DNA of 61,565 nt from Chloroflexota bacterium (GTDB lineage: Bacteria; Chloroflexota; Dormibacteria; Dormibacterales; Dormibacteraceae), in the NCBI GenBank assembly GCA_005889135.1, contig VBEK01000121.1, positions 1 through 61,565 of the forward strand, in the 5' to 3' direction. The notes under the pieces are model-generated. The model was not told the origin of the DNA, did no database searches, and was given only the letters and a program-made list of their open reading frames with translations. A program made the position numbers and the translations under genes. The first letter of the stretch is position 1. Each line of letters opens with the position of its first letter. Of the stretch, positions 1-61,565 are shown piece after piece.

Positions 1-255
1 CCGCGCTCTTCCGTAGCGGTCGAGCAGGGCGCCTGCGATGGGCGACACCACCAGGCCCGGCGTCACGGCGATGAACGCCGTCAGGCCCGCGAGCTGCGGC
101 GAGTGGTAGCGGGCGAGGACGAAAAGGATCAGGGCGATGGCGACCATCTGGCCGCTGACGCGGCCGATGAGCAGGCTCGCGTACAGGTACGCGAAGCCGC
201 GGACGCGCATCAGACCGGCGTAACCGGTCGCCGTTGGGGTCTCAGTCGTGCTCAT
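1..255 (-). CDS. MFS transporter, N-terminal part (runs off the window)
   Basis: This is the first 85 codons of a major facilitator superfamily permease; the rest lies beyond the left edge. The translation begins MSTTETPTATGYAGLMRVRG and contains the MFS loop motif GALLDRYGRAR between the second and third membrane segments. It is a close paralogue of the next gene upstream: both share LGRV/IGRVxGQM, LFVLxRYHSPQLAG and PGLxVSPxAGALLDRYGR. Its ATG overlaps the end of that gene by 14 nt, so the two are translationally linked tandem duplicates. By family these are proton-driven small-molecule exporters; the substrate cannot be read from the sequence. Confidence 0.85.
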   Translation of the reverse strand, partial: MSTTETPTATGYAGLMRVRGFAYLYASLLIGRVSGQMVAIALILFVLARYHSPQLAGLTAFIAVTPGLVVSPIAGALLDRYGRAR

Positions 256-1423
256 CACGAGCGGGGATGACGAGTATCGGAAATAGGGCCGCCGCTGCGG
301 TGCACGCGGCCGCGATCCACACCGCCCCGTTGAGCGACCACGCGATCAGCGGACCTGCGATCGCCGAGCCGACAGGGCCACCGAGCATGTTCAAGGACAC
401 GGACACCGCGAAGACGCGTCCGAACCGAGCCGGATCAGATCGCCTCTGCCGGAGCGTGAGGAAGGAGATGTCGAACGGCGTCTCGACAAGGGCGATCACG
501 ACCAGCGCCGCCCCGACGACAAAGACCGACCCCGCGAGCGGCACGACCGCCATGACGGCGGCCATGGCGACGATCGAGACGGCCATCAGCCACCGCTCGC
601 GCCCACGAGTGCGGATGCGGCCCGCGAAGAGCATCGCCACCAGTCCGGCGACGCCGACCAGGCCCCACATGTAACCCACCGCCGCCGGGCCCTGGTGCAG
701 CCGGCCAAGGACGAGGACGGGAATCGCGATCACCATGCACCCCCAACCGACGCTGAAGGCGAAGAACGTCAGGGCAAGACCTACGAGCGTGCGGTTGCGA
801 AGCACGTAGACGAGGCCCGACCACGCTTCCGTCAGGAGGCGGCCGCCCTGCGGAAGGAACCCGCGGTCGCGGACCGTGAGCATGACGGCACCGGCGCCCG
901 CGAACAGCACCGCGGCCACGGTCAGGGCCCACTCCGCGCCCACGAAACCGACCAGGATGCCGGCCAGCGGCGCCCCGATGATGGTTGCGAGAACGTCGCT
1001 GCTGCTGTCGAACGCGTTCGCTCGCTCCCAGAGGTGATTGGGAACGATGCTCGGGACCAACGACCGGGCGCCCCCGATTCCCAACGGCCCTGTCACCGAG
1101 GACAGGCCGCAGATCACCAGGAGCAGCCAGGCAGGAAGCGCGTGCGCCGTCGACAGCGCCGCGAGCGCGAACATCGTCGCCGCAGCCACGAGGTAGTCGA
1201 CGGAGACGAGGCCCGTCCGGCCATAGCGATCCAGCAGCGCGCCGGCGACCGGAGACACGAGTAGACCCGGGAAGGTGACGAGGAAGACGGCGGCGCCCGC
1301 CAGCTGCGGCGAGTGATACCGCGACAGCACGAAGAGCACCAGGCCCACGGACAGCATCTGGCCGGCCACCCGGCCGAGCAGCAGGCTCGCGACCAGGCGG
1401 GGGAAGCCTTCGACCCGCAGCAA
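242..1423 (-). CDS. MFS transporter (DHA3/EntS-like exporter)
   Basis: Integral membrane permease of about 390 residues with some twelve hydrophobic segments and the loop motif GALLDRYGRTG. By family it is a drug or siderophore exporter of the MFS_3/DHA3 type. The start is uncertain. The frame stays open upstream to an ATG at 1636, but that would overlap uvrA by 125 nt and add a polar tail; no ATG or GTG lies between. I chose the TTG at 1423 because LLRVEGFPRL then aligns with LMRVRGFAYL of the paralogue. It follows uvrA on the same strand and overlaps the next MFS gene, so the three may be co-transcribed. Confidence 0.8.
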   Translation of the reverse strand: MLRVEGFPRLVASLLLGRVAGQMLSVGLVLFVLSRYHSPQLAGAAVFLVTFPGLLVSPVAGALLDRYGRTGLVSVDYLVAAATMFALAALSTAHALPAWLLLVICGLSSVTGPLGIGGARSLVPSIVPNHLWERANAFDSSSDVLATIIGAPLAGILVGFVGAEWALTVAAVLFAGAGAVMLTVRDRGFLPQGGRLLTEAWSGLVYVLRNRTLVGLALTFFAFSVGWGCMVIAIPVLVLGRLHQGPAAVGYMWGLVGVAGLVAMLFAGRIRTRGRERWLMAVSIVAMAAVMAVVPLAGSVFVVGAALVVIALVETPFDISFLTLRQRRSDPARFGRVFAVSVSLNMLGGPVGSAIAGPLIAWSLNGAVWIAAACTAAAALFPILVIPARDEHD

Positions 1424-1511
1424 GACCCGATAGCCGGGTGGCGTCTGGGATTCGGCGTTCTGGCTCGTATGGGGGTCCCCGCGAAGTCCCGGCGACTCGG
1501 ACTTCGTGGGT

Positions 1512-4397
1512 TTATCCGCCGACGGCGACTCTGGCGCGGCGAGAGCGCACGGCGCCGTTCGACCGATCGCTCTTCTTCGCCCTGGCCAGCGGAGTGCGCA
1601 GATACTGCCCGGTCGCCGACTCCTTGTCGGCGGCAAGCCGCTCCGGCGTCCCCACGGCGATCACGTAGCCACCCTTCTCCCCGCCCTCGGGCCCGAGGTC
1701 GATCAGCCAGTCCGCAGTCTTGAGCACGTCGAGGTTGTGCTCGATCACGACCACTGTGTTGCCGTGGTCGACCAGGCGGTGCAGGACCGCGAGCAGCCGC
1801 TCGACGTCGACGTAGTGGAGTCCGGTCGTCGGCTCGTCGAGCAGGTACAGGGTCCGGCCCGTGTCGCGGCGCGAGAGCTCGGACGACAGCTTCACCCTCT
1901 GTGCCTCACCGCCCGAGAGCTGGGTCGCGGGCTGGCCGAGACGGATGTACCCGAGACCGACGTCGTGCAGAGTCCGCAGCTTGGTCTTGATCGCGGGCAC
2001 GTTCTCGAACACCTCGAGCGCCTCGTCGACGGTCATCTCCAGCACGTCCGAGATCGAGTGCCCGCGGAACTTGACCTCCTGCACCTCGCGCGAGTAGCGC
2101 GTGCCGTGGCACACCTCGCAGGGCACGTACACGTCGGGGAGGAACTGCATCTCGATCTGGATGATGCCGTCGCCCTGGCACGCCTCGCATCGCCCGCCCT
2201 TGACGTTGAAGCTGAACCGGCCGGCCTTGTAGCCGCGCATCTTCGCCTCGGGCATGCTCGCGAACAGGTCGCGGATGTGCGTGAACATGCCCGTGTAGGT
2301 CGCCGGGTTGCTGCGTGGCGTGCGGCCGATCGGCGACTGGTCGATGTCGATCGCCTTGTCGAGGTGGTCCAGCCCCTCCACGGCCCTGTGCGGTCCCGGC
2401 CTTTCCTTCGCACGGTAGAAGTGCTGCGCCACCTTGCGGCTGAGGATGTCGGTGATCAGGGACGACTTCCCGGAGCCGCTGACGCCCGACACGGCGACGA
2501 ACGTTCCGAGCGGGATGGTGACGTCGATGTCCTTGAGGTTGTTCGCCTGCGCGCCGCGGATCACGAGCAGCTTGCCGTTGCCCTTGCGCCGCCGCGCCGG
2601 CACCGGGATCATGCGGTCGCCTCGCAGGTACGCGGCCGTGATCGAGCGCGGGTCGCGAAGCACCTTGTCCACTGGTCCCGCGGCCACGATCTCGCCGCCG
2701 TGCTCGCCGGCGGCGGGCCCGATGTCGACCATGTAGTCCGCGGAGCGGATGGTCTCCTCGTCGTGCTCGACCACGATCAGGGTGTTGCCGAGGTCGCGCA
2801 GGCCGACCAGCGTGTTGATCAGGCGGCGGTTGTCCCGCTGGTGCAGCCCGATCGACGGCTCGTCGAGGATGTAGAGCACGCCCATCAGCTTGGAGCCGAT
2901 CTGGGTCGCCAGCCGGATTCGCTGCGACTCGCCGCCGCTCAGCGAGTTGGCCCCTCGCTCGATCGTCAGGTAGTCGAGGCCGACGTCGATCATGAACTGC
3001 AGCCGCTCGCGAATCTCCTTCAGGATGCCGCGCGCGATCAGACCCTCGCGCTCGGTCATGTCTATGTGGTCGAAGAACTCGATCGCCCTGCTCACCGAAA
3101 GCCTGGAGACGTCGGCGATGCTGTGCCCGCTTACCGAGACCGCGAGGGACTCGGGCTTGAGCCGGCTGCCCTTGCAGGCAGGGCATGGCTTGTCCGACAT
3201 GTAGCGCTCGAGCTCCGCTTTCAGGTACTCGGACTGCGTCTCCTCGTAGCGGCGCTGCAGGTTCGCGACCACACCCTCGAACGGCGCCTCGTACCAGCGC
3301 GAGTGCCCGTACTGATTCTTGTAGCCAAAGCGGATCTTCTTCTCGCCCGTGCCGTTCAGGAGCACGTTCTGCTGCTGCTTCGCGAGCTTCGACCACGGCT
3401 TGTCCATGTCGATGCCGAAGTACTTGCTCACCGACTCCAGCAGCTCGGGATAGAAGAACTGCGAGCGGCTCCACGCGGCGATCGCGCCCTCGCGCAGAGA
3501 CAGCGAAGGGTCGGGCACGATCAAGTCGGCGTCCACGACCAGCTGCGAGCCGAGGCCCGTGCAGGTCGGGCATGCGCCGTGTGGGTTGTTGAAGGAGAAG
3601 TTGCGCGGCTCCGGCTCGGGCACGCTGAGCCCATCGATCGGGCACATGAAGTCCTGCGACATATGGATGTCTTGAGCACCGTCGACCGGCGCGATGATCA
3701 CCGACCCGTTGCCCAGCCTGGTCGCGGTCTCGATCGAGTCGACCAACCGCGTGCGCTGGTCCGGCCCAATCACGATGCGGTCGACCACGACATCGACGTC
3801 GTGCTTCTTGTTCTTGTCCATCGGGATCGGCTCGCCGATCTCGTAAAGGCTCCCATCGACGCGCACGCGGACGAAGCCCGACTTGCGCACGTCGTCGATC
3901 AGCGAGCGGTACTCGCCCTTACGGCCCTTCACCACCGGGCCGAGGACCATGACCCGCGTCCCCTTCGGCAGCTTCTCGACCTGGTCTGCCATCTGATCGA
4001 CCGTCTGACGCCGAACCTCGTGCCCGTTCGGACAGTGCGGATGACCGACCCGCGCGTACAGCAGGCGCAGGTAGTCGTAGACCTCCGTCACCGTCCCGAC
4101 CGTCGAGCGAGGGTTCTTGGAGGTGCCCTTCTGGTCGATCGAGATCGCCGGCGACAGGCCCTCGATGATGTCGACGTCCGGCTTCTCCATCTGGCCGAGG
4201 AACTGGCGAGCGTAGGCGGACAGCGACTCCACGTACCGGCGCTGCCCTTCGGCGTAGATCGTGTCGAAGGCGAGCGACGACTTCCCCGAGCCCGACAGGC
4301 CGGTGAAGACGACGAGCTTGTCGCGCGGGATCGACAGGGTGATGTTCTTGAGGTTGTGCTCGCGCGCGCCCCGGATCGTGATCTGGTCGGTCGGCAA
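1512..4397 (-). CDS. uvrA: UvrA, excinuclease ABC subunit A
   Basis: Damage-recognition ATPase of nucleotide excision repair, which loads UvrB onto lesions. The 961 residues are the normal length. The first Walker A is [14 protein letters not shown] near residue 33, the second is [13 protein letters not shown] near residue 640, and ABC signatures [11 protein letters not shown] and [11 protein letters not shown] are both present. Zinc-binding pairs CPTC/CPAC (insertion region) and CEAC/CEVC (C-terminal finger) are intact. The start is TTG, 10 nt after the upstream thioesterase stop, behind a purine-rich GAGAGAA. uvrB lies 2 kb away, separated by the thioesterase/TetR region. The C-terminus ends in a basic tail ([10 protein letters not shown]). 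Confidence 0.97.
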
Positions 4398-4406
4398 GGG
4401 TTCTCT

Positions 4407-4799
4407 CTATTCCTTCTCTCGTGTGATCGCAAACGTGCCGCTGGCGGTGGCCACCAGGCGCGCGGAGGGTCCTTCGACCCGGCACTCGGTGACCGCCGTG
4501 CGCCGCCCCGCGTGGACGACGCGACCTGTCGCCCTCAGCGTCTCGCCCACCTTCGCCGCCGAGATGAAGCTGAGCTTCAGGTCGAAGCTCATGGAGCGCA
4601 CTACGCCGGGTTCGATGGTACGCAATGCGCGGCCCATGGCCGAGTCGGCGAGGGCGCTGATCATGCCGCCGTGGACGAAACCCATGGAGTTGGCCATGTC
4701 CTCGGTCGGGGTCATCTCCACGACGGCGACCCCCCGCTCCTGGGAGACGTCGGAGATGCCCAGCCAGCTCCAGGCCCGGGACACGACCGCCTTACTCAC
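4407..4799 (-). CDS. PaaI-family hot-dog thioesterase
   Basis: A 130-residue acyl-CoA thioesterase of the PaaI/YbgC hot-dog fold; such enzymes hydrolyse acyl- or aryl-CoA esters in the cytosol, usually as dimers or tetramers. The diagnostic stretch [18 protein letters not shown] has the HGG turn before the central helix and the catalytic-side acidic residue (D) in that helix. It overlaps the second thioesterase upstream by 8 nt and ends 10 nt before uvrA. The two thioesterases are paralogues but clearly diverged, so a heteromer or two substrate ranges are possible. The substrate is not predictable. Confidence 0.88.
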
Positions 4800-5253
4800 G
4801 GCCCTGGCCCTCCGGCACCGGCATACATGTAGAAGACGCGCGCGCGACCAGGCGGTCGCGGTCGTCGACGACGTCGGCCTCGCCGAACAGGAGCGTCTGC
4901 CGCATCTCGATCACGCGGCCGATGGCGCGCAGGCGGCCCTCGATCGCGGGCCGGACGAAGTTGATCTTGAGCTCGATCGTGGTGTTCCACGTCCCGTGTG
5001 GCTGCAGCGTGGCCAGGGACATGCCCATGGCTGCGTCGGCGATCTGGGTGATCACACCGCCCTGGACGACGCCGCCGCCGTGGCGGTGCTGCGGGCCCGC
5101 GACCAGCTCGAGCACCACCCGCCCCGGCTCGGCCTCGGTGATCCGGGCCCCCAGGGTCTCCATCCAGCCGGCCGGCTCAGCCGCCAGCAGCGCCCGGGCT
5201 CGGTCCCAGTTTTGAACACGTTCTAATTCTCTTGACATTCCGGAAGCGCTCAT
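4792..5253 (-). CDS. PaaI-family hot-dog thioesterase, second copy
   Basis: A 153-residue hot-dog thioesterase. The motif [20 protein letters not shown] corresponds to HGG...D of PaaI. It has about 30 more N-terminal residues than its downstream neighbour. Two ATGs are possible (5253 and 5238). Whichever is used, a TnnAACnnGTTnnA operator lies inside the first codons and another lies just upstream, so transcription is probably controlled by the divergently encoded TetR protein. It is the first gene of the minus-strand run thioesterase-thioesterase-uvrA. Family membership is firm; the substrate (a medium-chain or aromatic acyl-CoA) is inference. Confidence 0.87.
5212..5225. promoter_or_regulatory. 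TetR-type operator, site 1
   Basis: TTGAACACGTTCTA (reverse strand TAGAACGTGTTCAA) fits TnnAACnnGTTnnA, the 14-bp motif known for the actinobacterial TetR repressor KstR. It lies in the first codons of the divergent thioesterase gene, 54 bp centre to centre from site 2. Confidence 0.5.
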
Positions 5254-5260
5254 CTAGGCT
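5232..5260 (+). promoter_or_regulatory. Sigma-70-type promoter for the membrane protein-TetR pair
   Basis: A perfect -35 TTGACA (5232-5237) is followed after 17 nt by TAGGCT (5255-5260). The predicted transcription start falls at or inside operator site 2, the usual geometry for repression. Confidence 0.6.
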
Positions 5261-5265
5261 CTAAC

Positions 5266-5279
5266 TTGAACATGTTCAA
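5266..5279. promoter_or_regulatory. TetR-type operator, site 2 (perfect palindrome)
   Basis: TTGAACATGTTCAA is a perfect 14-bp palindrome matching TnnAACnnGTTnnA. It sits immediately after the -10 element of the rightward promoter, and a TetR-family gene is the second gene of that transcript. Confidence 0.6.
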
Positions 5280-5303
5280 ATTACTCGAACTGGGGTGATC
5301 GAT

Positions 5304-5702
5304 ATGGACTACCGCCTGATCGACTACGTGACCTACATCGTGACCAGCGCCTTCCTGACCATCTGGGTCGGGGACACGCTCTACCGCAACGGCCGCCCGT
5401 TTCTCGTCTCGGTGTTCAAGGAGGACGGCCTGGCCGACTCGGTCAACCGCCTCCTCGTGGTGGGCTTCTACCTCGTCAACTTCGGCGCCGCGGCGATCCT
5501 GATCAACACCGGCGGGGCGCCCGGCAACGTCGCCGACATGCTCAAGCAGACGGTGACCCGAGTCGGCGTCGTGCTTCTCATCCTCGGCTTCATGCACTTC
5601 AACAACCTGATGATCCTCCGCGCCATCCGGCGCAAGGACAGACCGATGCCGCCGCTGAACTACAACCCCTACCAACCCGCCCAGCCCGCGCCCGGAGCCT
5701 AG
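5304..5702 (+). CDS. Small integral membrane protein of unknown function
   Basis: A 132-residue protein I do not recognise. After a short N-terminal region (MDYRLIDYVTYIVT, possibly a first membrane segment) come a hydrophilic stretch, then hydrophobic segments near residues 48-68 (RLLVVGFYLVNFGAAAILI) and 84-105 (VGVVLLILGFMHFNNLMIL), then a basic, proline-rich tail. ATG 5304 is preferred because GGGGTG lies 6 nt upstream; an in-frame GTG at 5295 is the alternative. It shares a transcript with the TetR gene 6 nt downstream and sits behind the double operator. That suggests a membrane role induced with the thioesterases, perhaps in lipid or xenobiotic handling. Confidence 0.75.
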   Translation: MDYRLIDYVTYIVTSAFLTIWVGDTLYRNGRPFLVSVFKEDGLADSVNRLLVVGFYLVNFGAAAILINTGGAPGNVADMLKQTVTRVGVVLLILGFMHFNNLMILRAIRRKDRPMPPLNYNPYQPAQPAPGA

Positions 5703-5708
5703 AGAGTC

Positions 5709-6395
5709 TTGGCGATCGCGGCCCCCAAGACCAGGCGGGGCGAGCACTCGAGGGCGGCCATCCTGGGCGCCGCCCTCGACCTCTTCCAGGAGCGCGGGTA
5801 CGAGGCCACGACGATGCGCACCATCGCCGAGCGCGCGAGTGTCTCGCTGGGCAGCTCGTACCACTACTTCCCTTCCAAAGAGCACCTGGTGCTCGAGTTC
5901 TATCGCCACACCCACGAGCTGCACCTCGAGGCGATCGCGCCGCTGCTGGCGCGGGAGAAGGACCTTGCCATCCGCCTGCGCCAGACCATCCGCGCGGTCG
6001 TCGTCACGTGCGAGCCGTTCCACGCCGTCGCCGGGTCCATCTTCAGCACCGTCGCCAACCCCTCGAGCCCGCTGAACCCATTCGGCGGCGCCGCCAAGCC
6101 TCTGCGCGACGAGGTGGTCGCCCTGTACGACGAGGTCGTCCGCGGCTCCGACGCGCGCGTGCCAGCCGACATCGCCGAGATGCTGCCGCTCACGCTGTGG
6201 CTCTACCAGATGGCGATCCTCTACTTCTGGATCTTCGACACGTCTCCGGGAAGGCTGCGGACCCTCGAGGTGATCGACGAGACGACGGACCTGATCGTCA
6301 AGCTCCTGGGCCTGGCCAACCTGCCCGTGCTGCGCGGGTCGCGCAGGCGCATCATCGGCCTGATCAAGAGCGTGGTAGGGCAACAGCCGCACTAA
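5709..6395 (+). CDS. TetR-family transcriptional regulator
   Basis: A 228-residue repressor. The N-terminal helix-turn-helix spans roughly residues 14-60 (AALDLFQERGYEATTMRTIA, then SLGSSYHYFPSKEHL); the remainder is the ligand-binding domain. The start is TTG, just after the upstream stop and preceded by AGAGAG. The stop overlaps the convergent uvrB stop by 4 nt. It most likely binds the two TnnAACnnGTTnnA sites at 5212-5225 and 5266-5279, controlling itself and the divergent thioesterases. The operator type resembles that of KstR-like lipid regulators, but no sterol catabolism genes are present here, so the ligand is unknown. Confidence 0.92.
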   Translation: MAIAAPKTRRGEHSRAAILGAALDLFQERGYEATTMRTIAERASVSLGSSYHYFPSKEHLVLEFYRHTHELHLEAIAPLLAREKDLAIRLRQTIRAVVVTCEPFHAVAGSIFSTVANPSSPLNPFGGAAKPLRDEVVALYDEVVRGSDARVPADIAEMLPLTLWLYQMAILYFWIFDTSPGRLRTLEVIDETTDLIVKLLGLANLPVLRGSRRRIIGLIKSVVGQQPH

Positions 6396-8473
6396 GGGCC
6401 GCGCCGCGTCCTTCGCCAGTTTCTGACCTGGGTCTTCTGCTTGGGCGCGGCCGCGATCGCCATCGCCACGTCCGCGTCGTCCTCTTTGGTCTCGAGCTCG
6501 CCCGACAGCCGCCGGCGGAGCAGGATGATGCGGTCGCGGACGCGAGCCGCGTCCTCGAACTGCAGCTCTTTCGACAGCCGCCGCATCTCCTTCTCCAGGT
6601 CGCGCACGATCGCGAGCAGGTCCTCTCGCGGCACGCCCGCGCCGGCCATGATCTCGATGGCGTCGGCCTGGATGTCGTTCTCGTTGATCTCCAGCGCGTA
6701 GATCGCCTTTTTGACGCTCTCGGGGGTGATCCCGTGCTCGGCGTTGTACTCGATCTGGCGCGTCCGCCTGCGCTCCGTCTCGTCGAGCGCCTGGCGCATC
6801 GAGTCGGTGATCGAGTCGGCGTACATCACCACGTGGCCTTCGACGTTGCGCGCTGCCCGGCCGATGATCTGGATGAACGAGCGGTACGCGCGCAGGTAGC
6901 CCTCCTTGTCCGCGTCGAGGATCCCGATGAACGCGACCTCGGGCAGGTCGAGGCCCTCGCGCAGGAGGTTGATGCCGACCACGACGTCCACCTCGCCGGT
7001 GCGCAGCGCGGTCAGGACCTCGATGCGCTGCATGGCGTCAAGTTCCGAGTGCAGGTAGCGGACCTTGACGCCGTACTCGCGCAGGTAGTCGGCGAGGTCC
7101 TCGGCGAAGCGCTTGGTCAGCGTCGTCACCAGCGAGCGCTGCCCGAGCTCCGTCCGCTTCTTGACCTCGGCCAGCAGGTCGTCGATCTGACCCTCGGTCG
7201 GCCGCACCTCGACCGTCGGGTCCACCAGCCCGGTCGGCCGCACGATCATCTCCACGGTCCGCTCCGTGCGGCGCATCTCGTACGGTCCCGGCGTCGCCGA
7301 GACGTAGATCACCGACTGCGCCCGCTCCTCCCACTCCTCGAAGCTGAGCGGGCGGTTGTCGAACGCGCTCGGCAGGCGAAAGCCGTACTCGACCAGCGCC
7401 GCCTTGCGCGACCGGTCGCCCCCGAGCATGCCGCCGATCTGGGGCACGGCGACATGGGACTCGTCGACGAAGATCACCGTGTCCGCGGGGAGGAAGTCCA
7501 TGAGCGTGTACGGCGCCTCGCCGGGTTGGCGTCGCGTCAGGTGCCGCGAGTAGTTCTCGATCCCGGCGCAGGTGCCGGTCTCGCGCAGCATCTCGAGGTC
7601 GAAGTTGGTGCGCTGGCGCAGGCGCTGCGCCTCGAGCAGCCGGCCGTGGTCCTCGAACCACTTGCAGCGCTCCTCGAGCTCGGCCTCGATGTCGGCCATC
7701 GCCAGGCGCAGCTTGTCTGCGGGCGTGACGTAGTGAGAGGCCGGGAAGACGGTGAACTGGTTGCGCGAACCCAGGATCTCGCCCGTGATCGCGTCCAACT
7801 CCTGGATGCGCTCCACCTCGTCGCCGAAAAACTCGACCCGGTACACCTTCTCCTCGTTTGCGGGCACGAGGTCGACCACGTCGCCCCGGACACGGAAGCG
7901 AAGGCGCGCGAGGTCGTAGTCGTTGCGCTCGTAGAGCATCTCGGTGAGCTTGCGCAGGAAGACCTCGCGCCGGATCGACTGCCCCTTCTCGACACGCAGC
8001 GACTCGCCCATGTAATCCTCGACCGAGCCGATGCCGTAGATGCAGCTCACGCTCGCGACCACCAGCACGTCGCGCCGCGTGAGCAGCGACTGCGTCGTCG
8101 AGTGGCGCATGCGGTCGATGTCGTCGTTCCGGCTCGAGTCCTTCTCGATGTACGTGTCGGTCCGGGCGATGTACGCCTCGGGCTGGTAGTAGTCGTAGTA
8201 GCTGACGAAGTACTCGACGGCGTTGTCCGGGAGCAGGCGGCGGAACTCCGCGCACAGCTGGGCCGCGAGGGTCTTGTTGGGGCTCAGGACCAGGACGGGC
8301 CGCTGCAGCTCCTCGACGACCCAGGACATGACGTTCGTCTTGCCGCTTCCCGTCACGCCCGCCAGGACCTGCTGGGTCAGGCCGGCGTGGACGCCCTCGA
8401 CCAGCTGGGCGATCGCCTGCGGCTGGTCGCCGGCAGGCCGGAAGGGTGCGTCGACACGGAAGCGGTTGGGCAT
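6392..8473 (-). CDS. uvrB: UvrB, excinuclease ABC subunit B
   Basis: Helicase-like damage-verification subunit of nucleotide excision repair; partners are UvrA and UvrC. The 693 residues carry Walker A GVTGSGKTN near residue 40, the beta-hairpin region SYYDYYQPEAYI, the DEAD-like motif IFVDESHV, motif VI QIIGRAARN and a C-terminal UVR domain (EKEMRRLSKELQFEDAARVR) that contacts UvrC. ATG 8473 gives the usual MPNRFRV start with GAGG upstream; the frame extends to a GTG at 8503 without a ribosome-binding site. A TAGAAT at 8490-8495 may be its -10 element. The stop overlaps the convergent TetR stop. Confidence 0.97.
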   Translation of the reverse strand: MPNRFRVDAPFRPAGDQPQAIAQLVEGVHAGLTQQVLAGVTGSGKTNVMSWVVEELQRPVLVLSPNKTLAAQLCAEFRRLLPDNAVEYFVSYYDYYQPEAYIARTDTYIEKDSSRNDDIDRMRHSTTQSLLTRRDVLVVASVSCIYGIGSVEDYMGESLRVEKGQSIRREVFLRKLTEMLYERNDYDLARLRFRVRGDVVDLVPANEEKVYRVEFFGDEVERIQELDAITGEILGSRNQFTVFPASHYVTPADKLRLAMADIEAELEERCKWFEDHGRLLEAQRLRQRTNFDLEMLRETGTCAGIENYSRHLTRRQPGEAPYTLMDFLPADTVIFVDESHVAVPQIGGMLGGDRSRKAALVEYGFRLPSAFDNRPLSFEEWEERAQSVIYVSATPGPYEMRRTERTVEMIVRPTGLVDPTVEVRPTEGQIDDLLAEVKKRTELGQRSLVTTLTKRFAEDLADYLREYGVKVRYLHSELDAMQRIEVLTALRTGEVDVVVGINLLREGLDLPEVAFIGILDADKEGYLRAYRSFIQIIGRAARNVEGHVVMYADSITDSMRQALDETERRRTRQIEYNAEHGITPESVKKAIYALEINENDIQADAIEIMAGAGVPREDLLAIVRDLEKEMRRLSKELQFEDAARVRDRIILLRRRLSGELETKEDDADVAMAIAAAPKQKTQVRNWRRTRRGP

Positions 8474-8549
8474 GTGGGCTGGGCCCTCAATTCTAAGGCG
8501 CACAAACGTTCGCGGGCGGTCGATTCGGAAGCGGACGCGTTACCAGGTT

Positions 8550-8777
8550 ATGAAGGACGAGATCAAGGGCAAAGCGGACGAACTCAAGGGCAAGCTCACG
8601 GGCGACAAGGCCGAGGAGCTGAAGGGCAAGATGGAGCAGGAAGGCGACAAGCTGCGCCGCAACGCCCGCGACATTCGCGACGACGTCAAGGACAAGGCGG
8701 ACGAGATGGACGACCAGGCCAGGGAGCGCGAGCGGGAGCGCGACGCGGAGACCGTCCGCGAAAAGCGGTCCTGGTAG
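8550..8777 (+). CDS. CsbD-like stress protein
   Basis: A 75-residue, extremely charged protein beginning MKDEIKGKADELKGKLTGDK. It matches the CsbD family, which is induced by general stress in many bacteria; biochemical function is unknown. The sequence is a lysine/glutamate/aspartate heptad-like helix, followed by an arginine/glutamate-rich tail (RERERERDAETVREKRSW) that looks disordered. The start is the only ATG with the family's conserved beginning. Its stop codon directly abuts the stop of convergent moeA. It is the sole plus-strand gene between uvrB and the minus-strand run that follows, so it is probably monocistronic. Confidence 0.8.
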   Translation: MKDEIKGKADELKGKLTGDKAEELKGKMEQEGDKLRRNARDIRDDVKDKADEMDDQARERERERDAETVREKRSW

Positions 8778-9992
8778 CTACGGAAGAGACAGGATCATCG
8801 CCTCGACCACGGTCCCGGCCCTGATCACCTGATCGCCGGCGGGCACGCGCACCAGCGCGTGCGCCCCGGCCAGCGACATCAACCGCGAGGAGGACTGGGA
8901 GCCCGTCGTCTCGGCGACCAGCTCTCGTCCCTCGCGCCGCAGCATCACCCTCTGGTACTCCGTGCGCTCGGCCGTCGGCCTGGCGTCGTAGCCCAGGCGC
9001 ACTTGCAGCGTTGGCCTCTGCAGCTGCGCGAAACCCTGCATCTTGCGCAGCGCGGGCCGGACGAAGACCTCGAACGTCACCAGCGACGACACCGGGAAGC
9101 CCGGCAGCCCGAACGCGACCTTGCCTCGGTCCAGAGTCGCGAACGTGAACGGCTTTCCGGGTTTCAGCTTCACCCGGCCGACGTGCACGGTGCCAAGCGC
9201 CTCCAGGAGAGGCTTGACCAGGTCGTGCGTCCCCACCGACACGCCGCCTGAGGTCACGAGCGCGTCCACGCGCTCCAGCGCGCCGGTGACGAAGCGGCGC
9301 AAGGCACCCGCCTCGTCGGGGGCGATGCCGAGGACGTCCACGTCGGCGCCGGCCTCGCGCAGCGCCGCCAGCAGCGCCCAGCGGTTCGAGTCCGGGATCT
9401 GGCCGGGACGCGGGGTCTTCCCCACCTCGACAAGCTCGTCGCCCGTCGACATGAGCGCCACGCGCGGGCGGCGATGGACTGCAAGTCGCGCGTGAGACGT
9501 CGCCGCGGCGATGCCGATCTCCGCCGCGCCGAGCTGCGTCCCGGCGCGAAGGATCAGGTCGCCAGGCCGGAGGTCGGCGCCGACCTGGTGGAAGTTCGAT
9601 CCTGCCACCAGCCGGCTGGGCACTGTCACCAGGTCGCCGGCGAGGGTTGTGTCCTCGACCATGACCACGACGTCGGCACCATCCGGCACGACGCCGCCGG
9701 TCAGGATGCGGGCCGCGGTGCCTGCGGTGACGCGTCCTGTGAACGGCCGGCCCGCCGCCGACTCGCCCAGGACGCGCAGCGACTTGCCCGCGTCCGCGGC
9801 GAGGACCGCGTAGCCGTCGACGGCGCTGGATGGAAAGGGCGGCAGCGCGGATTCACCGACGAGGTCCTCGCCGAGCACACGGCCCGGCGCGTCGGCCAGA
9901 GCGACCGTCTCGGTTCCGAGCACCGGCGTGCGCTCGAGGACGAGCTCGGCGGCCTCGCCGGCGTCGATCAGCGGATAGGCGGATGCCCGCAA
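8778..9992 (-). CDS. moeA: Molybdopterin molybdenumtransferase MoeA
   Basis: Inserts molybdate into adenylylated molybdopterin, the last step of molybdenum cofactor synthesis. The 404 residues contain the family motifs LPPFPSSAVDGYAV near residue 50, STGDELVEVG near residue 180, TSGGVSVGTHD near residue 245 and LPGFPVSSLVTFE near residue 290, plus the C-terminal domain IV. The start is a TTG with no obvious ribosome-binding site, so the exact N-terminus is uncertain. It is the last gene of the minus-strand run polA-mutM-PAP2-cutA-ABC-moeA. Together with moaA at 40.1 kb it would serve the molybdenum hydroxylase encoded at 29.3-33.1 kb. Confidence 0.93.
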   Translation of the reverse strand: MRASAYPLIDAGEAAELVLERTPVLGTETVALADAPGRVLGEDLVGESALPPFPSSAVDGYAVLAADAGKSLRVLGESAAGRPFTGRVTAGTAARILTGGVVPDGADVVVMVEDTTLAGDLVTVPSRLVAGSNFHQVGADLRPGDLILRAGTQLGAAEIGIAAATSHARLAVHRRPRVALMSTGDELVEVGKTPRPGQIPDSNRWALLAALREAGADVDVLGIAPDEAGALRRFVTGALERVDALVTSGGVSVGTHDLVKPLLEALGTVHVGRVKLKPGKPFTFATLDRGKVAFGLPGFPVSSLVTFEVFVRPALRKMQGFAQLQRPTLQVRLGYDARPTAERTEYQRVMLRREGRELVAETTGSQSSSRLMSLAGAHALVRVPAGDQVIRAGTVVEAMILSLP

Positions 9993-10044
9993 CTACAACC
10001 CCGGATGGTCGCGTTCGTCCGGCAGGTCGGCCTCGCTCACCGAC

Positions 10045-12150
10045 CTATTCATACCGGAGCGCGCGCGCCGGGTCCTGGCGCCCGGCCCGGAGCGCGGGCA
10101 GGAGGCCGCTGACGGTGCTCAGCACCGCCGCGAGCAGGACCGCGACGAGCACCACCGGCACGTCGGTGCGGAAGACGTCGAACCCCGTTCCCGTGACCGA
10201 CTGCGTGAGCCGGTCGACGGCGGCGTTCCCGAGCCGTCCAAGTCCGACCGCCACGAGCGCCCCGACGATGCCGCCCGCGAGCCCGATGCCCAGCGCCTCG
10301 GCGAGGAACAGCAGCAGCACGTCGCGCGACCGGGCGCCAAGCGCCTTGAGGACGCCGATCTCTTTCGTGCGCTCGAGCACGGCCGTGTACATGGTGTTCG
10401 CGATCCCCAGACACGCGAGCAGCAGGGCCACCAGTGCGAGGCCCAGGAGGGCCACGCGCATCTTGCCCAGCAGGTCCTCGAAGTTGCGGAACTGATCCCC
10501 AAATGTCTGGGTCTGGAACCCGAGCGCATCAACGCGCTGCCGCAGGCTCTCCACCGACAGGCCCGAGTCCGCGAGCAGCGTGATGCTGGCGTACTCGCCG
10601 CCCTTCCAGCCGTTGACGCCGGCGAGGCTGGTCCAGTACGTGCGCATCAGCCGGTTCGGCGCGAGCGCGCCCGGGGAACCGGCGGGCATGTAGTTGCTCG
10701 ACACGATGCCGACCACGACCAGGTTGAGGGTCAGCGGCTTCGTGACCGGGTTGCGGACCAGCGCCGGGACGAGGCTGCCAGAGGTGGCGCTGAACTGGAC
10801 CTGCGTACCGATGGCGCCGCTCGGTGAGACGTAGCCCAGGGCGACAGCCTCGCCGTCGGTGAGGAGCGCCTCCGTCGCATCATCCGAGGCTGGCAAGCGC
10901 CCGGCGGCCAGGGTGGGGAGCGCGCTCGAGCCCCGGAGCAGCGGCAGCGAGACCAGCGCGCCCGACGGCGGCGTCGCCGGCCTGGTGACGCCCAGAGGCT
11001 GTGTGGCGTTCGTGAAAGTGCCGTTCATCCCGACCTGGCCCCACGCCGCCTTGACATGCGGGAGCCCGGACAGCGTGTCGAGCGTGCCCTGGTTGAAGGC
11101 AGGAGTCGACGCGTCAGCCACCGGAAAGACCGCGACCTGGTGCACCTGGCTCGTGGCCAGCGCGGGCGCGTTGAGCGCGTCCTGGAGGCCTCCCGCCAGG
11201 GCGACGATGAGGCTCAGGGCCGCGATGCCGATCGCCACGCCGGTCGTCGTCAGGGCCGTGCGCAGCGGCCGTCGCCCGGCGCTCCCCAGACCGACCTTCA
11301 GGGTGTCGCGCCAGTGCATGCGCGGCGCCGGGTCGACCGGCTCCTGGCTGCGCACCGTCGGCTTGCCGGCGTCCAGCTCAACGGCGCGGCCGTCGATCAT
11401 GCGCACGACGCGCTTGGCGTGGCGCGCCACCTCGGGGTCGTGGGTGACCAGGACGACCGTCGCGCCGCGCCGGTTGAGGTCGTTGAGGAGCTGGAGCACG
11501 CTCTCGCCGGCGGTCGAGTCGAGGCTCCCGGTCGGCTCGTCGGCGAGGATCAGGCCCGGCCGGTTGGCAAGGGCGCGCGCGACCGCGACCTTCTGCTGCT
11601 CGCCTCCCGAGAGCCGTCCGGCCCGGGAACGCGCGCGGCTCTCGAGGCCGACCAGCTCGAGCAGGTGGCGGGCCCGCCGCCGGCGTTCCTCGAGCTCGAC
11701 GCCGGCGAGCGTCAGCGGCAGGGCGACGTTGTCCTCGACCGTCATGGAGGGGATCAGGTTGAAGGTCTGGAAGATCGTGCTCACCCGCTGCAGCCGGTAG
11801 TCGGACAGGTCGCGGTCGGGCAGCTCGCCCAGCGCCAGCCCGGCGCCGTAGACGTGGCCGGACGTCGGCCGGTCGAGTCCGCCCATCAGGGAGAGGAGAG
11901 TGGTCTTGCCGCATCCCGACGGGCCGATGATGGCCACGAACTCACAAGGCCCGACGTCGAGGGTGACCTCGCGGAGGGCGGCGACGTGCATCTCGTTCCG
12001 GCCGCCGAACTCTCGCGACACGGCGTCGATCCGGAGACCGACTGCCTGGCCGAGGAGGTCGCGGAACTCGTCGACCTGGGGCGGTGGGGATGGGGGCGCA
12101 GGCGACGCCTCCGCGACCACGGCGACGGGCGCGCCTTCGACCACGGTCAC
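10045..12150 (-). CDS. MacB-like ABC transporter, fused ATPase and FtsX permease
   Basis: A 701-residue single-chain ABC transporter. The N-terminal ATPase (about 40-265) has Walker A IIGPSGCGKTTLL, signature RLSGGEQQKVAVARAL and Walker B LILADEPTGSLD. A first membrane helix near residue 300 starts the permease, followed by a large extracytoplasmic MacB_PCD-type domain and three C-terminal helices of the FtsX type ending RAGRQDPARALRYE. Such type VII systems are mechanotransmitters that move lipoproteins, peptides or drugs without transporting across the membrane itself. The GTG start lacks a Shine-Dalgarno; an AGGAGG at 12292-12297 precedes an in-frame CTG at 12285 that would add 45 residues. 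Confidence 0.9.
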   Translation of the reverse strand: MTVVEGAPVAVVAEASPAPPSPPPQVDEFRDLLGQAVGLRIDAVSREFGGRNEMHVAALREVTLDVGPCEFVAIIGPSGCGKTTLLSLMGGLDRPTSGHVYGAGLALGELPDRDLSDYRLQRVSTIFQTFNLIPSMTVEDNVALPLTLAGVELEERRRRARHLLELVGLESRARSRAGRLSGGEQQKVAVARALANRPGLILADEPTGSLDSTAGESVLQLLNDLNRRGATVVLVTHDPEVARHAKRVVRMIDGRAVELDAGKPTVRSQEPVDPAPRMHWRDTLKVGLGSAGRRPLRTALTTTGVAIGIAALSLIVALAGGLQDALNAPALATSQVHQVAVFPVADASTPAFNQGTLDTLSGLPHVKAAWGQVGMNGTFTNATQPLGVTRPATPPSGALVSLPLLRGSSALPTLAAGRLPASDDATEALLTDGEAVALGYVSPSGAIGTQVQFSATSGSLVPALVRNPVTKPLTLNLVVVGIVSSNYMPAGSPGALAPNRLMRTYWTSLAGVNGWKGGEYASITLLADSGLSVESLRQRVDALGFQTQTFGDQFRNFEDLLGKMRVALLGLALVALLLACLGIANTMYTAVLERTKEIGVLKALGARSRDVLLLFLAEALGIGLAGGIVGALVAVGLGRLGNAAVDRLTQSVTGTGFDVFRTDVPVVLVAVLLAAVLSTVSGLLPALRAGRQDPARALRYE

Positions 12151-12340
12151 GGCCGCCTCGCCGTTGCCGTTGGCGCCCGCGTGCTCGCCGTCGCCCGTCG
12201 CGGCTACGGCGTCGCGCCGGCGCGCGCGGCTGCGGCGGCGTCGAGAGCCGCCCGGCTCGCTCGGGTTTTCAACGATCGCGGCCAGCCCAACCCTCCTTTC
12301 CCCCGGCAGTCTACGTGTTCGGGGTCGAGTTACTTAACGC

Positions 12341-12658
12341 TCACCGACCCGGTTTCGCTACCTGCTCTTCGAGCCAGCTCATGTATTTCGGGGAGCCGCC
12401 GTCGATCGTGATCTGGAGGACCTCCGGGAGGGCGTAGTCGTGGTGACTCTGGACGAACTCCTGCACGGCCTGGGCCCTCGACTCGAGCGTCTTGACCATG
12501 AGGAGCGCCTCGTGCTCGCGCTGCAGCTGGCCCTCCCAGTAGTAGATGGAGTGGACCGTCGGCACCACCGAGCAGCAGGCCGCCAGGTGCTCCACGACGA
12601 GAGCTTCGCCGAGCCTCTCCGCGTCGTCGCGCGCCCCCGTGGTGACGAGGATCAGCAC
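12341..12658 (-). CDS. cutA: CutA divalent-cation tolerance protein
   Basis: A 105-residue trimeric cytosolic protein of the CutA1 family; its link to copper tolerance comes from E. coli genetics and its molecular role is unclear. Family signatures are ACCSVVPTVHSIYYWEGQL near residue 27, MVKTLESR near residue 54 and LPEVLQITIDGGSPKYMSWL near the C-terminus. The start is GTG behind GGGGGACAGGG, which gives the usual family beginning (VLILVTTGARDDAERLGEAL). It lies 20 nt after the PAP2 phosphatase gene and is probably co-transcribed with it. Confidence 0.92.
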   Translation of the reverse strand: MLILVTTGARDDAERLGEALVVEHLAACCSVVPTVHSIYYWEGQLQREHEALLMVKTLESRAQAVQEFVQSHHDYALPEVLQITIDGGSPKYMSWLEEQVAKPGR

Positions 12659-12678
12659 CGCCCTGTCCCCCACGCGGC

Positions 12679-13341
12679 CTATTCTCCGATTTTTCGCGGC
12701 CTGTCGAGCCAGACCGTGCCGGCGAGGAGGGCCATGGCGCCGAGGACAAGCCCGCCGATCACGTCCGACTCCCAGTGCACGTCGAGGTACAGGCGGTCGA
12801 AGACCATCAGGACCACCGCCGCGACCGCGCCCGCCACCGCGAGGGCGCGCACGCGCGGCGATGTCGACAGGCGCCGGATGACGAACGCGAGCAGTCCGTA
12901 GACGATCACCGCGCGCAGCACGTGGCCGCTGGGAAAGCTGTTTCCTGTCCCGATGCCAAACCAGAAAAGCTCGGTGATGCTCGGCCCGTCCCCTTCGCGC
13001 AGGGAGGCCGGAGGTGACGGCTGGTAGAGGTTGAGCTTGTAGTAGAGCTCGAACGCCTGCGCGGCGACGAAGACCACGAACACGAGCGCATCCGAGCCGA
13101 ACCCGCTTCGCCACAGGTACCAGCACAGGCCGAGCATGAGCAGGGTCGTGAGCTCGAAGCCGCCGAGCTCGGCGATGACCTGGAACGCCGGATGCAGCGA
13201 CGGCTGCCAGAGGTCGTGCATGGCGTGCGCGACCTGGAGGTCGAGGTCGGTGAATGCGCCGGCAGTGATAGCGATCGTCAGGAGGATGAACGCGACCCCG
13301 AGGACGACGATGCCGAAAAGGCGGGCCGTTAATGCTGGCAA
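12679..13341 (-). CDS. PAP2-superfamily membrane phosphatase
   Basis: A membrane lipid-phosphatase-like protein of about 220 residues with five or six hydrophobic helices. The catalytic C2 motif is present as NSFPSGHVLRA and C3 as DRLYLDVHWESDVIGG; C1 is degenerate (KLNLYQPSPP rather than KxxxxxxRP). Family members dephosphorylate phosphatidate, undecaprenyl diphosphate or similar lipids on the outer face of the membrane. The start is uncertain: TTG 13341 overlaps the mutM end by 13 nt and begins just before the first helix (LTARLFGIVVLGVAFILL). The frame stays open farther upstream inside mutM, but with no better start. Confidence 0.85.
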   Translation of the reverse strand: MPALTARLFGIVVLGVAFILLTIAITAGAFTDLDLQVAHAMHDLWQPSLHPAFQVIAELGGFELTTLLMLGLCWYLWRSGFGSDALVFVVFVAAQAFELYYKLNLYQPSPPASLREGDGPSITELFWFGIGTGNSFPSGHVLRAVIVYGLLAFVIRRLSTSPRVRALAVAGAVAAVVLMVFDRLYLDVHWESDVIGGLVLGAMALLAGTVWLDRPRKIGE

Positions 13342-14153
13342 CGGCGGCAGTACACGGTCGTTCGGCCCGCGATGCGCACGGACGTCAGAGGGCGCCCGCA
13401 TGTGAAGCACGGCTCGCCCGCGCGGCCGTAGACGAGCAGCTTCTCCTGCTGCGCCCCGACCTCGCCCCACGCGTCGCGATACGTGTCCACGGAGCTGCCG
13501 CGATTGGCGATCGCGACCTGGAGCGACTCGCGCAAGGACTCGTGCAGGCGCCGCGCCGACTTCCTGCTCACCGTCGAGGCGACGCGCGTCGGCCGCAGCC
13601 CCGCGCGGTGGAGCGACTCGTCGGCGTAGATGTTGCCCACGCCCGCGATCGCCCTCTGGTCCAGCAGCACCGCCTTCAGCGGCGCCCGGCGCCGACGCAG
13701 CTCGCGATAGAGCTGTTCGGCCTCCCAGCTCGCGTCGATCGGCTCCGGGCCGAGGCGCGGCATCTTCTTCGCGATGAGCAGCGCCTCCTCGGAGCCCACG
13801 AGCAGGCGGCCGAAGCGGCGCGGGTCGCGGTAGCGCAGCTGGCGCCCGTCGTCGAGAAAGAAGACGGCGTGCGTGTGCTTCTCCAGCGGCGCGACCTCGT
13901 CGAGCAGCCGCAGCTGTCCCGTCATGCCGAGGTGCACGACCAGGGCAACGTCCGACGAGAGGCGGATGAGGATGTACTTGCCCCGCCGGCCCACCGACTC
14001 GATCTGCATTCCGGCCACGGCGTCGATGAACTCTTCGGGCTCGGGGTGGCGGACGATGGTCGGGAACGACAGCTCGCAGCGCACGATGGTCCGCCCGACC
14101 AGGTGTGGCCGTAGGTCGGCGACGATGGTCTCGACCTCGGGCAGCTCAGGCAC
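13329..14153 (-). CDS. mutM: Formamidopyrimidine-DNA glycosylase (Fpg/MutM)
   Basis: Bifunctional base-excision glycosylase/AP lyase for 8-oxoguanine and formamidopyrimidines. The 274 residues begin PELPEVE after the initiator, so catalytic Pro-2 and Glu-3 are exposed once Met is removed; Lys of HLGMTGQL is in place. The helix-two-turns-helix region follows at NIYADESLHRAGL, and the C-terminal zinc finger is CFTCG...YCRRC. The start is GTG. The 42-bp repeat cluster lies directly upstream, its nearest copy ending 5 nt before the GTG, so the repeat may overlap this gene's promoter (GACTAT, 7 nt before the start). Confidence 0.96.
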   Translation of the reverse strand: MPELPEVETIVADLRPHLVGRTIVRCELSFPTIVRHPEPEEFIDAVAGMQIESVGRRGKYILIRLSSDVALVVHLGMTGQLRLLDEVAPLEKHTHAVFFLDDGRQLRYRDPRRFGRLLVGSEEALLIAKKMPRLGPEPIDASWEAEQLYRELRRRRAPLKAVLLDQRAIAGVGNIYADESLHRAGLRPTRVASTVSRKSARRLHESLRESLQVAIANRGSSVDTYRDAWGEVGAQQEKLLVYGRAGEPCFTCGRPLTSVRIAGRTTVYCRRCQH

Positions 14154-14159
14154 AGCTCG

Positions 14160-14259
14160 GATAGTCGCGACTAACGCGGGTCATGGGCGCCGAAAACCCG
14201 CGATAGTCGCGACTAACGAGGGATTTGGTCGGCCGGCACATCGGATAGTCGCGACTATC
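14160..14259 (+). repeat. 42-bp-period palindromic repeat, cluster 1 (three units)
   Basis: Three copies of GATAGTCGCGACTA begin at 14160, 14202 and 14244, exactly 42 bp apart. The first two continue AAC; the third continues TC and so forms the perfect 16-bp palindrome GATAGTCGCGACTATC. The 26-28 bp between cores are partly conserved (CGAGGGATTTGG-like). The cluster fills the gap between the polA stop and the mutM start. It is the same family as 33438-33537 and 41207-41306. Confidence 0.9.
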
Positions 14260-14276
14260 GTGGAAAGCCGGCATCT

Positions 14277-16964
14277 TCAGGCGCGGACGACCGCGAGCTT
14301 TTTCATGTCGGCCCAGTTCGGCCCGACCTTCATCTCCACCTCGATCCCCGTCTCCAGCTCATACGCGCCGGTCATGACCCGCGGCACCTTCTCCGCGAAC
14401 TGGTCCAGCTCGGCGTGCGGCACCTCGAAGAGCAGCTCGTCGTGAACCTGGAGCAGCATCCGTCCCTCGATCTCGTCGGCCTCGATCTCGCGATGCAGGC
14501 GCACCATCGCGATCTTGATGATGTCCGCGGCCAGCGACTGCATCGGGAAGTTGATCGCCATGCGCTCGGCGGCGCTGCGCAGCTGGTAGTTGGGCGAGCG
14601 CAGGTCGGGGATCGCGCGGCGGCGGCCCGTGGCGCTGACGACGAAGCCCTCCTCGCGCGCCTTGCGCCGCACCTCGTCGAGATACTCGCGGAGGTGCGCG
14701 TAGGTGGACCAATACTGGCCGAGGAACTCGCGCGCGACGTCGCCGGTGATGCCCAGCTGTTGCGACAGCCCGTACTCGCCCTGGCCGTAGATCGAGCCGA
14801 AGTTCGCGACCTTGGCCAGGCGTCGCTGGTCGGGGTTGACCTGCTCGAGCGGAATCTTGAACACGGCCGCCGCGGTGGCGGTGTGGATGTCCTGCCCGGC
14901 CGCGAACGCGCCGAGGAGCTTGGGGTCACCGCTCAGGTGCGCCGCGATGCGCAGCTCGATCTGTGAGTAGTCGGCCGACACCATCACGTGGTCGGGCCGC
15001 CCAGCCTTGAACGCGCGGCGGATGCGCTGCCCGAGCTCGGTCCGGATCGGGATGTTCATCAGGTTCGGGTTGGACGACGAGAGCCGTCCGGTCGCCGTGC
15101 TCGCCTGCCCGAACGACGTGTGCACGCGCCCGCTGAGCGGGTCGACCAGCTGGGGAAGCGCGTCCACGTAGGTGGACTTGAGCTTCGACAGCTGCCGGTG
15201 CTCGAGGATCAGGCCGACGATCGGATGCTTCTCGCGCAGCGCCTCGAGCGTGTCGGCGTCGGTCGAGTAGCCAGTCTTCGTCCTCTTTCCCACCGGCAGG
15301 CGCAGGTCTTCGAACAGCACCTTGGCCAGCTGCTGCGGCGCGTTGAGGTTGAACTTCTGGCCCGCAACCTCCTCGACCTCGGTCTCGATTGCCGCGAGCT
15401 GCGAGCCGAGCTCCTCCTGCATCTGCTTCAGGTAGGGCACGTCGATGGCCACGCCCTCGGTCTCCATGTCCGCGAGCACGCCGGCGAGCGGAAGCTCGAT
15501 CTCGTGGAAGAGATAGTCGACGCCAAGGTTCCGCATCTCGGCCTCGAGCCGCGGCCTGAGGTTGAGGATGGCCTCGGCGCGGCGGGCCGAGTACTCTGCG
15601 GCGTCGCCCTGCGCGATCGCCGAAGGCTTGCGCGCGGCGCGACCAGAGCCGAGCAGCTGCTCCGTGCTCACGAGCTCCCTGCCGAGGAACTCGTGCGCCA
15701 GGTCCTCGAGGCGCGGGTCGCGCGACCCTGCGCCGAGCAGGTACGCCGCGAGAAACGTGCTGAACGCCCAGTCGCGCCTGCCGCCGCCGAGCGAGCGCAG
15801 GGCGAGCTCCGTCTCCTTGGCGTCGTGGCCCGAGATCGGACGCCCCGACAGGGTGCTCGCGACAGCGTCCATGGCTTCGGGGCGCGACACATAAAAGGTA
15901 TGGGCGCCGATCGATACGCCGAGCCCGCAGACGCGGCAGCCCCGGCCCGACCCCTCGGTGAACGTGTAGACGCCCACGTCCTCGGAGCCGTCGAGAAGCG
16001 CGGCGGCCTCGGTGGGATCGTCCACGATCTTCAGCCCGGGCGATTGCGGCGCCGGCTCGAAAGTCAGGCTCGGCTGGACCGGCGCCTGGTCAGGCGGAGG
16101 AAAGCGGCTCAGCAGCTGGCGGAACTCGAGGTGGTCGAAGACTCGACGCGTCTTCTCGTAGTCGTAGCGAGTCCACCGCGCCTTCTCGAGCTCGAGCTCG
16201 ACGGGCACGTCGCGGACGATCGTCACCATGCGCTTGCCCAGGCGCACCTTGTCGGCGTTGGCCTGGAGCGACTTCTTGAGCCGGCCCTCGGGCAGCTCGT
16301 CGAGCCTGTCGAGCAGCGCCTCGACGCTGACGTAGTCCTGGACGAGCTTGGCCGCCGTCTTGTCCCCGACCCCGGGCACGCCGGGGATGTTGTCCGACGT
16401 GTCGCCACGCAGCGCCTTGAAGTCGACCAGCTGCGCGGGCTCGAAGCCGTAGCGCTGGCGCACCTGGTCAGGGCCGTAGACGAACGTGTCGGTGATCCCG
16501 CGGCGCGGCACCAGCGCCTCCACCGACTCGGTGACGAGCTGGAGGCAATCGAGGTCACCAGAGACGATGGTCACCGCGTGGCCGCGCTCGTCGGCGATCC
16601 GCGCCAGGGTGCCGATCACGTCGTCTGCCTCGAACCCCTCCACCCCATAGATGGGGATCGCGAACGAGTCCAGCACCTCGCGCACCATCTCGATCTGGGG
16701 CCGCAGGTCGTCGGGCATGGCACGGCGCCCAGCCTTGTACTCCTCGTACTCCTGGGAGCGAAATGTCGGCTTGCCGAGGTCGAACGCGGCGATCGCGAAC
16801 TCCGGCCGCGAGGCCAGGACGATGGCCAGCATCGAAGTGAACCCGTAGACGGCGTTCGTCACCCGCCCGTCCGACGTGCTCATCGGCGGTAGGGCGAAAA
16901 ACGCCCGGTAGATGAGGCTGTGGGCGTCGATCAGGATGAGCCGCCCGCGTCTCCCCTTCGCCAC
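14277..16964 (-). CDS. polA: DNA polymerase I
   Basis: Repair and Okazaki-fragment polymerase, 895 residues. The N-terminal 5'-3' exonuclease (1-290) has the metal-binding pattern LILIDAHSLIYRAF, GFEADDVIGTLA and FKALRGDTSDNIPGVPGVG. The middle 3'-5' exonuclease domain (about 310-500) lacks the DxE metal ligands (VYTFTEGSG replaces FDTET), so proofreading is probably absent, as in Taq and Bacillus Pol I. The polymerase domain (500-895) has motif A SADYSQIELRI, motif B RRLAKVANFGSIYG and motif C LLQVHDELLFE. The GTG start sits 6 nt after TAAGAT, suggesting a leaderless mRNA. BFN nuclease is divergent. Confidence 0.97.
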   Translation of the reverse strand: MAKGRRGRLILIDAHSLIYRAFFALPPMSTSDGRVTNAVYGFTSMLAIVLASRPEFAIAAFDLGKPTFRSQEYEEYKAGRRAMPDDLRPQIEMVREVLDSFAIPIYGVEGFEADDVIGTLARIADERGHAVTIVSGDLDCLQLVTESVEALVPRRGITDTFVYGPDQVRQRYGFEPAQLVDFKALRGDTSDNIPGVPGVGDKTAAKLVQDYVSVEALLDRLDELPEGRLKKSLQANADKVRLGKRMVTIVRDVPVELELEKARWTRYDYEKTRRVFDHLEFRQLLSRFPPPDQAPVQPSLTFEPAPQSPGLKIVDDPTEAAALLDGSEDVGVYTFTEGSGRGCRVCGLGVSIGAHTFYVSRPEAMDAVASTLSGRPISGHDAKETELALRSLGGGRRDWAFSTFLAAYLLGAGSRDPRLEDLAHEFLGRELVSTEQLLGSGRAARKPSAIAQGDAAEYSARRAEAILNLRPRLEAEMRNLGVDYLFHEIELPLAGVLADMETEGVAIDVPYLKQMQEELGSQLAAIETEVEEVAGQKFNLNAPQQLAKVLFEDLRLPVGKRTKTGYSTDADTLEALREKHPIVGLILEHRQLSKLKSTYVDALPQLVDPLSGRVHTSFGQASTATGRLSSSNPNLMNIPIRTELGQRIRRAFKAGRPDHVMVSADYSQIELRIAAHLSGDPKLLGAFAAGQDIHTATAAAVFKIPLEQVNPDQRRLAKVANFGSIYGQGEYGLSQQLGITGDVAREFLGQYWSTYAHLREYLDEVRRKAREEGFVVSATGRRRAIPDLRSPNYQLRSAAERMAINFPMQSLAADIIKIAMVRLHREIEADEIEGRMLLQVHDELLFEVPHAELDQFAEKVPRVMTGAYELETGIEVEMKVGPNWADMKKLAVVRA

Positions 16965-16970
16965 GACCGA

Positions 16971-16976
16971 ATCTTA
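16971..16976 (-). promoter_or_regulatory. -10 element of polA (leaderless)
   Basis: TAAGAT on the minus strand ends 6 nt before the GTG of polA, too close to leave room for a Shine-Dalgarno. Confidence 0.5.
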
Positions 16977-17047
16977 CGTACGTCTCGGACCGTCACCCTG
17001 GGGGCCCCACACGCGTTCATATAGAGGGGATGCGGAGGACCGAAGGC

Positions 17048-17053
17048 TAGAAT
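17048..17053 (+). promoter_or_regulatory. -10 element of the BFN nuclease gene
   Basis: TAGAAT lies 10 nt before ATG 17064. It overlaps the upstream ATG 17052, which argues that 17064 is the true start. Confidence 0.5.
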
Positions 17054-17063
17054 GGACCCGAGG

Positions 17064-17651
17064 ATGAAGAACCTCATCGAGGTGTCGGTGGACAGCATCC
17101 GCATCCACATGCCGACGGCCCAGCACCTCGTGATCCTCAAGGAAAAAGAGGCCGACCGCTACCTCCCGATCTGGATCGGCTCCTTCGAGGCCCAGGCCAT
17201 CGCCACCAAGATCTCGGGCAACGCGCTCGGCCGGCCGCTGACCCACGACCTGATGGCGACCGCCTTCGGCGACCTCGGCATCAGCGTCAAGCGCATCGTC
17301 GTCACCCGGCTCGCCGACCAGGTGTTCTACGCCCGCCTTTACGTGAAGCAGAACGGCCGCGACCTCGACTTCGACGCCCGGCCGTCGGACGCCATCGCGC
17401 TCGCGGTGCGCGTCGAGTGTCCGATCTTCGTCGCCACCGAGGTGATGGAGACGGCCGGCATCATCCCCGAGGCGGACGAGGTCGAGGGCGGCGAGAAGGA
17501 CAAGGCCGAGACCATCGTCGACGAGGAGCGCCTCGCTGTGTTCCGCGACTTCGTGAACAGCCTGGACCTCCCTGAGCTTCCCGACGAGCCGGGCGCCAAA
17601 GACGAGCCCGGCGCTCAGGACAGGCCCGGAGGACGCCCCGGCCGGGGCTGA
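17064..17651 (+). CDS. Bifunctional nuclease family protein (DUF151/BFN)
   Basis: A 195-residue protein of the BFN domain family; plant members have DNase and RNase activity, while bacterial functions are poorly known. The BFN core spans residues 1-135 with conserved RYLPIWIGSFEAQAIA, RPLTHDLMATAFGDLG, FYARLYVKQNGR and FDARPSDAIALAVR. The last 45 residues are acidic and proline/glycine-rich and look disordered. ATG 17064 is chosen over ATG 17052 because the upstream one is part of the -10 hexamer. MgtC and DegV genes follow closely on the same strand. polA is divergent, separated by about 100 bp. Confidence 0.88.
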   Translation: MKNLIEVSVDSIRIHMPTAQHLVILKEKEADRYLPIWIGSFEAQAIATKISGNALGRPLTHDLMATAFGDLGISVKRIVVTRLADQVFYARLYVKQNGRDLDFDARPSDAIALAVRVECPIFVATEVMETAGIIPEADEVEGGEKDKAETIVDEERLAVFRDFVNSLDLPELPDEPGAKDEPGAQDRPGGRPGRG

Positions 17652-17694
17652 CAAAACGCAGCTCAACGGCGAGTTCGACCTCGCCATCCGCCTC

Positions 17695-18132
17695 ATGGTG
17701 GCCCTCGTGCTCGGTCTGGCCATCGGCGCCGAGCGCGAGTTCCGAGGACATCCCGCCGGCCTGCGCACGATGGCCTTGATCAGCGCCGGGTCGTGCATGT
17801 TCACGGGCCTCGGCCTCCTCCCCGACTTCGCCAAGACCGTCGACCCGACGCGCATCGCCGCGCAGATCGTCACCGGCGTCGGCTTCCTCGGCGCCGGCAG
17901 CATCCTCCGCCAGGGAGAGCTCGTGCGCGGACTGACGACGGCCGCGTCGATCTGGGTGGCCGCGTCGCTGGGGATGGCCGTGGGCTTCGGCTACTACCGG
18001 GTCTCGATCTTCCTCACCGTCGTCGTGGTCGTCGTCCTCTTCGCTGTCAAGCCGCTCGAGGAGCGCATCTTCCGCCGCCGCGGCCGCCACCGCCGCGAGA
18101 CCGACCCTCAACCAGACGAGCTCCCGCAGTGA
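17695..18132 (+). CDS. MgtC/SapB family membrane protein
   Basis: A 145-residue membrane protein of the MgtC/SapB family, linked to magnesium limitation and, in pathogens, to acid and intracellular stress. Conserved stretches are LVLGLAIGAEREFRGHPAGL, GFLGAGSILR and GLTTAASIWVAASLGMAVG; about four transmembrane helices are followed by an arginine-rich tail (RRRGRHRRE). The assigned ATG trims the start of the first helix: the frame is open upstream (EFDLAIRL matches the family) but offers no ATG, GTG or TTG. Its stop overlaps the GTG of degV by 3 nt (GTGA), so the two are translationally coupled. Confidence 0.85.
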   Translation: MVALVLGLAIGAEREFRGHPAGLRTMALISAGSCMFTGLGLLPDFAKTVDPTRIAAQIVTGVGFLGAGSILRQGELVRGLTTAASIWVAASLGMAVGFGYYRVSIFLTVVVVVVLFAVKPLEERIFRRRGRHRRETDPQPDELPQ

Positions 18133-19022
18133 GCGACAAGAAGGTCGCCATGGTGACCGACTCGACCGCGGACCTGCCCGCACAGCTGGTCAAGGCGCGC
18201 GGCATCGCCGTCGTCCCGCTGACGCTGAACTTCGAGGGCCGCTCGCTCCTCGACGGCGTGGAGATCCGACCGTCCGAGTTTTACCGCCGCCTGCCCAACG
18301 CGACCACGCACCCGACGACGTCGCAGCCTTCGGCAGGTCAGTTCGCGGAAACCTACTCGCGGCTGCTCAACGACCACGCCGAGGTCGTCTCCATCCACAT
18401 CTCGGAAAAGCTGAGCGGCACGTACGCGTCGGCGGTGCAGGGCGCGGAGATGACGGACCCGAAGCGCGTCCACGTCGTCGACTCGCAGCTCGTATCGATG
18501 TCGCTGGGACTGATCACCCTGGCGGCGAGCGAGATGGCGGCGAGCGGCGCCGACGCTGAATCCATCGTCGCGCGCGTGAGCGAGATGCGTCCGCACGTGC
18601 AGACGTATTTCTCGGTCGCGACGCTCGAGTTCCTACGCCGGGGCGGGCGCATTGGCCGCGCGAGCGCGCTCCTGGGCTCGGTGCTCCAGGTCAAGCCGGT
18701 GCTGTGCATCCGCGACGGGCTCGTCACGCCGCTCGAACGCGTGCGGACGTTCGACCGGGCGCTCAACCGCATCGCCGAGCTGACACGCGAGGTCGACCGC
18801 GGCAAGGGACTGTGCGTCATCGTCGGCCACGCGGACGCGGAGGCGGACGCCGAGCGCGTCGCGCGCGAGCTCGAGCCGGTGGCGGAGACGCTGATGATCC
18901 AGCCGCTCGGCCCGGTCGTCGGTGCGCACGCGGGGCCGGGCGTCGTGGGAGTCGGCTGCTACCCCGCGGACCTGATGCCTCTCGGCCTCAAGTCAGCCGC
19001 CAGCGCACAGCGTCCGGCGTAA
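18129..19022 (+). CDS. DegV family protein (fatty-acid-binding)
   Basis: A 297-residue DegV-fold protein. In Gram-positives these (FakB) bind a fatty acid and present it to the FakA kinase; no fakA is visible here. The family signature VTDSTADLP opens the N-terminal domain. SQPSAGQFAETY and HISEKLSGTYASAV follow, and the C-terminal domain carries LGSVLQVKPVLCI and GPVVGAHAGPGVVGVG, with the fatty-acid-carboxylate His. The start is GTG, overlapping the mgtC stop (GTGA). The 3' end overlaps the convergent MBL-fold gene by 35 bp, which is longer than usual for tail-to-tail genes. Confidence 0.9.
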   Translation: MSDKKVAMVTDSTADLPAQLVKARGIAVVPLTLNFEGRSLLDGVEIRPSEFYRRLPNATTHPTTSQPSAGQFAETYSRLLNDHAEVVSIHISEKLSGTYASAVQGAEMTDPKRVHVVDSQLVSMSLGLITLAASEMAASGADAESIVARVSEMRPHVQTYFSVATLEFLRRGGRIGRASALLGSVLQVKPVLCIRDGLVTPLERVRTFDRALNRIAELTREVDRGKGLCVIVGHADAEADAERVARELEPVAETLMIQPLGPVVGAHAGPGVVGVGCYPADLMPLGLKSAASAQRPA

Positions 19023-19974
19023 CCGTCTTCGCCACGCGTCCGTCGACGGCCAGGGCCTGGAGGTGCGCCAGCCCTTCCTGAAGGGCCAGGCGCTTCTCGT
19101 AGAGGTTCTCGCGCGGGCCCCACAGGTCGAGAGCGACCTGCCAACCGCTCTTTTCTTCATCGCCGACGAGCTCGAGGATCTGGTCGAGGCGCCGCGCGTG
19201 ATGCGACACCAGCGCGTCCACGCGGAGCCCGACCTCGGAGAAGGGGCGGCCGTGGGCCGGAAGCACGAGCGCGGGCTCGAGCGCGGCCATGCGCTTCAAG
19301 CCCTGCAGGTAGTCGTGCAGCGGGTCGGGCGTGCTCTGTGGGTGCAGGCCGATGTTGGGCGACAGCTCGGGCAGGACGTGGTCGCCGGCGAAGAGCAGCC
19401 CCGAGCGCGCCTCGTGCAGGCACACGTGGCCGGGCGAGTGACCGGGCGTCCACTCCACGCGCAGCACGTGTTGGCCCATTGCGATGTGCTCGGCGCCGTC
19501 GAGCTGAACGGCCGCATCCGCGGGCTTGACCACCTGGCTCAGCGCGCGCTGCGAGTTGCTGAGCACGTCCGCCTCCTCCTCGGGCACGCCGTTCACGAGC
19601 AGGTATGTCCTCACCTGCTCGACCAGGTGCTCCAGCTCGACGTACCGAGGGTGCACCAGCGGCACCTCCAGACGATGCATGTAGAGGTCGGCGAGCCCGT
19701 CGCCGGCGAGCGCGCCGGCAGCGCCGTAGTGGTCGGGATGGATGTGCGTGACGACCAGGCGGCGCAGGCGAGGGGCGCCGAGGTGGTCGAGGGCGCGGCG
19801 GATCGCCTCGAGCGACTCCTCGGAGTTCATGCCGCAGTCCAGGAGGTCGGCCTCGCGGCCGTCGGTGAAGAAGAAGACGTTGACCAGGCCGTCCTCGAAC
19901 GGGATGGGGAGACGCAGCTCGAACACTCCGGCCGCGACTTCGGTCAGCGCGAGGTCGGTCGCCACGTCCGGCAT
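18988..19974 (-). CDS. MBL-fold metallo-hydrolase
   Basis: A 328-residue metallo-beta-lactamase-fold hydrolase. The metal site motif is THIHPDHYGAAG near residue 75; further ligands are the His in WTPGHSPGHVCLH, the Asp in LFAGDHVLP and the late His in LPAHGRPF. A C-terminal winged-helix-like extension (residues 245-328) is typical of the lactonase/glyoxalase-like MBL subfamily that includes LACTB2-type proteins. ATG 19974 is preferred over the more distal 20031. It is divergent from the SCP2 gene, and the shared upstream region carries three GTACTTG-like repeats. Substrate unknown. Confidence 0.87.
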   Translation of the reverse strand: MPDVATDLALTEVAAGVFELRLPIPFEDGLVNVFFFTDGREADLLDCGMNSEESLEAIRRALDHLGAPRLRRLVVTHIHPDHYGAAGALAGDGLADLYMHRLEVPLVHPRYVELEHLVEQVRTYLLVNGVPEEEADVLSNSQRALSQVVKPADAAVQLDGAEHIAMGQHVLRVEWTPGHSPGHVCLHEARSGLLFAGDHVLPELSPNIGLHPQSTPDPLHDYLQGLKRMAALEPALVLPAHGRPFSEVGLRVDALVSHHARRLDQILELVGDEEKSGWQVALDLWGPRENLYEKRLALQEGLAHLQALAVDGRVAKTVTPDAVRWRLT

Positions 19975-20000
19975 TGTCGTGGAGCGGGTAGATCTAACAT

Positions 20001-20029
20001 GGGTACTTGCTGGTACTTGAACGTACTGC
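20001..20029. promoter_or_regulatory. Three direct repeats with 10-bp period between divergent genes
   Basis: GTACTTG at 20002, GTACTTG at 20012 and GTACTGC at 20022 repeat every 10 bp, one helical turn, in the short region between the MBL-hydrolase and SCP2 genes. This is a typical layout for a regulator binding in tandem on one DNA face. Confidence 0.4.
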
Positions 20030-20059
20030 AAGCGTGACCGATTGCTCAGGGAGGGTTCG

Positions 20060-20401
20060 ATGTCCGAAGTTCAGATGACCCCCGACCAGATCGTCGAGGC
20101 GATGCCCAACTTCCTCATCGCCGAAAAGGCCGGCAGCACGAACGCCGTGATCGCGTTCGACCTGAGCGGCGACGGGGGCGGCAAGTGGTGGGTGCACATC
20201 CAGGACGGCAAAGCCGAGTCGGGCAAGGGCGAACCTGGCTCGCCGGCGAACCTGACCCTGCAAGCTGACGCCGGCGACTGGGTCAAGATCATGACCGGCA
20301 AGCTCGACGGGACCGCCGCCTTCATGCAGGGCAAGTTGAAGATCAAGGGCGACATGGGACTCGCGATCAAGATGCAGACCCTGTTCCGCCGGCCGAGCTA
20401 G
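20060..20401 (+). CDS. SCP2 sterol-binding domain protein
   Basis: A 113-residue stand-alone SCP2 domain, a small soluble lipid-binding fold that carries acyl-CoA, sterols or other hydrophobic ligands. Recognisable segments are AVIAFDLSGDGGGKWWVHIQ, PANLTLQADAGDWVKIMTG and the terminal AFMQGKLKIKGDMGLAIKMQ, which is the most conserved part of the family. ATG 20060 has an AGGGAGGG ribosome-binding site 6 nt upstream. Its stop is 5 nt from the convergent lipoprotein gene. Context (MBL hydrolase, acyl-CoA enzymes downstream) suits lipid trafficking, but the ligand is not deducible. Confidence 0.9.
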   Translation: MSEVQMTPDQIVEAMPNFLIAEKAGSTNAVIAFDLSGDGGGKWWVHIQDGKAESGKGEPGSPANLTLQADAGDWVKIMTGKLDGTAAFMQGKLKIKGDMGLAIKMQTLFRRPS

Positions 20402-20405
20402 AGCC

Positions 20406-20978
20406 CTAGACCGAGAACTTCCAGGTCCTGAGCCGCGAGGCCATCTCCCCCTCGAGGTCGAGGGGTCCAGAGCGCACATCGAGGATGACGACGAAGTGCG
20501 GCGTCAGCGCGATGCGCCGGCCGTCCGGCAGCTGGTCGGCCTCGACCGCGTTGCCCCAGACGATCCTGTCCACCTCCGGGACGGGCTTCAGATTGGCCTG
20601 CATCCAGCCCGCCAGATCGCTCGCGCCGGCCCGCTCGTAGGTGGACACGATCATGAAGCCGAAGAGGTTGTTGGCCGGCGTCGCGCTCGGCGTTGCGGTC
20701 TTGCACTGGCTCAGGCACGTGATGTCGAACGTCAGGTCGATGCCCTTGGGCGAGTCCACAGCCTGGGAGCGTTCGATGTACTTCCACGTGCTCGGGTAGC
20801 AGAACCCCCAGCCAAGCTGGGCGTCCGAGTAGCCGTGGTCGCCCTGCGAACACTTGAGATCGCCGCCGATCTGAGGTACGCTCGGCACCGGGTGCGGGTT
20901 GGAACCCGGCTGGCAACCGGCCAACAAGAGCACCGCGACGGCGACTATTACCGGGGGAAATGGCAGCGGGGTCCGCAT
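20406..20978 (-). CDS. Putative lipoprotein of unknown function
   Basis: A 190-residue exported lipoprotein with no family I recognise. The signal peptide MRTPLPFPPVIVAVAVLLLA ends in a lipobox LLAGC (Cys near residue 21); the mature part starts with a proline/serine linker. Four further cysteines (KCSQ, GFCYP, TCLSQC) could form disulfides outside the cell. The C-terminal part (FGFMIVSTYERAGASDLAGW ... RIALTPHFVVILDV) resembles PsbP/LpqN-like folds, but weakly. ATG 20978 is chosen because it gives a compact signal peptide; ATGs at 21011 and 21086 exist in frame. It is convergent with SCP2 and divergent from the DksA-like gene. Confidence 0.75.
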   Translation of the reverse strand: MRTPLPFPPVIVAVAVLLLAGCQPGSNPHPVPSVPQIGGDLKCSQGDHGYSDAQLGWGFCYPSTWKYIERSQAVDSPKGIDLTFDITCLSQCKTATPSATPANNLFGFMIVSTYERAGASDLAGWMQANLKPVPEVDRIVWGNAVEADQLPDGRRIALTPHFVVILDVRSGPLDLEGEMASRLRTWKFSV

Positions 20979-21052
20979 TCGGCGACTAATTGTGCGGGAG
21001 CGGGTACGCATCTCGATGCAGGCGTTCTGCTTCCGAAGTCCAAATGCCGCCG

Positions 21053-21066
21053 AGTCGGTAACGACT
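21053..21066. promoter_or_regulatory. Small inverted repeat upstream of the DksA-like gene
   Basis: AGTCG-GTAA-CGACT lies 20 bp before the DksA/TraR-like start, just upstream of its GGAGGGGGG ribosome-binding site. It could be an operator or an mRNA hairpin. A second small repeat, GCATC-TC-GATGC, lies at 21008-21019. Confidence 0.3.
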
Positions 21067-21085
21067 TTGGAGGGGGGATATAGCA

Positions 21086-21481
21086 ATGGCGATCCGAAAG
21101 AAGACGGAAAACGCTCCGGCGGAACGTCTCGAGGCTGACAGGAAGAGGCTCGAGCTCCTGGCCGCCCAGTGTGGCGAGGAGGCGGGCCTGCACCGGCCGC
21201 TGAACGATGTCGTGGGCGGCGTGATCACGGGCATCCCCGAAGAGACGGACCTCGCCCAGGCGCTGTCCGACCGCGAGACCACGGACATCCTGGTCCACCT
21301 CCTGGACCAGAACCGGGAGCAGGTCGAGCGCGCCCTGGAGAGGCTGCGCGAGGGCAGCTACGGCATCTGTGAGGGCTGCGGACGGCGTATCCCGGAAGCC
21401 CGGCTGCGCTACCAGCCCGCAGCGACGCGGTGCGTCGAGTGCCAGGCCCACTGGGACAGGCTCAACGGGAGAACCGCTTAG
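21086..21481 (+). CDS. DksA/TraR-type zinc-finger protein
   Basis: A 131-residue protein of the TraR/DksA C4-type zinc-finger family, which binds in the RNA polymerase secondary channel and modulates transcription. An N-terminal helical part (residues 10-95, with DREITDILVHLLDQNREQVE-like heptads) is followed by the finger CEGCGRRIPEARLRYQPAAT and CVEC. ATG 21086 has a very strong GGAGGGGGG 11 nt upstream. Right after its stop comes a REP-like palindrome (21491-21535). The regulatory target is unknown. Confidence 0.88.
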   Translation: MAIRKKTENAPAERLEADRKRLELLAAQCGEEAGLHRPLNDVVGGVITGIPEETDLAQALSDRETTDILVHLLDQNREQVERALERLREGSYGICEGCGRRIPEARLRYQPAATRCVECQAHWDRLNGRTA

Positions 21482-21490
21482 GGTTTGTTG

Positions 21491-21535
21491 AGGCACCCCC
21501 TCCCTCGAGGGAGAGGGGTCAGGGGTGAGGGTGGC
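21491..21535. repeat. REP-like GC-rich palindrome
   Basis: CCCCCTCCCTCGAGGGAGAGGGG is followed by TCAGGGGTGAGGG. This matches the widespread 'CCCTCTCCC...GGGTGAGGG' class of dispersed bacterial repeats. It lies between two convergent genes, supplies the last codons and stop of the small membrane protein, and could also act as a bidirectional terminator. A related copy lies inside dnaE (60323-60366). Confidence 0.65.
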
Positions 21536-21716
21536 GCCCGGCTCGCAGCGCGCCAACGCCCAGCGCGAGGCCGGCCACGCCCACGAGCACTCCTATCCAG
21601 AACCACTTGACGTCGCCGGTCATGAAGCTGCCCTTGATGTAGCCGAGCCCCTGCCCCACCCAGACCAGCCCGACCAGCAGCAGCAGCACGCCGAGGACGA
21701 CGAGGCCGTTTCTCAC
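21519..21716 (-). CDS. Small two-helix membrane protein
   Basis: A 65-residue hydrophobic protein with two predicted transmembrane helices: residues 4-27 (GLVVLGVLLLLVGLVWVGQG) and 38-59 (WFWIGVLVGVAGLALGVGAL). The linker YIKGSFMTGDVKW and the short basic tail RAGRHPHP are the only polar parts. The tail and stop codon are encoded by the REP-like repeat. The start is GTG. I do not recognise a named family with certainty; similar small membrane proteins are common in actinobacterial genomes. It lies just downstream of the aldehyde dehydrogenase on the same strand. Confidence 0.6.
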   Translation of the reverse strand: MRNGLVVLGVLLLLVGLVWVGQGLGYIKGSFMTGDVKWFWIGVLVGVAGLALGVGALRAGRHPHP

Positions 21717-21743
21717 GTCAGCTCGATACCCAGCAGTGGTACT

Positions 21744-23174
21744 TCAGATTCCGCCGTAGACGACCGACTTCTCCTCCGTGTACTGCAGGAACGCCTCCAC
21801 GCCGTGCTCCTTGCCGAAGCCCGACTGCTTGGTGCCGCCGAACGGCAGCTCGTCGTGGGCGATCACGATCGAGTTGACCCACGTGTAGCCCGCCTCCAGC
21901 TCCTGCACGGCGCGGTGCGCTGCGGCCATGTTCGCGGTCCAGATCGAAGAGCCGAGGCCGAACTGGGTGTCGTTCGCGAGACGCAGCCCTTCGTCGAGGT
22001 CTTTGATCTTGCGCACCGGCAGCGCCGGACCGAAGACCTCCTCGGTCCACATCCGTGCACCGTCGGGGACGTTCTCGAGGATGGTCGGCTCGATGAACCA
22101 GCCGCGGTCGTACTCGGAGCCGGTCGGCCGCCCGCCGCCGTACACGACCTTGGCGCCGCGGTCGATCGCATCCTTCACCTGCGCCTCGACCTCGGCGCGC
22201 TGAGTCTCGGTGTGCATCGGCCCCATGCGACTGTCTTTGTCCAGACCGTTGCCCGGCTTGAGCTTGGACGCGCGGGCCACGAGCTTCTCCATGAGCCCGT
22301 CGTAAGCGCCTTCCTGGACGAACAGACGCTTCGTCGAGAGGCACTGCTGGCCGCAGTTGAAGAAGCGGCCGACGGAGATCGCCCGCGCGGCGCCCTCCAG
22401 GTCGGCGTCGTCGAGGACGATGCACGGGTCGCTGCCGCCGAGCTCGAGCGTGACCTTCTTCAACGTCTCCGAGGCTTTGGACATGACCTTCTTCCCTGTC
22501 GGCGTGGAGCCGGTCAGGGCGATCTTGCGGATCAACGGATGGGCGACGATCGCCTCGCCGGTCGCCTGGCCGAGCACGACGTTGACGACGCCCTCGGGCA
22601 GCCCGCCCTCGATCAGCGCCTCGATGCAGGCTAGCGTCGCGAGCGGCGTGGTGCTCGCCGGCTTCAACACCACCGTGTTGCCGGCGGCGATGGCGGGAGC
22701 GACCTTGTTGGCCGCGAGCGTGAGGGGAAAGTTCCACGGCACGATCGCGCCGCACACGCCGATCGGCCGGCGGACCACGAGCCCGTAGGTGGTCAGGTCC
22801 GGCAGCCGCACGTACTGGCCGTGGATCTTGTCGGCCAGGTCGGCGAACCACCCGATGTTCTCGCCGAAGCGTCTCGCCTCCAGCCGCGACTCGAGGAGGG
22901 TTTTGCCTTGCTCCCTGGTCAGCAGGACCGCGATCTCCTCGACCTTGGAGAGCATGTGCTGCGCGGCCTTGTGCAGGATCTCGCGGCGCTGGTTGGAGGG
23001 GAGCTTCGACCAGGTGGCGAACGCCTTCGCCGCCGCCTGCGCTGCCTTGTCGACGTCGGCCGGACCGCCGGCCGGGACCTCGTCGACGACGTCGCCCGTG
23101 GCCGGGTTGTGGACCTCGTAGGTCTTGCCGGAAGCGGCCTTGGTCCGGTCGCCCTCGATGATCATCGTCGCCAT
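21744..23174 (-). CDS. NAD(P)-dependent aldehyde dehydrogenase (succinate-semialdehyde type)
   Basis: A 476-residue aldehyde dehydrogenase that oxidises an aldehyde to its carboxylate. The catalytic Cys is in FNCGQQCLSTKRLFV (near 285) and the general-base Glu in TLELGGSDPCIV (near 250). The NAD-binding signature GSTPTGKKV and the oxyanion Asn in VPWNFPLTLAANK are present. Overall it is closest to the succinate-semialdehyde and related semialdehyde dehydrogenases, but the substrate is inference. ATG 23174 has GGGGGTG upstream. It is divergent from an enoyl-CoA hydratase gene; a CGATAA-GG-TTATCG inverted repeat lies between them. Confidence 0.92.
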   Translation of the reverse strand: MATMIIEGDRTKAASGKTYEVHNPATGDVVDEVPAGGPADVDKAAQAAAKAFATWSKLPSNQRREILHKAAQHMLSKVEEIAVLLTREQGKTLLESRLEARRFGENIGWFADLADKIHGQYVRLPDLTTYGLVVRRPIGVCGAIVPWNFPLTLAANKVAPAIAAGNTVVLKPASTTPLATLACIEALIEGGLPEGVVNVVLGQATGEAIVAHPLIRKIALTGSTPTGKKVMSKASETLKKVTLELGGSDPCIVLDDADLEGAARAISVGRFFNCGQQCLSTKRLFVQEGAYDGLMEKLVARASKLKPGNGLDKDSRMGPMHTETQRAEVEAQVKDAIDRGAKVVYGGGRPTGSEYDRGWFIEPTILENVPDGARMWTEEVFGPALPVRKIKDLDEGLRLANDTQFGLGSSIWTANMAAAHRAVQELEAGYTWVNSIVIAHDELPFGGTKQSGFGKEHGVEAFLQYTEEKSVVYGGI

Positions 23175-23208
23175 GCGACACCCCCGTCGGTTCGTGAATT
23201 CAGTTCTT

Positions 23209-23222
23209 CGATAAGGTTATCG
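23209..23222. promoter_or_regulatory. Inverted repeat between divergent dehydrogenase and hydratase genes
   Basis: CGATAA-GG-TTATCG, with 6-bp arms and a 2-bp centre, lies 9 bp before the hydratase ATG and 35 bp from the dehydrogenase ATG. It contains TAAGGT, a possible -10 element, so a bound regulator could control the rightward promoter. Confidence 0.35.
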
Positions 23223-23230
23223 GGTTCCTC

Positions 23231-24007
23231 ATGTCGGTCAGGCTCGAGAAGCAGGGCGGGGTCGGGGTCATCGTGCTCGACCGCCCACCCGCGAACAGCT
23301 ACGACTACTCCTTCCTGCGCGAGTTCGCGAGCGCGGTCGACGACGTGCGCGCGGACGAGGACGTGCACGCGGTCGTGGTCGCCAGCGCGTCGGAGAAGTT
23401 CTTTTCGGCCGGCGCCGACGTCAGCGCGTTCGCGTCTGGCACCACGCGCTCGCGGGTCATGACCGCGCTTCTCGCGCACGAGTCCTTTCGGAAGATGGAG
23501 AACACGCCGATCGTATTCATCGCCGCCATCAGCGGCCACTGCCTGGGCGGCGGCTTCGAGCTGGCGCTGGCTTGCGACCTACGCTTCGCCGCCCAGGGCA
23601 CGTACCAGATCGGTCTACCCGAGACCAACCTGGGCCTGTTTCCGGGTTCGGGAGGGACGCAGCGCCTTCCCCGCCTGGTCGGGCTTGCAAAGGGACTCGA
23701 CCTGATCCTCAACGCGACGACCATGCCGCCCGCGAAGGCCCACGAGCTCGGCCTCGTCGACCGGCTGTTCCCCGACGCGGCCGCCTGTCGTGAGGGCGCG
23801 ATCGAGTACGCGCAGAAGCTGGCCGCCGGCCCGAGCGTGGCGCTGGGGCACGCCAAGCTCGCGGTCACGCAGGGCTACGGCGCGCCGCTGGACGTCGGCC
23901 TCGCGATCGAGCGCGAGGCCATCAGCCGTGTGTTCGTGTCCGCAGACGCCAACGAGGGCATCAAGGCGTTCGGGGAGAAGCGCAAGGCCGATTTCAGAGG
24001 GGAGTAG
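23231..24007 (+). CDS. Enoyl-CoA hydratase/isomerase family protein
   Basis: A 258-residue crotonase-fold protein. The oxyanion-hole segments are KFFSAGADVSAF (near 60) and ISGHCLGGGFELALACDLRF (near 105). The region around the catalytic glutamate is PETNLGLFPGSGGTQRLPRL, with Glu in PETNLG at the usual second catalytic position; the first is Glu in GFELAL. It therefore looks catalytically competent for hydration of 2-enoyl-CoA. It is divergent from the aldehyde dehydrogenase and followed by a short ORF and rsgA. The specific pathway is unknown. Confidence 0.9.
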   Translation: MSVRLEKQGGVGVIVLDRPPANSYDYSFLREFASAVDDVRADEDVHAVVVASASEKFFSAGADVSAFASGTTRSRVMTALLAHESFRKMENTPIVFIAAISGHCLGGGFELALACDLRFAAQGTYQIGLPETNLGLFPGSGGTQRLPRLVGLAKGLDLILNATTMPPAKAHELGLVDRLFPDAAACREGAIEYAQKLAAGPSVALGHAKLAVTQGYGAPLDVGLAIEREAISRVFVSADANEGIKAFGEKRKADFRGE

Positions 24008-24013
24008 TAGACT
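24008..24013 (+). promoter_or_regulatory. -10 element before the short ORF and rsgA
   Basis: TAGACT directly follows the hydratase stop codon. Transcription from it would give a roughly 25-nt leader, including the AAGGAGGTG at 24031-24039. Confidence 0.35.
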
Positions 24014-24045
24014 GTCGCGCACCAAACCACAAGGAGGTGCGCTCG

Positions 24046-24105
24046 ATGGCTGAAGTTGTGCTGACCGTGTCCCGGCCGTCGGCCGCCTCCGGAGCTTCGC
24101 TCTAG
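24046..24105 (+). CDS. Short ORF (19 aa), possible leader peptide before rsgA
   Basis: A 19-residue frame encoding MAEVVLTVSRPSAASGASL. It has the best ribosome-binding site in the window, AAGGAGGTG at 24031-24039, 6 nt before the ATG, and a TANNNT element upstream (24008-24013). It ends 61 nt before the TTG of rsgA. It could be a leader peptide, an expressed small protein or the remnant of a truncated gene. No family is recognisable, and only the strong initiation signals support expression. Confidence 0.4.
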   Translation: MAEVVLTVSRPSAASGASL

Positions 24106-24166
24106 CTCGATCATCCGGCCTGGGCGGACCGATTCGGCCACCCACTTCTCCACCGGAGGTTTTGCG

Positions 24167-25177
24167 TTGCTCGCTTCCCTGGGCTGGAACTCGCAGTTCG
24201 CGGCCAAGTTCAAACAGATCGCGCCGTCGCCCGGCTCCGTGCCCGGGCGCGTGCTTGCCGACTACGGCGCCGACTACCTCGTCCACGACGGCGAGTCCGT
24301 GCTCCGCGCCCTGGCTCGACATGTCGACCCCGCGGTCGGGGACTGGGTCGTGCTCGACGAGAGCGAGATCCGCGGCATCGTCGAGCGTCGCACCGTCTTC
24401 TCGCGCCGCGCGCCTGGCGTCGAGAATCGCCGCCAGGTCCTGGCCGCCAACGTCGACGTGGCGTTCGTCGTCGCCGCGGCCACCGACGTCAACGTCCGCC
24501 GCGTCGAGCGCTACCTGACCATCGCGTGGCAGAGCGGCGCCTCACCGGTGGTCGTCCTCACCAAGGCCGATGTGACCGGGTCGGCAGCCGCGATGCGGCT
24601 CGAGCTCGAGTCGGTTGCAGCCGGCACGCCGGTCATGGTGACCAGCGCTGTCACGGGTGAGGGCGTCGACGACATGGAGCGCGAGCTGCAGCCCAACCGC
24701 ACCGGCGTCCTGCTCGGGCCGTCGGGCGTGGGCAAGTCGACGCTCATCAACGCCATCCTCGGGTCCGAGCTGATGCGCACACGCGAGATCCACGCGGGCT
24801 CGGGCGAGGGCCGGCACATGACGAGCCATCGCCAGCTCGTGCAGCTCCCTCGCGGCGGGATGATCATCGACACTCCCGGCCTGCGCGAGGCGCAGCTGTG
24901 GGAGGGCGAAGAGGCGCTCGGCGACGTCTTCGACGACATCGAGCAGCTGGCGCGGCGATGCCGCTTCTCCGACTGCGCGCACGACACCGAGCCTGGCTGC
25001 GCCATCAAGGCCGCGATAGCGGACGGGAGCCTCGACCCCGGCCGCCTGCGGAGCTACCGCAAGCTGAGTCGAGAGCTGCGCGCCATCCGGGCCAAATCGG
25101 ACGCTCGCCTCCGGATCGAGGACCGCAGGAAGTGGAAGAAGATGATCACGGCCGCGCGTGCTCGCGCACGGCCGTGA
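24167..25177 (+). CDS. rsgA: Ribosome small-subunit GTPase RsgA
   Basis: Circularly permuted GTPase (YjeQ) that checks late maturation of the 30S subunit; 336 residues. The N-terminal OB domain (1-95) is followed by a permuted G domain: G4 LTKADV, G1 LLGPSGVGKSTLINAIL and G3 IDTPGLREAQLW. The C-terminal zinc site is CRFSDCAHDTEPGCAI (Cys-Cys-His-Cys pattern). The start is TTG with GGAGG 7 nt upstream. It is convergent with a secreted-protein gene 8 nt beyond its stop. Symbol and function are secure from the permutation and zinc motif. Confidence 0.95.
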   Translation: MLASLGWNSQFAAKFKQIAPSPGSVPGRVLADYGADYLVHDGESVLRALARHVDPAVGDWVVLDESEIRGIVERRTVFSRRAPGVENRRQVLAANVDVAFVVAAATDVNVRRVERYLTIAWQSGASPVVVLTKADVTGSAAAMRLELESVAAGTPVMVTSAVTGEGVDDMERELQPNRTGVLLGPSGVGKSTLINAILGSELMRTREIHAGSGEGRHMTSHRQLVQLPRGGMIIDTPGLREAQLWEGEEALGDVFDDIEQLARRCRFSDCAHDTEPGCAIKAAIADGSLDPGRLRSYRKLSRELRAIRAKSDARLRIEDRRKWKKMITAARARARP

Positions 25178-25185
25178 AGCCTTAT

Positions 25186-25632
25186 CTACTCGCGGTGACG
25201 CAGACCGTCCCAGAACGGGATGTGACCCGTCTGGATCCAGTCGAGCACCTTGTCGGCCTGGGCCCGCGTGATGACCTTGTGGTCGACCAGGGCGTCGAGC
25301 CGCGGCTTGAGGTTGGCGATCAGCCTGGCGGTGAACTGCTCCTTGGTCAGTCCCTTGGCCTTCGCCAGGTCCGACACCTTCTGGCCCGCCTTCAGGTCCT
25401 TGACCAGCTCTTCCGGCTTGATGCCGAGCACGTCCGCCTCGGCCTCGATCACGGCGCGCCGGACCGCCCGCCGGTCAGTGTGCCTGTCGGCGGATGGCTG
25501 CTGGGTCCCGGCGGCGGTGGGCTTTGACGGGCTCGGGGTCGGTGTGGCGGCGCTGACCACGCCCGCGCTCAGGAGCGCGGCCACGCCGGCCGCGCCGATG
25601 GCTTTGACGGCGACTGCTGCAAACGGGCTCAT
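25186..25632 (-). CDS. Secreted helical protein of unknown function
   Basis: A 148-residue exported protein. The signal peptide (MSPFAAVAVKAIGAAGVAAL) has a likely cleavage site after VVSA near residue 29. Next comes a threonine/proline/serine linker, then an all-helical domain with repeated 'DVLGIKPEELVKDLKAGQ' and 'AKAKGLTKEQFTARLIANLK' blocks typical of small extracytoplasmic helical repeat proteins. No enzymatic motif is visible. ATG 25632 has GAGGTGA 8 nt upstream; an in-frame GTG at 25644 is less likely. That ribosome-binding site is one arm of a perfect 8-bp hairpin (25641-25667), which may restrict translation. Confidence 0.75.
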   Translation of the reverse strand: MSPFAAVAVKAIGAAGVAALLSAGVVSAATPTPSPSKPTAAGTQQPSADRHTDRRAVRRAVIEAEADVLGIKPEELVKDLKAGQKVSDLAKAKGLTKEQFTARLIANLKPRLDALVDHKVITRAQADKVLDWIQTGHIPFWDGLRHRE

Positions 25633-25640
25633 TTTCGTTC

Positions 25641-25667
25641 TCACCTCAGACGAGATTTGTGAGGTGA
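25641..25667 (-). promoter_or_regulatory. mRNA hairpin that covers the ribosome-binding site of the secreted-protein gene
   Basis: On the minus strand TCACCTCA and TGAGGTGA are perfectly complementary over 8 bp around an 11-nt loop. The second arm is the Shine-Dalgarno of the gene starting at 25632, so the folded RNA would hide it. A TTGACA (25682-25687, minus) may be the -35 element of the transcript. Confidence 0.45.
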
Positions 25668-25723
25668 GCCTGACGGGCAGCTGTCAAACGGCCGTAGCGG
25701 TCGAGTCAGTCTTTTGTAACGGT

Positions 25724-26503
25724 CTAGGCGGACTGCCCCCGAGTCCAGAAGCCCTCGGGATCGAAGCGCCGGATCGCGGCGAGCTCGGCCTCGGTGGGCG
25801 TGGGGGTCTCGCCGGCGCCCTCCGCGACCCGGAGCTCCCAGCCCGTGTGCTCACGCACCTCCTCGACGCTGTGACCGGGATGGACCGAAGCGAGGAAAGC
25901 CTCCCCCCCGTCCTCGGGGAAACGCAGGACCGCGAGCGTGGTGATGATCGCCACCGGCCCACCCCCGAGGAGCCCGCGCCCTCTCCTCCAGCCCGGCGTA
26001 CCGTCGCCGTGTCCCGGCGAGGTGACGTAGGAGACTCGCTCCACCAGGCGCCGCCGCTCGTGGCTCATGAGGGTCACCCAGCGCCGGCTGAGGATGGCGA
26101 TGTCCGCACCGCCGCCGCTTCCTGGCAGCTTCACCTGCGGACGCGCTGGGTCGCCGACGTAGCTCGTGTTGAGGTTGCCGAAGCGGTCGACCTCGGCGCC
26201 TCCGATGAAGCCGAGGTCGACATCGCCCCGAGCCATCAGGGCCATCGCGTTCGACATTCGGGTCGCCCACAATGCTCCGGCGACGTTCGGCGGGTCGCCC
26301 ATGGTGCCGAGGAAGCCGGACGCCGGCTGGTCGCGCATCAGTCCCACCTCAAACAGTCCTCGCGCGGTCGGGGCGTGGGAGTTGCGCGCGACGGCGTAGG
26401 CGAGGATCGGCAGGCGCATGCCGACGAAGACCAGGTCGCCGTCGCGGATCTCGCGCGACGCGACCGCGACCATCATCTCCTGCGGTGTGTATCTATTCGA
26501 CAC
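25724..26503 (-). CDS. CoA-transferase beta subunit (glutaconate CoA-transferase/IpdB-like)
   Basis: A 259-residue class I CoA-transferase subunit. It contains the family segments FVGMRLPILAYAVAR, GLFEVGLM (candidate catalytic Glu in EVG), DVDLGFIGGAEVDRFGNLNT and the C-terminal HPGHSVEEVREHTGW. It pairs with the alpha subunit immediately upstream. The start is GTG, overlapping the alpha stop by 11 nt. Similar alpha/beta pairs act on glutaconate, on 3-oxoadipate or, as IpdAB, in ring opening of steroid-derived acyl-CoA thioesters. The genes here do not decide which. It is the last gene of its transcript. Confidence 0.85.
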   Translation of the reverse strand: MSNRYTPQEMMVAVASREIRDGDLVFVGMRLPILAYAVARNSHAPTARGLFEVGLMRDQPASGFLGTMGDPPNVAGALWATRMSNAMALMARGDVDLGFIGGAEVDRFGNLNTSYVGDPARPQVKLPGSGGGADIAILSRRWVTLMSHERRRLVERVSYVTSPGHGDGTPGWRRGRGLLGGGPVAIITTLAVLRFPEDGGEAFLASVHPGHSVEEVREHTGWELRVAEGAGETPTPTEAELAAIRRFDPEGFWTRGQSA

Positions 26504-27371
26504 CGAAGTCCGCCGGCGCCGAAGGCCGCGGTTGCTTGACGCGAAGAGCGTCGGCGTCGATGCGCTCCAGGTACGTCGTCCGGTCGGGCGTGGCCAGCAC
26601 CCACTCGCGCAGCCAACCTTCGAAGCCTTCGACGGAGCGTGACCGCTGCGCGTAGTCGCGGTAGAACGCGTGGTCGCGCTTGAAGAATCCCTGCACCGGT
26701 GAGGGGTGGGCGCCACCCGGCTCGTGCACGACCGCGACTACCTTCGTCTCGGGAAACAGGATCCGGTTCGGATCGCTCAGCGTGACGCCGGCGTCCACCA
26801 GCTGCTCGCAGGTGACGATCACGCGCTCGGCCGCAAGCCCGGCCTCCTCGGTGATGCCGAGCGGCCCCCACAGGTGCGCGCGGCCGTGCTCGTCCGCGCG
26901 CTGGGCGTGGACGATCGCGACATCGGGCCGGACCGCGGAAACGTGGACCAGGCCGTCGGCCTCCGCGAGGTCCAGATTGGTGCGCACGATGTCGCTGCCG
27001 AGCAGCGTGCGCGTGGGCAGGCTGGGCACGTTCCAGGCCGCCGCCCACAGGGCAAGCGAGATCGAGAAGTTGGAGTGGTCGTGGACCTCGAGCGACCGCG
27101 GCACGCCGTGCTCGCACGCCCGGCGGTAGCAGTGGCCGAGCCCCTCCGAGACGTTGCCCAGCCACGCCGCCGTCACGCGGCGCACGCAGCCCGCCCCGAT
27201 CAGCTGGTCGAACAGCGCGTCGGAGATCGGTCCGACGAGCTCGAGGTCGCGACGTCGCTGCCGGATGAGCTCATGTCCCGCCGCGAACGGGATAAGCGCC
27301 TCCAGCCCAGCTCCCATCGCGACCGTCGCTCCGTCGGGCACGAAGCGCGCGACCGCCTCGGCCATCGTCAT
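26493..27371 (-). CDS. CoA-transferase alpha subunit (glutaconate CoA-transferase/IpdA-like)
   Basis: A 292-residue class I CoA-transferase alpha subunit. The glycine-rich CoA-binding opening is VPDGATVAMGAGLEALIPFA, followed by LELVGPISDALFDQLIGAGC and RRVTAAWLGNVSEGLGHCYR, which is characteristic of GctA/IpdA-type alpha chains. Later segments GVTLSDPNRILFP and AHPSPVQGFF lead into a C-terminal part rich in aromatic and acidic residues (DYAQRSRSVEGFEGWL). ATG 27371 follows the aroC end by 11 nt on the same strand, so it may be read from the aroC promoter. Confidence 0.87.
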   Translation of the reverse strand: MTMAEAVARFVPDGATVAMGAGLEALIPFAAGHELIRQRRRDLELVGPISDALFDQLIGAGCVRRVTAAWLGNVSEGLGHCYRRACEHGVPRSLEVHDHSNFSISLALWAAAWNVPSLPTRTLLGSDIVRTNLDLAEADGLVHVSAVRPDVAIVHAQRADEHGRAHLWGPLGITEEAGLAAERVIVTCEQLVDAGVTLSDPNRILFPETKVVAVVHEPGGAHPSPVQGFFKRDHAFYRDYAQRSRSVEGFEGWLREWVLATPDRTTYLERIDADALRVKQPRPSAPADFGVE

Positions 27372-27382
27372 GACCTTCGACG

Positions 27383-28537
27383 TTATTGCGCGATCGACTC
27401 CATGTAAGAACGGTAGTTCCGGTCGAGCTCAGCCATCGAGTCGCCGCCGAACTTCTCGAGGAAGGCGTCCGCGAGGGTCAGGGCGACCACCGCTTCGCCG
27501 ATCACGCCCGCCGCCGGCACCACGCACACGTCGCTGCGCTCGTAGTGCGCCTCCGTCTTCTCCTTCGTCTTGAGGTCGATCGACTGCATTGGCTTTTTCA
27601 TCGTCGAGATCGGCTTGATGGCGACGCGCAGGTCGATGGGTTCGCCGTTGGTCACACCGCCCGTCAGGCCGCCGGCGCGGTTCGTGCGGTGCGTGAAGCG
27701 CCCATTGTCGTAGTCGATCTCGTCGTGGAACTCGGAGCCCGGCCTCGCCACGCCCGCAAACCCCGCGCCGAACTCGACACCCTTGACCGCGTTGATCGAC
27801 AGCACGGCCTGCGCGAGGCGGCCGTCGAGCTTGCGGTCCCAGTGCACGTAGCTGCCGAGCCCGGGAGGCAGGCCGCGCGCCACGACTCGGAAGGTGCCGC
27901 CCAGCGTATCCCCTCTCTCCGCCGCCTCGTCGATGGCCGCCACCATCCGCGCCGAGGCGTCGGGGTCGGGGCACCGCACGGGCGAGGCCTCGAGCTCATC
28001 GACCGAGATCGAGCCTGGGTCGGCGCCTTCGAAGCCGATGTCCACGCTGCCGATCGACTGCGTGAAGCTCAGGACCTCGACCCCGAACTCGCCGAGCAGC
28101 CGGCGCGCAATCCCTCCCGCCGCCACGCGGGTCGCCGTCTCGCGGGCCGACGAGCGCTCGAGCACGTTGCGGATGTCGGTGTGGCCGTACTTCAGCGCCC
28201 CCGCCAGGTCTGCGTGCCCAGGCCGCAGCCTGGTGACCGGCTTGGGCTCGAAGCCCTCTCTGGCGGGCGTCATCTGGGCAAGCCAGTTGACGTGGTCCTT
28301 GTTCTCCAGGACGAGCGTCACCGGGCTGCCGATCGTGAAGCCGCCGCGCACGCCGCTGACGATCCGGGCGACGTCGGTCTCGATCTTCTGCCGCCCGCCG
28401 CGTCCGTGACCGCCTTGCCTGCGGGCGAGATCGCGGCGAAGATCTTCCTCCGAGATCTCCAGGCCGGCCGGCAGCCCCTCGACGATCACCGTCAGCTGGG
28501 GTCCGTGCGATTCGCCGGAGGTCAACCACCGGAGCAT
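27383..28537 (-). CDS. aroC: Chorismate synthase
   Basis: Final enzyme of the shikimate pathway: FMN-dependent 1,4-elimination of phosphate from EPSP to give chorismate. The 384 residues carry signature 1 GESHGPQL at the N-terminus, the RRQGGHGRGGRQ arginine-rich region, signature 2 GALKYGHTDIRNVLERSSAR and signature 3 RAGGLTGGVTNGEPI. Catalytic His in GESHG and in GHTD are intact. ATG 28537 gives the standard MLRWLTSGESHG start and lies 7 nt after TATGAT, suggesting a leaderless mRNA. Its start overlaps the start of the divergent HAD gene by 2 nt. Confidence 0.96.
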   Translation of the reverse strand: MLRWLTSGESHGPQLTVIVEGLPAGLEISEEDLRRDLARRQGGHGRGGRQKIETDVARIVSGVRGGFTIGSPVTLVLENKDHVNWLAQMTPAREGFEPKPVTRLRPGHADLAGALKYGHTDIRNVLERSSARETATRVAAGGIARRLLGEFGVEVLSFTQSIGSVDIGFEGADPGSISVDELEASPVRCPDPDASARMVAAIDEAAERGDTLGGTFRVVARGLPPGLGSYVHWDRKLDGRLAQAVLSINAVKGVEFGAGFAGVARPGSEFHDEIDYDNGRFTHRTNRAGGLTGGVTNGEPIDLRVAIKPISTMKKPMQSIDLKTKEKTEAHYERSDVCVVPAAGVIGEAVVALTLADAFLEKFGGDSMAELDRNYRSYMESIAQ

Positions 28538-29297
28538 GGAGGCGATCATAGCCAGAGCCCTCGAGGTAGCCCTGATCGACGTGGGCGGCACCCTGTGGCC
28601 CAATTCCTGGCCGATCCGGCAGACGGACGGCGAGGGCCGCCGGCGGCGGGTGGCCGCCGCCATGGAGGGCCATGACCCCGCCCTGGTCGACGCGCTGGTC
28701 GAAGACCTGCTCCGGAGCAGCAGGCCGCAAGACGAGGCCCGCACGGTGTCGACCGAGGCGCGCGTCGTGGGCGGCGCCGAGGAGCTGATCGCCGGCTGCC
28801 TGGAGCGGCACGGGCTCGCTCCCGATCCCCAGACCATCGGCCGGGTGCGCCGGGCCATGGCGATCCCCGTCGACCAGGACTTCCAGCCGCTGCCTGGGGC
28901 CAGGGAGCTGCTGGCGGTGATTCACGGCCTGGGCATGCGCAACGTCATCGCGAGCAACACGTACTGGCGCGACGCGGCCAGCTACTGGGACGACTTCCGC
29001 CTGCTCGGCATGGCCGAGCACATCGACCACATCGTCACCTCCGTCGACGCAGGCCACCTCAAGCCGAACCCGGCGTTGTTCGAGGTGGCGATGCGCTGGG
29101 CGCGAGTCGCGGCGGCGCGGTGCGTCGTCATCGGCAACAAGGAGGAGAACGACGTCGAGCCGGCGCTGCGGCTGGGCATGCGCGCCATCCTGGTCCACCC
29201 CGACGACCCCAGGCCCGCGTCCAGTCGCGCGGACGCCGTGGCCGCGGATCTCTGGGAGTGCGCGCGGGTGCTGAGGGATATGCTCGAACCGGGATGA
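28536..29297 (+). CDS. HAD-superfamily hydrolase
   Basis: A 253-residue HAD-fold phosphatase-like protein. Motif I is degenerate at the second Asp (LIDVGGTLWP, i.e. DxGGT). Motif II is the Ser/Thr after IASNTYWRD, and motifs III/IV are HLKPNPALFEVA (Lys) and VIGNKEENDVEPALRLGM (Asp in NDVEPA). With DxG at motif I instead of DxD, general-acid catalysis may be altered; this variant also occurs in non-phosphatase HAD proteins. It is the first gene of a plus-strand operon with the three molybdenum hydroxylase subunits (ATGA overlap). Its ATG overlaps that of aroC. Confidence 0.82.
   Translation: MEAIIARALEVALIDVGGTLWPNSWPIRQTDGEGRRRRVAAAMEGHDPALVDALVEDLLRSSRPQDEARTVSTEARVVGGAEELIAGCLERHGLAPDPQTIGRVRRAMAIPVDQDFQPLPGARELLAVIHGLGMRNVIASNTYWRDAASYWDDFRLLGMAEHIDHIVTSVDAGHLKPNPALFEVAMRWARVAAARCVVIGNKEENDVEPALRLGMRAILVHPDDPRPASSRADAVAADLWECARVLRDMLEPG
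28545..28550 (-). promoter_or_regulatory. -10 element of aroC (leaderless)
   Basis: TATGAT on the minus strand ends 7 nt before the aroC ATG. The element lies within the first codons of the divergent HAD gene. Confidence 0.5.
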
Positions 29298-29788
29298 AGA
29301 ACGAGGTGCTGCGCGACGTCCAGCGCGTCGTCCTCACGCTCGACGTCAACGGCGAGGCGCGAGAGCTGCTCGTCCCGGTGCACAAGACCTTGCTCGAGGT
29401 GCTGCGAGAGGACATGCAGCTCACGGGCACGAAGCACGGCTGCGAGCTCGGTGAGTGCGGCACGTGCACGGTGCTCGTCGACGGCAGGCCGATGCTGAGC
29501 TGCCTTGCGCTCCCGGTGCAGCTTCGTGGGCGGGCGATAACGACCGTCGAAGGTCTCGCCGGCGGCTCCAACCTCCACCCGCTGCAGGCGGCGTTCGCGG
29601 AGCTGGGCGCGGCGCAGTGCGGCTACTGCACGCCGGGGATGCTGCTCGCGGCGAAGTCCCTGCTCGACGACAACGCGCGCCCCTCGCGCGAGGAGATCAA
29701 GGAGGCGCTGGCCGGCAACCTCTGCCGCTGCACGGGCTACGCCAAGATCCTCGAGGCCGTCGAGCTGGCGGCCGGCAGGATGACATGA
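29294..29788 (+). CDS. hcrC: Molybdenum hydroxylase 2Fe-2S subunit (4-hydroxybenzoyl-CoA reductase gamma-like)
   Basis: A 164-residue iron-sulfur subunit of the xanthine oxidase family. The N-terminal plant-type [2Fe-2S] site is CELGECGTC with the fourth Cys in MLSCLAL; the C-terminal helical domain has the second cluster site CGYCTPGM and CRCTGY. It transfers electrons between the molybdenum and FAD/4Fe-4S subunits. ATG overlaps the HAD stop (ATGA), and its own stop overlaps the large-subunit start (ATGA). Assignment to the Hcr type rests on the FAD subunit encoded last; the small subunit alone would also fit CO-dehydrogenase-like or other family members. Confidence 0.85.
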   Translation: MKNEVLRDVQRVVLTLDVNGEARELLVPVHKTLLEVLREDMQLTGTKHGCELGECGTCTVLVDGRPMLSCLALPVQLRGRAITTVEGLAGGSNLHPLQAAFAELGAAQCGYCTPGMLLAAKSLLDDNARPSREEIKEALAGNLCRCTGYAKILEAVELAAGRMT

Positions 29789-32094
29789 AAGTCGTCGGCA
29801 GGCCGCTCCCGCGCGTCGACGGGGCCACCAAGGTCACCGGCCGCGCCGTCTACGCGGACGACATGCTTCCCGCGCGAACGCTGCACTGCAAGATCCTGCG
29901 CAGCCCGCATCCGCACGCGCGCATCGTGTCCATCGACACCTCCGCGGCGCGCCGCGTCCCCGGCGTTCTGGCGGTGATCACGGGCGCCGACCTGCCGATC
30001 AAGTTCGGCATCCTGCCGGTCACCCAGGACGAACGCGCGCTCGAGCACGAGAAGGCGCGATACGTCGGCGACCCGATCGCCGCGGTGGCCGCGACCGAGG
30101 AGGAGATCGCCGCGGCGGCGTGCGACGCGATCGTGGTCGAGTACGAGGTGCTCGAGCCGGTGATGTCGATCGAGGCCGCGCTGGACGCGCCGAAGGACGA
30201 GCGCATCCAGGAGTACGGCGGGCCGAACAACGTGCACAAGCTCGTCGCGTTGGAGTTCGGCGACGTCGACGGCGGGTTTGCGCGCGCCGAGCATGTGCGC
30301 GAGGACGTTTTCTTCTACCAGGGCAACACGCACCTGCCGATGGAGCAGCACAGCGCCGTCGCCACCTACGTCGACGGTCGCGTCACCCTGTGGTCGTCGA
30401 CGCAGGTCGTGCACTACGTCCACCGCGCGCTGTCCAAGGTGCTGGAGCTGCCGATGCACCGCATTCGCGTCATCGGCGCCGCGCACGGCGGGGGGTTCGG
30501 CGGCAAGACCGACCCGTTCGCGCACGAGATCATCGTCGCCAAGCTCGCGATGCTCACCGGCCGGCCGGTGAAGTGCACGCTCACGCGTGAGGAGGTCTTC
30601 TACGCCCACCGCGGCCGGCACCCGGTGCTCATGTGGGTGCGCACGGGCGTGACCGGCGACGGCCGCATCACCGCGATGCATTTCCGCAGCGCGCTCGATG
30701 GCGGGGCGTACGGCTCCTACGGAGTGGCGTCCACGTTCTACACCGGCGCCCTGCAGACGGTGACGTACGACATTCCCGCCTACCGCTTCGAGGGCTGCCG
30801 CGTGTTCACGAACAAGCCGCCGTGCGGGCCCAAACGCGGACATGGAACGCCGCAGCCGCGCTTCGCACTAGAGCTCCACCTGGAGAAGATCGCGCGCGAC
30901 CTCGACCTCGACCCCGTAGAGATGAAGCGGCGCAACTTCGTCAAGCCGGACACGCGGACGGTGAACTGGCTGCGCGTCACCTCGTGCGGGCTCGACGAGT
31001 GCGCGGACAAAGTCCTGGCCGCTTCCAGGTTCCGGGAGCGCAAACGCACGCCGGGCCACGGTATGGGCTTCGCCATCTCGACCTACCTGTCAGGGGCGGG
31101 GACGGCGATCTACTGGAACGACATGCCGCACTCCGAGGTGCAGATCAAGGTGGACCGCGGCGGCGTGACGGCGTACTGCGGCGCGATGGAGATCGGCCAG
31201 GGCTCGGACTCGGTGCTCGCGACCATCGTCGCCGAAGAGCTAGGCCTGCAGCCGTCGGACGTCCGCCTGGTGACCGCCGACACCGACACGACGCCGATCG
31301 ACCTCGGCTCCTACTCCTCGCGCGTGACCTTCATGGCCGGCAACGCGGCGCTGGAGGCCGCGCGCAAGATGCGCGCGCTCCTGGTCGAGGCCGTGGAGGC
31401 GAGCGGCCGCAAGTATGAAGAGGTCGCCTTCGAGGAAGCGGCCGTGCTTGGCGAGGCGCGATTCGGGGCTCTCACGACGGCCGGCAGCTACACCCCGCCG
31501 AAGATCGCCGGTCCGTACAAGGGCTCGGGGGTCGGCCCCAGCCCCGCGTACAGCTTCTCGGCGTGCGTGGTCGACCTCGACGCCGACCCGCGCACGGGGC
31601 TCGTCAACGTCAACAAGGTCTGGATCGCCCATGACGTGGGCCGCGCCATCAACCCGCTGTCGGTCGAGGGCCAGGTCGAGGGCAGCGTGTACATGGGCCT
31701 CGGCGAGGCGCTCATGGAAGAGCAGGTCTTCCGCAAAGGCCTGCACAAGTGGCCTTCGATGCTCGAGTACAAGTCGCCGACCTTCCTCGACATGCCCGAG
31801 GTGGAGACGTTCATCGTCGAGACGAACGACCCGGAGGGGCCGTACGGCGCCAAGGAGGCGGGCCAGGGGCCGCTGCTGCCGGTGCCGCCCGCGGTGTGCG
31901 CGGCGGTGTTCGACGCGCTCGGCGTGTGGATCGACGAGATTCCCGTCACGCCGGAGAAGGTGGTCGAGGCGCTCCGCCGCAGGGAGAAGGGCGAACCGCC
32001 GCGTTACGGCCCGCCACGTTTCCCGTCGATCCCATATCCACCGGCCATCAAGGTCGAGCCACCGCCACGAGATGCTGCGGCTGCCGCGCGTTAG
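29785..32094 (+). CDS. hcrA: Molybdopterin-binding catalytic subunit (4-hydroxybenzoyl-CoA reductase alpha-like)
   Basis: A 769-residue catalytic subunit of the xanthine oxidase family, binding the molybdenum cofactor. Family motifs are GAAHGGGFGGKTDPFAHE near residue 233, NKPPCGPKRGHGTPQPRFAL near 345, GAMEIGQGSDSVLATIVAEE near 465 and YGAKEAGQGPLLPVPPAV near 690, the last holding the catalytic Glu. The CO-dehydrogenase loop AYRCSFR is absent, so it is not form I CoxL. The fused CGP-R-GHG loop and the companion subunit favour 4-hydroxybenzoyl-CoA reductase (reductive dehydroxylation of the aromatic ring). Translationally coupled to the 2Fe-2S subunit; the beta-subunit ATG lies 23 nt inside its 3' end. 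Confidence 0.83.
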   Translation: MKVVGRPLPRVDGATKVTGRAVYADDMLPARTLHCKILRSPHPHARIVSIDTSAARRVPGVLAVITGADLPIKFGILPVTQDERALEHEKARYVGDPIAAVAATEEEIAAAACDAIVVEYEVLEPVMSIEAALDAPKDERIQEYGGPNNVHKLVALEFGDVDGGFARAEHVREDVFFYQGNTHLPMEQHSAVATYVDGRVTLWSSTQVVHYVHRALSKVLELPMHRIRVIGAAHGGGFGGKTDPFAHEIIVAKLAMLTGRPVKCTLTREEVFYAHRGRHPVLMWVRTGVTGDGRITAMHFRSALDGGAYGSYGVASTFYTGALQTVTYDIPAYRFEGCRVFTNKPPCGPKRGHGTPQPRFALELHLEKIARDLDLDPVEMKRRNFVKPDTRTVNWLRVTSCGLDECADKVLAASRFRERKRTPGHGMGFAISTYLSGAGTAIYWNDMPHSEVQIKVDRGGVTAYCGAMEIGQGSDSVLATIVAEELGLQPSDVRLVTADTDTTPIDLGSYSSRVTFMAGNAALEAARKMRALLVEAVEASGRKYEEVAFEEAAVLGEARFGALTTAGSYTPPKIAGPYKGSGVGPSPAYSFSACVVDLDADPRTGLVNVNKVWIAHDVGRAINPLSVEGQVEGSVYMGLGEALMEEQVFRKGLHKWPSMLEYKSPTFLDMPEVETFIVETNDPEGPYGAKEAGQGPLLPVPPAVCAAVFDALGVWIDEIPVTPEKVVEALRRREKGEPPRYGPPRFPSIPYPPAIKVEPPPRDAAAAAR

Positions 32095-33064
32095 ATACCT
32101 GCAGCCGAAGGCGGCTCGCGAGGCCGCGGCCATGGCGGCCGAGCACGGCGCGCGTGCGATGTTCGTCGCCGGCGGCACAGACCTCCTCCCCAAGCTCAAG
32201 CGCCGCCAGTTCGAGGTCGACACGCTGATCGGCCTCGATTTCCTGCCCCGCAGCGTGCGCAACGGGTCCGTGGATTGCGTGATCGACGCCGGCGTCACTC
32301 TCAGCGTGGCGTCGCGCGACCCGCACCTGAGAGATTCGTTCGCCGGTTACGCGGAGGCGGCCGGCCTCGTGTCCTCTCCACCGCTGCGCAACGCCGGCAC
32401 GATCGGCGGCAACCTGTGCGTCGACACCCGCTGCAACTACTACGACATGACGCACGAGTGGCGCAAGGCCGCCGGGTTCTGTCTGAAGAAGGACGGGGAC
32501 ATCTGCCTCGTCGCGCCGAGCAGCCCGCGGTGCTGGGCGGTCTCGTCTTCGGATACGGCACCGATGGCCATCGCGCTCGAGGGCGTGGTCTCGCTCACCG
32601 GGCCTGACGGGGAGCGCGAGCTTCCGGTCGAGGCGCTGTACCGCGACGACGGCATCGACTACATGGCCAAGCAGCCGGCGGAGGTGGTGACGAGCCTGCG
32701 CCTGCGCGCGGCGCCGAACCTGCGCACCGCCTACGTCAAGCTCCGCCGGCGCGGGTCGATCGATTTCCCCATCGCCGGGGCCGCCGTGGCGGCCTGGCTG
32801 GACGGGGATACGGTGACCAGATGCCGGGTCGCGCTCTCGGCGGTCGCCTCCCACCCCCTGGAGGCGCGGGCGGCGGGGGCGTTCCTGGCCGGCCGGAAGC
32901 TCGATCGAGAGACGGTTCGGGAGGCGGCCGAGCTGGCCGCCAAGCCGGCCAAACCTCTGGACAACGCCGATCTCGGCCACTTCTGGCGCAAGCGCATGGT
33001 CAGGGTCGTGGTCGAGGAGGCGCTCGGGCGTATCAGCGACCAGACGGGGGGGTTCGGCGGTTAA
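32072..33064 (+). CDS. hcrB: FAD subunit with 4Fe-4S insert (4-hydroxybenzoyl-CoA reductase beta-like)
   Basis: A 330-residue FAD-binding subunit. The flavin site is VAGGTDLLPKLKRR near residue 32 and SPPLRNAGTIGGNLC near 102. Immediately after it comes an insert of about 40 residues with cysteines at 121, 137, 145 and 154 (spacing 16, 8, 9: TRC...GFC...DIC...RCW). This insert and spacing are the hallmark of the beta subunit of 4-hydroxybenzoyl-CoA reductase from anaerobic aromatic degraders, where it binds an extra [4Fe-4S] cluster; CO dehydrogenase and xanthine dehydrogenase FAD subunits lack it. ATG 32072 lies inside the 3' end of the large subunit. Confidence 0.83.
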   Translation: MLRLPRVRYLQPKAAREAAAMAAEHGARAMFVAGGTDLLPKLKRRQFEVDTLIGLDFLPRSVRNGSVDCVIDAGVTLSVASRDPHLRDSFAGYAEAAGLVSSPPLRNAGTIGGNLCVDTRCNYYDMTHEWRKAAGFCLKKDGDICLVAPSSPRCWAVSSSDTAPMAIALEGVVSLTGPDGERELPVEALYRDDGIDYMAKQPAEVVTSLRLRAAPNLRTAYVKLRRRGSIDFPIAGAAVAAWLDGDTVTRCRVALSAVASHPLEARAAGAFLAGRKLDRETVREAAELAAKPAKPLDNADLGHFWRKRMVRVVVEEALGRISDQTGGFGG

Positions 33065-33083
33065 GCTTTCAGGTCGGTTCCCG

Positions 33084-33257
33084 TTGATTCATCATCCGTC
33101 ATACATCCAGAAGGGCCAGGGAATGGTTGAGTACGCGCTCATCCTCGCCCTGATCGCGCTGATCGTGATCATCGCGTTGATCGCGACCGGCGGTCAGCTC
33201 ATTAACGTCTACTCGAACATCACGGCCACGATGTGCAGCTACCACGTGGGGTGCTGA
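33084..33257 (+). CDS. Flp-type pilin, copy 1
   Basis: A 57-residue Flp/Tad pilin precursor. With the TTG at 33084 the leader MIHHPSYIQKG is followed by QGMVEYALIL, so the prepilin peptidase site is G/QGMVEY with Glu+5 and Tyr+6, exactly the Flp pattern. The hydrophobic helix LALIALIVIIALIATGG follows; the mature C-terminus YSNITATMCSYHVGC has two cysteines six residues apart. Starting at the internal ATG 33123 would remove the leader, so the TTG is favoured. TAAGCT at 33062-33067 may be its -10 element. No tad assembly genes occur in the window. Confidence 0.75.
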   Translation: MIHHPSYIQKGQGMVEYALILALIALIVIIALIATGGQLINVYSNITATMCSYHVGC

Positions 33258-33421
33258 ACCGACCGGGAACCCAGCGTGGCCAGGGGATGGTCGAATTCGC
33301 CCTGATCCTCGCCCTGATCGCCCTCGTCGTCATCGTCGCCCTGCTCCTGACGGGCGCCCAGGTGACGAACCTGTACTCGAACATCACGGCGACGATGTGC
33401 AACTACCACGTCGGCTGCTGA
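33251..33421 (+). CDS. Flp-type pilin, copy 2
   Basis: A 56-residue tandem duplicate of the preceding pilin. The leader MLNRPGTQRG precedes QGMVEFALIL, giving the same G/QGMVEF processing site with Glu+5 and an aromatic at +6. The hydrophobic core is LALIALVVIVALLLTGA, and the tail YSNITATMCNYHVGC differs from copy 1 by a single residue (N for S). GTG 33251 overlaps the stop of copy 1; another GTG at 33233 is possible. The strict conservation of the Cys-x5-Cys tail suggests a disulfide or subunit contact. Cluster 2 of the 42-bp repeat follows directly. Confidence 0.75.
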   Translation: MLNRPGTQRGQGMVEFALILALIALVVIVALLLTGAQVTNLYSNITATMCNYHVGC

Positions 33422-33437
33422 TCCCGCGCCGACCCTC

Positions 33438-33537
33438 GATAGTCGCGACTAACCAGCGATTCGGGGCTCGAGAACCGCGGATAGTCGCGACTAACGAGGC
33501 ATTTGCGGCTCGACAACCCCGGATAGTCGCGACTATC
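33438..33537 (+). repeat. 42-bp-period palindromic repeat, cluster 2 (three units)
   Basis: GATAGTCGCGACTA begins at 33438, 33480 and 33522, again exactly 42 bp apart. The third unit is the perfect palindrome GATAGTCGCGACTATC and supplies the stop codon of the KDPG aldolase gene (minus strand). The inter-core sequence shares GAGG-ATTTG with cluster 1. The cluster fills the gap between convergent pilin and aldolase genes. Confidence 0.9.
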
Positions 33538-34177
33538 CGGTGACGGGAACTGCCGCCGCCGCCTGAGCGGCCCGGGCGGCATTCTGCCGGATCACCTCCA
33601 GGTTCTTCTGGGCCAGCGCCTCGGCCGGGAACAGCGACCCTGTCAGCCCGACGGCCTTGACCCCCAGGCGCAGGTAAGCGTCGATCTCCTCGATGGCCAC
33701 CCCGCCCGACACCCACAGCGGCACGCCGCCCATCGGCCCGCTCAGCGCCTCGATGTAGCGCGGCCCGCCGACCGGCGCGATCGGGAACACCTTGACCAGC
33801 GCCGCGCCCGCCAGCCGAGCCTGATAGATCTCCGTCGGCGTCAGCGCGCCCAGGACGCAGAGGATGTCGTGCTCGCGGCACGCCTGGCCAACCTCTGGAA
33901 GCAGGACCGGCGTGACCACGAACGAGGCGCCCGCCTCCTTGGCCTCCTTCACCGCACCCGGGTCCCAGATCGTGCCGACCCCGATCGGATAGCGATTGCC
34001 GGTGCTGGCGATCAAGCCCTTCACCAGCTCGAAGCACGAGGGCACGGTCTTCGTGATCTCTATCGTCCCGATGCCCGCCTCCAGCGCGGTCAGGCACGCC
34101 TGAAAGCCGACCTCGGCGTTCTCGGTCCGAAGCACGCCGCAGATCCGGGTGGGGAAGGCCTCGGGGATGCTCCGCAC
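33533..34177 (-). CDS. eda: 2-dehydro-3-deoxyphosphogluconate (KDPG) aldolase
   Basis: Class I aldolase cleaving KDPG to pyruvate and glyceraldehyde 3-phosphate (Entner-Doudoroff pathway). The 214 residues show the catalytic Glu in IGTIEITKTV, the IGVGTIWDPG loop, the Schiff-base Lys in ALVKVFPIAP and the phosphate-binding end WVSGGV...VKAVGLTGSLF. The start is GTG, 10 nt after GATAAT in GGGATAATTCC, suggesting a leaderless mRNA. Its TAG stop lies inside a 42-bp repeat unit. No gluconate dehydratase (edd) is nearby, so a role with another 2-keto-3-deoxy sugar acid is possible. Confidence 0.88.
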   Translation of the reverse strand: MRSIPEAFPTRICGVLRTENAEVGFQACLTALEAGIGTIEITKTVPSCFELVKGLIASTGNRYPIGVGTIWDPGAVKEAKEAGASFVVTPVLLPEVGQACREHDILCVLGALTPTEIYQARLAGAALVKVFPIAPVGGPRYIEALSGPMGGVPLWVSGGVAIEEIDAYLRLGVKAVGLTGSLFPAEALAQKNLEVIRQNAARAAQAAAAVPVTG

Positions 34178-34187
34178 GCCGCTCGGA

Positions 34188-34193
34188 ATTATC
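34188..34193 (-). promoter_or_regulatory. -10 element of the KDPG aldolase gene
   Basis: GATAAT within GGGATAATTCC lies 10 nt before GTG 34177. The same 11-mer occurs at the glycosyltransferase start (47735-47745). Confidence 0.5.
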
Positions 34194-34223
34194 CCTTGCC
34201 CCCATTGGACTCATGGGCCTGGC

Positions 34224-34243
34224 TATGCTGGTACATACGTATG
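34224..34243 (+). promoter_or_regulatory. -10 element and palindrome at the TetR start
   Basis: TATGCT (34224-34229) is followed by the 10-bp palindrome CATACGTATG (34234-34243) that overlaps ATG 34241. A repressor at this site would cover the start of transcription, so this is a plausible autoregulatory operator. Confidence 0.4.
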
Positions 34244-34843
34244 ACAGGGGCCACCGCGACGGAGAGCACCCGGGACCAGATCATCCACGCGGCGGCCGAC
34301 TCCCTTCTCGAGAACGGCTACTCCGGCACCAGCGTCCGCGCCATCGCGTCCAAGGCCGGCGTGGCCATCGGCAACCTCCAGTACTGGTTTCCGACCAAGT
34401 CCGAGCTCCTGGTCGAGGCCTGGCGCTACCTCACCGCCAAGTCAGTCGAGGAGCTGCGCCGGACCCTGAACCAACTGACCGACCCGCTCGAGGTCCTCGA
34501 GATCGGCGTCGAGTCCCTGTGGGACTCGCTGCGCCGCCTGGGCGACGTCCAGCTCGCCGCCTTCGACCTCCTCGTCCAGGCGCCGCGCACGGAGCGCCTG
34601 CGCGCCTACCTGCCCGAGCTCTTCACCCGCTACCGCGAGGTCATCCAGGAACAGCTCGACCGGCTGGAGGAGGACGGCCGGATCCGGCTGACCGTGCCCC
34701 GCGACGTGCTGGTGCCGCTCGTGTTGAACACCGTCCTCGGCTTTGGCCTCTACTACGTCGTCACCCGCGACGACGAGTCGTGCGTGCGCGCCCTCTCCGC
34801 CTTCCGCCAGCTGGCCGGCAGCGTGATCGAGCCCGCCGAATGA
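34241..34843 (+). CDS. TetR-family transcriptional regulator
   Basis: A 200-residue repressor. The helix-turn-helix covers residues 10-55 (IIHAAADSLLENGYSGTSVR, then KAGVAIGNLQYWFPTKSELL); the rest is a ligand-binding domain with RSLG-type helices (VESLWDSLRRLGDVQLAAFD). ATG 34241 overlaps a CATACGTATG palindrome and has no Shine-Dalgarno. Its stop overlaps the ATG of the next gene (ATGA), which opens a menaquinone side-chain module. It probably regulates that operon together with itself. The inducing ligand is unknown. Confidence 0.9.
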   Translation: MTGATATESTRDQIIHAAADSLLENGYSGTSVRAIASKAGVAIGNLQYWFPTKSELLVEAWRYLTAKSVEELRRTLNQLTDPLEVLEIGVESLWDSLRRLGDVQLAAFDLLVQAPRTERLRAYLPELFTRYREVIQEQLDRLEEDGRIRLTVPRDVLVPLVLNTVLGFGLYYVVTRDDESCVRALSAFRQLAGSVIEPAE

Positions 34844-35211
34844 GCGTGGAAGTCGCCCTCGAGCCTGAGCTCGACCGCCTCGAGGCCCTGTGGTCGGACG
34901 GGCTGGCTGACGCATACCAGGCGTACCTGCCCGGCGTCGATCAGCCCAAGCTCGCCCTCGCCGCGGCGCTCATCGAGGTGGGGGTGCGCCTGCAGGGACT
35001 CGGCGGCCGCGCCGCGCCTCCGACCACGCTCCTGGTCGGAGACCTGTGCCTGGCCCGGGGCTCCCGGATCCTGGCCGACCACGCGCCGCTCGCGGTCCAG
35101 GTTGCCTTCGCGCGCGCCATCGAGTCGCTTTCGTCCGCCGCCGCGGCCGAGGAGCCCGCGCCGGCATCGACGCGCGAGCTGCTCCTGCAATCCCTCGGCG
35201 CCGCGAGGTGA
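34840..35211 (+). CDS. Small HepS-like partner of polyprenyl diphosphate synthase (tentative)
   Basis: A 123-residue helical protein without a clear database-type motif. The segment LVGDLCLARGSRILAD resembles the LVGDYxxAKAxxLLA helix of polyprenyl synthases, and a catalytic aspartate pair is absent. It is coupled by ATGA to the TetR gene upstream and by GTGA to the fused synthase downstream. In Bacillus the long-chain synthase has a small non-catalytic component I (HepS) encoded beside hepT and menG. Size, helix content and position suggest an analogous partner here, but this rests on context and weak similarity, so it may be something else. Confidence 0.5.
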   Translation: MSVEVALEPELDRLEALWSDGLADAYQAYLPGVDQPKLALAAALIEVGVRLQGLGGRAAPPTTLLVGDLCLARGSRILADHAPLAVQVAFARAIESLSSAAAAEEPAPASTRELLLQSLGAAR

Positions 35212-36587
35212 GCCCCAACCGGCTCGAGTTCAGCACCACGTCCCCCACCCAGTTCGTCGACATCACCCCCCGCATCCAGGAGGCGATCAGCCGCTCCGGC
35301 CTTCGCGACGGCCGCGTCCACCTGCAGTCGCTGCACACCACGCTTGGACTAGCCGTCAACGAGAACGAGCCGCTGCTGCTGCGGGACTTCGAGGGCCTGC
35401 TCGAGCGCCTCGCACCCGCGCACGCCGGCTACGAGCACGATGATTTCGCACGCCGGTTCGAGATCCGGATCGACGAGCCGGTCAACGGCCATGCGCACTG
35501 CCGGCAGCTGCTGCTGAGCGCATTCGCGACGCTGCTCGTCGAAGACGGACAGCTCGTGCTCGGCCGCTGGCAGTCGGTGTTCGCGGTCGAGCTCGACGGT
35601 CCGCGCCAGCGCCAGGTCGCCATCCAGCTCGAGGGTGTGTTCGCCACGCACGTCCGGGAGCCGGCCGAGTCGCTCGTGGAGCTGGAGCTCGCCCGCCAGC
35701 TGCTCGTCGACCCCGAGCCGATCGCCTCGCCCATGCGCCGCCTGATCGAAGCCGGCGGCAAGCGCTTGCGGCCGCGACTCGTGCAGCTGACGTCGGCGAT
35801 CGGGCCGCGCACCGACCCGCTGCGCGCCGCGGAGCTCGCGGCCGCGGTCGAGCTGCTGCACAACGCGACCCTCATCCACGACGACTACGTGGACGAGAGC
35901 ACGCACCGTCGCGGCCGGCCGACAGTCGCGGCGGCCGAGGGCGCCGAGCGCGCGATCGCGGTCGGCGACTACTACTTCGCCAAGGCGACGCGCCTCATCG
36001 CCCAGATCGGCAACCCCGGCGTCACGTCGGCCGTGGCGGAAGCATTGGAGGCGATCTGCGCGTCGCAGATCGACGACGTCGCCTTGCGCGGAACGTATCC
36101 CGGCGACCGCGAGTCCTACCTGCGCGTCATCCGCGGCAAGACCGCCTCGCTGTTCGCGGCCGCGTGCGCGTCTGGCGCGCTGCTCTCCGAAGCGAACGCA
36201 GATGTCGTCGCCGCTCTGCGGCGCTACGGCGACCTGCTCGGGACCGCCTTCCAGATGGCCGACGACGTGATCGACTTCAGCCCCAGCTCAGGCAAGACGG
36301 TCGGTCTCGACATCCGCCAGCGCGTGCTCTCGCTGCCGCTGATCTACGCGGCCGAGGACCGCGTGGTGGGCCCGGAGGTGAGACGCTTGCTCGCCGGCAC
36401 GCTCGGCGACCCGGAGGTGGGCCGCGTCACCGAGCTCGTCACGTCGACTGACGCGCTGCCCCGCGTGCGTCGCGAGGCGCAGGCACTGATCGACGAGGCG
36501 GTGCGCGAGCTCGAGGCGGTCGAGCTCGACGGGCTGCGGCCCGTGCTGGTCAGCGTCGCGAAGTCAGCGGTCGACCGCAGCTCCTGA
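35208..36587 (+). CDS. Fusion: YjbQ (UPF0047) domain plus trans-polyprenyl diphosphate synthase
   Basis: A 459-residue single frame. Residues 1-140 are a UPF0047/YjbQ domain (SLHTTLGLAVNENEP, HDD, NGHAHCRQLLLSAF, LGRWQSVFAVELDGPRQRQV), a family with reported thiamine-phosphate synthase activity in vitro. Residues 150-459 are an E-family isoprenyl synthase with GGKRLRP, first Asp-rich motif LIHDDYVDES and second FQMADDVIDF; the small residue five places before the first Asp (Ala) favours a long-chain product. Start GTG overlaps the preceding stop. The 3' end overlaps convergent menG by 24 nt. The fusion needs no frameshift and is unusual. Confidence 0.87.
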   Translation: MSPNRLEFSTTSPTQFVDITPRIQEAISRSGLRDGRVHLQSLHTTLGLAVNENEPLLLRDFEGLLERLAPAHAGYEHDDFARRFEIRIDEPVNGHAHCRQLLLSAFATLLVEDGQLVLGRWQSVFAVELDGPRQRQVAIQLEGVFATHVREPAESLVELELARQLLVDPEPIASPMRRLIEAGGKRLRPRLVQLTSAIGPRTDPLRAAELAAAVELLHNATLIHDDYVDESTHRRGRPTVAAAEGAERAIAVGDYYFAKATRLIAQIGNPGVTSAVAEALEAICASQIDDVALRGTYPGDRESYLRVIRGKTASLFAAACASGALLSEANADVVAALRRYGDLLGTAFQMADDVIDFSPSSGKTVGLDIRQRVLSLPLIYAAEDRVVGPEVRRLLAGTLGDPEVGRVTELVTSTDALPRVRREAQALIDEAVRELEAVELDGLRPVLVSVAKSAVDRSS

Positions 36588-37226
36588 CACGATTCCGACG
36601 GTACCCAGGGCAAGCTCGATGTAGCTCACGTCCGACCATCCCGCCTGGCCGGCGATGGCGACGAGCTCCTTGGGCGTCCGGTAGGAGTCGACGGTGTCGC
36701 TGAGGTACCGATACGCCGCCCGGTCCCCGGAGATCGCGCCGCCGACTGCAGGAAGCAGCGTCCGCAGGTAGACGCGGTAAGCGCCGCCGGCCAGGCCTCG
36801 CGGTGGGCGGACGAACTCGAGGACGACGGCCCGGCGCGCGACGCGAGTCATCTCGCGCAGGCCGCGCACCGGGTCGGCCAGGTTGCGGAGGCCGAACGCG
36901 ATCGTGGCGGCGTCGAAGCTGGCGTCTTCGAAGGGCAGCGTCAGCGCGTCTCCCTCGATGAACTCGACGCCCGGATGGTCCCGTCGCGCGACCTCCAGCA
37001 TCTGCGCGCTGAAGTCGAGGCCGACCACCCGTCCGCCAGGCCGCGCAAGCTTGGCCAGCTCGGCCGTGAGCTTGCCCGAGCCGCACGCGACGTCGAGCGC
37101 GGAGCCACCTGGCATGAGGCCCGTCTCGCGCGCAGCCCGCCGGCGCCACCCTCCGTCGGTGCCGAAGGACAGGACGGTGTTGACCAGGTCGTAGCGGCGC
37201 GCGATGCGGTCGAACATCGACCGCAC
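36564..37226 (-). CDS. menG: Demethylmenaquinone methyltransferase (UbiE/MenG)
   Basis: SAM-dependent C-methyltransferase that completes menaquinone; 220 residues. It starts near the family's [13 protein letters not shown]. The SAM motif is [16 protein letters not shown] near residue 43, and the UbiE signature [16 protein letters not shown] near residue 112 is clear. A GTG at 37226 or the ATG at 37217 could initiate. It lies 28 nt after the thiolase on the same strand, so it may be the last gene of the hydratase-thiolase transcript. Its 3' end overlaps the convergent polyprenyl synthase fusion, making a menaquinone head/tail gene neighbourhood. Confidence 0.92.
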
Positions 37227-37254
37227 CGCGGCGGGGTCGCGTTCGTTCAGGGAA

Positions 37255-38427
37255 TCAGACCCGCTGCCAGATCGACGCGATGCCCTGGCCGACGCCGATG
37301 CACATCGTGGCCAGCCCGTACTCGACGTCGCGGTGCTCCATCTCGCGCACCAGGGTGGCCACCAGGCGGGCCCCGCTGCTCCCCAACGGATGGCCGAGCG
37401 CGATCGCCCCGCCGTTGACGTTCACCTTCTCCTCGTCCAACCCGAGCAGCCGGATGCACGCCAGCGACTGAGACGCGAAAGCCTCGTTGAGCTCGACCAC
37501 TCCGATGTCGCCGGTCTCGAGCCCCGCCTTCTCCAGGGCCTTGAGCGACGAGGGCACCGGCCCCATTCCCATGTAGTCGGGGTGCACCCCCGCCGGAGCC
37601 GCCGCGACCAGGCGCGCCATCGGCTTCAGACCGCGCTCCATGGCCTTGGCGTCGGACATCAGGACCAGCGCGGTGGCGCCGTCGTTCAGCGGCGATGCGT
37701 TGCCCGCGGTCACCGATCCGTTCTCGGCGAAGGCGGGCTTCAGCTTGGCCAGCGCCTCGAGCGACGTATCCGGCCGCGGCCCCTCGTCGTCCTTGATGCC
37801 GTCGACCGCGACGATCTCCTCGGCGAGCCGTCCCGAGCGCTGCGCCGCGACGGCGCGCTGGTGGCTGCGCAGGGCGAACGCGTCCTGGTCCTCGCGCGAG
37901 ACCTCGTACTTCTGGGCCACGCGTTCCGCCGTCTCCCCCATCTGCAGCGTCCCGTACATCGCGGCCATCTTGGGGTTGACGAGCCTCCAGCCGAGGGCGG
38001 TGTCGTAAAGGGTCTGCGGACCGCGCTGAAAGCCGCCGCCGGGCTTGGCCATCACCCAAGGCGCGCGGGTCATGCTCTCCACGCCGCCGGCGACGACGAT
38101 ATCCGCCGCGCCGGCCTGGATCTCCCGCGCGGCGGTGATGGTGGCCTGCATGCCCGAGCCACACAGCCTGTTCACCGTCTGGCCGGGAACCTCGACCGGG
38201 AACCCTGCCAGGAGGAGCGCCATCCTCGCGACGTTGCGGTTGTCCTCGCCCGCCTGGTTGGCGCAGCCGAGGATCACGTCCTCGACCTCGTCCGGTTTCA
38301 CGTGCGCGCGGTCGCAGGCCTGCCTGAGGACGATGGCGGCGAGGTCGTCGGGGCGGACGTCTTTGAGCTGTCCGCCGTAGCGACCCATCGGCGTCCGCGC
38401 CGTGGCGACGATGACCGCCTCAGGCAC
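37255..38427 (-). CDS. Thiolase (acetyl-CoA acyltransferase)
   Basis: A 390-residue thiolase. The nucleophilic Cys is in [10 protein letters not shown] (near 89), the catalytic His in [14 protein letters not shown] (near 346) and the second Cys in MCIGVGQG (near 377). It has the length and motif order of degradative thiolases that release acetyl-CoA from 3-oxoacyl-CoA, though a biosynthetic acetoacetyl-CoA role cannot be excluded. GTG 38427 shares one base with the stop of the upstream hydratase (TAGTG). Transcript order: hydratase, hydratase, thiolase, menG, which points to a beta-oxidation unit. Chain-length specificity is not visible. Confidence 0.93.
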
Positions 38428-39227
38428 TACTTCTTTCTTCGCGACTCGAGGAACTTCTGCACGCCCGCGGCGAACTCGCTGCTGCCGGCCTGCGCCTCCT
38501 GGAGATAGGACTCGAACTCCATCGCCTCTTCGTACGTCGACGTAAGGGCGTGGTTGACCGCGCGCTTGGCCCCGGCGATCGCCTGGCGCGGCTGCGCCGC
38601 GAGCTGGTTGCCGAGGTCGCGCACCTCCTCCTCGAGGCGATCTGCGGGGACAAGACGATTGATGACGCCCAGGCGGTGGGCATCGGCCGCGGACAGCGGC
38701 CTGCCGCTGAAGAACATCTCGTAAGCGACGCCGGTGCCGGCGAGCCGCGGCAGCAGCCAGCTGACCCCGCCGTCCGGCGCAAGGCCGATGTTGACGAACG
38801 CCTCGAGGATGTATGCCTCGGGCGTGGCGATGCGGATGTCGCACGCGAGCGCGAAGCTCGCCCCGATCCCGACCGCCGGGCCGTTCATGGCCGCGATCAC
38901 GGGCTTGGGCATCGTGCGCAGGCGCTGGAGCATCGGCATGTACTCGTTTCGCAGCACGTTGCCGACGTCCTCCGGCGTCCGCATGCCGCCACCAGACACC
39001 ATCTCCGTGACATCGGCACCGGATGAAAAGGCGCGACCCGCGCCGGTCAACACCACGACGCGTACCGCGTCGTCGCGCTCGGCCTGCTTGATCGCGTCGC
39101 CCAGCTGCCGGCGCGTGAGCGCGCCGATGGCGTTCATCTTCTCGGGCCGGTTGAAGCGAATCCAGCCGATGCCGCCTTCTGTTTCGACGTCGATGTGCTG
39201 CTCGACCTCAGTCGCCATCTCTTTCAT
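38427..39227 (-). CDS. Enoyl-CoA hydratase/isomerase family protein
   Basis: A 266-residue crotonase-fold protein. Oxyanion-hole segments are [13 protein letters not shown] and [20 protein letters not shown]. The first catalytic Glu of classic hydratases is replaced by Ser/Phe (GASFAL instead of GCELAM), and the second region reads [19 protein letters not shown], with Asp instead of Glu. It therefore resembles PaaG-type isomerases (Asp base) more than hydratases. ATG overlaps the previous stop (ATGA), and its stop abuts the thiolase GTG. It probably isomerises double bonds in unsaturated or ring-derived acyl-CoA. Confidence 0.87.
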
Positions 39228-39997
39228 CGTCCTTTGAACACGCCCTTTCTTTTTTCCAGGAACGCGTGCATGCCTTCCTTCTGGTCCTCGGTCGCAAAGA
39301 GAAAGTAGAAGCTCTTGCGCTCGGTGGCCAGGCCCTCGGAGAGCGGCGAGTCGAACGCCTTGAGCACAGCCTCCTTCGCCAGGCGCGCGGCCAGCGGCGG
39401 CTTTTCCGCGATCTGGCGGGCGAAGCGCTTCGCCACCTCGATCGTCATCTCCGCGGGCACGACCTTGTTGACCAGGCCGAGCTCATGGGCTCGCTGGGCG
39501 GTCACCGGCGCGCCCGTGAGCATGGTCTCCATGGCTACGTACTTGCCCGCCGTCCGAGGCCAGCGCTGGGTGCCGCCGGCGCCCGGGATGATGCCGAGGT
39601 TGATCTCAGGCTGGCCGAAACGGGCGGTCTCGCCGGCCACGATCAGGTCGCACATCAAGGCGACCTCGCACCCGCCGCCGAGCGCGTAGCCGTTGACGGC
39701 CGCGATCAGCGGCTTGCTGAATCCGGCGAGCGGCGCCCAGCGTCCCGTCTGGTCGCGCAGCAGCTGGTCCACCGGTCCGCGGTCGGCCATGTCGCCGATG
39801 TCGGCCCCCGCGGCGAACACCTTGGAGCCGCCCGTGAGGACCACCGCGCGCACGCTGCCGTCCGCGTCCAGCTCGCTCAAGGCGCCCGTCAGCTCGCGGA
39901 TCAGGTCGGGGCTCAACGCGTTCAGAACCTTCGGCCGGTTGAGCGTCACGGTCGCGATCGGGGGCTCGACCTCGACCAGGATGTGCTCGTACCCCAT
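39224..39997 (-). CDS. Enoyl-CoA hydratase
   Basis: A 257-residue crotonase with both catalytic glutamates: GGGCEVALMCDLIVAG (first Glu) and PEINLGIIPGAGGTQR (second Glu). The oxyanion hole is KVFAAGADIGDM. It is a competent 2-enoyl-CoA hydratase of the PaaF/EchA8 type, with the standard C-terminal helix FLFATEDQKEGMHAFLEKRK. ATG 39997 is chosen; an ATG at 40009 is in frame. GATGAT lies 7 nt before 39997 and could be a -10 element for a leaderless transcript. It opens the minus-strand run of hydratase, isomerase, thiolase and menG. Confidence 0.92.
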   Translation of the reverse strand: MGYEHILVEVEPPIATVTLNRPKVLNALSPDLIRELTGALSELDADGSVRAVVLTGGSKVFAAGADIGDMADRGPVDQLLRDQTGRWAPLAGFSKPLIAAVNGYALGGGCEVALMCDLIVAGETARFGQPEINLGIIPGAGGTQRWPRTAGKYVAMETMLTGAPVTAQRAHELGLVNKVVPAEMTIEVAKRFARQIAEKPPLAARLAKEAVLKAFDSPLSEGLATERKSFYFLFATEDQKEGMHAFLEKRKGVFKGR

Positions 39998-40118
39998 CCG
40001 GCCTATCATCGGCTAAATGCCAAGGGCTTCGGCGATGGTGCCAGCGACGAGAGATTTGGGTATCCAGGCGGCCCGGATGCTAGGCGCCGTCGAGCACGCG
40101 AGGGAGCGCATCACGTAG

Positions 40119-41195
40119 ATGCGTGACCGAGCGCGCACAGACGGCAACGACGCAGACGGGCTGCATGGGACCCAAAGATCCGTCGATGGTCACCAGCGAC
40201 GAAGCCGTCGCCTTCTGGACTCATATGGCCGTGTCGCGGACGACCTTCGGATCTCGGTCACCGACCGGTGCAACTTCCGCTGCATCTACTGCATGCCCGC
40301 CGAGGGCCTGAAGTGGCTGAAGCGGGAGGACATCCTCCGCTACGAGGAGATCGTGCGCCTGGCGCGGATCTTCGTCGAGCGCTACGGCGTGCGCACGATC
40401 CGGATCACCGGCGGGGAGCCGCTGGTGCGGGTCAAGCTCGAGGAGCTCGTCGGGATGATCAACTCGATCGATCCGACGCTCGACATCACGATGACCACCA
40501 ACGGCGTGCTGCTGCGGCAGAAGGCGCAGGCGCTCAAGGACGCAGGCCTTAAGCGCATCAACATCTCGCTCGACACGCTGCACATGGACCGGTTCCACGA
40601 GATGGCGCGCAGCGACGCGTTCGACCGCGTGATGGACGGCATCACCGCGGCGCGCGAGGCGGGCCTGTGGCCGATCAAGCTGAACATGGTCGTGATGAAG
40701 GGCCACAACGACGACGAGGTCGTCGACTTCGCGCGTCTGGCCCACAGCGAGGGTTATGAAGTCCGGTTCATCGAGTTCATGCCCCTCGACGGCGACAACA
40801 TCTGGACCAACGAGCAGGTCGTCCCGAGCCGCCGGATCATGGAGCAGATCGAGGACCAGTTCCCGCTGGTGCCCTTCGACGAAAGTCGCCCCGGGCCCGC
40901 GACTCGCTACACGTTCGCCGACGGCGCGCCCGGCGGGATCGGCTTCATCTCCTCGGTGAGCCAGGCCTTCTGCACCGCGTGCAACCGCGTCCGCCTGACG
41001 GCGGAGGGTGGCCTGCGCACCTGCCTGTTCTCGCTGCAGGAGACGCCCCTGCGCGACCTGATGCGCTCGGGCGTCTCGGACGACCACCTCGGGTCGGTGA
41101 TCGAGACCGCGATCTGGCGCAAAGAGGAAGGACACCTGATCAACAAGCCGGGTTTCATCAAGCCGGCGAAGTCGATGTCCCAGATCGGGGGCTGA
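40119..41195 (+). CDS. moaA: GTP 3',8-cyclase MoaA
   Basis: Radical-SAM enzyme catalysing the first step of molybdenum cofactor synthesis (with MoaC, not in this window). The 358 residues have the N-terminal cluster motif CNFRCIYC (CxxxCxxC), the GGEP motif ITGGEPLVR and the C-terminal [4Fe-4S] site in CTACNRVRL...GGLRTC. The sequence ends GG, the conserved C-terminal tail that inserts into the active site. The first 35 residues are arginine-rich and not conserved in the family, whose usual beginning is DSYGRVADDLRISVTDRC; the true start may be a little later, but no other ATG, GTG or TTG exists in frame. Confidence 0.94.
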   Translation: MRDRARTDGNDADGLHGTQRSVDGHQRRSRRLLDSYGRVADDLRISVTDRCNFRCIYCMPAEGLKWLKREDILRYEEIVRLARIFVERYGVRTIRITGGEPLVRVKLEELVGMINSIDPTLDITMTTNGVLLRQKAQALKDAGLKRINISLDTLHMDRFHEMARSDAFDRVMDGITAAREAGLWPIKLNMVVMKGHNDDEVVDFARLAHSEGYEVRFIEFMPLDGDNIWTNEQVVPSRRIMEQIEDQFPLVPFDESRPGPATRYTFADGAPGGIGFISSVSQAFCTACNRVRLTAEGGLRTCLFSLQETPLRDLMRSGVSDDHLGSVIETAIWRKEEGHLINKPGFIKPAKSMSQIGG

Positions 41196-41206
41196 CCCGA
41201 ACCCCG

Positions 41207-41306
41207 GATAGTCGCGACTAACGAGGGTTTTCGGTCTGGCCCGAGCGCGATAGTCGCGACTAACACGGGCATTCGGTCGCCAATACGCTCGATAGTCGCG
41301 ACTAAC
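41207..41306 (+). repeat. 42-bp-period palindromic repeat, cluster 3 (three units)
   Basis: GATAGTCGCGACTA begins at 41207, 41249 and 41291, exactly 42 bp apart; all three continue AAC. Inter-core sequences again contain GAGGG-TTT and CGGGCATT-like stretches. The cluster begins 12 bp after the moaA stop and ends about 45 bp before the xseA start, so it occupies most of this intergenic region. It is the same family as 14160-14259 and 33438-33537. Confidence 0.9.
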
Positions 41307-41340
41307 CGGGGGTTGTCGCGGCCGATCGCCGAGTGGCCTC

Positions 41341-41346
41341 TAAGCT
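41341..41346 (+). promoter_or_regulatory. -10 element of xseA (leaderless)
   Basis: TAAGCT ends 7 nt before GTG 41354. This favours that start over the in-frame GTG at 41333. Confidence 0.5.
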
Positions 41347-41353
41347 AGGCCCC

Positions 41354-42703
41354 GTGCTCAAGCCCGACGAGGCGCCGCGACCCTATACGGTCACCGAGGT
41401 CGCCAACGAGATCCGGCGGCAGCTCAGGCCGCTGACGGCCCTGCTGGTGAAAGGCGAGGTCAGCGGCATGAAGCGCGGCGCCACCGGCCACTACAACTTC
41501 TCGATCGGCGACGGCTACAGCAAGCTCGAGGCCGTGCTGTGGGCGGACGCATCGGCTCGCGTGACGACGCTGCCCGAGGACGGCCAGGTCTTCATCTTCC
41601 GTGGCAAGGTGGACTTCTTCGCCAAGAACGGGCGCGTGAGCTTCGTCGTCGACCAGGTCGAGTTCGACGACGTGGGCAAGCTGCGGGCGCGGCTCGAAGA
41701 GCTGAAGCGCCGCCTCGAGCTCGAGGGCGCCTTCGACCCCAAGCGCAAGCGCCACATCCCGTTCCTGCCGACCAGCGTCGCCCTGCTCACCTCGCCGACC
41801 GGGGCCGTGATCAACGACCTGCAGGAGACGATATGGGACCGCTACCCGAACATGGGCATCGTCGTCTACCCGGTGCAGGTGCAGGGAGGCGGCGCGCCGA
41901 TGAGCGTCGCCCGCGCGCTCCGCCGCTGCAACGCCGAGAAGCTGGCCGACGTCATCGTCCTCGCGCGCGGTGGTGGCAGCTTCGAGGAGATGTACGCCTT
42001 CAACACCGAGCTGGTCGCGCGCGCCATCCTGGACTCGAGGCTGCCGGTCGTGACAGCGCTGGGCCACACGTCCGACCGCACGATCGCCGACCTGGTCGGC
42101 GACGCGGAGTGCCGCACCCCGACCGAGGCCGGCGCGCGGGTCGTGCCGAAGAAAGCAGACCTGCTGTTGCAGCTTCGCGAGAGGCGGCGCAGGCTCGACC
42201 GCGAGATCGGGCAGCGCATCGCCCGCGATGCGGAGAGGCTGGCCACCAAGCGCCAGCGCCTCGTGCAGCTCGTGCCGGCGCTGATCCGCTCCCGCGCGGA
42301 GCGGCTTACCCGCGCGGCGAGCGAGCTGGGCCGGCTGAGCCCCATCGCCCAGGTGACGCGACGAGAGGAGGGCGTGCGCGAGCGGCGCCGCAGGCTCGAG
42401 AGCGCGGCGTCAACCCAGCTCGCGAGAAGCACGAACGCGCTTGCCGCGCGGCGCGCCGAGCAGAGGCTCGAGCGCGCCCTCGCCGAGAGATTCTCCGGCG
42501 CGACCCGCGCCCTCTCCCACCGCCGCGAGCGGCTCATCGCCCTGAGCCCGGATGGGGTGCTGGCGCGTGGCTACAGCATCACCCAGGACGCGGAGAGCGG
42601 CGCCGTCATCCGGTCGGCTTCCGCCACCTCCGCCTCCAGGCGCGTGCGCATCCGCCTCGGCCAGGGCCGCCTCGGAGCGCGCGTCGAGGAGGTCGAGCCA
42701 TGA
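41354..42703 (+). CDS. xseA: Exodeoxyribonuclease VII large subunit
   Basis: Catalytic subunit of ExoVII, which degrades single-stranded DNA. The 449-residue protein has an N-terminal OB fold (YTVTEVANEIRRQLRPL, VKGEVSGMK, HYNFSIGDG) and a catalytic core with ALLTSPTGAVINDLQETIWD, VIVLARGGGSFEEMYAFN and TALGHTSDRTIADLVGD (conserved Asp and His). A long arginine-rich coiled coil ends in ALSPDGVLARGYSIT. GTG 41354 is preferred because TAAGCT precedes it by 7 nt; the in-frame GTG at 41333 is the alternative. xseB follows with an ATGA overlap. Confidence 0.95.
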   Translation: MLKPDEAPRPYTVTEVANEIRRQLRPLTALLVKGEVSGMKRGATGHYNFSIGDGYSKLEAVLWADASARVTTLPEDGQVFIFRGKVDFFAKNGRVSFVVDQVEFDDVGKLRARLEELKRRLELEGAFDPKRKRHIPFLPTSVALLTSPTGAVINDLQETIWDRYPNMGIVVYPVQVQGGGAPMSVARALRRCNAEKLADVIVLARGGGSFEEMYAFNTELVARAILDSRLPVVTALGHTSDRTIADLVGDAECRTPTEAGARVVPKKADLLLQLRERRRRLDREIGQRIARDAERLATKRQRLVQLVPALIRSRAERLTRAASELGRLSPIAQVTRREEGVRERRRRLESAASTQLARSTNALAARRAEQRLERALAERFSGATRALSHRRERLIALSPDGVLARGYSITQDAESGAVIRSASATSASRRVRIRLGQGRLGARVEEVEP

Positions 42704-42900
42704 GTGAGGACCTCACCTACGAGCAGGCGCTGGACAAGCTGGACGAGCAGCTCAAGCTGCTCGAAGACGGCAACCTCTCACTCGAGGACGCGCTGAAGGC
42801 TGTGGACGCGTCCCGCGTCTATCTCAAGATCTGCAACGAGCGCCTCGAGGCCGCGCGCAAAAAGATCGACGTGAGGGCCGAGTCCGAGCCTAGCGAGTAG
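42700..42900 (+). CDS. xseB: Exodeoxyribonuclease VII small subunit
   Basis: A 66-residue helical-hairpin protein that wraps around the XseA coiled coil. The family pattern is LTYEQALDKLDEQLKLLEDG, then NLSLEDALKAVDASRVYLKI, then CNERLEAARKKI. Length is normal. The ATG overlaps the xseA stop (ATGA), so the two are translationally coupled. The last 11 nt overlap the convergent transporter gene. Confidence 0.93.
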   Translation: MSEDLTYEQALDKLDEQLKLLEDGNLSLEDALKAVDASRVYLKICNERLEAARKKIDVRAESEPSE

Positions 42901-45805
42901 CCGGCTCCGGGTCGGTCTCGAGCTTCTCGTCCATCGCGCGCAGGCGCCGGCTCAGGTTCCTGATGAACTCCAGGAGCACTTCGGGGTGCTCGTGGACGAT
43001 GGCCTGCAGCCGGTCACGCCGCAGTACGCGCACCGTCGTGTCGGTCACCGCCTGTGCGCTCGCCGACCGCGGCTCCTCGTCGAAGACTGACATCTCGCCG
43101 ACAACGCCCCCAACTCCGTGGCGGGCGAGGGTGACCTCGCGGCCGGCGTGGTCGAGGTGGATGCGGATCTCGCCCTCGACCACCACGTAGAGCTCGCCGC
43201 CGACGTCGCCTCTCCGGAAGAGCGGCTCGCCCCTGGCGTAGTGCCTCGTGACCATCATCCTGTCGACGCTGGCAAGCTGCTCCAGCGTCAGCGTGTTGAA
43301 GAGCGGAACCTGCTTCAGCGCGATCAGCTCTTTCATGTGCTCATCCAGTCCGTGCGCCGCAGCGGCCGATGTGTCGCGGACCCACCTGTCGGAGTGCTTC
43401 GCCAGCGCTTCGAAGTCGGCCTGGGTCAGCGGCCGCGCGAGCAGGGGGTCGAACTCTTCCGGTTGGAGCAGGCGGGCCAACGGTCCGGCGAGCCAGCTCG
43501 GGCCGAAGTTTAACAACGTCTCCAGCGCCTCCACCCTCGCTTGCGCATGGACCGAGGCAAGGCCGCGCTCGACGGTCGCGAAGCCGCGTTTGCCGTGCAG
43601 CGCCCGCATGGCGGTGAGGCCCGACTCCGCCGCGCTGTGGACGTAATCGTCGAGCCCGATGCGCAGGAGCGCGTAGCCGGGGGAGGCGTCCCCATCGGAA
43701 CGCCGGAGCGTCGCCTGCACCCTGGCCGAGAGCCGGGCCACCTCTGCCGCCTGCGCCAGGTGCTCCTCGAGATGCTCACGCACTCGCCGATACAGGTCGG
43801 GGCGGCCGCTGCGCACGAGCGCATCGACGACCGCGACCGACGTCGCATCGTGGGCCGGCAGCAGCGGAAGCGTCAGCGTAAGCGCGTCCGGAGCCTGCAC
43901 GGCCATCGCCTCCGCCGCGGCCAGGCGGACGTCGTGGTCCCGGCTGGACAGCCCGTGGGCGAGCGCTTCGGCGAACTCCTGGGCATGGTCGGCGGGAGGC
44001 GTCCACCGGATCGCCTGCCTCAGCGCCTCGCGCCGCACCTGGACTGCGCGGTCGCGCAGGCAGGCGATGAACGGCTCCGCGGCCCCGGGCACGTCGCCTT
44101 TCATGCGGGCGAAGCTGCGGATGGCCTCCAGGCGGACCCGCGAGTCGCGGTCCCGCATGCCGGCCGCGATCGCGTCCCGGTCGCCGATGAACGCCGCCGC
44201 CCATACCGTGGCGGCGCGGTGCTCGGGGTCGCTCGCGGCCCGGAGCTCCTCCAGGACGGCGGCGGCGCCCGGCCAGGGCTGGCTCCCACCCATCCCGGCC
44301 ACTGCCGCGGCCGCCCGCACCCAGGGATCGTCGCCGGCCGCGGCCTGCTCCAGCTGCGGCTCGGCGATCGCGTCCGCCGGCGCCATCTGGAGGGCGAGCC
44401 GGCGGACCACCGGATCGGACGACGCGAGCAGCTCGGGGAGCATCGCCGTGAACGCCTCGGGGGACAACCGGGCCAGCGCGGCGGCCGCGAACTCGCGCGC
44501 CCGGCGCTCCGAACCACGGATGAAGTCCTGCAGCTCCGCCACCTGCGCCGGCGTCGGCCGGCCGATGGCCTGCTGGTAGTCGGCGAGGCTCAGCGCGTGA
44601 GTGCGCAGCCGGGCGTAGATGGCGTCGAGGTAGAGGCTGCGCAGCCAGGCAGCGGCCGCCAGGAAGCCGATGCCCACGAGGATGCCGAGCATCGCGAGCA
44701 CCTGCACGCTGGCGATGATCACCTGCTGCAGCAGCAGGAGCGCGGCTCCGCTGATGAGCGCTCCACCGGGAAGGACCAGGTTGTTGAGGAGCAGCTGGAG
44801 CTTCGGCGTGACCTGCGCCGGCAGCGCGCCGCCGAGCACGTTCTGGGCCGGATCATCGAGTCCGGTCTGCAGGCCGTTGCGGACGATGAACAGGAAGAGC
44901 GAGGTGGCCAGGATCGGGTTGACAGTGACGAGCGTGAAGCCGATCACGGTGAAGATCGGCAGCGCCAGGATCGCGTTCTTCACACCGAGCCGGTTCAGCA
45001 CCCACGGCGCCACGAAAAGACTGATCCCCAGCTGGACCACGTAGCTGAGGAGCCACGCGTTGCCGATCAGGATCGTCAGCTCCTGCAGGTTGTTGTGCGT
45101 GGCGGCGACCCAGATGACCGCGACCACGTAATCGCCGATCCTGCCCACGACCTGGAGCAGGAGGGCGAGCAGGACGACCGCGAGCACGAGCCGGCTGCCC
45201 GCGGCGTGTTCGAGCGCGCGGAGAATGGTCGCAAGCCGGCCCTGGCGCCCGAGCTCGACCTCGTGGCTCACCAGGAGCTGGTCCTCTTCGTCGATCAGCG
45301 CCGGGCGGAAGAGGGTGCGCTCGAGGCCGATCGACATGTACGCGCCCGCGAGCGCGCCGACGGCCCAGAAGATGATCAGGGGCTCGGTCGCGTACAGCGC
45401 CACCAGCGTGGTGGTGACGCCGGACAGGATGTAGCCCACGCTCGAGCCGGCGGCGATGACCGGGAATATGCGCTTGCCCTCGAGCACATTGAAGTGCTGC
45501 GTGACGAAGCTCCAGAAGTGGAGCATCACCAGCTCGAACGCCACCGAGTAGACGACGTACGCGGCGAAGGCCACGGTCGAGTCCTCGTGGACCATGTAGG
45601 CGACGAAGACGCAGACCGCGGCCGCCGCATTGGCGACGAGGTTGATGCGAAAGGCGCGCCCGAGGCCGAACCGCCGGGTCAGCGCGCCCTGGAGCGCGTC
45701 CATGGGCCAGACCGCGAGGGCGAGGACGACGAAGAAGACCGGGTAGGCGTGCGGCCCCGCCTTGTTCAAGAACACCGATTGGGCGGCGCTGAAGGCCGTG
45801 TACAT
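42890..45805 (-). CDS. NTT-like transporter fused to HEAT repeats and a cyclic-nucleotide-binding domain
   Basis: A protein of at least 971 residues. Residues 1-400 form about 11 transmembrane helices of the ATP/ADP-translocase (NTT)-like MFS type (GRAFRINLVANAAAAVCVFV, GSSVGYILSG, LGVKNAILALPIFTVIGF). Residues 420-820 are alanine-rich helical HEAT repeats, many with VRRLALxxA-like units. Residues 826-960 are a cNMP-binding domain with the phosphate cassette VGEMSVFDEEPRSAS; Glu and Arg are both conserved. The frame extends upstream of ATG 45805 through a further hydrophobic helix (VAGFAIVIGWA) without any ATG, GTG or TTG, so the N-terminus is uncertain. Transport activity is inference. Confidence 0.8.
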   Translation of the reverse strand: MYTAFSAAQSVFLNKAGPHAYPVFFVVLALAVWPMDALQGALTRRFGLGRAFRINLVANAAAAVCVFVAYMVHEDSTVAFAAYVVYSVAFELVMLHFWSFVTQHFNVLEGKRIFPVIAAGSSVGYILSGVTTTLVALYATEPLIIFWAVGALAGAYMSIGLERTLFRPALIDEEDQLLVSHEVELGRQGRLATILRALEHAAGSRLVLAVVLLALLLQVVGRIGDYVVAVIWVAATHNNLQELTILIGNAWLLSYVVQLGISLFVAPWVLNRLGVKNAILALPIFTVIGFTLVTVNPILATSLFLFIVRNGLQTGLDDPAQNVLGGALPAQVTPKLQLLLNNLVLPGGALISGAALLLLQQVIIASVQVLAMLGILVGIGFLAAAAWLRSLYLDAIYARLRTHALSLADYQQAIGRPTPAQVAELQDFIRGSERRAREFAAAALARLSPEAFTAMLPELLASSDPVVRRLALQMAPADAIAEPQLEQAAAGDDPWVRAAAAVAGMGGSQPWPGAAAVLEELRAASDPEHRAATVWAAAFIGDRDAIAAGMRDRDSRVRLEAIRSFARMKGDVPGAAEPFIACLRDRAVQVRREALRQAIRWTPPADHAQEFAEALAHGLSSRDHDVRLAAAEAMAVQAPDALTLTLPLLPAHDATSVAVVDALVRSGRPDLYRRVREHLEEHLAQAAEVARLSARVQATLRRSDGDASPGYALLRIGLDDYVHSAAESGLTAMRALHGKRGFATVERGLASVHAQARVEALETLLNFGPSWLAGPLARLLQPEEFDPLLARPLTQADFEALAKHSDRWVRDTSAAAAHGLDEHMKELIALKQVPLFNTLTLEQLASVDRMMVTRHYARGEPLFRRGDVGGELYVVVEGEIRIHLDHAGREVTLARHGVGGVVGEMSVFDEEPRSASAQAVTDTTVRVLRRDRLQAIVHEHPEVLLEFIRNLSRRLRAMDEKLETDPEPATR

Positions 45806-45926
45806 CGCCCAGCCGATGACGATGGCGAAGCCGGCGACCTGGAGCGTACGCCGGAGCTCGGTGCGGCGGACGTGCAGGATCCGGGCGAGCAGAGGCGTCG
45901 CTACCTCGCGTTGGATTGGCGCGGCT

Positions 45927-46835
45927 CTAGGTCTGCTGGACGCTGGCGATCCTCTGCAGCGCGGCGATGCGCTCGGCGATCGGCGGGTGGGTGTCGAACA
46001 GGTGGCTGAAGAAGCTGCCGTGGTGCTCTTCGGGGTTGTCGATCATCATCGCCGCGACCGCGTGGTTGAAACGCTGGGGCGGCTTGTCGTTCTGGGCGAT
46101 CTTTTCCAGCGCACTGATCAGCGCGGTGGGGTTGCGGGTGAGCTCGACCCCGCTCACGTCGGCGAGCGACTCGCGCTGGCGCGACAGCGCGAGCTGCATC
46201 AACGGGCCGACGATGAAAGCGATCAGCGTGAAGATCAGCCCGATCGCGATCACGACCAGGGCGACCTGTCCGCTGTTCCGCCCGCTGAAGCGCATGCGGC
46301 CGACGCTGTTCCAGAAGCCGCTGGCGATCAAGGCCGCCATCCCGATCATCGTCGTCACGACCAGCAAGAGGCGGACGTCGAAGTTCTTGACGTGGCTCAT
46401 CTCGTGGGCGAGCACGGCCTCGAGCTCTTCGCGGTCCATCATCTGCAGGAGCCCGGTGGTGACCGTCACCGCCGCGTGGTTCGGATCCCGGCCGGTCGCG
46501 AAGGCGTTCGGGCTCGCGTCTTCGATGACGTAAACCTTGGGCAGCGGAAGCCCGTCGCCGATGGCCAGAGCCTGGACGATGTTGTGGAGCTGCTGGTACT
46601 GCCGCGGGTCGGCCTCGCGAGCGCCCATGGCGCTGAGCACGGTGGCGGAGCCGAGGTAGTAGGCGTAAAGGGCGGCCGCCACCCCTAGCAACCCGAGCAC
46701 GATCGCTCCCACGATGGCGCCGCCCTGGCCCGAGGCGATCAGTCCGATGATCAGCCCCGCCGCGAGCCACACGGCCAGGAACCCGACGATGACGATGACG
46801 CTGTTGCGCTTGTTCCGCGCGATCTGGTGATACAT
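45927..46835 (-). CDS. htpX: Membrane zinc metalloprotease HtpX
   Basis: M48B protease of the inner membrane that degrades damaged membrane proteins. The 302 residues have two N-terminal helices (NSVIVIVGFLAVWLAAGLII, AIVGAIVLGLLGVAAALYAY), the NAFATGRDPNHAAV segment, the HEMSH zinc motif in LEAVLAHEMSHVKNFD, two further helices and the third-ligand region SRQRESLADVSG (Glu of ESLAD). ATG 46835 gives the family start YHQIARNKRNS and shares one base with the stop of the glycosyltransferase (TGATG). Transcript order is glycosyltransferase, htpX, transporter. Confidence 0.94.
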   Translation of the reverse strand: MYHQIARNKRNSVIVIVGFLAVWLAAGLIIGLIASGQGGAIVGAIVLGLLGVAAALYAYYLGSATVLSAMGAREADPRQYQQLHNIVQALAIGDGLPLPKVYVIEDASPNAFATGRDPNHAAVTVTTGLLQMMDREELEAVLAHEMSHVKNFDVRLLLVVTTMIGMAALIASGFWNSVGRMRFSGRNSGQVALVVIAIGLIFTLIAFIVGPLMQLALSRQRESLADVSGVELTRNPTALISALEKIAQNDKPPQRFNHAVAAMMIDNPEEHHGSFFSHLFDTHPPIAERIAALQRIASVQQT

Positions 46836-47755
46836 CAGCTCACCTGGCGGCGGCCGCGACCGAGCGATGCCCCAACGCGCTCGGCGACGTAGCGGCCCCA
46901 GATCTGCGCCCAGACGAGGCCGTTGCTGAAGGCGGAAACGTCCTCGGAGTGGTGCTTGAAGTGGTAGGTCCACATCGCCCGGTGCCGCTCGTACGAGAGC
47001 TGACGCGCGCTGTCGCCGGAGGCCGGCTTGATGTTGTGCGCGGCGGTCGCCGACGGCAGGTAGAAGATCTTCCAGCCGCCAAGCTTCAGCCGGTAGCAGA
47101 GGTCGAGGTCTTCGCCGAACATGAAGTAGCGAGGATCGAAGAAGCCCACACGGTCGAGCGCCGAGCGGCGGAGCATCAGGCAGGCGGCCGTGCCCGCGTC
47201 CATCTCGTGCACGTCGTCCTCGGCGATGTGGCCCATGTTGTGGCGACCGAACCGCTTGCTCTTGGGGAAGAGCCTGCTCAGTCCGACCGTCTGATAGAAG
47301 AGCGTGCTCGGAACCGGAAAAGAGCGCCGCGCGTCCGGGTCGATCTTCCCGTCAGGCAGCAAGAGCCTCGGGCCCACGGCGCCGGCGTCGGGTCGCGTCA
47401 GGAGGAGATCGGCCAGGCGGCCCACGCACTGCGAGTCGAGGGTCACGTCGGGGCTGAGCAGGAGCACGAACCTCCCCTGGCACCGCTCGAGCCCGACGTT
47501 GGCGGCGCGGCCGTAGCCGAGGTTTTTCGACTGCACGAGCACGGTGGCCTGCGGAAACTCGTCGGCGACCGCGGCCGGGGAACCGTCGGAGGAATCGTTG
47601 TCGACCACGACCGCCTCGACCGGGACGTCGGCGCTCGCGAAGAACGTCTTCAGGCACCGCAGGAGCTCGTCCTTGGTGTTGCGGCTGACGACGAGGGCCG
47701 AGACGACCGGCTTTCCAGGTTCGGGCACGGGATAGGAATTATCCCGGACAGGCAT
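46835..47755 (-). CDS. Family 2 glycosyltransferase (rhamnosyltransferase-like)
   Basis: A 306-residue GT-A-fold transferase that uses a nucleotide-sugar donor to build surface polysaccharide. Motifs: SALVVSRNTKDELLRCL at the N-terminus, the donor-site VVVDNDSSDGSP, the DxD-equivalent LLLSPDVTLDS and the acceptor-side FFDPRYFMFGEDLDLCYR (EDxDL with catalytic Asp), which matches WbbL-type rhamnosyltransferases. ATG 47755 is the longest start; GTG 47728, 9 nt after GATAAT, would give a leaderless start at VPEPGKPVV. It is divergent from a flippase gene only 15 bp away, so the two share promoter DNA and probably a pathway. Confidence 0.9.
   Translation of the reverse strand: MPVRDNSYPVPEPGKPVVSALVVSRNTKDELLRCLKTFFASADVPVEAVVVDNDSSDGSPAAVADEFPQATVLVQSKNLGYGRAANVGLERCQGRFVLLLSPDVTLDSQCVGRLADLLLTRPDAGAVGPRLLLPDGKIDPDARRSFPVPSTLFYQTVGLSRLFPKSKRFGRHNMGHIAEDDVHEMDAGTAACLMLRRSALDRVGFFDPRYFMFGEDLDLCYRLKLGGWKIFYLPSATAAHNIKPASGDSARQLSYERHRAMWTYHFKHHSEDVSAFSNGLVWAQIWGRYVAERVGASLGRGRRQVS
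47728..47746. promoter_or_regulatory. Inverted repeat overlapping the glycosyltransferase -10 element
   Basis: CGGGATA-GGAAT-TATCCCG has perfect 7-bp arms. It contains GATAAT (minus, 47738-47743), a -10 element 9 nt before GTG 47728, and lies about 10 bp from the divergent flippase promoter. A bound regulator could control both genes. Confidence 0.4.
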
Positions 47756-47756
47756 C

Positions 47757-47762
47757 TACAAT
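47757..47762 (+). promoter_or_regulatory. -10 element of the flippase gene (leaderless)
   Basis: TACAAT ends 8 nt before GTG 47771, with no Shine-Dalgarno between them. Confidence 0.55.
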
Positions 47763-47770
47763 CCCCGGAC

Positions 47771-49069
47771 GTGCAGCGACTGGGACCGGGCCAGCGGCTG
47801 GCCCAGCTGCTGCAAGACCGGCTTGTCCGGCAGAACTTCGTCCTCTTCTTCGGCGGTCTCGTCGCGGGCATCGGGGGCTTCGTCTACCACGCCATCGCGG
47901 GTCGCGTCCTCGGCCCGGAGACCTACGGCCAGGTGGCCTTTCTCATCGCGGTCTACGCGGTCGGCACCGGGCCGGCGCTGATCCTCATCGTCGTCCTCGC
48001 GCGCTACACCGCGATGCTGGCGGTGCGCGGTGATCCGGGTGTCCGCTCGCTGCTCGCGCGCACGGTTCGCCTGATCGCGATCCCGTGCCTCTTCTTCATC
48101 CTGCTGACCGCGCTGTTCGCGCATTCGATCGCGCTCTACGCGCACGTCGGCTCGACGATCCCGATCCTGATCCTCGGATTCTCGATCGCGCTCATCTGGC
48201 AGGTGGCGATCCCGCGCGGCATCCTGCAAGGGCTGCAGCGCTTCACCGCGCTCTCGCTCAACCTTTCGCTCGAGCTGGCGGTCCGCACCGCGGTCGTCTT
48301 CTTCCTCCTGCGCGCGGGCTACGCGGTGTCGGGCGCGATGGCGGCCGTGTTCGTGGGCCTCGGGTTTGTCTTCTGCCTTGGGCTCTTCTCGCTGCGCGAC
48401 CATTTCCGTGGCTTCGGGCAGCGCGTGCGCCTGCGCGTGATGGCGGGCTTCTCGCTGACCGCGACCGCGGGCATCATCGGCGTGCTCGTCCTCTACAACC
48501 AGGACGTGATCCTCGCCAAGCACTACCTCAACGACCATGACGCGGGGATCTACGGCGGCCTGAACAAGATCGGGACGATCCTCTACTTCCTGACCCTGAG
48601 CGTCAGCCAGGTGCTGTTTCCGCGTGTGGTGGAGGCAGTGGCGAAGGAGCAGCACCCGGGCCGCATCCTGCTGTCGTCCGCGGGCATCCTCAGCGCGCTG
48701 GGCGCGGGGGCGCTGCTGGTCTTCGCGGTCGTGCCTTCGCTCGTGGTCGGCGTCCTGTTCGGGCCGAGCTTCGACGACGCCATCCCGCTCGTCTTCCCGG
48801 TGGGCGTGATCGGGCTCGCGCTGGCGCTCGACAACCTGCTCATCCAGTTCTTCATGGCCGTGCACGACCGCGTCTTCGTGCCCATCCTGGCCGCGGGCGT
48901 GGTCGCGGAGGCAGGGCTGATCTTTCTCTTCCACGCGCGTGTCGGGCAGGTCGTGCTCGACGTCCTGGCGGCGCTGGTCGGGCTGCTCGTCCTGCTGTCG
49001 ATCCGGTGCTACGTGCTCCTGCCCAGGCTGCGCCCGGAGAGCGTGGCCGAGCCGGAGCCGGCCGTCTGA
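47771..49069 (+). CDS. Polysaccharide flippase-like membrane protein (Wzx/MATE superfamily)
   Basis: A 432-residue protein with about 12-14 hydrophobic helices and the N-terminal pattern FFGGLVAGIGGFVYHAIAGRVLGPETYGQVAFL, which is typical of polysaccharide-lipid flippases of the MOP superfamily. Further on, NQDVILAKHYLNDHDAGIYG is the diagnostic 'aDxilakhfL...aGiY' stretch. It would move lipid-linked oligosaccharide to the outer face of the membrane. GTG 47771 lies 8 nt after TACAAT. Divergent, 15 bp from the GT2 gene, which supports a shared surface-glycan pathway. Confidence 0.88.
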   Translation: MQRLGPGQRLAQLLQDRLVRQNFVLFFGGLVAGIGGFVYHAIAGRVLGPETYGQVAFLIAVYAVGTGPALILIVVLARYTAMLAVRGDPGVRSLLARTVRLIAIPCLFFILLTALFAHSIALYAHVGSTIPILILGFSIALIWQVAIPRGILQGLQRFTALSLNLSLELAVRTAVVFFLLRAGYAVSGAMAAVFVGLGFVFCLGLFSLRDHFRGFGQRVRLRVMAGFSLTATAGIIGVLVLYNQDVILAKHYLNDHDAGIYGGLNKIGTILYFLTLSVSQVLFPRVVEAVAKEQHPGRILLSSAGILSALGAGALLVFAVVPSLVVGVLFGPSFDDAIPLVFPVGVIGLALALDNLLIQFFMAVHDRVFVPILAAGVVAEAGLIFLFHARVGQVVLDVLAALVGLLVLLSIRCYVLLPRLRPESVAEPEPAV

Positions 49070-49076
49070 GAGCGGT

Positions 49077-49082
49077 TACCCT
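49077..49082 (+). promoter_or_regulatory. -10 element of the DLH-family gene (leaderless)
   Basis: TACCCT ends 6 nt before ATG 49089; no Shine-Dalgarno is visible. Confidence 0.45.
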
Positions 49083-49088
49083 CGGAAC

Positions 49089-49658
49089 ATGGCTGAAGTT
49101 CTTCTGTTCCACCACGCCCAGGGTTTGACCGCGGGAGTCCTCGAGTTCGCGGCGGAGCTGCGAGGCTCCGGCCACACCGTCCACACCCCCGACCTGTACG
49201 AGGGCGAGACGTTCTCCGAGCTCGACGACGGCGTCGCGTACATGAAGAAGCTCGGGTTCGGCACGCTCATCGAACGAGCCCAGGCCGCGGCGGGGGCGCT
49301 GCCGCCGGCGCTGGTTTACGCAGGCATGTCGATGGGTGTCGGTCCCGCCCAGATGCTGGCCCAGTCCCGCCCAGGGGCCAAAGGAGCGCTGCTCATGTTC
49401 GGCGCGCTTGCCGCCTCCGAGTTTGGAGGTAAGTGGCCCCAAGGCGCCGCGCTCCAGATCCACGCCATGAAGGACGACCCGTGGTTCAAGGACGACGTCG
49501 AGGCGGCGAGAGAGCTCGCGAAGCTGGCCGGCGGGCAGCTTTTCCTGTATCCGGGAGACAAGCACCTCTTCGCCGACAACAGCCTGCCCGACTTCGACGA
49601 TGACGCGGCTACGCTGCTGAAGCAGCGGGCGCTGGAGTTTCTGGACGGGATCGGCTGA
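49089..49658 (+). CDS. Dienelactone hydrolase-family alpha/beta hydrolase
   Basis: A 189-residue compact alpha/beta hydrolase. The nucleophile elbow GMSMGVGPAQ carries Ser where classic dienelactone hydrolase has Cys (GxCxGG). The acid is Asp in HAMKDDPWFKDD and the catalytic His is in GDKHLFADNSLPD. The N-terminal LLFHHAQGLTAGVLEFAAEL and HTPDLYEGETF are the family's core strands. It follows the flippase gene but has its own TACCCT element. Its TGA stop overlaps the first base of the 5S terminator from the other strand. Substrate unknown. Confidence 0.87.
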   Translation: MAEVLLFHHAQGLTAGVLEFAAELRGSGHTVHTPDLYEGETFSELDDGVAYMKKLGFGTLIERAQAAAGALPPALVYAGMSMGVGPAQMLAQSRPGAKGALLMFGALAASEFGGKWPQGAALQIHAMKDDPWFKDDVEAARELAKLAGGQLFLYPGDKHLFADNSLPDFDDDAATLLKQRALEFLDGIG

Positions 49659-49699
49659 AAAAAATTCGAGTCCCGCCGGCCTGAGGCCAAACGGGACTC
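49658..49699 (-). terminator. Rho-independent terminator of the 5S rRNA
   Basis: On the minus strand GAGTCCCG (49692-49699) pairs with CGGGACTC (49668-49675), and an inner GGCC-TCA-GGCC extends the stem. It is followed by GAA and then seven Ts (49658-49664). This is the clearest intrinsic terminator in the window. Confidence 0.9.
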
Positions 49700-49709
49700 A
49701 AAAAGAAAT

Positions 49710-49828
49710 GCTCGGCAACGACCTACTCTCCCGCCGGGTTACCCCGGCAGTACCATCGGCGCTGGAGGGCTTAACTTCCGTGTTCGGAAAGGGAACGGGT
49801 GTCTCCCCTCCGCCATGGTCACCGAACG
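49710..49828 (-). rRNA. rrf: 5S ribosomal RNA
   Basis: About 119 nt on the minus strand. Diagnostic segments are ACACCCGTTCCC, CCGAACACGGAAGTTAAGCC, CAGCGCCGATGGTA and GGGAGAGTAGGTC. The ends GTTCGGTGAC and GTCGTTGCCGAGC form helix I. A strong terminator follows. There is no 16S or 23S gene in the window, and rpsU sits directly upstream on the same strand, so this copy is separated from a standard rRNA operon. Ends are assigned from the helix I pairing and may be off by one or two bases. Confidence 0.95.
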
Positions 49829-49846
49829 CCGGAGATTATACCGGCG

Positions 49847-50020
49847 CTAGCGAGTTCGCCTCCGCCGCGCCCTTAGGCTCTTGATCTTGCGAGCCTCGGC
49901 CGGCGGGACGTAGTGCGAACGGCGTCGCATCTCGCGCACGAGACCTTGCTCCTGGACCTTGCGCCGGAACTCGCGCAGGGCCTGCTCGAACTCCTCGGGG
50001 TCCTTGACGACTATTCGCAC
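49847..50020 (-). CDS. rpsU: Small ribosomal subunit protein bS21
   Basis: A 57-residue, strongly basic ribosomal protein beginning VRIVVKDPEEFEQALREFRR, with conserved VQEQGLVREMRRRSHYVPPA and an arginine-rich end RARRRRTR. bS21 binds near the anti-Shine-Dalgarno end of 16S rRNA and helps initiation on leadered mRNAs. GTG 50020 lies 9 nt after TATCCT, suggesting a leaderless transcript. The 5S rRNA gene begins 18 nt downstream on the same strand, so both may be read together. Confidence 0.93.
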   Translation of the reverse strand: MRIVVKDPEEFEQALREFRRKVQEQGLVREMRRRSHYVPPAEARKIKSLRARRRRTR

Positions 50021-50029
50021 AACCCGACA

Positions 50030-50035
50030 AGGATA
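50030..50035 (-). promoter_or_regulatory. -10 element of rpsU (leaderless)
   Basis: TATCCT on the minus strand ends 9 nt before GTG 50020. Confidence 0.45.
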
Positions 50036-50056
50036 CAGGCCGAACTAAGCGGCCTG
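50036..50056. promoter_or_regulatory. Hairpin between htrA and rpsU
   Basis: CAGGCCG and CGGCCTG form a perfect 7-bp stem around a 7-nt loop. On the minus strand no T-run follows; on the plus strand CTTTGTTAAT follows, so it is at best a weak terminator. It overlaps the upstream part of the rpsU promoter and could be an operator. Confidence 0.35.
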
Positions 50057-50093
50057 CTTTGTTAATCCCTCCGCCCGAGCGCGGCGCGCGCGT

Positions 50094-51341
50094 TTAGGGA
50101 TTCACCCCTCCGAGGGTGACCGTGGCGCTGCGGCTTGTGCCGGCCTGCGTCGTCCACGACACCGAGACACGATCGCCGGGACGGTGCGACTTGATCGCAG
50201 TCCCAAGGGAGTCGGAGGACGTTACGGTCGTGCCGCCGATCTTCGTGATCACGGAGCCGGTGGTGAGGCCGGCCGACGCCGCGGGCGAGCCGCTCTGGAC
50301 GCCGACCACGAGGGCGCCCGACCCCGTCGCGTCCTGCACTGACACCCCGAGGTAGCCGACCTGTCCGTACGTGAGGTCGGCCGCCTGCTCGTGGGCGCGG
50401 ATGCGGTTGACCTCGCGCACGGCGGTGTTCGACGAGACGGAGTACCCGACGTCCGACGCGGCTGAGCGGAAGCCCTGTGCCTGGCCGGCCGTGATCATGC
50501 CCACCACCTGACCAGACGTGTTGACGAGCGCGCCGCCGGAGTCGCCCTCGTAGATGGGCGCGTCACTCTGGATCATGCCGCTGAGAGTCTCCGCACTGCT
50601 GCGGCCCTCGCTCGCCGTGATCGTCTGGTTGAGCGCTGTGACGTTGCCCTCGGTCGCTTGCGGCACGCCGCCGCGGCCGAGCGCGTTGCCGACCGCCACC
50701 ACGGAGTCGCCGACCTGCAGCGAGGACGAGTCCGCGAAGGTCACGGTGGGGAGGCTCGAGATGCTGGCGTCGATCTGGATCACCGCCACGTCCTGGGAGA
50801 CGTTGACGCCGACGACGTGCGCCGAGTAACTGCGCGACCGGCCCGCGATGCTGACCGAGATGCTGCTCGATCCGGCGACCACGTGGTTGTTGGTCAGGAT
50901 CTCGCCGGTGGAGCTCACGATCATGCCTGTGCCCGCGGCCTGGCCGTTGCCCAGGGTCGTGTTGATGTCGACGATCGCCGGCCGGACCTTGTTCGCGATC
51001 GCCTCAGTGCCGGCGTTGCCGTTGTTGGAGGTGTTGGGGCTCGGACTGACCTGCGTGATGGGCGACTCGGGCAGCGTGGACGGCGACGCCTGGGCGACAG
51101 GGTGGTTGCCGGTGACGACACGCGCCAGGCTCCACCCAATGCCCGCGCCGCCCGCCGCGGCCACGACCGCGATCAGGACGAGGAAGGCGGCGACGCGGTT
51201 CCAGATCGAGTCGCTCGGCGGGGTCGCGGGCGGAGGCGTCCACGCGCCAGGAGCATCAGGAGGCGGGTAGGTCGGCGCCGGCGGCAAGAGCGACGGCTCC
51301 TGCTGCGGCTGCGCCGGCTGCTCGGGACTCTCTTCGCTCAT
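50094..51341 (-). CDS. HtrA/DegP-type serine protease with PDZ domain
   Basis: A 415-residue membrane-anchored S1C protease for misfolded extracytoplasmic proteins. A proline-rich cytoplasmic N-terminus (residues 1-60) precedes one transmembrane helix (VAAFLVLIAVVAAAGGAGIG). The protease domain has His in LTNNHVVAG, Asp in QDVAVIQID and Ser in YEGDSGGALV. One PDZ domain closes the protein (GYLGVSVQDATGSGALVVGV). ATG 51341 has GGAGGT 8 nt upstream. It follows the membrane-anchored sigma-4-like regulator, so envelope stress is a plausible theme. Confidence 0.93.
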   Translation of the reverse strand: MSEESPEQPAQPQQEPSLLPPAPTYPPPDAPGAWTPPPATPPSDSIWNRVAAFLVLIAVVAAAGGAGIGWSLARVVTGNHPVAQASPSTLPESPITQVSPSPNTSNNGNAGTEAIANKVRPAIVDINTTLGNGQAAGTGMIVSSTGEILTNNHVVAGSSSISVSIAGRSRSYSAHVVGVNVSQDVAVIQIDASISSLPTVTFADSSSLQVGDSVVAVGNALGRGGVPQATEGNVTALNQTITASEGRSSAETLSGMIQSDAPIYEGDSGGALVNTSGQVVGMITAGQAQGFRSAASDVGYSVSSNTAVREVNRIRAHEQAADLTYGQVGYLGVSVQDATGSGALVVGVQSGSPAASAGLTTGSVITKIGGTTVTSSDSLGTAIKSHRPGDRVSVSWTTQAGTSRSATVTLGGVNP

Positions 51342-51420
51342 CGTGGGGCTACCTCCGGAAACTCGCTGAAGCTTCGATTTGCCTTCCAGGGTGCGCACGC
51401 AACCTGGGAGGCGTCTCGAC

Positions 51421-51445
51421 GGTTCCTCAACGTTTCCTGAGAACC
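51421..51445. promoter_or_regulatory. Inverted repeat upstream of htrA
   Basis: GGTTC-CTCA and TGA-GAACC form interrupted arms around ACGTTTCC in the 140-bp gap between the sigma-4-like gene and htrA. It could be an operator for htrA; there is no T-run to make it a terminator. Confidence 0.35.
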
Positions 51446-51482
51446 TACGTTAGAGAACGCGGGCCTCGGCCCAGCGTCCGAA

Positions 51483-52289
51483 CTACTGGTGGCCGCAGCC
51501 TCCCGGCGGCGGTAGGGTCACGGGCGGTGTGTGCGGCCCAGCCCCACGCGGTCCCACGGGCGTGGCCGGAGGCGCGTCGGTCGGGTTGCTGCCGCAGATC
51601 CGCGACGCGGTCAGCGGCGCCTGGTTGGCGGCGTGCGCGAGTCCGTCGCCGGCGTGGCCCTTGGCGGGCTTCGTGTCCGCGGCCACCGTGACCCCGACCG
51701 TGTCGATGGTGATGCTGAACGTGTGCTCCGCGGGCAGCGGCACCTGGATCGGGATCGCGACCACGGGAGCCGGCCCCTGCGTCGCCTCGGTGGGCGCCGG
51801 GGTGGCCACAGACACTCCGACGGCGACCACGGTTACCGTGCCGGCCGCGGCCATCGCCAGGCCGCTCGGCCAACGGTTCGACCGCGCCGTGGCGATCCAG
51901 CGGCTGTAGGCCGCGAGGCCGACAAGGGCGAGCGCGGTGGCCCACGCCCCCGCGCGCCGGGCCGACTCCTCGAGTCGCGCCAGGGCGAGCGTCATTCGCC
52001 GCCCCACCGTGCGCACCGAGACCTGGAGCATGGCCGCGATCTCGCGGTTGGTGTGGCCGTGGACGTAGGCCAGGGAAAGGATCTGCCGATCCTGCTTCGG
52101 CAAGCGGGCGAGCTCGCTGTGCACGGTGTGGCGCTGCAGGGCCGAGACCAGGCCGCCCCACGCGCCCGAGTGCCCGTTCGTGACCTCGTCGTCCGCGGCA
52201 AGCAGGCGCCGGGCGTCGGCGTGACGTCCAAAGCGGCGCCGCGGGTCGACCGTGAACCTATGTGTTCCTTTCACCAACCATGCCCTCAT
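51483..52289 (-). CDS. Membrane-anchored regulator with a sigma-70 region 4 (HTH) domain
   Basis: A 268-residue protein. Residues 50-115 are a sigma-70 region 4-type helix-turn-helix: LARLPKQDRQILSLAYVHGH, then TNREIAAMLQVSVRTVGRRM. Region 2, needed for a full sigma factor, is absent; the first 50 residues are basic and unrelated. Two hydrophobic helices follow (WATALALVGLAAYSRWIA and GLAMAAAGTVTVVAVGVSVA), then about 100 mostly extracytoplasmic-looking residues rich in Pro, Thr and Ala. ATG 52289 has GGCGGGGA upstream. It is the gene before htrA. A palindrome, CCGAATCGATTCGG, lies 48 bp upstream of the ATG. Function is inferred only. Confidence 0.75.
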   Translation of the reverse strand: MRAWLVKGTHRFTVDPRRRFGRHADARRLLAADDEVTNGHSGAWGGLVSALQRHTVHSELARLPKQDRQILSLAYVHGHTNREIAAMLQVSVRTVGRRMTLALARLEESARRAGAWATALALVGLAAYSRWIATARSNRWPSGLAMAAAGTVTVVAVGVSVATPAPTEATQGPAPVVAIPIQVPLPAEHTFSITIDTVGVTVAADTKPAKGHAGDGLAHAANQAPLTASRICGSNPTDAPPATPVGPRGAGPHTPPVTLPPPGGCGHQ

Positions 52290-52336
52290 CGTCCCCGCCT
52301 GCGATTCGAAGCTTTCCTCCTGGCCGTCTGGCCACT

Positions 52337-52350
52337 CCGAATCGATTCGG
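52337..52350. promoter_or_regulatory. Perfect 14-bp palindrome upstream of the sigma-4-like gene
   Basis: CCGAATCGATTCGG lies 48 bp before ATG 52289. It is a plausible autoregulatory operator for this DNA-binding protein. Confidence 0.4.
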
Positions 52351-52391
52351 GCCCTCAAAGCCCACAAACGCTACTCCACCTGTGGAAAAAG

Positions 52392-52419
52392 TGTTGCGGC
52401 AACATTGAGTAAGTTGCGG
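52392..52419. promoter_or_regulatory. GTTGCGG repeats between EcfA2 and the sigma-4-like gene
   Basis: TGTTGC-G-GCAACA (52392-52404) is palindromic, and a second half-site GTTGCGG follows at 52413-52419. This AT-richer stretch holds the likely promoter region; no other gene is present. Confidence 0.35.
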
Positions 52420-52431
52420 AAAAACCAGGGA

Positions 52432-53232
52432 TCAGCGCCCCAGAGCGGCCAGGAAGGCCCTCTCGCTGACGGCGTCGCCCAGGCCGAGGCGGCGGGCCAG
52501 GGACGTCACGTGCGGCGGCTCGATGCCCGCCTCGTCGACGAGGTCGCGGTCCGCGAACGCCGCTGCGGTCGGGCCCGCGTAGCGGACCGCGCCCTCCGAC
52601 AGCACCACGGTGGACGAGCATGCCTCGCCGACAAAATCCATGTCGTGGGTCACCACGAGCACCGTCCTCCCCATGTCCGCGAGCTGGGCGACAAGGCTGC
52701 GCAGGCGCTCCCGGGACGGGTAGTCCTGGCCCAGGGTCGGCTCGTCGAGCACGACTACCTGCGGCTCGCCCGCAAGCGCCGAGGCGATGGCGACCCACTT
52801 CCGCTCCGAGAGGCCGAGGTCGTGCGGGTGGACCTCCTCCCGGCCCTTCAGACCGCATGCTTCCAGAGCCCACGCGACTCCACGCTCAACCTCGGCCACG
52901 GGCTTGCGGAGCACACGCGGGCCGAAGGACACCTCGGCCCTGACGGTGCGCTCGAAGAGCTGGTCGTCCGGGTTCTGGAAGCTGTAGCCGACGATCCGCG
53001 CCATCGCGGCCACGGTCGCCTTCGCCACGTCCTCGCCCTGGACGGTGACCGACCCGGCGCGTGGTCTCAGCAGCCCGATCAGGAGCTTGGTCAGCGTCGT
53101 CTTGCCGGCCCCGTTCTCACCCACCAGGGCGGTCACCCCGTCGCCCAGCGCCAGCGTGAGTCCGGGCTCGGGGTAGACGTCGACCCCGCCCGGGTAGGCG
53201 AATCTGACGTCCTCGAGACGGATCTCAGGCAA
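52432..53232 (-). CDS. ecfA2: ECF transporter ATPase, second subunit (EcfA2-like)
   Basis: A 266-residue ABC ATPase of an energy-coupling factor transporter. Walker A is LVGENGAGKTTLTKLLIG, the ECF-specific Q-loop SFQNPDDQLFERTVRAEVSFG is typical of EcfA subunits, and Walker B is VVVLDEPTLGQD. The ABC signature is unusual: LGLSERKWVAIA replaces LSGGQxxRVAIA, so this subunit may contribute a degenerate ATP site in the A1-A2 dimer. The TTG start overlaps the end of EcfA1 by 8 nt. It is the last gene of the S-T-A1-A2 operon. Confidence 0.88.
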   Translation of the reverse strand: MPEIRLEDVRFAYPGGVDVYPEPGLTLALGDGVTALVGENGAGKTTLTKLLIGLLRPRAGSVTVQGEDVAKATVAAMARIVGYSFQNPDDQLFERTVRAEVSFGPRVLRKPVAEVERGVAWALEACGLKGREEVHPHDLGLSERKWVAIASALAGEPQVVVLDEPTLGQDYPSRERLRSLVAQLADMGRTVLVVTHDMDFVGEACSSTVVLSEGAVRYAGPTAAAFADRDLVDEAGIEPPHVTSLARRLGLGDAVSERAFLAALGR

Positions 53233-54061
53233 TCGACTTCGCGAACGCGGTGGCGGCGTCGCCGACCCGCACGGGCCATGGCCTGGGCAGCGCGCCATCC
53301 CGGGCAAGCCGGGTGAACACCGGGATGCCCACCCTCTCCTGCACCGCCTCGCGGTTGAAAACCTCGTCGGGCGGCCCGTCGGCGATGACGCGGCCCGCCG
53401 CCATGGCGACGACCCGCGGGCACAGCTCGCAGAGCCTCTCCAGCCGGTGCTCGACCATCAGGATCGTGGTCCCTCGCTGGTGCAGCCCGGCAAGGACATC
53501 GAAGATGGCGGCGGCGCCGGCGGGGTCGAGCTGCGAGGTCGGCTCGTCAAGCAGCAGCACCGCCGGTCGCATGGCCAGCAGCCCGGCGAGCGCGAGCCGC
53601 TGCAGCTGTCCTCCGCTGAGGTCCATCGGGTGGCGCGCCGCCAGGTGGGCGATGCCGACGCGCTCCATCGCCTCGGCGACCCGCGCCTCGACCTCGGGCC
53701 TGGCCACGCCGTGACACTCGGGGCCGAAGGCCACCTCGTCGTCGACCCGCTCGCGGGCGCCGGAAACCTGCGTGAAGGGGTTCTGGAAGAGCAGCCCGAC
53801 CTCGGCCGACCGCTCGATGACGCTGACCTGGCGCGAGTCCTTGCCCAGCACGGTGACACCGCCCTTGAGCCGGCCGCCGAAGAAGTGCGGAGCGAGCCCC
53901 ATCGCGAGCAAGCACAGGGTCGACTTGCCCGCGTTGGTGGGCCCGGTGACGCCGACCCACTCACCCTCCGCGATCGTCAGCGAGATGTCGCTGACCGCCT
54001 CGCGCGGCGCTTCCTCATACGCGTAGCCGACGCGGTCGAAGACCAGCGCCGGTCGGGTCAC
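53225..54061 (-). CDS. ecfA1: ECF transporter ATPase, first subunit (EcfA1-like)
   Basis: A 278-residue ABC ATPase. Walker A is VTGPTNAGKSTLCLLAMG (TNAGK rather than NGAGK), the Q-loop reads LFQNPFTQVSGARERVDDEV, the signature is canonical (DLSGGQLQRLALAGLL) and Walker B is VLLLDEPTSQLD. The C-terminal part (ERVGIPVFTRLARDG) couples the pair to EcfT. GTG 54061 overlaps the EcfT stop (GTGA), and its own stop overlaps EcfA2. With a normal signature here and a degenerate one in EcfA2, the heterodimer probably has one consensus and one non-consensus site. Confidence 0.9.
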   Translation of the reverse strand: MTRPALVFDRVGYAYEEAPREAVSDISLTIAEGEWVGVTGPTNAGKSTLCLLAMGLAPHFFGGRLKGGVTVLGKDSRQVSVIERSAEVGLLFQNPFTQVSGARERVDDEVAFGPECHGVARPEVEARVAEAMERVGIAHLAARHPMDLSGGQLQRLALAGLLAMRPAVLLLDEPTSQLDPAGAAAIFDVLAGLHQRGTTILMVEHRLERLCELCPRVVAMAAGRVIADGPPDEVFNREAVQERVGIPVFTRLARDGALPRPWPVRVGDAATAFAKSIA

Positions 54062-54837
54062 CTCCACCCCGCCACCCGGGCCACGATGGCGCCTGGCACC
54101 GCGAGCGCCAGAGCCCAGCGCAGGGCACGCTGCAAGGTGCTGTCGAAGAACTCGTAGCGCGCGATCCGCTTGACCTTCAGCCCGAACCCACGCACCTCCA
54201 GCGCCATCGCACGCTCCTGAGTCGCGACCAGCGACGACAGCACCAGCGGCAGCATCAGGGGCAGGTACGCCCTCGCCCGTCTGGGCAGCGAGCCCTGCGT
54301 CTCCAGGCCGCGGGCGCGCTGCGCGTCCTGGATCCGGCCCGCCATCTCCAGCGTCTGGGGGATGATCTGTAGCGCCGACTGCACGACGTAGCCCATACGC
54401 GGCGATAGCCCGCGCTGCATCAGCGCCTCCGCGATGTCCGCGGGGCGGGTCGTGAAGCTGAATAGAAACGTTGCGCTGACCAGGCACGCGATGCGCAGAG
54501 CCGCGAGCGCCGCGAACGCAAGCCCCTCTCGGTAGTACACGATCGGGCCGAGCGCGAAGACGACGGTGCGGTTCAAGGGGTTGGCGAATCCCTGCACCGC
54601 GAGCAGCAGCAGCGTGATCGGAAGCAGGATCGCGAGCGCGACCGCGAAGAAGCGGCGCAGGACACCCGCGGCGGTGACCAGCGCGAGCAGGACGACGAGG
54701 ATGCCGACCACCCACCAGAGCGAGGGCGCGATGAACGCGAGCGCGATCGCGCTCAGGGTGAGCACGCCCTTGGTCAGCGGGTGCGCACGGTGGAGAAGGC
54801 TCGTGCCCTCCGCGTAAAGGCTCAGGCCTCCCGCCAC
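54058..54837 (-). CDS. ecfT: ECF transporter transmembrane component EcfT
   Basis: A 259-residue membrane scaffold that couples the ATPases to the substrate-specific S component. About five hydrophobic segments are present in the N-terminal half, e.g. VLTLSAIALAFIAPSLWWVV and FFAVALAILLPITLLLLAVQ. The two coupling helices with the conserved Ala-Arg-Gly signatures are AQRARGLETQG and ATQERAMALEVRGFG. Start GTG lies 13 nt after the S-component stop. It is followed by EcfA1 with a GTGA overlap. Confidence 0.9.
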   Translation of the reverse strand: MAGGLSLYAEGTSLLHRAHPLTKGVLTLSAIALAFIAPSLWWVVGILVVLLALVTAAGVLRRFFAVALAILLPITLLLLAVQGFANPLNRTVVFALGPIVYYREGLAFAALAALRIACLVSATFLFSFTTRPADIAEALMQRGLSPRMGYVVQSALQIIPQTLEMAGRIQDAQRARGLETQGSLPRRARAYLPLMLPLVLSSLVATQERAMALEVRGFGLKVKRIARYEFFDSTLQRALRWALALAVPGAIVARVAGWR

Positions 54838-54850
54838 CGCGCGCGGGCGC

Positions 54851-55516
54851 TTACGAAGCCGGCGCCGGCTCCGGCTCTCCCGACGGCCGCCGCCAGACCG
54901 AGAAGAGGGCCCGATACCGGTTCGGCAGGCCGAAGTAGATGAGGACCGCGACCACGACGGTGATCAGCTTGTCGGGCAGGTCGCCGCTCAACTCGTCGAG
55001 GTAGGCCGCAAGCCACGTCGGCCAGCCGGCCTTGACGAGCGGCGCATAGACCACCGTGTCGCCAAACGCCACTCCGCTCTGACCGCCGTACAGGTTGACG
55101 TTCAGCGGCGTCGAGCCGATCGAGGCCACCAGGACGATCAGGATGTAGAGCGCGATCCTTCCCGGCCACGTCTTGTGCCACCCGTAGTAGCCGCCGATGC
55201 CCGCGGCGATGCCGATGGCGAGCGAGATGATCGAGTAGGGCGCGGCGATCGGGTCGACTGTGCCGGAGCTGATGAAGTTCGTGATCAGCCCCGCGAGCCC
55301 GCCCACCCACGGGCCGGCCAGAAGACCGCCGAGCACGGTCCCGATCGAGTCGAGGAACAGAGGCAGCTTCAGCGTGCTGGCGAGGGCGTGGCCCGCCCAG
55401 TCGATGGCGATGCAGACCGGGATCAGGACGATCGCAAGCGTGTTGAGCCGGAACCTGAACGCGTTGAGCACTCCCAAGGTCATCCCCTCCTGGTCCTTGG
55501 TGGACGAAGCGGTCAC
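54851..55516 (-). CDS. ECF transporter substrate-binding S component
   Basis: A 221-residue membrane protein with about six helices; it begins the transporter operon and is followed by T, A1 and A2. Characteristic of S components are the amphipathic N-terminus and LGGLLAGPWVGGLAGLITNF, a small-residue helix used to contact EcfT. The family (vitamin, base or nucleoside) is not obvious. Divergent ribokinase and nucleoside hydrolase genes make a nucleoside the best guess for the substrate, but this is context only. GTG 55516 lies 11 nt from the divergent ribokinase GTG; ATG 55483 behind AGGAGGGG is the alternative start. Confidence 0.8.
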   Translation of the reverse strand: MTASSTKDQEGMTLGVLNAFRFRLNTLAIVLIPVCIAIDWAGHALASTLKLPLFLDSIGTVLGGLLAGPWVGGLAGLITNFISSGTVDPIAAPYSIISLAIGIAAGIGGYYGWHKTWPGRIALYILIVLVASIGSTPLNVNLYGGQSGVAFGDTVVYAPLVKAGWPTWLAAYLDELSGDLPDKLITVVVAVLIYFGLPNRYRALFSVWRRPSGEPEPAPAS

Positions 55517-55527
55517 ATTATTGCTCC
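55517..55527. promoter_or_regulatory. Eleven-bp divergent intergenic with AT-rich element
   Basis: The S-component and ribokinase start codons are 11 bp apart. ATTATT between them can serve as a -10 in either direction (CATTAT rightward, AATAAT leftward), so the two transcripts must be tightly connected. Confidence 0.4.
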
Positions 55528-56406
55528 GTGCCGTCGGTTGTGGTCGTGGGCAGCGTCAACATGGACCTGGCCGTCCAGGTCGAGCAGCTTCCGCGACCTG
55601 GGGACACGGTGCTGGGCGAGCGGCTCCTCACCATTCCCGGCGGCAAGGGCGCGAACCAGGCGGTGGCGGCGGCGCGGCTGGGGGCGACCGCGCGCATGAT
55701 CGGTCGCGTGGGCCGTGACGCGTTCGGCCACGAGCTGGTCGCGGGCCTGCGCGAGGACGGAGTCGACGTGTCGGGGATCGGGTTCGACCCCGGCGAGCCC
55801 AGCGGCGTGGCGCTGATCGTGGTCGAGAAGGGCGGCCAGAACACGGTCACCGTGGCGCCTGGCGCAAACGCACGGCTGGGCGCGGACGAGGTGGCGCGGC
55901 TGCGGGCGGTGCTCCGACGCAGAGACGTCGTGGTCACGCAGCTCGAGATCCCGCTCGAGACGGTGCTGGCTGTGATCGCCTGCGCGCACGAGTTGGGAGC
56001 GCGCGTGGTCTTGAACGCGGCGCCGAGCGGGGCGCTCACGGGCCGTCCTTTGCCTGACGTGGACGTGCTCGTGGTCAACGAGCGCGAGGCCGACGACCTC
56101 GGCGGCCCGGCACGCCTGGGCGCGGCGAAAGCCCTCGTGGTGACGCTGGGCGCGGAGGGCTCGGTCCTCTACGAAGGCCACCGCGAGACTCGCGTCGACC
56201 CGCGCCGCGTCGAGGCCGTCGATGCGACCGCGGCGGGCGACGCATTCGTCGGTGCGCTGGCCCTGGCGCTGGCGCGAGGCGACAGCCTGGTCGACGCGGT
56301 GCGCCTGGGCAACGCCGCCGGTGCTGCCACAGCGACGAAGTTTGGCGCTCGCCCCTCCCTGCCGACGGCCGGCGACCTGAAGCGCCTCTTCGGAGTCACC
56401 GCTTGA
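55528..56406 (+). CDS. rbsK: Ribokinase (PfkB family)
   Basis: A 292-residue PfkB-family carbohydrate kinase, most likely phosphorylating ribose at C5. The N-terminal signature is GSVNMDLAVQVEQLPRPGDT, with GGKGANQAVAAARLG near residue 37; the C-terminal catalytic motif is DATAAGDAFVGALALAL, with anion-hole GAGD-type Asp. Start GTG. Followed by nucleoside hydrolase (TTGA overlap), so ribose released from nucleosides can be funnelled to ribose 5-phosphate. The PfkB signature does not by itself exclude another sugar. Confidence 0.92.
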   Translation: MPSVVVVGSVNMDLAVQVEQLPRPGDTVLGERLLTIPGGKGANQAVAAARLGATARMIGRVGRDAFGHELVAGLREDGVDVSGIGFDPGEPSGVALIVVEKGGQNTVTVAPGANARLGADEVARLRAVLRRRDVVVTQLEIPLETVLAVIACAHELGARVVLNAAPSGALTGRPLPDVDVLVVNEREADDLGGPARLGAAKALVVTLGAEGSVLYEGHRETRVDPRRVEAVDATAAGDAFVGALALALARGDSLVDAVRLGNAAGAATATKFGARPSLPTAGDLKRLFGVTA

Positions 56407-57344
56407 CCAGGCGGATCATCCTCGACTGCGACCCGGGCCACGACGACGCGATGGCGATCCTGCTCGCGCACGGCACGCCGGAGGTCTCGCTGGCGGCGAT
56501 CACCACGGTGGCGGGGAACCATCCCCTCGCGCTGACGACGCTCAACGCCTTGCGCGTGTGCACGCTCGCGGGCATCCACGACGTGCCCGTGGCCGCGGGC
56601 TGCGCTGCGCCGCTGGTCCGGCCGCTCTTCACGGCCGAGGACATCCACGGCAAGGGCGGGCTCGAGGGCCACGAGTGGGGTGAGCCGTCGGTGCGCCCGG
56701 TGCCGGAGCACGCGGTCGACGTGATCGTCGACATCGTGATGTCAGCGCCAGGCGAGATCACTCTCGTGCCTATCGGGCCGCTGACGAACATCGCCATGGC
56801 CGTGCGGAAGGAGCCGCGGATCGCCGAGCGCGTGCGCGAGGTCGTGCTGATGGGCGGCTCGTTCACCGGCGGCAACGTGACGCCCGCCGCGGAGTTCAAC
56901 GTCTACGTCGACCCGGAGGCCGCGGCGATCGTGTTCGGCGCGGGCTGGCCGCTGACCATGCTCGGGCTCGAGGTCACGCGCAAGGCCGCCGCGGACGAGG
57001 AGGTGTTCCGCCGCGTCTCCGCCCTCGACTCCCCAGTCGCGCGAGCGGTCGTGGGCATGCTGAGGTTCTATCAGCGGCAGCAGATGAGCGCGGTCGGGGT
57101 GAGCGCGCCGCCTGTGCACGACCCGTGCGCCATCGCGCAGGTGGCGCGACCCGAGCTGATCCCGTGCCGAGAGGCGCACGTCGAGATCGAGCTCGACGGC
57201 CGCCTGACGACGGGCATGACGGTGGTGGACTTCCGGCGCCGAGGTGGGGTTCAGCCCAACGCGACGGTGGGCGTCGACCTCGACCTGCCCGGCTTCTGGG
57301 ACCTCTTCATCGGCGCCTTGAGATCCATCTCGGGAGTCGTGTAG
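56403..57344 (+). CDS. Inosine/uridine-preferring nucleoside hydrolase
   Basis: A 313-residue ribonucleoside hydrolase that cleaves the N-glycosidic bond to give base and ribose. The calcium/ribose-binding N-terminal motif is DCDPGHDDAMAILL, and VLMGGSFTGGNVTPAAEFNVYVDPEA with Asn and Asp ligands follows; the C-terminal HDPCAIAQV holds the catalytic-side His/Asp. Start TTG overlaps the ribokinase stop by 4 nt (TTGA). The order ribokinase-nucleoside hydrolase beside an ECF transporter argues for uptake and breakdown of nucleosides. Purine versus pyrimidine preference is not visible. Confidence 0.93.
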   Translation: MTRRIILDCDPGHDDAMAILLAHGTPEVSLAAITTVAGNHPLALTTLNALRVCTLAGIHDVPVAAGCAAPLVRPLFTAEDIHGKGGLEGHEWGEPSVRPVPEHAVDVIVDIVMSAPGEITLVPIGPLTNIAMAVRKEPRIAERVREVVLMGGSFTGGNVTPAAEFNVYVDPEAAAIVFGAGWPLTMLGLEVTRKAAADEEVFRRVSALDSPVARAVVGMLRFYQRQQMSAVGVSAPPVHDPCAIAQVARPELIPCREAHVEIELDGRLTTGMTVVDFRRRGGVQPNATVGVDLDLPGFWDLFIGALRSISGVV

Positions 57345-57346
57345 CG

Positions 57347-58345
57347 GTGCGCAAGGTGGACGCTTTCGCGCACATCCTGCCGCGCGGCTACCTCGACAAG
57401 CTGGAGAGGCACCTCGAGACGTCGCTCGCCGGCGAGCAGCTGCGCTACTACCGCGAGGGCGTCTTCAGATTCAGCGACGCGCTGACCGACCTCGACGCGC
57501 GCTGGCGGGCGATCGAGCCGCTCAGCGATTACACGCAGGTGCTGGTGCTTGCCGTGCCTCCTATTGAGGAGGTCGGTGCGCCAGAGGTCGCGGCGGACTT
57601 CGCGCGGCTGGCCAACGACGAGATGGCGGAGCTTGTTGTCAAGCATCGCGACCGGTTCGTCGGGTTCGCGGCCGCACTGCCGCTCAACGACGTCGAGGCG
57701 TCCCTGCGCGAGATGGATCGCGCGTGCCGCGATCTGGGTGCGCTGGGAGTCCAGGTGTTCAGCAACGTGCAGGGCGTCCCGCTCGACGATCCTCGGTTCG
57801 AGCCGTTGTTCACGCAGGTCGAGGAGCTCGAGCGGACGGTATGGCTGCACCCCACGCGGAGCGCGACGTTCGCCGATTACCCGAGCGAGCGGAGGTCTGA
57901 CTACGGGCTGTGGTGGTCGCTCGGATGGCCCTACGAGACAGCCGCGGCTCTCGCCCGCCTCGTCTACTCGGGCGTGGTCGAGCGGCATCCGCGCCTGCGG
58001 GTCATCGCGCACCACGGGGCCGGCATGGTCCCCCACTTCTCGGCGCGATTGGGCATGGGCCCGGGATTCCGCCAGGTGAAGGACGACCTGCCGCGTCCTC
58101 CCCTCGAGTACTTCAAGCGCTTCTACGCCGACACCGCCCTGTTCGGCGCGCCGCACGCCGTGCGGTGCGTCCTCGATTTCTTCGGGCCTGACCATGTGCT
58201 GTTCGGGACCGACATGCCGCTCGGTCCCCCCGAATCCGTCGAGGCGACGATCAAGGACGTCGACTCGTGTGACCTCGTCGAGAGCGACCGGGCGGCCGTC
58301 TACGCGGGAAACGCGATCAGGTTGTTGGGGATCAGCTTGGCTTAA
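57347..58345 (+). CDS. Amidohydrolase 2 / ACMSD-family protein
   Basis: A 332-residue TIM-barrel protein of the ACMSD family, whose members are metal-dependent decarboxylases or hydrolases. It lacks the first His of the usual N-terminal HxH: the sequence is KVDAFAHILPRG. Later ligands are present: the His of VWLHPTRSA, His-His in VIAHHGAGMVPHF and Asp in LFGTDMPLG. It follows the nucleoside hydrolase by 2 nt, GTG start. Members without the first His occur, but activity cannot be presumed. A role in degrading the released base or a related ring compound is a guess. Confidence 0.82.
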   Translation: MRKVDAFAHILPRGYLDKLERHLETSLAGEQLRYYREGVFRFSDALTDLDARWRAIEPLSDYTQVLVLAVPPIEEVGAPEVAADFARLANDEMAELVVKHRDRFVGFAAALPLNDVEASLREMDRACRDLGALGVQVFSNVQGVPLDDPRFEPLFTQVEELERTVWLHPTRSATFADYPSERRSDYGLWWSLGWPYETAAALARLVYSGVVERHPRLRVIAHHGAGMVPHFSARLGMGPGFRQVKDDLPRPPLEYFKRFYADTALFGAPHAVRCVLDFFGPDHVLFGTDMPLGPPESVEATIKDVDSCDLVESDRAAVYAGNAIRLLGISLA

Positions 58346-58412
58346 GGCGCCGGGTCAAATGAACTCTGGACATGCCCTCAGATCACGCCTACCATCCGGC
58401 CAAACGACCCTG

Positions 58413-58805
58413 ATGGCGACGATCGACGACATGCTCGAGGCCGCGCGGCGCAACCTGGTCCGGCTGACGCCTGAGCAGGCCTTCGTGGAGCAGGCGGAAG
58501 GCGCCGTGGTGGTCGACACCAGGACGCTCGAGCAGCGCCGGCGTGGAGGCGACATCCCGAACGCGCTTGTGGTCGACCGGACCGTGCTGGAATGGCGGCT
58601 CGACCCTACCTCCCCGAATCGGATCCCGCAGGCCGTCGACCACGCCGTCCGCGTGATCGTGATCTGCGCCGAGGGCTACTCCTCGAGCCTGGCCGCGGCC
58701 TCGCTGCAGGGACTCGGTCTCTTCAACGCCACCGATGTGATCGGCGGCTTCAGCGCCTGGCACGCGGCCGGGCTGCCGGTCGTACCCGCTGAGGATTTGA
58801 TCTAG
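58413..58805 (+). CDS. Rhodanese-domain protein
   Basis: A 130-residue single-domain rhodanese. The active Cys is in VIVICAEGYSSSLAAASLQ near residue 90 (persulfide carrier; loop CAEGYSS), with family segments AVVVDTRTLEQRRRGGDIPN and NATDVIGGFSAWHAAGLPV. It probably transfers sulfur or acts as a sulfur-based sensor. ATG 58413 is preferred; an ATG at 58359 in frame would add 18 polar residues. Its stop is 2 bp from the 3' end of convergent tRNA-Thr. Confidence 0.88.
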   Translation: MATIDDMLEAARRNLVRLTPEQAFVEQAEGAVVVDTRTLEQRRRGGDIPNALVVDRTVLEWRLDPTSPNRIPQAVDHAVRVIVICAEGYSSSLAAASLQGLGLFNATDVIGGFSAWHAAGLPVVPAEDLI

Positions 58806-58806
58806 C

Positions 58807-58882
58807 TGGAGCCCACGCCCGGATTCGAACCGGGGACCTTCTCCTTACCAAGGAGATGCTCTGCCGCCTGAGCTACGTGGGC
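58807..58882 (-). tRNA. tRNA-Thr (anticodon GGT)
   Basis: A 76-nt cloverleaf on the minus strand: acceptor GCCCACG/CGTGGGC with discriminator T and encoded CCA, D arm GCTC...GAGC, anticodon arm TCTCC-TTGGTAA-GGAGA with anticodon GGT (threonine, ACC codons), variable loop AGGTC, and T arm CCCGG-TTCGAAT-CCGGG. Read downstream of mtrB on the same strand, with the TTTGCGCAAA repeats between them. Confidence 0.97.
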
Positions 58883-58916
58883 GGGACTTTCCGTCCGATT
58901 CTATCGGCTGCGGATT

Positions 58917-58989
58917 GGTGCCCTTTGCGCAAAACGAACCTATCGAGGCCGCCGAAAGGTGCTCTTTGCGCAAAGCGTACGTATTCGAG
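58917..58989. repeat. 41-bp-period repeat with TTTGCGCAAA palindrome (two units)
   Basis: GGTGCYCTTTGCGCAAARCG begins at 58917 and again at 58958, a 41-bp period. The palindrome TTTGCGCAAA is at 58924-58933 and 58965-58974; the flanks (AC-TAT-CGAG) are also shared. The pair lies between mtrB and tRNA-Thr. Confidence 0.75.
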
Positions 58990-58996
58990 CGCCCGC

Positions 58997-59227
58997 TCAG
59001 ACCCCTGAGGCCACCTTCCCCACGTCGGTCATGATCTCGGCCTTGCCCCGGATCTTGATCGCCGCCGTCAGCTCGGTGAACTGCGCCACCAGCACCTCGC
59101 CCGCGTCGAGCCGCTCCGAGTGGTGCGAGCGTGTGTCCTTGCCCCGCGTCAGGCCCATGATCACGACCCCATCCTCCAGCGCCTTGACCACGATGTAGCG
59201 TCCGCTAGCCTCTTCGTCCTCGGTCAC
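58997..59227 (-). CDS. mtrB: Tryptophan RNA-binding attenuation protein (TRAP/MtrB)
   Basis: A 76-residue protein that aligns without gaps to Bacillus TRAP over its core: [20 protein letters not shown], then [20 protein letters not shown], then [11 protein letters not shown]. The tryptophan pocket residues GLTRG and AQFTE are conserved. Of the three RNA-contact residues (Lys37, Lys56, Arg58 in Bacillus) two are identical (IKIRG) and the first is Arg (SERLD). TRAP forms an 11-mer ring that binds (G/U)AG repeats in trp leader RNA when tryptophan is plentiful. GTG 59227 overlaps the dnaE 3' end by 23 nt. No trp gene or obvious target is nearby. Confidence 0.9.
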
Positions 59228-61565
59228 CGTTCCCTCTTCCGTGACCGTTGCCGTTGGCCTGCGCCTTCGGCCGCACGGTCTCCAGTCGGGTGGCCGCCTG
59301 CCCCACCAGGTCGTCGATCTCGGCGATCAGCGCCGGACCGGCGAGGACATGATAGCGATCAGCGTTAACCACCACTTCACGGCTCCCCACGACGACGTGG
59401 AGCACGACTTCGTCAGCTCCGGGATGTCGCGCCAGCACCGACTCCAGCCGTTCTGCCAGCCCGGCGTCGCCCGACGGAATGCGCACGTGCACCAGCTGCC
59501 TGCGCGCGACCGGCACGCAGTCCGGGTCGTCCCACAGCCACGCCATGTCGGCCACGACCGACGCGCTCTCGACCTCGCCCTCCATCTCGGGCTCGACCGG
59601 CGCGCCGGCGCTGCCGGTCGCACGCGTGCTTCCCGCCCGGGCATCCACCTTGCCCTGCACGACCACGACTTTGTCCGGCTCGAACAGCAGTCGCACCTGC
59701 TCGAACACGCGCGGGAAGAGCACTACGTCGACCGACCCGGTGAGGTCCTCGAGCGTGGCGTAGGCCATGATCTGGCCCTTGCGCGTGACCACGCGCCGGA
59801 CCTCGCGCACCAGCCCGGCGACGCGCACCTCGGTGTCCTGCAGCGCGCTCGTCACCTCCACGGCCTGAGTGTCGGCGAGCCTTGCGAGCTCGGCCGAGAT
59901 GCGGCGCAGCGGGTGGTCGCTCAGATACAGCCCGAGCAACTCCTTTTCGAGGCGCAGCTTCTCGTCGCCGGGCATCGGCGCCACGTCGATGGTCAGCCCG
60001 TAGTCGTCGGCCTCGGCCTCCGGCGAGCCGACCATGTCCAGCAGCGAGGTCTGGCCCGACTCGCGGTCGCGCCGCGCGCGCTCAGCGCGCGAGACCGCGT
60101 GGTCGAGCGCCGCGATCAACCGCGCCCTCTCGCCCAGCGAGTCGCACGCCCCCGACTGCACGAGCGCCTCGAGCACCCGCCTGTTGACGTCCTGGATCGC
60201 CGACGTGCGCTCGCACAGGTCCTCCAGCGACTTGAACGGCCCGTCCGCATCCCGCATCGCGACGATGCTCTCCACCGCGTGGCGTCCGACGTTCTTGATC
60301 GCGGCCAGGCCGAAGCGGATCTGCCCCTCACCCCGACCTTCTACACCTGACGCCGGAGAGGGGGAATTTGTCATCGAAAAGTCCACGCTCGACTGGTTGA
60401 TGTCCGGCGCCAGGACGTCGATGCGGCGCAGCCGGCAGTCGACGATCGCGGTCGCGACGCGCTCCGCGCTTCCCTCCATGTGAATCAACAACGCGGTCAT
60501 GTACTCCAGCGGGTAGTTCGCCTTCAGGTAAGCGGTCTGGTAGGCGATCACGCCGTAAGCCGCGGAGTGGGCGCGGTTGAAGCCGTACTCCGCGAACTTG
60601 GCGATGCCGTCGAACAGCGCCTCCGCCGTCGGCTTCGCGATCTCCCGCTCCACCGCACCGTCGATGAACTTGGTCCGCAGCTTCGCCATCTTGGCCTTGT
60701 CCTTCTTGCCCATGGCGGCGCGAAGGATGTCGGCCTCGCTCAGCGAGAAGCCCGCGATCTCACGGGCGGCCATCATGACCTGCTCCTGGTAGATCATCAC
60801 GCCGTACGTGTCGCGGAGGATCGGCTCCAGCCGCTCGTGCATGTACTCGATCGGCTCGCGGCCCTGCTTGCGCGCGATGAAGGCCGGGATGTTCACCATC
60901 GGTCCCGGCCGGAACAGGGCGACGGCGGCCGATACGTCCTCGAAGCCCTGCGGCCGCATGTCCATCAGCATCCGGCGCATCCCCGCGCCTTCGAGCTGGA
61001 ACACGCCGTGCGTGTCCGCGTTGGCCAGCAGCTCGAACGTCCTGGCGTCGTCGAACGGGATCTTCTCGATGTCGATCTCGACCCCGCGCCGCTCTTTGAT
61101 CAGGCGCAGGGAGGTGGCGATGATGTCGAGGTTCTGCAGGCCGAGGAAGTCGATCTTCAGCAGGCCGATGTCGCCGACCGCCTTCATGTCGTACTGCGTG
61201 ATCACCGCTTCCCGGCCGGGTCCGTACTGCAGGGGCGTGTAGCGCACCAGCGGCTCGGGCGCGATGACCACGCCGGCGGCGTGGGTGCTGACGTTGCGCG
61301 ACACGCCCTCGAGCGTCTTGGCCACGTCCACGAGCCGCCTCGCCTCGTCGCTCGACTCATAGGCCTCGCGGAACTCCTGCGATTCTTTGATCGTGTCCTC
61401 GAGCGTCTTCGAGCGGCCCTGCCAGACCGGCACGAGCTTGGCCAGCCGGTCGGTGTCGCGCAGCGGCACCTCGAGCACGCGGCCGACGTCGCGGATCGCG
61501 GCCTTCGAGGCCATGGTCGTGAAGGTGATGATCTGGGCCACCCTGTCAGCGCCGTACTTCTCGGA
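59205..61565 (-). CDS. dnaE: DNA polymerase III alpha subunit, C-terminal part (runs off the window)
   Basis: The last 786 codons of replicative DnaE; the PHP and palm N-terminal parts lie beyond the right edge. Present are [13 protein letters not shown]-type palm sequence, [13 protein letters not shown], the fingers segment [40 protein letters not shown] and [20 protein letters not shown]. These are followed by the helix-hairpin-helix region, an OB fold ([20 protein letters not shown]) and a Gly/Arg/Asn-rich tail. A REP-like sequence (60323-60366) adds about 14 residues, [15 protein letters not shown], in frame between SSVDFSMT and [13 protein letters not shown]. The stop overlaps mtrB. Confidence 0.96.
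60323..60366 (-). repeat. REP-like repeat inserted in frame within dnaE
   Basis: Minus strand: CCCCCTCTCC...GGTCGGGGTGAGGG, the same ends as the repeat at 21491-21535. It is translated as [15 protein letters not shown]. Where other DnaE proteins have only a few residues between the same conserved blocks, this copy adds roughly 13-15, without breaking the frame. Confidence 0.65.

Follow-up and report, generated by a model that had tools for sequence, protein, structure and literature searches.

42-bp palindrome arrays as probable solo target sites of an AbiEi/DUF559 nuclease element in a Dormibacteraceae genome

Results

Three arrays of one palindrome in the window

The window, that is, the whole stretch of 61,565 nucleotides that was analysed, is contig C19 of assembly G000 (2.95 Mb in 221 contigs) and contains the 14-mer GATAGTCGCGACTA exactly at 14160, 14202 and 14244, at 33438, 33480 and 33522, and at 41207, 41249 and 41291. 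A first-pass annotation of this DNA had described nine identical copies in three clusters of three, 42 bp apart within every cluster, and all of them were found again where it had placed them. When up to three mismatches to GATAGTCGCGACTA are allowed, the window has 21 matches, compared with a mean of 4.39 and a maximum of 11 in 100 shuffles.

Array 1 (14160–14259, −) consists of three 16-bp units and two 26-bp spacers, with 12-bp cores at 14162–14173, 14204–14215 and 14246–14257 and spacers (−) at 14176–14201, which is diverged and follows a weak consensus only, and at 14218–14243. It lies between the stop of polA (14277, −) and the start of mutM/fpg (14153, −). Array 2 (33438–33537, −; cores at 33440–33451, 33482–33493 and 33524–33535; 26-bp spacers at 33454–33479 and 33496–33521, −) lies where two 3′ ends converge, those of a Flp-pilin-like short ORF (+, ends at 33421), whose Flp_Fap match scores under Pfam's cut-off, and of an aldolase ORF (33533–34177, −). 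The TAG of the last core doubles as the stop codon of the aldolase ORF, and the earlier description of three intergenic sites does not hold entirely for this one. On the 3′ side of the aldolase gene in the eight relatives found in the stretches examined, no array of this kind is present. The segment 33114–33421, which adjoins array 2 and covers the Flp-pilin-like ORF, is a tandem duplication with a period of 164 (1.9 copies, 79% matches). Array 3 (41207–41306, −; cores at 41209–41220, 41251–41262 and 41293–41304; 26-bp spacers at 41223–41248 and 41265–41290, −) is located between moaA (+, ends at 41195) and xseA (+, starts at 41333). Arrays 1 and 2 each have GATAGTCGCGACTATC, a 16-bp palindrome, as their last unit, as had been noted, and array 3 does not. 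The names polA, mutM, aldolase, moaA and xseA, as well as gltB and aconitase below, come from the annotation made for this analysis.

A near-invariant core repeated at four helical turns

Across G000, the 14-mer occurs 156 times in forward and 147 times in reverse orientation (control, 0), and the 12-bp core TAGTCGCGACTA has 242 exact copies (reversed control, 0), a figure that may differ from the true copy number because the arrays break the assembly. At L025 (6285–6345) and L030 (493–660), two contigs end and begin inside one array, with identical flanks. The 383.5 kb of G000 examined contain 94 exact cores. These form 34 clusters, 33 of them distinct, since two represent one locus on overlapping contig ends; these stretches were mostly picked around known copies, which biases the density and leaves the spacing unbiased. 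The clusters hold three (16 cases), two (9), four (5), one (3) or five (1) cores, and 59 of the 60 neighbour spacings are 42 bp, the remaining one being 43 bp. Rarity, random spacing and a mostly coding location, named in the first-pass annotation as arguments against phased binding sites, were each looked for and none was seen; of the 34 clusters, one falls within a predicted gene.

The repeating unit is 42 bp long and comprises GTTAGTCGCGACTATC and a 26-bp spacer of weak consensus, whose T-run and A-run can be read as an additional dyad, weak and 21 bp away from the core. Spacers of one array are on average 75% identical and those of different arrays 43%, and a weak consensus runs through all of them, which bears out the earlier view of divergent tandem repeats rather than CRISPR spacers. 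Neighbouring units, including those with up to three core mismatches, differ at 5 of 732 core positions versus 183 of 780 spacer positions. Only nine inexact cores are in phase with exact ones, and elsewhere their number is close to the shuffled expectation (11 versus 7 with two mismatches, 75 versus 79 with three). Fourteen units agree with a unit from a different array at no fewer than 21 of 26 positions, 3 of them from the duplicated locus, leaving 11, compared with a mean of 0.31 and a maximum of 7 in 300 draws of the null. An apparent inversion of one L031 unit inside its array is not claimed, the spacer consensus being itself nearly palindromic. A de novo scan for palindrome pairs returned 3 pairs in 346.5 kb of relatives versus 10, all at 42 bp, in 189.1 kb of G000, indicating that arrays are sparse in those relatives.

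The first-pass annotation had proposed that a sequence-specific protein occupies the palindrome in register at four helical turns, and the pattern of a near-invariant core is consistent with this part of the proposal. In its second part, the arrays are host chromosome-organising or global regulatory sites and a dimeric protein binds each triplet. This would likewise suit the unchanging distance of four turns, the estimate of some 88 arrays in the genome (242 copies at 2.76 per cluster) and, by our reading, the recurrence of AT-rich steps in the 42-bp consensus at intervals of about 10.5 bp. The location of the arrays bears on this second part.

Arrays favour the 3′ ends of genes

Using gene predictions from a simple coding model, we assigned the 34 arrays by hand to 14 convergent gaps, 17 tandem gaps and 1 divergent gap, with one array intragenic and one at a contig end. 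Relative to a background of 64 convergent, 258 tandem and 61 divergent intergenic gaps, the 32 classifiable arrays are in excess in convergent gaps (binomial p = 0.0003) and in deficit in divergent ones (p = 0.027). In seven of the 34 arrays, a core TAG serves as stop codon for a neighbouring gene.

This distribution, with convergent 3′ ends favoured (14/32) and divergent promoter regions nearly free of arrays (1/32), argues against a nucleoid-associated, chromosome-organising or global regulatory role. So do four observations described below: arrays lie on both sides of a nuclease gene in ten species, the palindrome family differs by species at the same locus, one array is inside gltB, and two genus members have no exact copy of either form of the core. 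We therefore regard host sites of this kind as distinctly unlikely; the 3′-end bias, the flanking of the nuclease gene, the locus-wise change of family and the gltB insertion make more sense for an element that disperses than for a host regulon, and a host function may be layered on top of such an element.

A location at gene 3′ ends would also be expected of transcription terminators or RNA hairpins, and the three window arrays indeed fold strongly as RNA (z of −4.6 to −7.0 in four folds), the first core pairing with the third. Several features speak against this explanation, which we consider very unlikely. The palindrome extends down to its CGCG or CCGG centre, which fits duplex recognition. 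Relative to the upstream gene, the units of the 17 tandem arrays have no preferred orientation (by hand count, 8 with, 8 against and 1 unassigned). No T run follows the three window arrays on either strand, no Rfam family reaches its gathering score in the stretch searched (13900–14500), and one of the arrays at the C200 gene described below is upstream of the gene.

The gltB gene of G000 contains an array as an insertion of 87 nt that keeps the reading frame and encodes two 14-residue units. Among the 14 relatives compared at this site (two further genomes gave no match), 12 are without insert, and G007 and G008 have a different insert of 30 nt. The latter (L133 and L132, respectively) is in frame, carries a GGGAGGCCCTCCC palindrome and sits at the place of the G000 array. 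The G000 array adjoins a native core-like sequence, read in G006 as GTGCGTCGCGACAATC, and by our count 13 of its 16 positions match the core unit. A core-like target of this sort is clear at gltB only, and no target-site duplication was identified.

A CCTCCCC...GGGGAGG-like hairpin repeat fills the same intergenic sites in several relatives, namely at moaA/xseA (L102, L103, L104 and L105), 3′ of the aldolase gene (L115, L123 and L126) and at L118 (19289). The sites common to this repeat and the arrays suggest insertion hot spots after stop codons.

Sister species carry other palindromes at shared sites

The core TAGTCGCGACTA was found in 9 of 101 genomes (own, genus, family and class), with 242 copies in G000, 34 in G009 and 1–4 in each of the other seven. 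The centre-swapped core TAGTCCGGACTA, with CCGG in place of CGCG, is present in 15 of the 17 genus members and in 1 of 25 genomes from other genera; it is most numerous in G008 (64) and has 14 copies in G000. In two members of the genus, G004 and G015, neither form has an exact copy. At the polA/mutM and moaA/xseA sites, G000 has CGCG arrays and sister species have CCGG arrays, some of them degenerate, at one or both sites (G006, G008, G009, G011 and G013). Pairs of the TTTTGCGCAAAA type, again partly degenerate, are located at these sites in G007, G012 and G014, and other hairpin repeats or nothing at all are seen there as well. TTTTGCGCAAAA forms a dispersed family of its own, present in 11 of 42 genomes and often paired 39–42 bp apart. 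It occurs in G000 (L054 9371–9461, C73:14151–14203), near another DUF559 gene on C73, and also in another genus (G024).

A nuclease-like gene lies between two arrays

On contig C200 of G000 (L061/L151), one gene lies between two arrays, and the same arrangement is found in G009. Its neighbours in G000 are a MerR-type gene and RsfS, and no AbiEii (nucleotidyltransferase) toxin gene is present among the annotated neighbours. The encoded protein of 293 aa (L151, 1393–2271) fuses an AbiEi-type DNA-binding half to a DUF559 half. Relatives of it are found in 17 of 17 genus genomes (1 to 16 matches each), with ten full-length ones at 60% identity or more (G000, G009, G014, G012, G010, G016, G007, G011, G005 and G006). 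The type is also represented by broken or fragmentary genes in G001 and G003, and G014 has an additional copy that is partial. Viral contigs gave 24 pattern matches and no relative of the protein, phage DNA gave no match, and plasmids gave two weak matches with the paralogue L208 as the query.

Core pairs are located on both sides of the gene at all ten full-length loci, 42 bp apart except for one pair at 41 bp (G009) and one at 43 bp (G005), and many of these cores carry one or two mismatches. G012 has a single exact TAGTCCGGACTA genome-wide, yet inexact pairs flank its C200-type gene. The flanking cores are of the CGCG form in G000 and G009 and of the CCGG form in the other eight. In G000 and G006, the gene ends at the TAG of its downstream core. 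At seven of the ten loci, the flanking arrays are mutually inverted (G014, G012, G010, G016, G007, G011 and, by BLAST, G005), and those of G000, G009 and G006 agree more closely when aligned in direct orientation. Terminal repeats in inverted orientation were accordingly rejected as a trait of all these loci.

Gene and core forms do not go together everywhere. G004 and G015 are without the C200 core forms and without a C200-type gene. G008 has 64 exact CCGG cores in a 95%-complete assembly and no full-length C200-type relative above 53% identity, and G013 (46 copies) and G002 (25), both less complete assemblies, have more distant or fragmentary relatives only.

The C200-type gene is found at four loci in different species. 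At Loc1 (MerR/RsfS), it is present in G000 and G009. Loc2 holds the gene in G014, G012, G010, G016 and G007, a split copy in G001 and a two-core solo array in G009. Loc3 holds it in G011 and on a G003 contig that is possibly mis-binned, being 99.4% identical to G011 over 1.9 kb. At Loc4, 3′ of aconitase, G005 and G006 carry the gene and G000 has a solo array. A clean empty Loc3 in G000 is not claimed, as the insert there exceeds the size of the element. In the nuclease tree, G000 groups with G009 (0.977) and G005 with G006 (0.954); in a species tree from three proteins, several nodes of which are weak, G000 groups with G006 (0.834) and G005 stands apart. The CGCG flanking cores follow the G000 and G009 nuclease clade, against the species-tree pairing of G000 with G006.

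Predicted fold of the C200 protein

The C-terminal part of the C200 protein matches DUF559 (E = 7e-8), and the N-terminal two thirds match AbiEi models (PADLOC AbiEi, E = 1e-15; Pfam AbiEi_1, below cut-off); no match to the Y1 family was found in this array-flanked protein. In an alignment of 20 sequences (A1), E192, D225, E236, D238 and H242 are invariant in 20/20. The AlphaFold2 model (mean pLDDT 91.0, pTM 0.84) was compared with the PDB by Foldseek, where Rv2827c (1zel, E = 9e-5) ranks first, followed by AbiEi (6y8q, E = 1.3e-4), four T. gondii mitoribosomal chains, the catalytic domain of the homing endonuclease I-Bth0305I, the best nuclease match for the DUF559 half (3r3p, E = 0.038, TM 0.80 by target over 98 residues, probability 1.00) and then PvuRts1I (4oq2). 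Among solved structures, 3hrl, an 'Endonuclease-Like Protein', gives the strongest match to the sequence profile (E = 4e-6). The protein is predicted to combine an AbiEi-like DNA-binding half with a homing-endonuclease-like PD-(D/E)XK half. Another DUF559-containing protein, Caulobacter VsrA, is reported to be linked to DNA damage (PMC12907096).

DUF559 paralogues lie beside other palindromes at the same spacing

The flanks of DUF559 loci in the genus were scanned for near-palindrome pairs 37–47 bp apart, with thresholds that were set after a first look. A pair was found at 31 of 69 loci (24 upstream, 20 downstream, 13 both) and none at these thresholds at the other 38, fragments included. Counted by flank, 44 of 138 DUF559 flanks, some of which are cut by contig ends, have a pair versus 8 of 520 flanks of 260 other genes (p = 6e-25), a test in which independence is overstated because the 69 loci include orthologues and fragments. 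Family-A cores had been masked around the control genes, and several of the 8 positive control flanks look like true members of other families. The spacing is 41–43 bp in 43 of the 44 pairs. When the scan was widened to 22–80 bp, 30 of 61 full-length loci had a pair, at 42 bp (32), 41 bp (7), 43 bp (4) and 33 bp (1).

In other genera of the family, pairs are present at 8 of 20 loci, or 7 of 19 without the mis-binned L250, with 11 of 11 pairs at 42 bp, and of eight further loci, two, including a mis-binned one, have a pair at 42 bp and another has a pair at 67 bp. A phylum search at E = 1e-20, in which five candidates per genome were scored, matched 20 of 400 genomes, and 19 of these belong to the same family. 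It should be noted that the assemblies are fragmented drafts in which mis-binning occurs. L198/L250 and L196/L288 are 98–99% identical over 2.1 and 3.3 kb and are binned in different genera or families (G012/G017 and G012/G062), which reflects either mis-binning or very recent transfer; L250 and L288, near-identical to G012 contigs across the whole overlap, were dropped as independent cases.

The palindromes differ between DUF559 paralogues, about twenty of them by our reading. Two of these palindromes reach their highest count in a genome that has the matching gene. Among the 17 genus genomes, GCCATTCGNGCNCGAATGGC has 4 copies in G005, which has the matching gene, 1 in G001 and 0 in the other 15. 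With one mismatch allowed, CGAGTGCCGGCACTCG has 13 copies in G009 and 2 in G011, both with the matching gene, as well as 4 in G000, 3 in G006 and 3 in G012 (control, 1 in four genomes), so that G000 and G006 outnumber G011 although no matching gene was seen in either.

These data bear on the possibility that the arrays are REP-like repeats moved by another enzyme, such as a Y1/RAYT transposase, and that the DUF559 gene is a passenger between them. Arrays outnumber nuclease genes, G008 has many arrays and no cognate gene was found in it, and hairpin repeats of another type occupy the same intergenic sites in relatives, all of which would fit a passenger. It is hard to explain in this way, however, why different DUF559 paralogues lie beside different palindromes, all at the 42-bp spacing, and we consider a passenger gene unlikely.

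Discussion

Given the flanking of the nuclease gene, the change of locus and the dispersed units, we consider it probable that the clusters in the window are solo target arrays of a nuclease element and were dispersed by its activity, its binding, cutting and mobilisation being what we infer from these patterns. The master copy of the element likely lies elsewhere in the same genome, on contig C200. The element would have the form array–AbiEi/DUF559 gene–array, and its protein would bind the palindromes, probably cooperatively at the four-turn spacing, and may control its own gene from the upstream pair. Cutting at the core would lead to the copying and insertion of 42-bp units, sometimes of the whole gene cassette, elsewhere in the genome, mostly at gene 3′ ends. 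Either repeated cutting and repair or selection for recognition could keep the core exact while the spacers drift. The presence of the gene at different loci across species is at most an indirect sign of such cutting and self-copying.

The upstream pair looks like an AbiEi-type operator. By analogy, AbiEi-like proteins could simply regulate their own genes through the arrays, which would then be operators spread by ordinary duplication, with the nuclease half playing no role. AbiEi binds two 23-bp inverted repeats in its own promoter, bends the DNA and represses itself (PMC7319586), and this paired arrangement favours the analogy. On the other hand, pairs are found downstream of the gene as well, there are 242 copies with unit subfamilies common to different arrays, and the putative nuclease residues are invariant in all 20 aligned proteins, which makes this reading quite improbable. 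An operator would require neither a second pair after the gene nor a change of locus, an insertion in frame or units scattered over the genome, and for these reasons we take the arrays as nuclease targets. A single fast-evolving site of one host protein was rejected as the whole story, since nuclease paralogues lie beside palindromes of their own. It should be noted that the alternatives weighed here are not mutually exclusive.

More tentatively, and with the balance of judgement still somewhat against it, these elements could represent a new modular class of mobile DNA. Its members would be AbiEi–homing-endonuclease fusions for which a four-turn palindromic target serves as both operator and cut-and-join junction, 42-bp units or the gene would be swapped between junctions, and each paralogue's new specificity would sweep the arrays of a genome, as in the change from CCGG to CGCG in the G000 and G009 lineage. 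If the arrays are nuclease targets at all, an unrelated enzyme would join the nucleases tied to dispersed palindromic repeats, AbiEi/DUF559 fusion proteins would gain a proposed role, and about twenty protein and palindrome pairs at near-fixed spacing would form a natural series in which the code between an AbiEi-type domain and its target could be read. Among open-licence PMC texts, judged for DUF559 by title or the opening of the abstract, we found no paper linking palindromic repeats to DUF559 or AbiEi/DUF559 and, by title, none tying REP repeats to homing endonucleases in intergenic DNA.

Comparison with known systems

Unlike the unrelated spacers of CRISPR arrays, the spacers here are related to one another, as their identities within and between arrays show. 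Mycobacterial MIRU and Rickettsia palindromic elements form tandem units at operon junctions by stop codons and can insert in frame into genes. The likeness of our arrays to them that we claim is one of layout, and the units here are linked to an identified nuclease gene. The predicted catalytic fold resembles that of the Vsr-like homing endonuclease I-Bth0305I, which we take to be of the EDxHD class. Unlike in I-Bth0305I, the gene here is free-standing between arrays, has an AbiEi-type DNA-binding half and has no adjoining intron or intein that we could see.

The AbiE type IV toxin–antitoxin system has in common with the C200 locus the AbiEi-like N-terminal two thirds of the protein and the paired inverted repeats before the gene. 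In contrast to AbiE, the C200 gene has no annotated AbiEii neighbour and a nuclease domain is fused to the protein, the sites are also found downstream and genome-wide, and the published AbiEi operator repeats are 23 bp long and separated by 3 or 13 bp (PMC7319586).

The closest parallel in behaviour is with REP, BIME and REPIN sequences and their RAYT enzymes. As described in PMC2817692, repeat copies there also flank the enzyme gene, solo copies are dispersed mostly outside genes, and repeat and enzyme lineages appear to go together. Unlike in REP/RAYT, the unit here is a near-constant 42 bp with a short, perfect palindrome, usually in triplets, the flanking arrays are inverted at only seven of ten loci, and the enzyme is not a Y1/HUH transposase. 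The arrays and the putative nuclease would work like RAYT and REP but fail that family's defining enzyme, in whose place stands an AbiEi and DUF559 fusion of the PD-(D/E)XK type.
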